A DNA stretch of 24,473 bases from a virus: positions 1 through 24,473 of IMG/VR virus record IMGVR_UViG_3300042465_002787; one strand, 5' to 3'. Both the position numbers and the translations under genes were made by a program. Below, piece after piece: positions 1 to 24,473 of this stretch. Each line of letters opens with the position of its first letter. Within the stretch, counting starts at the first letter, position 1. The notes beneath the pieces were generated by a model, which saw only the letters and a program-made list of their open reading frames with translations, ran no database searches and was not told the origin of the DNA.

Positions 1-282
1 GGTGCAAAAACTGGTTCACCTACTTTACAACAAGCTATCTTAAGTTGGATTAAAAAGAAAGGTATATCAGGAAAAGCAAATGCACAAGGCAACGTCCCAA
101 CAAGTGAGCAATTAAGTTGGGGTATCTCTAAGTCTATTCACTTAAATGGAACTAAGTTATACCAACAAGGAGGTAAGCAAAATATTTTTGAACCGATTTT
201 GACTACAAATAGAATAGATAATTTGTTAAATTTGATAGGACAAAGGTATTACATTCAAATAACTAATATTATAATTAAATGA
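1..282 (+). CDS. Partial phage neck/tail-completion-like protein (3' end only)
   Basis: The reading frame is open from base 1 and ends at TGA 280-282, giving the last 93 residues of a longer protein whose start lies outside the window. The visible part contains a helix-rich stretch with ILSWIKKKGISGKA, then QLSWGISKSIHLNGTK and NIFEPIL. This arrangement (a WI..KGI helix, an xAKxIHxxGT helix and an IFEP segment) resembles HK97 gp10-like or neck proteins of Bacteroidota phages that join head and tail. That family link is from memory, so the specific role is inference. The stop overlaps the next start as ATGA, indicating translational coupling with the following structural gene. Confidence 0.6.
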   Translation, partial: GAKTGSPTLQQAILSWIKKKGISGKANAQGNVPTSEQLSWGISKSIHLNGTKLYQQGGKQNIFEPILTTNRIDNLLNLIGQRYYIQITNIIIK

Positions 283-1340
283 TTTCAATTACAAAGAATC
301 CAACAATATACATTAACAACAATGCTAGTAAGTGGTTTCCCGCTCATCAACCGATAACATTTGAGGTTACTAGAAAGGATGTGAATGTTATTCAAAAGTA
401 TGTTATTTACGGGCAAATTCAATTTAACTTAACGAGCAGACTGCCAAGCACTATTTTGGTAGGTCAATCAATTACATACGTTCAAAGTAATAAATCAATT
501 ACTTTAATTGTAACAGGCTTCGGGAACAACTTTATTCGAGTTGCTTATAACTCATCTTTAATTGGTGGGGTTTTAGGATTCATTAATCTAAATGATGCTT
601 TGAAAGGGCATTACGTTGAAACATTAATCAGTTATGTAACAGCTTCAAATGTTTATCAAACATTAGGCTCTATAAAGAATAAAGTTAATAGCTTAGGAAT
701 AGCGAAGGTTTCAGTACAAGAGTTATTGTCTACGAAGACAATTAATCAAAATGATTTTCTTTATAATAAGATAAACGCTAAACAATTTGGGGAGGGTTCA
801 AAGTTCAATATCCAAATTAGGGAATGTTTTAACGGTATATCTGGCAAATACACAATCTTAACAGATTCAAATGTGCTTTACTATACAAATTCAGCAAATC
901 AAACACAGGACAAATATGGTTACAACATGGGTAGTCATGTACCGACCTATGATAATGGGAGAACTGATAAAGCTAAATTTCAAAGTGTATTTAAACGACC
1001 TACTTACTTTGTTGGCTATCCATTTAGCTTAAATTTTATCTATTCTGAAAATATGCTTAATTATCAATTGATAAGAAAGGAAACTACTAAAGATATTAAC
1101 GGCACAACTATAGCAACTACTTCGGATAATTTATTTGTAGCAGAACGATTCTTCGCTAATAGAATCATGTTAAAACAAGGATATACTAGTAACGTAAAAA
1201 CTATTGATTTTTGGATTGAAACGGGTGCAGCAACGGGACAAAGACCTTGGACAGGTGTCGACACTTATGCAGAAGAAGGATATGGAAAAGGTTTCGGAGT
1301 TAGGGAAGTGATTAGAACAAATATAGGATTAAGACCATGA
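279..1340 (+). CDS. Putative phage structural protein (tail region)
   Basis: A 353-residue protein whose ATG overlaps the previous stop (ATGA) and whose stop region overlaps the next start in the same way. I do not recognise a named domain. The sequence is rich in beta-prone segments, aromatic residues and Asn/Thr, with no signal peptide, membrane segment or coiled coil, as is common in virion proteins. Its place between a neck-like gene and the 659-residue protein upstream of the tape measure gene argues for a tail or connector component made in one operon with them. It could be a tail-tube or tip protein. The structural assignment rests on context only. Confidence 0.5.
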   Translation: MISITKNPTIYINNNASKWFPAHQPITFEVTRKDVNVIQKYVIYGQIQFNLTSRLPSTILVGQSITYVQSNKSITLIVTGFGNNFIRVAYNSSLIGGVLGFINLNDALKGHYVETLISYVTASNVYQTLGSIKNKVNSLGIAKVSVQELLSTKTINQNDFLYNKINAKQFGEGSKFNIQIRECFNGISGKYTILTDSNVLYYTNSANQTQDKYGYNMGSHVPTYDNGRTDKAKFQSVFKRPTYFVGYPFSLNFIYSENMLNYQLIRKETTKDINGTTIATTSDNLFVAERFFANRIMLKQGYTSNVKTIDFWIETGAATGQRPWTGVDTYAEEGYGKGFGVREVIRTNIGLRP

Positions 1341-1777
1341 TAGTAACGGAAATTAAAACGATAAAAATAGATAGGGAATGTAAAGACAATCCTATATTTA
1401 TTTCATGGATAAACACATATGGAGGTCGTGAACATTGGCTATTTCACAAGGTGCAAACAAAGGGTTTAATTACTCAAAACGCTGGTAACTTTGAAGCGTA
1501 TATTTCAGACCTAGCAAATTCAAGAGGTCAAATTACTGATATATCTAAGAATGCTACTCCATTATTGATAGTAAATGCAACAGTTGATATTGAAGATATA
1601 GAAGGAATAAAAACAATGCTATATTCACCTTGTGTGGAATGGTTAGTTTCTGAAAGCCCTATAAAATGGCAAACGGTACGACCGCAAGTTGGGTCATTTA
1701 AGTTATATGATACAACAGATATGCAAGCGACTATACAAATTACTTTAGAGTTACCATACATTAACATACAAGCATAA
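1337..1777 (+). CDS. Small phage structural-region protein
   Basis: A 146-residue protein starting at an ATG inside the end of the preceding gene and ending in a TAATG junction with the next gene, so it belongs to the same translationally coupled tail operon. The sequence alternates short beta-prone segments, with WINTYGGREHWLF near residues 24-36 and SPCVEWLVSESPIKW further on. There is no transmembrane segment or recognised motif. The size and position would fit a tail completion or tail-tip accessory protein, but nothing in the sequence decides this. Not recognised as a named family. Confidence 0.5.
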   Translation: MIVTEIKTIKIDRECKDNPIFISWINTYGGREHWLFHKVQTKGLITQNAGNFEAYISDLANSRGQITDISKNATPLLIVNATVDIEDIEGIKTMLYSPCVEWLVSESPIKWQTVRPQVGSFKLYDTTDMQATIQITLELPYINIQA

Positions 1778-3756
1778 TGAACGAGCTATTTATTAATGGT
1801 AAAAGAGCAGATTTAAGCGACTTAACAAATGTAGGTGTAACATTTTGTGCTAATAATATAGGGGAGCTTCAGAATAGACAGGGAAACTTTACAAATACTT
1901 TCAAAATACCGTTAACAAAGAATAATAAAGAAATACTAGAATGGTCACATTTACAGACTTCATCTAGTTTAATTCCTTATAAAAAGAATAAAGCAACTTA
2001 TATTCAAAATGGTATTGAAATAATTAGTGATGGAGTTGCAGAAATTCAGTCTACAGATAACGATTATTTTTACATTAATGTTTATTCGGGTAATTTAGAT
2101 TTAATAGAAGCTATCGGAGGTTTAACCGTTGGTGAGCTATACGCAAGTGATGGTGTTTATAATTGGGCATTAAGTAATTGCTTTTACACAGCTTCAGATT
2201 ACTTTGTTTACCCTTTAATTGACTGGAGAGCTGATATAGATACTTTCTTTACAACGTCTACAATTGACGTTCGTGAAATGTTGCCTACGGCAATTGTGCA
2301 TAAAATGTTCACTAGATTGAGTAATAAAATAGGTTATACTTTTACGGGTAATTATTTAAATAGTTCTGACCATTTGAACATGGTATTAACACCGAACGAA
2401 TTAAAAGGAATTGACACGGGAGTTGAAGTATTAAACAATAGAAATAATTATATTTCAGATAAAATATTAGCTAATATAAGTATTGGAACGGCTACTGAAC
2501 AACATACATTATATCCTACATTTTCATTTTCATATAACGAAAAAACATTAGCAACTGATTTGCCAGATTTTGCTTTAGGAATTTTTAAACCAACTATAAA
2601 TAAAATAGGTACACTAAAATTTACAGGTAATTATAGACTGTGGTGGTCAAAAACTGAAAATTTCGGAGCTTTTACTTCGGCTAGTGATAAAGAAGTAACT
2701 GCTTATGCTGTATGTTCTTTTATAGATGACTTAGGAACTATAATTGAATCGAGAACGTCTACACCATCTACAAAAACATTGGATGTATTCCGTGCTGAAT
2801 TTGATTTTGATTTTGATTTTGAAACTACTGAACAAACTTTTTATAGTAGTAGACAATATAAAATAAAAGTAGATATTTTTACAACTCAAAATAATAAGGT
2901 AAATTCTAAAATTGAATTTTTTAATCAATTTACTGATTCATTTGGAAGTCGAGTTTATCAATATATTAGATTTACTCAAACTCAAAAAATAGCTTTTGGA
3001 AATCCTTTAAGTTTTCCTTCATTATTTACAATGAAAGTAATAGATGTTTTAAAAGACATCTTAAATATGGAAGCAATAATTATCCAAACAAATAACTATA
3101 CTAAGACTATTCAGTTTAACAAGTTTGAAGATGTCGTATTGAACAAGCCAATTGCAAAGAAATGGAGTGATAAAATTCAGTTTAATAAATCAATGGGGTT
3201 TACATTTGGGAATTATGCCCGTAGAAACAACTTGAAATTCAAGACTGATTCATACGAAAATGGTGTTATTTGGTTAAGTGATGAAACTTTAGAAGCTGAA
3301 AAGGATATGATTAAGCTAAACCACGACCCAACATTCCAATACCAACGATTTAATGCTTATAAGATACCTACCATTGATGGATTAAAGGATATAAATAACG
3401 AGTGGTTAAGTCCAACTTATAGGCTTTTACAGTTGAAGATTCAAAGCACTACATTCAATGTAAATTATACGGATGGCACAACAACAACTCCAAAAACTAC
3501 AGTAATCCCATTTTGTGAGTTTTATAATTTTGATAGGTTAATAACTGATAATTACAACGCTATTACTAATATTTTAAGGTCACCAAAAGTATTGAAAATA
3601 ATAGCTAATTTAGATGTAACAGATATTTCAGAGTTGGATTTTAGCATACCAATTGACATACAAAGACCCGATTTAAATTTAAGCGGTTATTTTTACATAA
3701 ATAAAATAGAAAACTACAAAGGTGGCTTGACAAGTTGCGAAATTATAGAGATATGA
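1777..3756 (+). CDS. Putative Bacteroidota phage tail/baseplate-like structural protein
   Basis: A 659-residue protein beginning MNELFINGKRADLSDL, followed by RQGNFTNTFKIPLTKNN near residues 33-49. This N-terminal pattern (NxLFINGxxxDL, then a QGNFxNxFKIPxT segment) recurs in large hypothetical virion proteins of Bacteroidota phages and prophages, next to tape measure genes. The rest is beta-rich with no membrane segment, consistent with a distal tail or baseplate-like component. A run of three GATTTT hexamers at 2803-2820 encodes a DFDFDF stretch. Its stop overlaps the tape measure start as ATGA. The structural role is likely; which part of the tail is inference. Confidence 0.6.
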   Translation: MNELFINGKRADLSDLTNVGVTFCANNIGELQNRQGNFTNTFKIPLTKNNKEILEWSHLQTSSSLIPYKKNKATYIQNGIEIISDGVAEIQSTDNDYFYINVYSGNLDLIEAIGGLTVGELYASDGVYNWALSNCFYTASDYFVYPLIDWRADIDTFFTTSTIDVREMLPTAIVHKMFTRLSNKIGYTFTGNYLNSSDHLNMVLTPNELKGIDTGVEVLNNRNNYISDKILANISIGTATEQHTLYPTFSFSYNEKTLATDLPDFALGIFKPTINKIGTLKFTGNYRLWWSKTENFGAFTSASDKEVTAYAVCSFIDDLGTIIESRTSTPSTKTLDVFRAEFDFDFDFETTEQTFYSSRQYKIKVDIFTTQNNKVNSKIEFFNQFTDSFGSRVYQYIRFTQTQKIAFGNPLSFPSLFTMKVIDVLKDILNMEAIIIQTNNYTKTIQFNKFEDVVLNKPIAKKWSDKIQFNKSMGFTFGNYARRNNLKFKTDSYENGVIWLSDETLEAEKDMIKLNHDPTFQYQRFNAYKIPTIDGLKDINNEWLSPTYRLLQLKIQSTTFNVNYTDGTTTTPKTTVIPFCEFYNFDRLITDNYNAITNILRSPKVLKIIANLDVTDISELDFSIPIDIQRPDLNLSGYFYINKIENYKGGLTSCEIIEI

Positions 3757-6527
3757 GCGAAGAAAAAACAATATTATTGAGTATCAAATTAGATACGGGA
3801 GATTTAAAAAAGAATAGCGAAGTAGCTGCTGCAAAGATTTTAGATTTAAAGAAAAGACAATCTGAACTAGATAAGACAACTAAAGAAGGTGCTTTAGCTT
3901 ATGCGAAGTTGGGAGCTGAAATTAAGGCACAAAATCAAATATTAACGCAATCTAGTAAAGCAATTGAAATAAATGAGCGACTAGGCAATAAACAAAATCT
4001 AAGTTTAAAAGAACAAGCTGAATTATTAAGTGCTGGTAAGGTTGCTTTACGTAATTTGACATCTGAACAAATATCAAATACTGATGCAGGAAAACAATTA
4101 AACAAAGAAGTAAGTGATTTAAATGAAAGTTTAAAGAAGTCTGAAAAAGCATACGGAGATAACCAAAGAGATGTAGGGAATTACGGAACTTCATTAGCTG
4201 ATTTAAAACGTGAATTAAAGACGTTGAAAGGTGAAATGGTAGGATTGGATGCAGGTTCAGAAAAATACCAAGAAGCGAGTGAAAAAGCTGGTAAGTTAGG
4301 CGATAAAATCAAAGAGGTTAACGAAAATGTTAAGGCTTCGTCTGGTGGCACAGGATTTGAGAAACTATCCAACAATTTAGGGCTTGTTCAAGATGACTTA
4401 ATGAATATGGACTTTGCAGGAGTTTCTGAAAAGATGAAGCAAATGGCGGTTATTTCTAGAGGAATGACATTTAAGGAAGTTATCGGAGGTTTAAAAGATA
4501 TGGGTTCTGGGTTACTTTCTTTAGGTAAAGCAATTTTAGCAAATCCTTTATTCTTAATGGCTGGTGTTATCATTGGAATAGTAGGAGCATTGAAACTATG
4601 GAGTGATTCAGTTAATGAGAAAGCGGTTAAGGCAACTGACAACCATACGAATGCAATACAAAGAAACATTGATAAAATGATAGCTCAAAACGAAAAAAGA
4701 GCTGAAATTGCAGGGCTGGAACTTGAATTGATGAAATTACAAGGTAAAAGCGAGAAAGAGATAGGAGAAGCAAGATTAAAAGAGTATGATAGAGAACAAA
4801 ATGAAAGGTTAGCAACCCTACATAGTTATGCGGATAAAGATAGATTTTTAAGAGGTAAATTTGCACAAGCTGAAGGAGAAGATAGAAAAAAAGAATTAAA
4901 TGATAAGATTAAAGATAATTCACAAAATTTCACAGAATTAGAGAAAACATTTAACGGTTGGAGAGAAAAAAGGGTAAAACTTGAAACTGAAACAAATACG
5001 GCTATTCGTGAAGAAAATAAAAAGGCAAGTGATAAAGCAATAGCAGATGCAAAAGAAACGGCACAAAAAATATTAGATGCTCAAAATAAACTTATAGAAT
5101 TGCAATTGTCAAATGAAGAACTTTCAAATGAGAATAGAGGAAAATTAATAGAAGCTAGGTACAAAATATCCATTGATGCAGCAGGTACAAATATGGATGA
5201 AATAATATTTTTAGAACAAGAGAAAAACAAAGAATTAGATGCTTTAGATAAGTTGATGCGAGAGGATGCCTTGACACGTCAAAAAGAAGCATTTAAAAAA
5301 GAATTAACTGGAGTTGAAAAAAATTCTGATTTGGATATAGCTATAAAAAAACAAAACCAACTTGAAATTCAAAAGATAAATATTGATTTTGATAATAAGA
5401 AAAAAGACCGTGATACAGAAACTGCAAATGCACTTGAGGAAAATGGTAAAATTACGGTTGAAATAGAACGCAAAACAAAGAACGAAATACTTTCTATAAA
5501 TGCTGAATTGAATTATTTAAAATCAATAGGTACTGCAAACGAAGTAAAAGCGTTCCAAGACTTACAAGATACAAAGATTCAAATATTAAAAGATAATGCA
5601 GAAAAAGAGATTAAGTTAGGTATTCAAACTAAAGAATTAATCAATGCAAATTTGGCTCTAGATGTTAAGAAAGTAGAAGATGAGAAAGCAAATTATAAGG
5701 TTAAAAAAATAGAAGAAGTTGCAAAACATGAACTTACCGAAGAACAAAAGATTATCCAAAAGAAAGCCGTAGCAACTTTAAACGGTGCTGAACAATTAGC
5801 AGGAGCAATTTCACAGATACAACAAAATAGGTTAGCAAATGAGTTAATAGCAGAGCAAAATAAGAACGATGAAAATCAAAAGAACTTACAAGCTCAATTG
5901 GATGCCGGTTTGATTTCTGAAGCTGAATTTAAAAGTAAAAAGAGTGATTTGGATGCTAAATTTAGAGCTGAAGAAAGTAAGTTGAAACGTGAAGCATTTG
6001 AGAAGGAAAAAGCAGCAGCTATAATTAAATCAATTATTAACACAGCGGTTGGTGTTACGGCTGCAGCACCTGTAATTCCTTTAATGATTTTAACTGGTGT
6101 TTTGGGAGCAGTTGAAACGGGTTTAATCGCTTCACAACCTACACCAAAGTTCGCTAAAGGTGGTACTTTTGGAGGTTCATCACACGCAAACGGTGGTACT
6201 AAGGGAGTATTTTCAGATGGTACACAAATCGAAGTTGAAAGAGATGAGAATTTCTACATTCTAAACAAAAATGCTTCAAGACATATAAACGGATTAAGCA
6301 ACCTTAACCAACAGTTCGGTGGTATTCCGTTAATGGCAAACGGTGGTGCTGTTACAAGTTCTGGAATTATGGCAAGTAATATTACAAATGGAGTAGATGC
6401 GAATTTAAACGCACAGAACCAATTATTGAGAATGATTGAAATGATGCCGAAACCTGTTGTAATTGTACAAGACATAAACGATGCACAAGGAAATTTGGCA
6501 AGTGTTGAAAATAGAGCGAATTTTTAA
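3753..6527 (+). CDS. Phage tail tape measure protein
   Basis: About 924 residues, the largest gene in the window. It has long alpha-helical, charged coiled-coil regions (roughly residues 20-200 and 310-760) rich in Lys, Glu, Ala and Gln. A hydrophobic segment near residues 260-283 contains NPLFLMAGVIIGIVGAL, and a second lies near 775-805 with AAPVIPLMILTGVLGAV. The C-terminus carries FAKGGTFGG followed by GTQIEVERDENFYILNK, a Gly-rich ending typical of tape measure proteins. These span the tail lumen, set tail length and help DNA entry. I chose ATG 3753, which overlaps the preceding stop as ATGA; a TTG at 3735 would add six residues but has no advantage. A strong hairpin terminator follows directly. 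Confidence 0.9.
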   Translation: MSEEKTILLSIKLDTGDLKKNSEVAAAKILDLKKRQSELDKTTKEGALAYAKLGAEIKAQNQILTQSSKAIEINERLGNKQNLSLKEQAELLSAGKVALRNLTSEQISNTDAGKQLNKEVSDLNESLKKSEKAYGDNQRDVGNYGTSLADLKRELKTLKGEMVGLDAGSEKYQEASEKAGKLGDKIKEVNENVKASSGGTGFEKLSNNLGLVQDDLMNMDFAGVSEKMKQMAVISRGMTFKEVIGGLKDMGSGLLSLGKAILANPLFLMAGVIIGIVGALKLWSDSVNEKAVKATDNHTNAIQRNIDKMIAQNEKRAEIAGLELELMKLQGKSEKEIGEARLKEYDREQNERLATLHSYADKDRFLRGKFAQAEGEDRKKELNDKIKDNSQNFTELEKTFNGWREKRVKLETETNTAIREENKKASDKAIADAKETAQKILDAQNKLIELQLSNEELSNENRGKLIEARYKISIDAAGTNMDEIIFLEQEKNKELDALDKLMREDALTRQKEAFKKELTGVEKNSDLDIAIKKQNQLEIQKINIDFDNKKKDRDTETANALEENGKITVEIERKTKNEILSINAELNYLKSIGTANEVKAFQDLQDTKIQILKDNAEKEIKLGIQTKELINANLALDVKKVEDEKANYKVKKIEEVAKHELTEEQKIIQKKAVATLNGAEQLAGAISQIQQNRLANELIAEQNKNDENQKNLQAQLDAGLISEAEFKSKKSDLDAKFRAEESKLKREAFEKEKAAAIIKSIINTAVGVTAAAPVIPLMILTGVLGAVETGLIASQPTPKFAKGGTFGGSSHANGGTKGVFSDGTQIEVERDENFYILNKNASRHINGLSNLNQQFGGIPLMANGGAVTSSGIMASNITNGVDANLNAQNQLLRMIEMMPKPVVIVQDINDAQGNLASVENRANF

Positions 6528-6532
6528 ACATA

Positions 6533-6566
6533 AAAAAACCGATATAAATTAATATATCGGTTTTTT
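6533..6566. terminator. Bidirectional intrinsic terminator
   Basis: A perfect 14 bp inverted repeat, AAAAAACCGATATA (6533-6546) and TATATCGGTTTTTT (6553-6566), encloses a 6 nt loop. A T-run follows the GC-containing stem on both strands. It lies between the stop of the tape measure gene (+) and the stop of the small helix-turn-helix gene (-), so it probably ends transcription from both sides. Confidence 0.85.
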
Positions 6567-6761
6567 CTAATATTTTTTATTGCATTTTGAATTGCTAATT
6601 TTATAATTTTTTAATTCTATTTTTTGAGTTTCATTTAAAACTCTATAAAACATTGAACGTGATATGTTTGTTATTATACAGGAATCCTCAATTGTATATC
6701 CTTTTTCGATTAATTTTAGAATTTTATTATAAATGGTTTTTTTTTCTAATTCTGTTTTCAT
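6567..6761 (-). CDS. Small helix-turn-helix protein, divergent regulator
   Basis: The only convincing minus-strand gene in the window, 64 residues from ATG 6761. The part reading KGYTIEDSCIITNISRSMFY looks like a helix-turn-helix: a first helix, a turn at TNIS and a recognition helix RSMFYRVLNE. The C-terminus is basic (KNYKISNSKCNKKY). A TTG codon at 6779 could extend the frame by six residues, but it overlaps the -7 element of a good promoter at 6777-6805, so the ATG is preferred. The gene is divergent from another small helix-turn-helix gene and shares its stop-side terminator with the tape measure gene. It probably binds DNA; the target is unknown, with the palindrome at 6817-6839 the obvious candidate. 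Confidence 0.65.
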   Translation of the reverse strand: MKTELEKKTIYNKILKLIEKGYTIEDSCIITNISRSMFYRVLNETQKIELKNYKISNSKCNKKY

Positions 6762-6776
6762 ATTATTTAGTTTTTG

Positions 6777-6805
6777 CAAATATATAATACTTTTTTAAAC
6801 TTCAA
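6777..6805 (-). promoter_or_regulatory. Bacteroidota-type promoter for the minus-strand regulator
   Basis: On the minus strand TATATTTG (complement of 6777-6784) matches the TAnnTTTG -7 element. A TTG (complement of 6803-6805) lies 18 nt upstream, matching the -33 element. Transcription would begin only a few bases before ATG 6761, giving a very short leader. This also argues against the upstream TTG start of the gene. Confidence 0.65.
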
Positions 6806-6816
6806 TAAATTAATAC

Positions 6817-6839
6817 TTATTTATAATGGTTATAAATAA
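6817..6839. promoter_or_regulatory. Palindromic candidate operator
   Basis: TTATTTATAA and TTATAAATAA form a perfect 10 bp inverted repeat around the 3 nt spacer TGG. It lies between two divergent small helix-turn-helix genes, just upstream of the minus-strand promoter and 18 bp before ATG 6857. The symmetry and position suit a dimeric repressor or activator site. AT-rich palindromes arise easily by chance in such DNA, so binding is inference. Confidence 0.5.
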
Positions 6840-6856
6840 AAACATTAACTTTATAT

Positions 6857-7084
6857 ATGTCAATAAAATTACTCGAAAAATTACATGATAGCGGGGAGCT
6901 TCATGACTTATTGCGTTCAGGTCTTATTTCTGTAAACGTGTTAACTTGGTTTAAAATTTACAAAGCATTCCAATTTCAGATGGAGAAAGGAGTTAAAAAA
7001 ACTCAATCTATTACAGATGTTTCAGATGTATTTGGAGTTAGTGAAAGAATAGTGTACAGAATAATTAAACGATTTGAACAATGA
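6857..7084 (+). CDS. Small helix-turn-helix protein of the Bacteroidota phage structural region
   Basis: A 75-residue protein with an N-terminal helical part (LLEKLHDSGELHDLLRSGL) and a C-terminal helix-turn-helix at about residues 48-75, reading KTQSITDVSDVFGVSERIVY then RIIKRFEQ. The scheme of an LLRSGLIS segment, an aromatic helix and an xVSERxxYRI helix resembles short genes found beside tail genes in Bacteroidota phages (from memory). Its last codon and stop overlap the ATG of the fibre gene, so the two are translationally coupled. It is divergent from the minus-strand regulator and lies next to the 6817-6839 palindrome. It may regulate the fibre operon, be a DNA-binding structural accessory, or both. 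Confidence 0.6.
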   Translation: MSIKLLEKLHDSGELHDLLRSGLISVNVLTWFKIYKAFQFQMEKGVKKTQSITDVSDVFGVSERIVYRIIKRFEQ

Positions 7085-9486
7085 AAATCTACAAAAAAGG
7101 GAACTACATTTATCTAGTAAATGCAAGTGGGGATATTAAACAAGACCATGCTAACGAGGTTAAAATAACCAAAACAAATGTTGCAAATGAAACGTATAGT
7201 ATCTATTCAGATGACTTAGGTGTAAATAATGTGACATTTAGTGAATTAACGCAAGAAAATGGAACGGCTTATGCTAGTGTTTCTGCATGGGAATTATGGT
7301 ATGCAGAAAATACGGGTTTTAATCCGGCTTCGGGAGGTAGCGGAGCAGGAACGGTAATAAATACTGTTTCAAATTTTGCAGGATTACCAGACCCTACGTT
7401 GGTTTCAAATGACTTCTATTGGTGTGAAGCTAGTCAGGGTACAAAGTGGCTACCTTTTTCAGTTGGTGGCACTTACTACCCTTTGGGGATGTACTATTCA
7501 AACGGTGTAACTTGGGAATATTCTGAAAGCCCTTATCAAGCTACTTTAAGTGAGGTAAATACGGGAACTAATACTGATAAATTCGTTTCTGCTTCTACAT
7601 TTGAGAATGCTACTAAATGGACTACTAAAGTTCCATATACGGGTGCAACAAGTGATGTTAATTTGGGTGAGTTTGGTATTCAATTAGGCAACTTAGAGTT
7701 TGATACAGCCCCTACTGATATACCCACTACGGTTGGCTCAATGGTATGGAATGATGCTGATGGAACTTTAGATTTAAAATTAAAGGGTGGCAATGTTACT
7801 TTACAAGTTGGTCAGGAGCAAGTTTTAAGAGTAGTAAATAAAACATCTACAAATGTAACATTATCAGAAGCAAACTACCAAGCCGTAAGGGTAACGGGTT
7901 CGCAAGGTCAAAGATTGAAAGTAGACTTAGCACAAGCTACAAATGACACGTTAAGTGCTGAAACAATTGGATTAGTTACAGAAACAATAAATAATAATGA
8001 AGAGGGTTTTATAACAACAAGTGGATTAGTTAGAGGCATTAATACGACGGGTTCTTTACAAAGTGAAACTTGGGTAGATGGTGATATTGTTTATTTAAGT
8101 CCAACAACTGCGGGTAATTTAACTAATATTAAACCTATTGCACCGAATCATTTAATCATTATAGGTTATGTAGTTTCGGCACACATTACGCAAGGAACAA
8201 TCTTTGTAAAAGTAGATAATGGTTATGAATTAGACGAGCTACACAACGTTTTAATCAATGGAAGTTTAGCTAATAACGATGTAATTCAGTACGATAGTGC
8301 TACTTTACTTTGGAAAAACAGACCATTTTCAACTGCAATTAGTTCGGAGTTTGTATTTGTAAATCAAAAAGCAGATTTACCAACTGCAAGTGGTGGTATA
8401 ATTACTTTATTAGCAAATAAAACGTATTATTTTACTACGACAATAGATTTAACAGGTGATAGGTTAGTAGGTGGTATAAATTCAACTATACTCGGTGCAA
8501 GTTCAGAAAACTGTTATATTAAATCGACTGGTTTAAGTAGTTCAACCGCTTTAATAACCTCGATTTATTCTTTGCCAATTAGGAATATTACATTAACACA
8601 TGGAACGGCTTTAAATTTAGATGGTGATGGTGTTACTACGGCTTTAGACTGGTTTGGGGTTAACTTTACAGACTGTGCAACGGTTGGAACGATTAAAGAC
8701 TATACCAACTTTATTATGAATGATAGTGCTTTTCTTAATTCGCAAGGGTTAACTTTTGACGGAACTATTGGAACTATTGGAATGACTAATTGTTTATTCG
8801 ATTGTACAACTGGTGGAACGGCTATGATATTACCATCTACATTAACGGTATCTAGACGATTTAGAATCATTTATAGTTCATTCGTTACTTTGTCGGGTGA
8901 AACAGGAATAAACGCTTCGGCAAGTGCAACGATAGGAGATGAAAAATACATTTTAGACACTATTAATTTTTCTGGCGGTGGAACTTATCAAAGTGGTTTA
9001 GATGCTACCTCAAATAAATCTTTGTTTGCTAATTGTGTTGGTATAACTAATACTTCGACACGTGGTTTTATGTATATGGTTAACAACGCAACAGATACAC
9101 CTATCGGAGTGCCGAATGTTAATACTTGGGTAAAAGCTTCAGGAACAACAACAAGTTCAACACTTTCAAAGTTCTCGCACACAAGCAATAGACTAACATA
9201 TAACGGAGCATTTAATCAGTCGTTTGTGGTTCATATTAATACATCGGTACGTAGTGCAGGAACTAACCAAGTCATTAGCATAGGCATTGCTAAAAATGGC
9301 AATATCATAGCCGAAAGCGAAATGACAATTAGAACAACAACAAGTAACCAAGAATATCCAGGAAGTACTACGGCAATTGTAGATTTAGTAAACACTGATT
9401 ATTTAGAAGTATTTGTTAAAAATACATCTTCAACAGATATTAGACTTTCTGATTTAAATATGAACGTTACAAAGATACCTGTATAA
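7081..9486 (+). CDS. Putative tail fibre / receptor-binding protein
   Basis: An 801-residue protein. The first 80 residues look like an attachment domain. Around residues 95-150 there is a module with NDFYWCEASQGTKWLPFSVG and a GVTWEYS segment. Later stretches read VPYTGATSDVNLG and GDIVYLSPTTAGNLT, then FVKVDNGYELDELHNV, elements repeatedly seen in Bacteroidota phage fibre and adhesion proteins. The middle is Thr/Ser/Gly-rich, beta-helix-like, and the last 110 residues alternate beta strands like a trimeric C1q/TNF-type head. No signal peptide or membrane segment is present. It probably recognises the host surface. Its ATG overlaps the stop of the preceding regulator. A small hairpin follows the stop. 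Confidence 0.7.
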   Translation: MKIYKKGNYIYLVNASGDIKQDHANEVKITKTNVANETYSIYSDDLGVNNVTFSELTQENGTAYASVSAWELWYAENTGFNPASGGSGAGTVINTVSNFAGLPDPTLVSNDFYWCEASQGTKWLPFSVGGTYYPLGMYYSNGVTWEYSESPYQATLSEVNTGTNTDKFVSASTFENATKWTTKVPYTGATSDVNLGEFGIQLGNLEFDTAPTDIPTTVGSMVWNDADGTLDLKLKGGNVTLQVGQEQVLRVVNKTSTNVTLSEANYQAVRVTGSQGQRLKVDLAQATNDTLSAETIGLVTETINNNEEGFITTSGLVRGINTTGSLQSETWVDGDIVYLSPTTAGNLTNIKPIAPNHLIIIGYVVSAHITQGTIFVKVDNGYELDELHNVLINGSLANNDVIQYDSATLLWKNRPFSTAISSEFVFVNQKADLPTASGGIITLLANKTYYFTTTIDLTGDRLVGGINSTILGASSENCYIKSTGLSSSTALITSIYSLPIRNITLTHGTALNLDGDGVTTALDWFGVNFTDCATVGTIKDYTNFIMNDSAFLNSQGLTFDGTIGTIGMTNCLFDCTTGGTAMILPSTLTVSRRFRIIYSSFVTLSGETGINASASATIGDEKYILDTINFSGGGTYQSGLDATSNKSLFANCVGITNTSTRGFMYMVNNATDTPIGVPNVNTWVKASGTTTSSTLSKFSHTSNRLTYNGAFNQSFVVHINTSVRSAGTNQVISIGIAKNGNIIAESEMTIRTTTSNQEYPGSTTAIVDLVNTDYLEVFVKNTSSTDIRLSDLNMNVTKIPV

Positions 9487-9488
9487 CC

Positions 9489-9508
9489 TTTGACGTTTTA
9501 GCGTCAAA
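9489..9508 (+). terminator. Short hairpin after fibre gene, weak terminator or processing site
   Basis: TTTGACG (9489-9495) and CGTCAAA (9502-9508) form a 7 bp stem with a 6 nt loop directly after the fibre stop. No T-run follows, so an efficient intrinsic terminator is unlikely. It may instead stabilise or attenuate the transcript before the head genes. Confidence 0.4.
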
Positions 9509-9540
9509 TTAACACAACAATAATAAATTAAATTTACAAT

Positions 9541-10674
9541 ATGATAGGAAATATCTATATTAAAGGTCAAATTGGTAATTCATACGATGAAAATGGTACG
9601 ATAACCAAAACTGGTGTTGAATTAATTGATGTAGTTTCACAAGTTCAAGCACTTGGTGAAGTAGATACAATTAATGTGCATATTGATAGTGAGGGCGGTT
9701 ACGTTGAAGTAGGTCGTTCAATTGCTCAATTTCTTTCTTCACTAGGTAATGTGAATACAATAGCTGAAAATCTTTGTGCTTCGATAGCAACTGAAATACA
9801 TTTATCAGTTCCATTAAATAATCGTTTCATTCAAGAAGGTACTTCATACATTATTCACAACCCATTCTTAATGAATGTAACGGGAGATGCTTCAGCACTT
9901 GAAGAAATGTCGAAAAATATTAAGGAAACTGAAAGTGAAATGATTAACAACTATGCTAAAGCAACGGGAGTTAGTAAAGAAGCTTTAAGCGGTTTAATGA
10001 AAATTGAAACTAGTCTAACAGTTGACCAATGTTTAAAATTGAATTTTGCAAGTGCAATAGTTCCAAAACAGCAACAAAGAGCGGTGGCTCTAATTTATAA
10101 TAAACAACAAACAAATATGAAAAAACCATTAATGGAAAGAGTTGCTTTAGCAATGTCGATTTTAAAAGGTGAAGAAATTGTAGCTACGGTTGAACGTAAT
10201 CAATTAGCTATGATGGTTGAAACGGATAAAGGTATTTTAAACTTACCTTATGATGACATTCAAGTTGGAGATGCTGCAATGTTAGAAGACGGTACGGTTG
10301 CCTTAGATGGAACTTACTTAACTACTGAAGGAGCAACTATCGTTATTCTTGACGGTCTAGTTTCTGAATACATGGAAGCACCAGAAAAAGAAATTGAATT
10401 AGAAGTTGAATTATCAGCAATGCCAACACAAGAAGAAGTTGACGCTTTAACAACTGAAAATGAGTCTTTAAAAGCTGAAATTGAAGCTTTAAAATTAGAG
10501 TTAGACAAAGCAAATGGAGTAGCTGAAACAGTTGTGGCTAAAATGGAAGAACTTGCGAAAGTTGGGAGCAACTATACACCACCTGCTCAAGCGACTGTAT
10601 TTAGAGAAATTGAAACTCCGAAGACTATCAAAGAACAAATGGCAGAAAGAAAATTAATTAGTAAAAACAAATAA
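9541..10674 (+). CDS. ClpP-type prohead protease fused to scaffold-like C-terminal domain
   Basis: A 377-residue protein. Residues 1-175 show the ClpP/S14 phage protease pattern: VHIDSEGGYVEVGRSIA (oxyanion region), CASIATEIHL with the probable nucleophile Ser81, YIIHNP with probable His106, and an ET.LT.DQCLKL helix near 156-168, where Glu156 probably stands for the third catalytic residue. Residues 295-345 form a charged coiled coil (TENESLKAEIEALKLELDK), as in scaffold proteins. The protein probably matures capsids and also guides shell assembly, releasing or degrading its own scaffold part. The capsid gene follows 16 bp later. A possible internal start at Met193 (ATG 10117) would give a free scaffold of 185 residues. 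Protease assignment is firm; the scaffold role is inference. Confidence 0.85.
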   Translation: MIGNIYIKGQIGNSYDENGTITKTGVELIDVVSQVQALGEVDTINVHIDSEGGYVEVGRSIAQFLSSLGNVNTIAENLCASIATEIHLSVPLNNRFIQEGTSYIIHNPFLMNVTGDASALEEMSKNIKETESEMINNYAKATGVSKEALSGLMKIETSLTVDQCLKLNFASAIVPKQQQRAVALIYNKQQTNMKKPLMERVALAMSILKGEEIVATVERNQLAMMVETDKGILNLPYDDIQVGDAAMLEDGTVALDGTYLTTEGATIVILDGLVSEYMEAPEKEIELEVELSAMPTQEEVDALTTENESLKAEIEALKLELDKANGVAETVVAKMEELAKVGSNYTPPAQATVFREIETPKTIKEQMAERKLISKNK

Positions 10675-10690
10675 TAAATAAATAGTAAAC

Positions 10691-11767
10691 ATGGCTTTAA
10701 TAGACGTAACAGATTTAACATTCAACGGTGAAGAAATCAAAGCAGTATCGGAAGCGGTATTTGAGAGTGCATTTTCTAAACCAGAATTAACAAAATTTCA
10801 TTCAGTAGTTAATGGAATTGTAGCAAAAAAACAAATTGCAATCTTAGGAAGATTAGGTGGATTAGTAGGTAAGGGTACAGGTTCTTGTGACCCGTCTTCA
10901 GCGACTAATGCAATCGTAAACACTGAGAAATTTTGGAATCCTGCAGTAGTTTCTGACAGATTTGAATCTTGTTGGAGTGACTTAAAAGAAACTTTCTTTT
11001 TGTACGGTACTAAAAAAGGTATTGAAAAATACGACCTTACAGGAACAGATTTCTTAAACTTTGTTGAAGAATTAGTAACTGATGCTATTCAAGAAGCTAT
11101 CTACAGAATTGCTTGGTTTGGTGATACTACAGCAGAAAATGTTACTGACGGTGGTGTAATTACTGACGGAACTGATTTAGCTTATTTCAACAAAATCGAT
11201 GGTTTTTGGAAACAAATTTTCGCTATCGTAACTGCTGATGCAACTAGAAAAACAACTGATTTAGCTTCTAGAAATGGTCAAGCTTCATTTGCACTTCAAG
11301 CGTTCACTGCTACAGATACAACTAACAAAGTTGTTTCTACGGCTCTTCAAAATATGCGTTTTGGTGCTGATTACAGATTACGTGAACAAGCTGGTTTGGT
11401 TTATGTAGTTACTCAATCGGTTGCTGACCAATACGAAAGAGAGTTATTAGCTTATAACGTAGCGTTCACAACTGAAAGACTTGAAAACGGTATCACTTTA
11501 CTTAAGTCTGGTGGAATCGAAGTTTATTCTTTCAATTTATGGGATAGAATTATTCGCTCTTACTATTCTAACGGAACAGTTTATCACTTACCTCACAGAG
11601 CTTTATTAGTTACTCCTACTAATTTACAAGTAGGTACTGAAGAAGTTACTGCAATGTCAGGAATGGACGTTTTCAACGATAAAAAATCTAAGAAAAACTT
11701 CATTGATTTTGCTTTCAATATCGATGCAAAAGTAGTATTGGATTACGAAATTCAAGCAGCATATTAA
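10691..11767 (+). CDS. Major capsid protein
   Basis: A 358-residue protein starting MALIDVTDLTFNGEEIKA. An N-terminal helical arm precedes a region with KFWNPAVVSDRFESCW and FFLYGTKKGIEKYDLTGTDF. It is a mixed alpha/beta protein without membrane segment or signal, of a length usual for HK97-fold capsids. Placement directly after the protease/scaffold gene, the highest-looking codon regularity in the window (many strong leader and GGT/GCT codons) and a hairpin after its stop point to the abundant shell subunit. Resemblance to Bacteroidota phage capsid proteins is from memory. The N-terminal arm could be trimmed by the upstream protease. Confidence 0.82.
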   Translation: MALIDVTDLTFNGEEIKAVSEAVFESAFSKPELTKFHSVVNGIVAKKQIAILGRLGGLVGKGTGSCDPSSATNAIVNTEKFWNPAVVSDRFESCWSDLKETFFLYGTKKGIEKYDLTGTDFLNFVEELVTDAIQEAIYRIAWFGDTTAENVTDGGVITDGTDLAYFNKIDGFWKQIFAIVTADATRKTTDLASRNGQASFALQAFTATDTTNKVVSTALQNMRFGADYRLREQAGLVYVVTQSVADQYERELLAYNVAFTTERLENGITLLKSGGIEVYSFNLWDRIIRSYYSNGTVYHLPHRALLVTPTNLQVGTEEVTAMSGMDVFNDKKSKKNFIDFAFNIDAKVVLDYEIQAAY

Positions 11768-11776
11768 TTATTAAAT

Positions 11777-11798
11777 GGGAGCTAAACACTCCCTTTTT
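11777..11798 (+). terminator. Intrinsic terminator or attenuator after the capsid gene
   Basis: GGGAG (11777-11781) and CTCCC (11789-11793) pair around a 7 nt loop and are followed by TTTTT. The stem is short, so partial termination or 3' end protection of the abundant capsid message is more likely than a full stop. Confidence 0.6.
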
Positions 11799-11821
11799 AT
11801 TCACTTTAAAAATATAAAAAT

Positions 11822-12397
11822 ATGTCAGTAGTATGTGGAGCAATTGCTTCAAACATTTTAATAAGTTGCGAAACTCCTATGCAAGGTGGGACACGTGACA
11901 GAGCAGTAATCTTTAACTTTGATGATATTTCATCTTTAGTTTTTGATGCTACAAATACTTCAACAGTTGAAGATATTGTTTTAGCAGCGGGGAAATTTGC
12001 TTATCAAATTGATGGTAAAAATAACTCAATTGCACCAAAAGCTTCAATGGTAAAAGTTGGTTTTAACAATATGTTTGACCATTCTGTAATGATGAAAGGT
12101 TTTGACTTATCTCCAGAGATTAAAGAGCAACTTAACTCTATGAAAGATGGTCGTTTTGTTATTATAACAGAAAACTATTACAAAGGTGTAGCTGGAAATT
12201 CAGCATTTGAAATATACGGTTTAACAACTGGTTTAGAAATGTCAGTTTTAGAGCGTGACCCAAACAATGCAGATACTCAAGGAGCATTTGACTTCACTTT
12301 TACAACAATTAATAATAAAGAACCTAGACTTCCTAATTCTTTATATATTACAGATTACGCAACTTCTAAAGCGGTTGTTGATAGTATTTTGGATTAA
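11822..12397 (+). CDS. Probable abundant virion protein, tail-tube candidate
   Basis: A 191-residue protein starting MSVVCGAIASNILISCETPM. It is beta-rich with VIFNFDDISSLVF early on, FVIITENYYKGVAGNSAFEI in the middle and AFDFTFTTINNKEPRLPNS near the end. The size, strand content and position after the capsid gene would fit a tail-tube subunit or a capsid decoration protein. Hairpin terminators lie on both sides (11777-11798 and 12420-12452), giving this gene and the capsid gene their own message ends, as expected for highly expressed virion proteins. I recognise it only as a gene type often found beside capsid genes in Bacteroidota phages; the tube role is inference. Confidence 0.5.
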   Translation: MSVVCGAIASNILISCETPMQGGTRDRAVIFNFDDISSLVFDATNTSTVEDIVLAAGKFAYQIDGKNNSIAPKASMVKVGFNNMFDHSVMMKGFDLSPEIKEQLNSMKDGRFVIITENYYKGVAGNSAFEIYGLTTGLEMSVLERDPNNADTQGAFDFTFTTINNKEPRLPNSLYITDYATSKAVVDSILD

Positions 12398-12419
12398 TTC
12401 AAAAATAATTACTAAATTT

Positions 12420-12452
12420 AAGGGTGTCATTTATTTGATGCCCTTTTTTTTT
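12420..12452 (+). terminator. Intrinsic terminator
   Basis: AAGGGTGTCA (12420-12429) pairs with TGATGCCCTT (12436-12445) through ten pairs including two G-U wobbles, with a 6 nt loop, and runs into nine T residues (12444-12452). It closes the capsid and tail-tube-like transcription unit just before the gene at 12458. Confidence 0.8.
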
Positions 12453-12457
12453 AAGAT

Positions 12458-12919
12458 ATGCAAAACGAAATTGACAAAGTATTAAGCTACGAAAAAACCA
12501 AAAGTATATGGAGAGGTAACCACCTTTCATATGAATGGCAGGAAGCTAATAAATTAAACATTACCTTATTTGGAATTAGTCTAAATAAGGCTCAAAAGTG
12601 CGAATGTATAGAAGATTTATTTTTTGCATTAAAAAGACCAAATATTACAAACAAAATAACAGAAAAGATGGAAAAACAATTTCACGTTAAAAAAGGAGCG
12701 GTAATAATGTCGTTCGGAGTTGACACAATTACAGAACATTCAACTGATAAACAATGTATTTCGGCACTTAAGCACAATCCTGTATTGATTAAATTCTTTG
12801 AGAAAGTTCCCGAAAATTGGCAAAAAATAGTTGGATTAGTTGAAGATGTTAAAGAAGTAATTGAAGACATTAAAGAAGTAATTAAAGTAGTTAGAAAAAC
12901 TAGAGCAAAACGTAAATAG
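12458..12919 (+). CDS. Hypothetical phage protein between capsid and portal genes
   Basis: A 153-residue protein starting right behind a terminator and ending 2 bp before the portal ATG. The N-terminal part reads SYEWQEANKLNITLFGISLN, followed by a region with two Cys (KCECIEDLFF). The last 40 residues form a basic amphipathic helix with repeated EDVKEVIEDIKEVIKVV and the tail RKTRAKRK. No membrane segment is present. Position next to the portal suggests a head-assembly or packaging accessory, and the helical basic tail could bind nucleic acid or the scaffold. I do not recognise the family. Confidence 0.55.
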   Translation: MQNEIDKVLSYEKTKSIWRGNHLSYEWQEANKLNITLFGISLNKAQKCECIEDLFFALKRPNITNKITEKMEKQFHVKKGAVIMSFGVDTITEHSTDKQCISALKHNPVLIKFFEKVPENWQKIVGLVEDVKEVIEDIKEVIKVVRKTRAKRK

Positions 12920-12921
12920 CA

Positions 12922-14259
12922 ATGGCGAAAGTTAAATCTACGGCTCAAAAGGTCACACAAAGAATTGATGTTATTGATAATATTGGTTTCTTTGTAAAGA
13001 AATACGACTTTGATAATAAGTACCCACAAAGGGTAACTGATATTGTCAATGATTCTGGAACGGCAAAAACTTGTTTAAAATTATACGAAAAATTTGTTTT
13101 TGGTAGTGGTCTTAAGGATACTGATTTCTACAAAAGTAAAATTAATTCTAAAGGCGAAACTACGGATAAATTTGTTAGAAAATTAGTAAAAGATTTCGGT
13201 AAATTCGGGGGTGTTGCTATACACGTTAATTATAATGGACTTTACCAAAAAAGAGAGGTTAGTTTAATTCCGTTTGAATTTTGTAGATTAGTTCCCGAAG
13301 GAGATGCACGTTATGGAATGATTGAAGTTTACGATGACTGGGGAATGACTAAACATAAGAAATTCGATAAAACGGATATAGTTTACATTAATCCTTACAA
13401 CCCTGCAAATGTAGAACAAGAAGTTGAAGATTGTGGCGGTTGGGAGAATTACAAAGGACAAATCTACTATTCACCTATGAATGAATATCCATTAGCTCCA
13501 TTTGATGCAGTATTAGAGGATATGCTTACGGAAGGTCAATTAAAGAAATTCAAACATTCTACGGCTACTGATAACTTTTTAGCTTCTCATTTATTGGTAA
13601 TGGGTAAAACTGAAAGTGATGAAGATGCAGAATTGTTTGATGAAAATATGAGAGCGTTTCAAGGTGGTGAGGGTGCAGGTCGTATAATGGTTATTGAACG
13701 TGAAAGCAACGAAGAAGCAATTGAACTTAAGAAGTTAGACATTCAAAATTACGATGGTCTTTATGAATATACTGAAAATAGCTCGAGAGATGCGATAATT
13801 AAAATGTTTTTAATACCACCCGTTCTTTTATTAAGAGTTGCTGGTAGTTTAGGAACGTCAAAAGAGATTAGTGATGCTTTCGATTATTATAATGGTATAA
13901 CAAGTGATGACAGATTAGTAGTTGAAGAAATATTAACCGAAATATTTAGTAATTATTACTACAACATTTGCCCTTCAAATGACTATTCTATTTTACCATT
14001 GAAATATAGTAAAGCAATAGCACCAGAATACCTTTCTTACTATACAAAGAATGAAATTCGTATAGCAAATGGAGATGAAGAAGCGACTGATTTAAAGGCA
14101 GATACTACTTTGTTAGCGGTTACTTTGGGTGTAGGTGGTACACAAGCCTTGACTAGTATTTTAGCAGACCCATTATTGACAATTTCACAGAAACAAGGTA
14201 CATTAAAAGTATTATTTGGTTTAAGTGATGAACAAACAAATCAAATGCTTTCATTATGA
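12922..14259 (+). CDS. Portal protein
   Basis: A 445-residue protein of portal size. Early segments include DNKYPQRVTDIVNDSGTAKT and FGKFGGVAIHVNYN, a wing-like region with a proline-rich turn follows (IYYSPMNEYPLAPFD), then a long helical region. The segment IPPVLLLRVAGSLGTSKEI near residues 300-320, followed by a helix and YYYN, is characteristic of portal stems: a conserved P-rich turn, then a Ser/Thr-rich loop before the clip. It would form the dodecameric DNA channel of the head. Its stop overlaps the next start as ATGA, with a neck-like gene following. The assignment is well supported by length, motif and neighbours. Confidence 0.82.
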   Translation: MAKVKSTAQKVTQRIDVIDNIGFFVKKYDFDNKYPQRVTDIVNDSGTAKTCLKLYEKFVFGSGLKDTDFYKSKINSKGETTDKFVRKLVKDFGKFGGVAIHVNYNGLYQKREVSLIPFEFCRLVPEGDARYGMIEVYDDWGMTKHKKFDKTDIVYINPYNPANVEQEVEDCGGWENYKGQIYYSPMNEYPLAPFDAVLEDMLTEGQLKKFKHSTATDNFLASHLLVMGKTESDEDAELFDENMRAFQGGEGAGRIMVIERESNEEAIELKKLDIQNYDGLYEYTENSSRDAIIKMFLIPPVLLLRVAGSLGTSKEISDAFDYYNGITSDDRLVVEEILTEIFSNYYYNICPSNDYSILPLKYSKAIAPEYLSYYTKNEIRIANGDEEATDLKADTTLLAVTLGVGGTQALTSILADPLLTISQKQGTLKVLFGLSDEQTNQMLSL

Positions 14260-14792
14260 TAACAACAAAATTAATAACACTCGCAAATATTCAAGATGTT
14301 AAGTCAATTTCTTTGAATGTTAATGAAACTAAGCAATTAAGTCCTTACATTTTAGAAGCTCAAAACTTTGATTTAAGGGAATTAATTGGAGATGCTTTTT
14401 ATTTAGATTTAATAGCTGATTTTATTGCTTTACCCCCACTAGATAAATACACTTTATTGTTCAACGGTGGTCAATATACATACCAAAATGAAGTGTATTA
14501 TTTAGATGGTATTAAACAATATTTAGTTTATTCAACTTATGCAAGATATTTAGCTAATTCTAACGTAATATCTACAGCAACTGGATTAGTTCACAAGACT
14601 AACCAATATAGCGACAAAGTTGAGGAGAAAACAATTAGTAGATTAGTTTCCCAAGCACGTTCAGGAGCGACATTTTGCGAAGAAAACATAAAGAAATATT
14701 TAGAAAGAAATAAATCTTCATATCCACTATTTAAATGTGATAAAAATAGTAACTTTACTAATGGGATTAAAATCCGAAATATAGGCTCATAA
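14256..14792 (+). CDS. Putative head-tail connector (neck) protein
   Basis: A 178-residue protein whose ATG overlaps the portal stop. The segment EAQNFDLRELIGDAFYLDLI, then LDGIKQYLVYSTYARYLANS and an RSGATFCEENIKKYL helix, matches helical gp6-like connector proteins that bind under the portal. The DLRELIGDAFY pattern is familiar from Bacteroidota phage neck proteins (possibly DUF6712, from memory). The C-terminus ends in a Lys/Asn-rich tail. It probably forms the ring between portal and tail. Coupling with the portal gene supports this. Confidence 0.65.
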   Translation: MITTKLITLANIQDVKSISLNVNETKQLSPYILEAQNFDLRELIGDAFYLDLIADFIALPPLDKYTLLFNGGQYTYQNEVYYLDGIKQYLVYSTYARYLANSNVISTATGLVHKTNQYSDKVEEKTISRLVSQARSGATFCEENIKKYLERNKSSYPLFKCDKNSNFTNGIKIRNIGS

Positions 14793-16103
14793 ATGAATAC
14801 AGATAATTTAATTTTAAGAGAAACGGATAATTTACCGTTAATTAACAAAGAAGATACTTTATTAAGTTCTGAAATAGATGGTAATTTCATTAATATTTAT
14901 AATGACTTTATCGCTCTAAGCAATGCTGAAGATACTACATTAATATATGACATAGACAGAAGCTATGTAATTGGTGAATACGCTACTTTTGATGGGAAAT
15001 TATGGTTAGCTATTGATGATTCAACTGGTGTAACTCCTGCTTTTGGCTTGGAATGGGTAGATGTTTTTCCAACGATTTTAGCACACGAAAAAAACAAAGA
15101 TACTATATTAGATGAAGGCGGTACAAACGAAACAACGGTTGCGGAAATAAGAGCGTTTATTGATGCTGGTTTAACATCTACGACTAATTTAAGTTTATCG
15201 ACAAAAACGGCTACGAGTTTCAAGATTGAAAGTTCTACGGGTGCAGATGTTATTATACCACAGGCAAATAAAGCCGAAGCTGGTTTACTTAATGCAACTG
15301 ATAAAGTAAAACTTGGAAATTTAAGCGGTATTAATAGCGGCGACCAAACACTAGCTAGTTTAAACGGTGAAGATGTAGATAATAAAGTAAATGATTTTAC
15401 AACAATCGATGCAATAACATATCCAACTACTGAAGCTGTAGATGCTTATTTAACGGCTTCTATTCCTTCGCTAGTTGAAACTTTCATTGATGGGAGCGTT
15501 GAGCTAAACACTAATAAAGCAATTGATTTTGCAACGGTAAACGATACACTTTATCCAAGTGTTAAGGCTGTAGACGACCAACTAGATTTTAAAGTAGATT
15601 CAAATGCAACTATTACAGGAGCTACAAAAACGAAAATTACGTATGATAGTAAGGGACTTGTAACTAGTGGAACTGATGCAACAACGTCTGATATTGCAGA
15701 TAGTTTAAATAAACGTTATGTAACAGATGCTAATTTAACTGTTATAGGTAACACAAGCGGAACAAATACAGGTGACCAAACTTTCTTAAATGCAAGGGTG
15801 CAAACAGTAACAAGTTCGGCAACGGTAACCCCAATTTCAACAAATGATTTGGTAATAATAACCGCACAAGCAGTAGGGTTAACCTTAGCAAATCCAACGG
15901 GAACATTCACAGAGGGTCAAGCGTTAATGATTAGAATAAAAGATAACGCAACTGCTAGAACAATAGCATTCGATACGAATTATAGAGCTATCGGAGTTAC
16001 TTTACCAACAACAACGGTTATAAGTAAGACTATGTACTTAGGTATTATCTACAATTCAACAGATTCTAAATGGGACGTTGTTGGATATAATATACAAGCA
16101 TAA
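14793..16103 (+). CDS. Putative tail fibre shaft protein with repeats
   Basis: A 436-residue protein. The first 100 residues include a carbohydrate-module-like sequence (YVIGEYATFDGKLWLAIDD). A repetitive shaft follows, with two related blocks: SGINSGDQTLASLNG near 178-192 and SGTNTGDQT near 322-330, each preceded by an aliphatic strand and a KLGNL or LTVIGN turn. The motif ATITGATKTKITYDSKGLV near 272-290 is typical of Bacteroidota phage fibres, known to occur in several copies. The last 100 residues form a beta-rich tip (FTEGQALMIRIKDNATARTI). It should form a trimeric host-contact fibre. The stop overlaps the next ATG as TAATG. Confidence 0.72.
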   Translation: MNTDNLILRETDNLPLINKEDTLLSSEIDGNFINIYNDFIALSNAEDTTLIYDIDRSYVIGEYATFDGKLWLAIDDSTGVTPAFGLEWVDVFPTILAHEKNKDTILDEGGTNETTVAEIRAFIDAGLTSTTNLSLSTKTATSFKIESSTGADVIIPQANKAEAGLLNATDKVKLGNLSGINSGDQTLASLNGEDVDNKVNDFTTIDAITYPTTEAVDAYLTASIPSLVETFIDGSVELNTNKAIDFATVNDTLYPSVKAVDDQLDFKVDSNATITGATKTKITYDSKGLVTSGTDATTSDIADSLNKRYVTDANLTVIGNTSGTNTGDQTFLNARVQTVTSSATVTPISTNDLVIITAQAVGLTLANPTGTFTEGQALMIRIKDNATARTIAFDTNYRAIGVTLPTTTVISKTMYLGIIYNSTDSKWDVVGYNIQA

Positions 16104-16909
16104 TGTACTACGGTTTAATAAATAGCATGAATAGGGCGGTCGTATCTAGTTACACCGCACGTACAACCGCTTTCGCAACAGCAACAGGAATTACTGACAC
16201 TACTATCTTAGGAGCTTTAAACACTTTTGATTTAGGTTTGATCTCAAATGGTTTAGACACTAAAATTAGAGCTTTATATCCGTTCGTGGGTGGTTCTGCT
16301 AGTACCCACAAGTACAACTTTATGGATTCTAGGGATTTAGACGTGGCTTATAGGCTTCAGTTTAATGGGGGGTGGACACATAGTTCTAATGGTGTTTTAA
16401 CAAATGGGGCGAATACTTATGCCGATACTTATTGCAATGTCATAGGCACAAAAAATAATAACCATTTATCTCTATATATTAAAACAAATGTAGATGAAGT
16501 TTCTGCTGATATAGGTATAACTGGAAATGTTGGAGGTTCTGGTTGTCCACACGATATTGAGCCTAGAATTAGTAATACTTGTTATTTTACAAACTTTGTA
16601 GGTTCAGGACATATATCATTTACGAACACTGACTCAAGAGGATTTTACATTAATACAAGACTTTCATCTATTCATAAAGGTTATAAGAATAACACTTTAA
16701 TAGGTACAAATACAACTCCCGCTACTGACGATTATAACGGTTCAATTTCTATTGGAGCAAGATGGAATAGTCAGATAAGTGTTCCTCAATTCTACTCTAG
16801 TAAACAATTTGCTTTCGCTTCAGTTGGAACGGGACTTTCAGATTCAGAAGCAAGTACATTCTATAATTTAGTTCAAGCAATGGAAACAACTTTATCTCGT
16901 CAAGTATGA
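16103..16909 (+). CDS. Putative lectin-like fibre tip or adhesion protein
   Basis: A 268-residue protein. An N-terminal helix leads into ALYPFVGGSASTHKYNFMDS, then a beta-sandwich with RLQFNGGWTHSSNGVLTNG and GFYINTRLSSIHKGYKNNT, ending in LSDSEASTFYNLVQAMETTL then SRQV. The final helix (LSDSEASxFYxxVQxxxTxLxRQV) follows laminin-G/concanavalin-like beta sandwiches in phage fibre and glycan-binding proteins of Bacteroidota. Coupled to the fibre gene before it and to a small partner gene after it, it probably binds host surface glycans. Family assignment by pattern only. Confidence 0.6.
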   Translation: MYYGLINSMNRAVVSSYTARTTAFATATGITDTTILGALNTFDLGLISNGLDTKIRALYPFVGGSASTHKYNFMDSRDLDVAYRLQFNGGWTHSSNGVLTNGANTYADTYCNVIGTKNNNHLSLYIKTNVDEVSADIGITGNVGGSGCPHDIEPRISNTCYFTNFVGSGHISFTNTDSRGFYINTRLSSIHKGYKNNTLIGTNTTPATDDYNGSISIGARWNSQISVPQFYSSKQFAFASVGTGLSDSEASTFYNLVQAMETTLSRQV

Positions 16910-17142
16910 TAGCAATTATAACAACAGAACAGAAAAATATTTTAGTAGGAAAACAATTTGAAACGGATAGTTTTTTCAATCCAATAGAGGATGTAAACTT
17001 GAATTTCGTAATTTCAGAAATTGAGTATTACTATTGTCTAGGTCTATGGTATTTAGACGAATGCCCGACAGAACTAATTTTCATTAAAGACTTATCTTTG
17101 AGTATTTACGAACCAAAAATAGTTGAAAATCCTTTAATGTAA
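16906..17142 (+). CDS. Small fibre-associated protein
   Basis: A 78-residue protein overlapping the lectin-like gene by ATGA and the GAF-like gene by TAATG. The segment FFNPIEDVNLNFVISEIEY resembles small proteins found behind fibre genes in Bacteroidota phages (xxPIxDxxxNxxIS), where an assembly or chaperone role is plausible. It is acidic and has no membrane segment. Function is inferred only from position. Confidence 0.5.
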   Translation: MIAIITTEQKNILVGKQFETDSFFNPIEDVNLNFVISEIEYYYCLGLWYLDECPTELIFIKDLSLSIYEPKIVENPLM

Positions 17143-17756
17143 TGAACCAAATTAAGTTAATACTTGCCGAATTACGCAAAATGAAAAATATAGCACTAAT
17201 CCTTCTATTCGTGGGGTTAGTGCTTTATTCATATCAACCCTTAATAAGTAAGGTAGTTGAAAAAAAGATTGAAGAAAAAGACCCTATTAAAGAGGATGTA
17301 ACGAATAACGTACTAATTCAGCAAATGCTAAACAATTTAATGTTTAAATACAAAGCTGATAGGGCATATATATTTCAATTTAGCAATAGCGTTATGTATT
17401 ATGATAATACTCATAGAAATCACACTTCGATGTCGTTTGAAGTTTGTGCAAATGGTATAAGTTATGAAGGCCAAAACTTGCAAAATTTACCAGTTTCTTT
17501 ATTTCCTAACTTTCTTCAGTTAGTTATGTTGGATAGAATGATATATAGTGATATTAAAGATATTAAAGAAACGAGTACATATATAGCACTTAATAGACAA
17601 GGAATAAAGAGCGTGTATATAGCCCCTTATTTTAAAGATGGTAAATTCGTGGCTTATTTGGGCTTAGATTTTGTAAGGAATAATAATAATTGTAACTTTG
17701 ATTATAAAGAATTTAAGAATTTAACTAATGAAATAGGTAATATTTTAGTACAATAA
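17142..17756 (+). CDS. Membrane-anchored GAF-like protein in lysis region
   Basis: A 204-residue protein. A basic N-terminus is followed by one hydrophobic segment at about residues 16-33 (NIALILLFVGLVLYSYQP). After a charged linker a soluble domain runs from about 58 to 203: KADRAYIFQFSNSVMYYDNT, HRNHTSMSFE, NLPVSLFPNF, then QGIKSVYIAPYFKDGKFVAY and LGLDFVR. The R-x-Y-I-F-x-F helix start and the GIKSxYIAPYF....GxFVAYLG strands strongly recall a GAF or GAF/PAS fold with a small-ligand pocket. It lies between the fibre genes and the holin and endolysin genes. Phage GAF-like proteins of this type exist in other tailed phages, but their role is unclear; timing of lysis or superinfection control are possible. 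Confidence 0.65.
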   Translation: MNQIKLILAELRKMKNIALILLFVGLVLYSYQPLISKVVEKKIEEKDPIKEDVTNNVLIQQMLNNLMFKYKADRAYIFQFSNSVMYYDNTHRNHTSMSFEVCANGISYEGQNLQNLPVSLFPNFLQLVMLDRMIYSDIKDIKETSTYIALNRQGIKSVYIAPYFKDGKFVAYLGLDFVRNNNNCNFDYKEFKNLTNEIGNILVQ

Positions 17757-17769
17757 TCAATACAATAAT

Positions 17770-17958
17770 ATGAGAGAACTTAAAAAAAGATGGAATGCAG
17801 ACACACCGATGTTTTTCAAGAAGGTAATAAATTTTGGAATAATAGTTGGAATAATTGGAACGGGTTTAATTACTTTACCTGCAACTGCAACAATAGGAGC
17901 AGCCCTTATAACTATAGGAGCTACAGCAACGGCAATAAGTAAATTAACTAAGATATAA
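17770..17958 (+). CDS. Putative holin
   Basis: A 62-residue protein with a basic, charged N-terminus (MRELKKRWNADTPMFFKK) and two hydrophobic stretches, NFGIIVGIIGTGLITLPA and TIGAALITIGATATAI, separated by a short turn, then a small basic end. The size, two transmembrane helices, Gly/Ala/Thr-rich segments and position just before the endolysin (TAATG overlap) fit a holin that opens the inner membrane. No sequence signature proves this. It follows the GAF-like gene by 13 bp. Confidence 0.65.
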   Translation: MRELKKRWNADTPMFFKKVINFGIIVGIIGTGLITLPATATIGAALITIGATATAISKLTKI

Positions 17959-18422
17959 TGGATTTAATAACTATCGGAAGAATCAAAACAGCTCATCCAA
18001 AGTTAAGAGATGAACTAGAAAAAGATTATATTGAATGTAATAATTTACTACCTAAAGGCATTAGATTGCGTTTTGCGTACGTTTATAGAAGTGTAGAAGA
18101 ACAAAACAAGCTATTTGCTCAAAGACCTAAAGTAACTAACGCACGTGGTGGTCAATCAATACATAATTACGGTTTTGCTTTTGATATTGTTATTTTAAAA
18201 GACAAAGATAATAACGGAACATTTGAAACGGCTTCATTTGATATAGATGAACATTGGATTAAAGTGGTTAAGTTTTTTAAAGCAAAAGGTTGGACTTGGG
18301 GAGGTGATTGGAAGTCATTTAAAGATGCACCACACTTTGAGAAAACTTTCGGTCATACGTGGCAAACATTGAGTAAAAAAGAAATAATGATTAATAACGG
18401 GTTGAGATATCCAATTATTTAA
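17958..18422 (+). CDS. Endolysin, M15-type L,D / D,D peptidase
   Basis: A 154-residue protein with the M15 metallopeptidase signature. SIHNYGFAFDI holds the zinc ligands His69 and Asp76, and WGGDWKSFKDAPHFE holds probable catalytic Asp123 and the third zinc ligand His126. The N-terminal YRSVEEQNKLFAQRP is the usual substrate-side helix. It would cut the peptide part of peptidoglycan, as T5 endolysin and Ply500 do. No signal peptide is present, so the upstream holin-like protein is probably required for release. There is no cell-wall-binding domain, as expected for a phage of a Gram-negative host. A terminator follows about 45 bp later, closing the late operon. Confidence 0.92.
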   Translation: MDLITIGRIKTAHPKLRDELEKDYIECNNLLPKGIRLRFAYVYRSVEEQNKLFAQRPKVTNARGGQSIHNYGFAFDIVILKDKDNNGTFETASFDIDEHWIKVVKFFKAKGWTWGGDWKSFKDAPHFEKTFGHTWQTLSKKEIMINNGLRYPII

Positions 18423-18467
18423 CTATCTTTATAATTCATAATTTAGTTTTTTAGGTTAATAGTTTAG

Positions 18468-18501
18468 AAGTGAGGTACTTAATAATATCTCACTTTTTTT
18501 T
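18468..18501 (+). terminator. Intrinsic terminator after endolysin
   Basis: AAGTGAG (18468-18474) and CTCACTT (18489-18495) pair around a 14 nt loop and continue into T residues 18494-18501. It separates the late operon from the early promoter at 18526. Confidence 0.75.
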
Positions 18502-18525
18502 ATTTAAAATAATTTAAATTTACTG

Positions 18526-18555
18526 TTGTATATTAAAAAAGAATATGTATATTTG
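18526..18555 (+). promoter_or_regulatory. Early promoter P1 (Bacteroidota type)
   Basis: TTG at 18526-18528 and TATATTTG at 18548-18555 are separated by 19 nt, matching the TTG/TAnnTTTG promoter of Bacteroidota. It lies 29 bp upstream of ATG 18585. The 12-mer TTGTATATTAAA here recurs exactly at 21966, at the second early promoter. Confidence 0.8.
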
Positions 18556-18584
18556 TCGAAGTATTAACTAAAAACAAATTAATT

Positions 18585-18779
18585 ATGAAAGCATTTATTA
18601 AGTATCGAGATTTAAACATGGAATGTACAATCTCAAACCGTTCAATCCAATTTGGAGAAGAAGAAATTGAGGACGATTTCAGCATAGGTAAAGTAACATT
18701 AGAAGATTCAGAAACTTGTATCATGGAATTGTTAGACATGGACGAGGTGAGAGATTTAATTATTAACTATTTAGGATAA
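18585..18779 (+). CDS. Small acidic early protein, hypothetical
   Basis: A 64-residue protein, strongly acidic in its second half (EEEIEDDFS and METD-like ends). It is the first gene of the P1 operon, with leader ACTAAAAACAA about 8 bp before ATG. No membrane segment or recognised motif is visible. First-gene position and strong promoter suggest an early phage product such as an anti-host or DNA-mimic protein, but that is speculation. Not recognised. Confidence 0.6.
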   Translation: MKAFIKYRDLNMECTISNRSIQFGEEEIEDDFSIGKVTLEDSETCIMELLDMDEVRDLIINYLG

Positions 18780-18785
18780 AATATT

Positions 18786-19298
18786 ATGAAAATTTACGCA
18801 AAAATACACGAGGCAAAAAAAGAAATTGGAGTTGTAAAGAAGAACGCTAAAAACCCGCATTTCAAAAATACTTATGCAGATTTAAATGCTTTAATTGAAG
18901 CAGTTGAGCCAATACTACTAGAAAAAGGTTTGATAATGTTACAGCCTATTAAAGACGGTAAAGTATTCACACAGATAATCGACATTGATACATTTGAAAT
19001 GGTAGAAAGTGCAATTGATTTAAGTCCTAATTTAACTGCACAGGCTTTGGGTAGTCAAGTGACCTACTACCGTCGTTACACGTTGCAAAGTCTGATGAGC
19101 CTTCAATCTGATGACGATGATGGTCATAGAGCAAGCACACCACAGCCAATAGTTAAAGAAGTTTTACAAGTTGGTTCTAGTAATTTTGTTCGTTGCATAG
19201 ATGCACTTAAAGAAGGAAAAGGTACACTAGAACAAATCAAAGCAAAATACAATGTAAGTGTAGAAGTAGAACAAGTATTAATAGAAAAAAGCAAATAA
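18786..19298 (+). CDS. erf: ERF-type single-strand annealing recombinase
   Basis: A 170-residue protein. The N-terminus KIHEAKKEIGVVKKNAKN and YADLNALIEAVEPILLEKGL match the ERF N-terminal domain, and TAQALGSQVTYYRRYTL (about residues 84-100) is its core signature, followed by the acidic DDDDGHRA at 109-116. ERF proteins form rings on ssDNA and anneal homologous strands; they act in phage recombination and genome circularisation. The length is short because the C-terminal domain is only about 50 residues. It lies 1 bp before the next gene in a P1-driven operon with a DUF3127-type ssDNA-binding protein, a natural partner. Confidence 0.85.
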   Translation: MKIYAKIHEAKKEIGVVKKNAKNPHFKNTYADLNALIEAVEPILLEKGLIMLQPIKDGKVFTQIIDIDTFEMVESAIDLSPNLTAQALGSQVTYYRRYTLQSLMSLQSDDDDGHRASTPQPIVKEVLQVGSSNFVRCIDALKEGKGTLEQIKAKYNVSVEVEQVLIEKSK

Positions 19299-19299
19299 G

Positions 19300-19740
19300 A
19301 TGGAAAATTTACAAAGACAAAGCGTACAAGAAGTAACTAGAACAACGCTACAGGATTACTTTGGAATACTTACAGAAATGGTAAGGAATGGGGAGTTAAG
19401 TGCTTTAGAATTGTACGGAAAAGCAAAAGAGATTGAAGACCTAGCACAGAAAGTTAAGATTGAAGTACAAATGTTAGCTATCGAAGAAAGTGATAACTAT
19501 ACGGAAAAGAGTTTTGGATTAGGTAACTTTAAATTCACGAAAGTAGAAGGTCGTAGAATCATTGACTATTCAGACATTGAGGAGTGGAAAATTGCAAAAG
19601 ATAACCTTAAAGAAATTGAAGAAAAATATAAACAAGTAGCACTTTCAAAAGTTAGCAGCTTAGACGAATCTACAGGAGAGGTTCTACAAAGACCTATAAT
19701 TACATTCGGGAAAAGTTCAATTATAGTTAAAAATGTTTAA
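19300..19740 (+). CDS. Helical protein of the recombination operon, hypothetical
   Basis: A 146-residue protein, mostly helical with a heptad-like stretch (ELSALELYGKAKEIEDLAQK and ALEDNLKEIEEKY-like). Near the C-terminus DESTGEVLQRPIITFGKSSI forms short strands. It starts directly after the ERF stop, so it is cotranslated. Similar-sized helical partners of annealing proteins occur in several phages, some acting as nuclease inhibitors or loaders, but the sequence does not show which. The stop overlaps a small downstream frame at 19733. Not recognised. Confidence 0.6.
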   Translation: MENLQRQSVQEVTRTTLQDYFGILTEMVRNGELSALELYGKAKEIEDLAQKVKIEVQMLAIEESDNYTEKSFGLGNFKFTKVEGRRIIDYSDIEEWKIAKDNLKEIEEKYKQVALSKVSSLDESTGEVLQRPIITFGKSSIIVKNV

Positions 19741-19909
19741 AGTATTATTGCCTTGTATCGGAATTGTGTTAATATTGCAGTTCCGACATAAAAAAGAAAG
19801 TAAAAACTATCGAATAAATGAACGTAAAGAATCATTTTATATTGATACAAATGGAACAATAGAGGAGTATATTAACAAACAAATAAATAATAACAGGTAT
19901 GAACATTGA
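19733..19909 (+). CDS. Short membrane protein, hypothetical
   Basis: A 58-residue frame whose ATG lies 6 bp before the stop of the preceding gene and whose stop overlaps the start of the ssDNA-binding gene. The N-terminus is one hydrophobic helix, MFKVLLPCIGIVLILQF, followed by a basic then mixed charged tail ending RYEH. Tight overlap on both sides supports real translation. It could anchor the recombination complex at the membrane or simply be an accessory peptide. Function unknown. Confidence 0.5.
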   Translation: MFKVLLPCIGIVLILQFRHKKESKNYRINERKESFYIDTNGTIEEYINKQINNNRYEH

Positions 19910-20228
19910 AATCAAAGGAAGAATCGTAGGAATAAACGAGACAATCGTAGTAAGTGACAATTTCTCAAAAAGAGAGTTTAAAGTGGTAACAAATGAAACT
20001 TATCCTAACACTTATAAGGTGCAAGTAACTAAAGACAAATGTGCTTTATTGGACAAGTTCAAAGTTAACGACGAGGTTAATGTAAGTTGTAATTTAAACG
20101 GTAAAGACTGGACTAATCCAACTACTCAAATTATAAGCAACTTCCTAACATTGGATTGTTGGAAAATAGAACAAAATGTAAATGAGGTTAAAGTTGATAA
20201 TACAATACTTGAAGAGCCACCATTTTGA
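19899..20228 (+). CDS. DUF3127-type OB-fold ssDNA-binding protein
   Basis: A 109-residue protein. IEIKGRIVGINETIVVSDNF, then SKREFKVVTNETYPNTYKVQ and VNVSCNLNGKDWTNP follow the DUF3127 pattern, a Bacteroidota OB-fold family resembling SSB. The last residues, LEEPPF, form the acidic, aromatic-ended tail that SSBs use to recruit partners. It would cover phage ssDNA during replication or recombination and assist the ERF-like protein three genes upstream. The start follows TATG in overlap with the preceding small gene. No catalytic residues are expected. Confidence 0.8.
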   Translation: MNIEIKGRIVGINETIVVSDNFSKREFKVVTNETYPNTYKVQVTKDKCALLDKFKVNDEVNVSCNLNGKDWTNPTTQIISNFLTLDCWKIEQNVNEVKVDNTILEEPPF

Positions 20229-20440
20229 AATTATTAGTTAATAAGTCAATGTGTGACGAGGTTAGAAATAGCTTCGTTACACTTGAATTTCAACAAAGAA
20301 TAATAGTAGGGTTGAAATCAAAATCACCGTTAAGGGATAAAGTTTTAGAAAGTATAAATCGAGTGACTTACAACAAGTTTATCATTTATAAAATGCCAGT
20401 TAGTGAGAAAGTATTAAATGTATTTAAATCTTTCGTATAA
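20225..20440 (+). CDS. Small hypothetical protein at operon end
   Basis: A 71-residue frame beginning with TTG at 20225, overlapping the previous stop as TTGA; an internal ATG at 20249 would shorten it by 8 residues. The sequence includes FQQRIIVGLKSKSPLRDKVL, a likely amphipathic helix, and has no membrane segment. Its stop TAA lies inside the TATAAC of the first cassette boundary element, so this is probably the last ordinary phage gene before the cassette block. No family recognised. Confidence 0.5.
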   Translation: MKLLVNKSMCDEVRNSFVTLEFQQRIIVGLKSKSPLRDKVLESINRVTYNKFIIYKMPVSEKVLNVFKSFV

Positions 20441-20464
20441 CGGCTTGCTTATGCGTTGTTAGCA
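20435..20464 (+). repeat. Left boundary, attC-like element
   Basis: GTATAAC (20435-20441) resembles an R'' box and GTTAGCA (20458-20464) an R' box. Only 16 bp separate them, too short for a complete attC fold. TTATGC (20449-20454) is repeated inverted as GCATAA at 20477-20482, and GTTG/CAAC around the R' box also pairs, so a short hairpin is possible. Interpreted as a degenerate or truncated cassette boundary. Confidence 0.4.
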
Positions 20465-20531
20465 ACTGCTGTGAGTGCATAACCTACAATATTAATAAAA
20501 CCCTTTCGGTAAAGGTCAACCGAGTATAGTT

Positions 20532-20678
20532 ATGAGTGAGAAAAATCAATTTATTATTATTATGTTTGTCGGAATAATAATTTCTATATTCTTATTTATT
20601 ATGTTTCATAAGCATATTCAATCATCAGGAAATATTAGTTCCAAAAAGTTGAAGGATAAAACCAAAAAGGATAAATGA
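20532..20678 (+). CDS. Cassette gene: small membrane protein
   Basis: A 48-residue frame from ATG 20532 to TGA. After MSEKNQ comes one hydrophobic helix, FIIIMFVGIIISIFLFIMF, and then a basic tail with KKLKDKTKKDK, so the topology is probably N-out or N-in with the basic end in the cytoplasm. No promoter is seen; it follows the left boundary element by about 70 bp. It is too short for family recognition. Many integron cassettes encode such orphan membrane peptides; some give defence or toxin functions, but nothing here proves it. Confidence 0.5.
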   Translation: MSEKNQFIIIMFVGIIISIFLFIMFHKHIQSSGNISSKKLKDKTKKDK

Positions 20679-20687
20679 TAAATTAAT

Positions 20688-20801
20688 ATGAACGGAAGAA
20701 GATTATATAGAGAGTATGCACAGAGTAAAGGTAGAGAAGCGAAGGAATTTGTAAAGATTGAAGAAGATTGGATTATACGCAGTATACCAAATGGCACATA
20801 A
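20688..20801 (+). CDS. Cassette gene: very short basic protein
   Basis: A 37-residue frame, MNGRRLYREYAQSKGREAKE onward, ending in RSIPNGT with the stop TAA lying inside the R'' box of attC-like site 2. It is mostly helical and charged. A start 9 bp after the previous stop suggests both are read from one message within the same cassette. It may be a real short gene or a decayed remnant; no homology is recognisable. Confidence 0.4.
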   Translation: MNGRRLYREYAQSKGREAKEFVKIEEDWIIRSIPNGT

Positions 20802-20886
20802 CGTTTTGCAAGTAAGCGATGGTGCTTACGATAAATAAATTATTAACCGAGAATGTTTCTGCACTATTGCTTACTTGCTGTTAGGT
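20796..20886 (+). repeat. attC-like site 2
   Basis: R'' is ACATAAC at 20796-20802 and R' is GTTAGGT at 20880-20886, 91 bp in total. Inner arms GCAAGTAAGC (20808-20817) and GCTTACTTGC (20869-20878) are perfect complements; GATGGTGC (20818-20825) and GCACTATT (20861-20868) continue the stem with 6 of 8 matches. Spacers are unequal (5 nt against 1 nt), which is less usual than in class 1 sites. The recombination point expected from integron rules is between G20880 and T20881. Confidence 0.65.
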
Positions 20887-20913
20887 GCAGTGCTTCTCAC
20901 AAATTGAAACAAA

Positions 20914-21090
20914 ATGAACAAAATATTGATATGTGTATTATTGCAAATTGTTCTTTTCATACCATTCTATTTGATTTGGAGGAATGATTGCAAAACAATA
21001 GGTAAAGACAACTTAGCAGTAAGTTTACAAGAACGATTTTTGTATTGGCTTATATTTTGTCCAATTTGGTTGGCAGGTGTCTTGGATTAG
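20914..21090 (+). CDS. Cassette gene: two-helix membrane protein
   Basis: A 58-residue frame from ATG 20914 to TAG. Two hydrophobic segments are visible: ILICVLLQIVLFIPFYLIW at the N-terminus and RFLYWLIFCPIWLAGVL at the C-terminus, joined by a charged loop with RNDCKTIGKDN. The unit starts GTTAGGTGCAGTGC (20880) and its 3' end GCATTGCACCTAAC (21090-21103) is its complement in 13 of 14 positions. This is the clearest cassette in the block. The product probably sits in the inner membrane; function unknown. Confidence 0.6.
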   Translation: MNKILICVLLQIVLFIPFYLIWRNDCKTIGKDNLAVSLQERFLYWLIFCPIWLAGVLD

Positions 21091-21096
21091 CATTGC

Positions 21097-21173
21097 ACCT
21101 AACGTTTTGCAACTAACCGATGAGCTGTAGCAAACACAGTACTTTTCATCTTATTGGTTAATTGCTGTTAGCA
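21097..21173 (+). repeat. attC-like site 3
   Basis: R'' is ACCTAAC at 21097-21103, a full match to RYYYAAC, and R' is GTTAGCA at 21167-21173. The arms GCAACTAACC (21109-21118) and GGTTAATTGC (21156-21165) pair in 9 of 10 positions, and GATGA (21119-21123) pairs with TCATC (21146-21150). The centre CTGT...ACAG (21125-21139) can form a small loop. The left half is nearly the same as site 2 with coordinated changes in the arms. Confidence 0.65.
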
Positions 21174-21200
21174 CCAGTTTGTAATTTAAACAATAATTTT

Positions 21201-21527
21201 ATGTCAATATACGGAAATAGACAATTTCAAAAGACTGAACAATCAGTTAAACAACAGAAACAAGAAGAACGAAAGAAGAAGTTAATAGGTCAAATTATAC
21301 CTCACAACGGACATTCAATCTTTAAAATAAATGAAGAAACATTAGAAATTTCAGAACCTAAATATATTAAAAAGGCTTGGATATTTAATGGAGAAAACAA
21401 ACCAGAAGTATTAGTAGAAAAAGGTTTCTTTTATGTTTCAGCACTTAACGAAAAGAATGCTTTAAAGAAATATAATCAAGGTCGTAATGGTTCAAAAGAT
21501 ATTTCAGACGCACCTCTCTCGTTATAA
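21201..21527 (+). CDS. Cassette gene: hypothetical soluble protein
   Basis: A 108-residue protein. I chose ATG 21201; an upstream TTG at 21162 would place the start inside attC-like site 3. The N-terminal 30 residues are Gln/Lys/Glu-rich (QKTEQSVKQQKQEERKKK), followed by a small beta-rich domain (LIGQIIPHNGHSIFKINEET and EPKYIKKAWIFNGENKPEVL). The rest is FFYVSALNEKNALKKYNQGR. The unit begins GTTAGCACCA and ends TGGTGCTAAC, mutually complementary. No known family; the soluble domain could be a small DNA- or protein-binding fold. Confidence 0.55.
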   Translation: MSIYGNRQFQKTEQSVKQQKQEERKKKLIGQIIPHNGHSIFKINEETLEISEPKYIKKAWIFNGENKPEVLVEKGFFYVSALNEKNALKKYNQGRNGSKDISDAPLSL

Positions 21528-21529
21528 TT

Positions 21530-21550
21530 GGTGCTAACGGAAAACGGCTA
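21530..21550 (+). repeat. Partial attC-like element 4 (left half only)
   Basis: GGTGCTAAC at 21530-21538 mirrors the R' box at the start of the same unit (21167). It is followed by GGAAAACGGCTA, with no matching right arm before the next gene at 21585. The right half appears deleted or too diverged to see. Confidence 0.45.
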
Positions 21551-21584
21551 CTCGTCAGATTTTTTAACGACTAAATAATATAAA

Positions 21585-21848
21585 ATGACACCAGAAGAAT
21601 TTTTACAACAACTGAATCCTCATAGTAGGGTATTTGATTTAAGTATTGACTATAAATACACAGAAGAACAATTAGTGCTATTCGCTAAATTATACCACGA
21701 AAGCGAGTTAAAAAAATTGCGAGTAACCGATGTTAGCAACCGAAGGGAACTGTTAATTGCCTTTATGGAAAGCTTAACAACAGAGGACTTAACTCAAATT
21801 GAAATTGCAGAATTTGATAATGTTGCGAATAAATTTTTAGGCAATTAA
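21585..21848 (+). CDS. Cassette gene: hypothetical acidic helical protein
   Basis: An 87-residue protein beginning MTPEEFLQQLNPHSRVFDL. It is mostly helical and acidic: QLVLFAKLYHESELKK, RRELLIAFMESLTTEDLTQI and EIAEFDNVANKFLGN. No membrane segment is present. It lies between partial element 4 and the last R'' box at 21851, so it may be the last cassette. The helix content would suit a small binding or antitoxin-like protein, but no family is recognised. Confidence 0.5.
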   Translation: MTPEEFLQQLNPHSRVFDLSIDYKYTEEQLVLFAKLYHESELKKLRVTDVSNRRELLIAFMESLTTEDLTQIEIAEFDNVANKFLGN

Positions 21849-21850
21849 TT

Positions 21851-21890
21851 GTTGCTAACTAGCTGCTACCCGAACAATAGCGTATAAATG
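21851..21890 (+). repeat. Right boundary, attC-like half site
   Basis: GTTGCTAAC (21851-21859) is the exact complement of GTTAGCAAC at the left boundary (20458-20466). Following it, TAGCTGCTA forms a tiny palindrome. CGTATAA at 21881-21887 repeats the sequence at 20434-20440. No full right arm or R' box is seen, so this is a half site marking the right end of the block. Confidence 0.45.
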
Positions 21891-21906
21891 TTGTATATCC
21901 GATATA

Positions 21907-21946
21907 AATTAACTATCTAAATCTAGGTAGTTAATTTTTATTTTAC
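21907..21946 (+). terminator. Intrinsic terminator closing the early operon and cassette block
   Basis: AATTAACTATCTA (21907-21919) and TAGGTAGTTAATT (21924-21936) form a 13 bp stem with one G-U pair, a 4 nt loop, and a TTTTATTTTA tail. It lies 60 bp behind the last cassette gene, before the second early promoter. Confidence 0.75.
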
Positions 21947-21965
21947 ATTTATTTTAAATAAACGC

Positions 21966-21995
21966 TTGTATATTAAAGATAAATGTATATATTTG
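21966..21995 (+). promoter_or_regulatory. Early promoter P2 (Bacteroidota type)
   Basis: TTG at 21966-21968 and TATATTTG at 21988-21995 are spaced by 19 nt. The 12-mer TTGTATATTAAA is shared with P1, as are the leader ACTAAAAACAA (22016-22026) and the first codons ATGAAAGCA, so P1 and P2 are probably recognised together at the same phase. Confidence 0.8.
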
Positions 21996-22031
21996 TAAAA
22001 GAAAACGAAACAATTACTAAAAACAATTATT

Positions 22032-22187
22032 ATGAAAGCAATTAAAATCAGTAAGACAGTATTTCCAAAGGATAAACCTTCAAACTTCAACGAATGGAGC
22101 GCATACTTCTTCGGAATGTACGCAACGGAAATGGCAAAAGTGAAAATAGGATGGGATAAAAATAGTTACACACCAAAAAACAAATAA
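22032..22187 (+). CDS. Small early protein, hypothetical
   Basis: A 51-residue protein, MKAIKISKTVFPKDKPSNFN onward, with an aromatic central segment EWSAYFFGMYATEMAKVKIG and a basic end. It is the first gene behind P2 and 3 bp before the next gene. No recognised motif. The same first codons (ATGAAAGCA) as the first gene behind P1 may simply reflect a conserved leader rather than related proteins. Confidence 0.55.
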   Translation: MKAIKISKTVFPKDKPSNFNEWSAYFFGMYATEMAKVKIGWDKNSYTPKNK

Positions 22188-22190
22188 GTT

Positions 22191-22412
22191 ATGAAAACGA
22201 ATTTAGATTTAGCAACGAAATTACACTACGAATTGAACTTAGATAATTTTTTCAATGTAGACATCACAAAAACGAAAGTATCAATATTAGGATATTACAA
22301 CTTAGAAATGGAAGTGTTATTATTCTCAAAAGGTTATCAAGTTCAATGGAATGACTTCTATAAGAACTACAGGTTTGAAAGCGAAAACATTACTATTGCT
22401 TTAACATTATGA
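22191..22412 (+). CDS. Small early protein, hypothetical
   Basis: A 73-residue protein with a helical first half (LDLATKLHYELNLDNFFNVD) and beta strands in the second (KVSILGYYNLEMEVLLF, YQVQWNDFYKNYRF). No Cys and no membrane helix. It overlaps the next start as ATGA in the P2 operon. Not recognised; probably an accessory phage protein. Confidence 0.55.
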   Translation: MKTNLDLATKLHYELNLDNFFNVDITKTKVSILGYYNLEMEVLLFSKGYQVQWNDFYKNYRFESENITIALTL

Positions 22413-22699
22413 CTAAGCGAGAATGTAAACAATGTAACGTGTCGAAGTATTTGAATCACGTTAACTATAAAGAGCAAAAAGGATGGTTTACACGGATATG
22501 CAGAACGTGTTTAAATGCAAATGCTAGGGCTAAGAGCATAGAGTTAATTAAAGAAAACTTCTATGGCTTTACACCAGAAGAACATTACATTAAACGAGCG
22601 GTTATAGGTCATAAAGATGAGCCTTATTACAAAGGTGAAGATATTGAATATAAAGCACCAACATACGCAGAAATACTTAGAGAATATGCAGAAAATTAA
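22409..22699 (+). CDS. Small zinc-finger-like phage protein
   Basis: A 96-residue protein with two CxxC pairs: C6-K-Q-C9 and C31-R-T-C34, spaced 21 residues apart, a treble-clef or zinc-ribbon arrangement. Basic residues surround the second pair (NARAKSIELIKENF). The C-terminal part is charged with YYKGEDIEYKAPTYAEILRE. HNH-nuclease-like or recruitment zinc fingers have this layout, but no HNH core is present, so a nucleic-acid or protein binding role is more likely. It overlaps both neighbours. Confidence 0.6.
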   Translation: MTKRECKQCNVSKYLNHVNYKEQKGWFTRICRTCLNANARAKSIELIKENFYGFTPEEHYIKRAVIGHKDEPYYKGEDIEYKAPTYAEILREYAEN

Positions 22700-22799
22700 A
22701 ATTGACAAAACAACTTACTATATTCACTACGAAACACTTGAATATTATTTAGTAAGCTTAAAAAAAGATAGTTCAAAATTTAAAATAGATAAAAAATGA
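22686..22799 (+). CDS. Very small early protein, hypothetical
   Basis: A 37-residue frame from ATG 22686, starting inside the previous gene's end and finishing in an ATGA overlap with the next. It is basic (MQKIKIDKTTYYIHYETLEY then LKKDSSKFKIDKK). The longer frame back to 22617 would overlap the zinc-finger gene widely, so the short form is preferred. Overlaps on both sides suggest it is translated. Confidence 0.5.
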   Translation: MQKIKIDKTTYYIHYETLEYYLVSLKKDSSKFKIDKK

Positions 22800-22945
22800 C
22801 AGCAGTAGAATGGTTAATGGAAATGAACATTAAACAAAATGGAATAATAACAGCAGCTGATTATCATACAGCCAAAGCAATGGAAAAGCAACAGATTGAA
22901 GATGCTTTTAAAACAGGACAAGAATCAAATTATAGATTAAGTTAA
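22796..22945 (+). CDS. Small phage protein of the TAVEWL type
   Basis: A 49-residue protein reading MTAVEWLMEMNIKQNGIITA then DYHTAKAMEKQQIEDAFKTG. The pattern TAVEWLxxxx, followed by an AKxMEKxQIxxAFxxG helix, recurs in short genes of many Bacteroidota phages (from memory), where it is annotated only as hypothetical. A role cannot be named. The ATG overlaps the preceding stop. Confidence 0.65.
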   Translation: MTAVEWLMEMNIKQNGIITAADYHTAKAMEKQQIEDAFKTGQESNYRLS

Positions 22946-22956
22946 AAAATAACATT

Positions 22957-23142
22957 ATGAAAAGAAATATATCAGGAATATTTATATTCGAGGACAAAGA
23001 ACCTACTTGTTTTGAAGAATGTAGAGTTGAAACACAAGACAAATGGCTAGAAAATTTAGATAAACAAATGTTAATCGGTTTAGCCAAAAAATTAGCCGAA
23101 ACAATAAACGATATTGCAAACCAATTTAATCTACAAGCATGA
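22957..23142 (+). CDS. Small early protein, hypothetical
   Basis: A 61-residue protein with a short beta start (KRNISGIFIFEDKEPTCFEE) and a long helix (DKQMLIGLAKKLAETINDIA). It carries two Cys, at about positions 18 and 22, without a partner pair, so zinc binding is doubtful. It overlaps the next start as ATGA. Unknown function. Confidence 0.5.
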   Translation: MKRNISGIFIFEDKEPTCFEECRVETQDKWLENLDKQMLIGLAKKLAETINDIANQFNLQA

Positions 23143-23459
23143 ATAAGAAACTAATAGCTAAGCAGCAAAGGGAAGCAAGGAATAAAGAATTTGCTAATAA
23201 TAAAGACTATTATGAAAGTTTAATCGGTATAGTTGTAACTTGGACACCTTTATTCATAGAATACTTTGAGGAGCTTAATAGTGTTATGCCGGAGTTCTTT
23301 ACAAACGATGTGATTAAAGTACTAGAACGCAACGCAAATAGCTTGTATTGGAAGAACTCGAGCGAAGATAAAGCAGAATTAGCTCAGGAACACGTAGACA
23401 ATTTAAAAGAGTTTAGAGCAATTACAGAAGAAACATTTAAACTAAAAGAAAAAAGATAA
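23139..23459 (+). CDS. Hypothetical helical early protein
   Basis: A 106-residue protein that is almost all helix: KQQREARNKEFANNKDYYES, then LIGIVVTWTPLFIEYFEELN and DKAELAQEHVDNLKEFRAIT. Charged ends and one moderately hydrophobic middle helix suggest a soluble helical bundle. TAATG joins it to the next gene. Not recognised. Confidence 0.55.
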   Translation: MNKKLIAKQQREARNKEFANNKDYYESLIGIVVTWTPLFIEYFEELNSVMPEFFTNDVIKVLERNANSLYWKNSSEDKAELAQEHVDNLKEFRAITEETFKLKEKR

Positions 23460-23782
23460 TGGATAAACGAGAGTTAAGGATAGGTAATTACGTTAATATA
23501 TTTGATGTAAAAAATAAATTTGAATTAATGGATTTTAGTTTTGAAAGTGATTTTATTAACCCAATTGAAATAACAGATGAAATTTTATTAGAATTAGGAT
23601 TTGAAAAAATAAATAACGACTATTATCAAACTAGAAATTCAGAATTAAAATTACATTGGACTATAAATAAAAATAAAATGATACCGGAATTTCAGGAAAA
23701 AAGATTAGTTACTGGATATGATTTTAAATACGTTCATCAGCTACAAAATTTATATTATTCACTTACAAATATAGAATTATAA
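23459..23782 (+). CDS. Bacteroidota phage hypothetical protein (ELRIGNYV / HQLQNLY type)
   Basis: A 107-residue protein. KRELRIGNYVNIFD at the start, INPIEITDEILLELGFEKI in the middle and KYVHQLQNLYYSLTNIEL at the end form a pattern seen repeatedly in small proteins of Bacteroidota phages and prophages. In those the ELRIGN and VHQLQNLYxxLTxxEL segments are conserved. Its role has not, to my knowledge, been established. It is coupled to its neighbours in the P2 operon. Confidence 0.7.
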   Translation: MDKRELRIGNYVNIFDVKNKFELMDFSFESDFINPIEITDEILLELGFEKINNDYYQTRNSELKLHWTINKNKMIPEFQEKRLVTGYDFKYVHQLQNLYYSLTNIEL

Positions 23783-24003
23783 TGGAAAAAGATTTAAAAT
23801 ACGAAAATTTTGTTAAAAGAGCTACTCTAATGACAAATAAACATAGGAAAGTATATTTAGCTAAGAAGAACTTTAATACGTTGTTCTGTAAATTGTATAA
23901 CACTAGAGCGAAAGTAGTCTTAAAACACTCTAAAAGGTTGTATTTTGGCTATCCATTGAGTAATTATAATAAACAATATATACAAGATGAGTGTATTAAT
24001 TAA
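23782..24003 (+). CDS. Small basic early protein, hypothetical
   Basis: A 73-residue very basic protein (KRATLMTNKHRKVYLAKKNF, then RAKVVLKHSKRLYFGYPLSN). A nucleic-acid-binding role is plausible from charge. A single Cys near residue 36 and one near the C-terminus are not paired in a finger. It starts 1 bp from the previous stop and overlaps the next small frame at 23987. Not recognised. Confidence 0.5.
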   Translation: MEKDLKYENFVKRATLMTNKHRKVYLAKKNFNTLFCKLYNTRAKVVLKHSKRLYFGYPLSNYNKQYIQDECIN

Positions 24004-24127
24004 CAACGAATGGTATCGAATACTAAGAATTGAAGGAAGCCTTGCGTTAGTTCAGTTTGAAAGTGGCAATATAGTATGGAATATAAAAGGGTTAGAAACT
24101 AAAAGAGATTTATTACCTTTACACTAA
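23987..24127 (+). CDS. Very small protein, hypothetical
   Basis: A 46-residue frame overlapping the end of the previous gene, MSVLINNEWYRILRIEGSLA onward. Alternating strands (LVQFESGNIVWNIKGL) suggest a small SH3-like barrel as found in short phage accessory proteins. It ends 33 bp before a strong terminator, so it is probably the last gene of the P2 operon. Confidence 0.5.
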   Translation: MSVLINNEWYRILRIEGSLALVQFESGNIVWNIKGLETKRDLLPLH

Positions 24128-24160
24128 CAGTAATTGATTTATACGTCAATTCATTATTTT

Positions 24161-24188
24161 AACCTCGTTATTAGTAGCGAGGTTTTTT
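24161..24188 (+). terminator. Intrinsic terminator ending the P2 operon
   Basis: AACCTCG (24161-24167) and CGAGGTT (24178-24184) pair around a 10 nt loop in which TA can add further pairing, and run into T residues 24183-24188. Confidence 0.8.
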
Positions 24189-24202
24189 ATTACCTTTACT
24201 TT

Positions 24203-24394
24203 ATGAAATACCTTTTAATTTTACTACTATTTTCCTGCTCAACTTTGCCAATTCATCAAGCGAATCTAATCCAACAACAAAAATCAATGCTACAATTTGA
24301 CCAAAAAAGTAGGAACGAGCAGCAGAAAATTCGAGATAGTAGAAAAAAAAGAGTGAAAGTTAAAAAGCTACATAAAAAACGAAAGATAGTGTAA
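24203..24394 (+). CDS. Small lipoprotein, hypothetical
   Basis: A 63-residue protein from ATG 24203. The start MKYLLILLLFSCSTLPIHQ is a lipoprotein signal with lipobox LFSC, so Cys12 would be acylated. After this comes a Gln-rich stretch (ANLIQQQKSMLQFDQKS), then a very basic end (RKKRVKVKKLHKKRKIV). The acidic residues after Cys that direct Bacteroidota lipoproteins to the cell surface are absent, so a periplasm-facing anchor is more likely. It may be a spanin-like or exclusion lipoprotein; function not proven. The stop lies in an AGTGTAA repeat. An upstream extension to 24134 would cross the terminator and is not used. Confidence 0.6.
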   Translation: MKYLLILLLFSCSTLPIHQANLIQQQKSMLQFDQKSRNEQQKIRDSRKKRVKVKKLHKKRKIV

Positions 24395-24471
24395 ACTTTT
24401 GTAAATAGTGTAACCCTAAAAAGACTTAAATAGTTGATTATCAATGTACCATTGTAAAGTGTAAAGTGTAA
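24388..24471. repeat. AGTGTAA iteron-like repeats
   Basis: AGTGTAA occurs at 24388-24394, 24407-24413, 24458-24464 and 24465-24471, the last two directly in tandem. TTGTAAA also occurs twice (24399-24405, 24453-24459). No gene is visible in this final stretch. The set could be an operator, an origin-type iteron cluster, or the beginning of a longer repeat outside the window. Confidence 0.5.
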
Positions 24472-24473
24472 GT

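Follow-up and report, generated by a model that had tools for sequence, protein, structure and literature searches.

The units described here raise two questions: whether they are mobile gene cassettes of the kind found in integrons and, if so, which enzyme could move them. They lie in a 24,473-nt IMG/VR viral fragment (the window, by which we mean the whole stretch of DNA analyzed), which carries tailed-phage genes (portal, head protease, tape measure, endolysin, Erf and SSB) and whose hosts are Flavobacterium-like bacteria. By DNA, the array region is closest to Flavobacterium phage hattifnatt9-1, which matches at window 20841-20925. An earlier note on the window had pointed to two units with complementary ends and had read them as integron cassettes. 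The explanation that we favor, with a probability of about 0.82, is that they are mobile gene cassettes belonging to a structure-specific recombination system of the integron type, shared by Bacteroidota and their phages, with a recombinase, R, that is not IntI.

Own-end pairing and probable mobility of the units in the window

The array starts at the stop codon (GTATAAC, 20435-20441) of a phage gene that borders an insertion hotspot in all relatives. In four of these (L006, L010, L011 and L012), the hotspot is empty or nearly so, and only 27-44 nt separate this gene from the next conserved block. The features of the region are as follows:

20225-20440, + strand: left flanking phage gene
20442-20802, + strand: degenerate leftmost unit, ending in CACATAAC, own start no longer matching; ORFs at 20532-20678 (48 aa, one membrane helix) and 20688-20801 (37 aa)
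20458-20468, + strand: start-like GTTAGCAACTG, complementary over 9 nt to the last end (21851-21859)
20803-20879, + strand: attC-like spacer (L''/L' stem) that accompanies unit 1
20880-20894, + strand: start of unit 1, GTTAGGTGCAGTGCT, with G at position 11
20914-21090, + strand: gene of unit 1 (58 aa, two membrane helices)
21089-21103, + strand: end of unit 1, AGCATTGCACCTAAC, with T opposite G11
21104-21166, + strand: attC-like spacer of unit 2
21167-21181, + strand: start of unit 2, GTTAGCACCAGTTTG
21201-21527, + strand: gene of unit 2 (108 aa)
21524-21538, + strand: end of unit 2, ATAATTGGTGCTAAC
21539-21859, + strand: last unit, with truncated spacer and start lost, ending in TTAATTGTTGCTAAC
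21585-21848, + strand: ORF of the last unit (87 aa)
21860-21901, + strand: attI-like tail, AAC followed across the border by TAGCTGCTACCCGAACAATAGCGTATAAATGTTG; starting point of the array on the − strand

The pairings reported in the earlier note, of 20880-20893 with 21090-21103 (13/14 positions) and of 21167-21179 with 21526-21538 (12/13 positions), are exact in their coordinates, and in both the mismatch is at position 11, with G at the start and T at the end. The note had regarded this complementarity as its strongest single argument. By itself, however, it is not significant: GTT...AAC pairs with at least 12/13 matches number 2 in the whole window, against 1.24 expected from dinucleotide shuffles. 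Two such pairs within a 2.2-kb region have a P of 0.004, and two pairs that obey the position-11 rule occurred in 0/300 shuffled windows. The argument proved real once units were compared with one another (see below); chance complementarity is ruled out by decoys and shuffles, although the in-window counts alone would be insufficient. Noise as the source of the mismatch is likewise ruled out, because the single mismatch is the conserved G.T at position 11.

For the leftmost unit, a start at 20529 was rejected, as it matches at only 7/15 positions. Against the last end, GTTAGCAACTG shows the usual TG/AA at positions 10-11 and is likely a relic of a rearranged unit. No match was returned by Pfam for the 58-aa product of unit 1, by Pfam or PHROG for the 108-aa product of unit 2, or by Rfam for the window. 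A leader, CTTCTCACAAATTkAAACArAATGA, is common to different cassettes between the start and the ATG (window 20895-20916; L001, hattifnatt9-1, 3051-3073). Two 67-nt promoter-like repeats (TTG...TATATTTG type, 73% identical) are found at 18495-18561 and 21935-22001, the latter just 3' of the array.

The spacer at 20803-20879 is 98% identical ahead of the same cassette in L456/L017, where the downstream sequence differs, and a near-identical copy of the spacer at 21104-21166 lies ahead of GTTAGCACC units in L018 and L021 and of a GTTATATGCC unit in L015. Because the spacer upstream of the gene accompanies it in the closest copies, the array reads backwards. This rules out the borders drawn in the earlier note, from the start of a gene to the next GTT, since it is the upstream and not the downstream spacer that the closest copies share. 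For the same reason, the circular junction to be expected for unit 1 would have 21103 joined to 20803 rather than, as in the earlier note, 21166 to 20881.

Relatives of the 58-aa gene of unit 1 are present in 33 viral contigs, and in ten of these, as in the window (11 phages), the gene is kept as a cassette, with gene bodies 86-96% identical to that of the window. Two versions of the ends are found among the 11 copies, GTTAGGTGCAG... and GTTAGTGGCTG...; start and end have changed jointly at positions 6, 7 and 12, and a one-sided change was seen at position 10 only. The earlier note had held that own-end pairing marks integron-type insertion, and that independent variation of start and end would speak against it. 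The joint change of both ends, that is, covariation within one gene family, therefore favors the cassette reading. The sequences downstream of the copies are of ten types, with boundaries exact to the base, so that the same cassette is seen in many contexts. Between unit 1 of the window and L017, homology runs from the base after the preceding AAC to the unit's own AAC, the exception being a shared GTTTTGCA, which opens many spacers. In the L448 copy, the start is lost and the end decayed.

Upstream spacers among the copies are of five types, and the pairs L014/L021 and L038/L120 (L120 3329-3999) have only the GTT...AAC part in common, with different spacers on both sides. Thus, the spacer does not always stay with the gene, which departs from the simple attC x attI prediction and counts against the explanation that we favor. 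Either both R boxes are exchangeable or the spacers were replaced by homologous recombination. Circles without a spacer, in which 21103 of unit 1 would meet 20880, would also account for the swaps. The assembled viral contigs do not contain the exact circular junction of unit 1, although absence from them proves little. Homologues of the unit 1 gene outside cassettes (L463-L475) lie beside a recurring motif, GTTGAC(A/G)T(C/T)AACAAAATGAT, near the gene starts; the motif looks like another repeat system or a promoter element.

The pairing rule and the predicted folded site

Loci were collected from viral relatives, from bacterial genomes by the spacer pattern, and by recombinase, and yielded 243 non-redundant units (100 viral and 143 chromosomal), all selected for G/T at position 11. 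The first 15 nt of these units pair with their own last 15 nt, with a sharp stop at nt 16: pairing is 97-100% at most of positions 1-14, 74-86% at position 10, 81-90% at position 15 and 13-18% at position 16. Pairing that is own-end and ceases after nt 15 rules out generic intergenic palindromes. The mismatch at position 11 is conserved, with G at the start and T at the end. As the units had been pre-selected for G/T at this position, two tests were run that ignore it. Of 159 pairs without a mismatch at the other 14 positions, 140 had G/T at position 11 when viewed on one strand or the other. The second, unbiased test used 101 starts found from the neighboring spacer alone; an own end matching at 13/14 positions or more was present for 50.5% of them, as compared to 0.4% of decoys, and G/T was found at position 11 in 51/51 of the starts with a matching own end. 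The end pairs of the nine tandem units of hattifnatt9-1 are likewise mismatched at position 11, with G at the start and T at the end.

To assess folding, own end, spacer and own start were joined as in a circular cassette. On the strand with the orientation of the unit, the mean fold energy was −29.0 kcal/mol for the own form and −20.6 kcal/mol for the same spacer with the end of a neighbor, the own form being better in 90/91 cases. The opposite strand gave −23.6 kcal/mol, and the unit-orientation strand was again better in 90/91. In chromosomal arrays, spacers are most often 118 nt long and, like attC sites, comprise an L stem and an asymmetric 4-nt bulge. The units therefore have the hairpin of R and L boxes, with one strand favored, that characterizes integron cassettes, as well as their G^TT borders and own-end complementarity, here seen as exact borders in the copies and as covariation.

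We propose that a single strand of the junction (own end, spacer and own start) would fold into a long hairpin. Its R stem, of 15 bp, would come from the cassette's own ends and be followed by an unpaired, asymmetric spacer, the L stem and a loop. The G.T wobble at position 11 would make one strand fold better and probably marks orientation or strand. In the attC sites of IntI, it is extrahelical bases that mark orientation or strand.

The recombinase R and its linkage to the units

In array-bearing genomes, the IntI model matched tyrosine recombinases inside or beside the array loci, the proteins that we call R. The match is in two pieces flanking the insertion and scores 147-212 bits, the cut-off being 265, and R is without the extra domain that IntI, the integrase of integrons, has between motifs II and III. 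The motifs on either side of the IntI insertion are 100 aa apart in IntI; in Xer they are separated by 66 aa, and in R by 59 aa (chromosomal) or 53 aa (phage). The catalytic motifs of R are intact, and among solved structures XerA and IntI4 come closest to it, both in sequence and in fold. A tree of 61 rows placed IntI, Xer and phage R in one group each (100/99 or better), with chromosomal R outside both IntI and Xer; R is not a Xer protein, as Xer formed its own branch (100/100). L217, labeled as a phage R in a first tree, turned out to be an IntI-like row.

Chromosomal R carries one to three N-terminal HARP-like domains, and phage R is compact, without such domains. The HARP domain of SMARCAL1 (4o66) is the top match to the N-terminal domain of chromosomal R by sequence (E 0.054) and by fold (probability 0.96, E 0.04). 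The best score with Pfam HARP was 17.4 bits (E 0.0033; cut-off 25), and, as it falls under the formal HARP thresholds, we call the domain no more than HARP-like. In L151, L155, L143, L147 and L098, the domains lie ahead of the tyrosine recombinase and have a beta-beta-alpha-beta-beta-alpha arrangement; for one of them, the AlphaFold pLDDT was 91.6. HARP is the DNA-substrate-recognition domain of the annealing helicase SMARCAL1, and the HARP-like domains of chromosomal R may assist in the capture or annealing of the folded strand.

We searched 198 genomes, drawn evenly from the phylum, for R by protein alone, and found strong R-family matches (E ≤ 1e-60) in 71 of them. True IntI above the family cut-off was present in 57/198; the idea that Bacteroidota simply have no IntI was thus dropped, and those loci became a control. 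This number is far greater than that of the few complete Bacteroidetes integrons obtained from RefSeq complete genomes (PMC9024848). For linkage, we counted 23 R loci, picked by recombinase score alone, at which R has the N-terminal domain and is followed by 1.5 kb or more of sequence. Signature units were found downstream of R at 19/23 loci, with 48/49 units in one orientation, and none were found in shuffled sequence; the first unit mostly lies 34-130 nt behind the stop of chromosomal R. At control loci, signature units were present at 0/19 Xer genes and at 3/20 true IntI genes of the same phylum. YR loci scored as without N-terminal domain had units in 3/9 cases, which counts against the explanation that we favor. 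In viral contigs with compact R, units lie upstream of the gene in 41/45, with 165/168 units in one orientation, and the last unit ends less than 160 nt before R in 27 contigs, often at about 52 nt. R genes were also seen on viral contigs of 280-465 kb (L386, L388, L408, L421 and L422), several with adjacent cassette arrays; these may be jumbo phages, or else host contigs wrongly filed as viral.

An attI-like core, (C/G)ATATAnnnTA abutting GTTA, is found at the R-proximal border in both hosts and phages. Thus, as in integrons, an attI-like site lies next to the recombinase gene at R loci; the window has the attI-like tail only, and similar tails terminate the arrays in L004, L014 and L019. The presence of an attI-like site and of a recombinase gene beside related arrays agrees with the cassette insertion proposed in the earlier note. 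R would cut at AA^C/G^TT and would join the cassette to the attI-like site (CATATAnnnTA abutting GTTA) or to another cassette.

Chromosomal cassette genes point away from attI in 123/132 decided units, as in classical integrons, the attC-like site being 3' of the gene. In phages, the window included, this is reversed: the genes point towards attI in 22/23 units (1:22, as compared to 123:9 in the hosts), and the attC-like site is therefore 5' of its gene. The inversion would bring the cassette genes in line with phage transcription. No R was found in the window record, which may be incomplete, in its relatives or in hattifnatt9-1, and no IntI was found in the window record. An enzyme serving the arrays of the window phage and of hattifnatt9-1, both with an attI-like tail, would therefore have to act in trans, and we suggest that R does so. 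With two intact units and no integrase nearby, the window has the composition of a CALIN (at least two attC-like sites), in a record that may be a fragment. The array of hattifnatt9-1 (L001 90-4432), an isolated phage with a known host, has nine cassettes, including one for a DNA methyltransferase, and no recombinase.

Could the units be ordinary IntI cassettes, the arrays being CALINs served by a host IntI and R being incidental? The 57/198 genomes with true IntI would allow this, short own-end pairing occurs in IntI arrays too, and Polaribacter phage P12002L, which carries units of the kind described here, has two tested attC sites of which one recombined with IntI1 (Qi et al., 2023; PMC9892861). 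However, the 15-nt pairing with G/T at position 11 adjoins R and hardly ever IntI (19/23 and 3/20 loci), own-end pairing in the IntI integrons of a Vibrio and a Shewanella phage extends over about 8-11 nt and has no position-11 rule, and R genes are directly beside the arrays and the attI-like site in hosts and phages alike. We consider this explanation unlikely.

The units could also be non-autonomous and transposon-like, with 15-bp terminal inverted repeats and moved by a transposase, the spacers being separate repeats. Such elements would account for the pairs of copies that share the GTT...AAC part only. The terminal sequences, however, vary between units yet always match within a unit, which a sequence-recognizing transposase would not allow, and the units lie head to tail in arrays next to a tyrosine recombinase, making this a very improbable origin. 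It is hardly credible that the units are transcript-level elements whose ends pair in RNA around the gene (terminators, processing or attenuation) and that spread by homologous recombination, for although the G.T of phage units would be a G.U pair, which is tolerated, in their sense RNA, and the units are in operon-like order, chromosomal genes run the other way (123:9), so that the structure would form in antisense RNA, and the exact mobile borders and the recombinase linkage would be left unexplained.

Relation to known integrons

The proposed R-based cassette system resembles IntI integrons, and in particular the Vibrio-type super-integrons, in its tandem cassettes, each with one gene and a hairpin attC-like site, in own-end complementarity, in the G^TT border, in the better folding of one strand, and in the attI-like site beside a tyrosine recombinase. 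Unlike IntI, R is without the IntI-specific insertion (59/53 as compared to 100 aa) and groups apart in the tree; the R stem is of 15 bp with a fixed G.T at position 11, rather than of about 8-11 bp, HARP-like domains are found at the N-terminus, and gene orientation is inverted in phages. We lean towards the view that this is a second integron lineage, without IntI, in which the R family reads a 15-bp own-end stem with an obligatory G.T at position 11, and that it would occur in a sizeable share of Bacteroidota and include self-contained phage integrons with inverted genes. IntI is the defining feature of integrons, and searches of the IntegronFinder type use an IntI-specific domain; cassettes served by a different recombinase would therefore largely escape them.

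In the reverse integrons of Treponema/Spirochaetota, the recombinase, which is IntI, is transcribed towards and in line with the cassettes. The R of host arrays is likewise transcribed towards and in line with its cassettes, but it is outside the IntI clade. The reverse orientation of those integrons has been described (PMC9668308). With IntegronFinder 2.0, in which the extra domain is used to recognize IntI, very few Bacteroidetes integrons were reported (PMC9024848). The closest protein models and folds to R are XerA, NF040815 ("site-specific tyrosine recombinase/integron integrase") and the "integron-like" YR subgroup, some members of which are without the insertion (PMC8138268). Unlike NF040815 proteins, R was under the cut-off of that model in all proteins tested and is found beside cassette arrays.

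Phage-borne integrons and CALINs, including that of P12002L, have been published (Qi et al., 2023; PMC9892861). The CALINs of that survey resemble the present arrays as integrase-less attC clusters in flavobacterial phages, with methyltransferase cargo; Flavobacterium or hattifnatt phages are not mentioned in it and, unlike in the present arrays, no G.T rule, R, attI-like tail or systematic inversion is seen in the parts consulted. A search of a limited set of openly accessible journal papers returned no description of R, the position-11 rule or inverted phage arrays.

If correct, the explanation that we favor would add an independent example of folded DNA serving as substrate for a tyrosine recombinase, and would offer G.T at position 11 as a testable rule by which such an enzyme distinguishes ends or strands; it would also mean that phages carry exchangeable gene cassettes, both with and without a recombinase of their own. 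As isolated phages of this kind exist (hattifnatt9-1 and P12002L), the mechanism is directly testable. In Arundinibacter roseus (L026 3933-4280), an SSB-like gene lies between R and the first cassette, an arrangement that fits a single-strand DNA mechanism.
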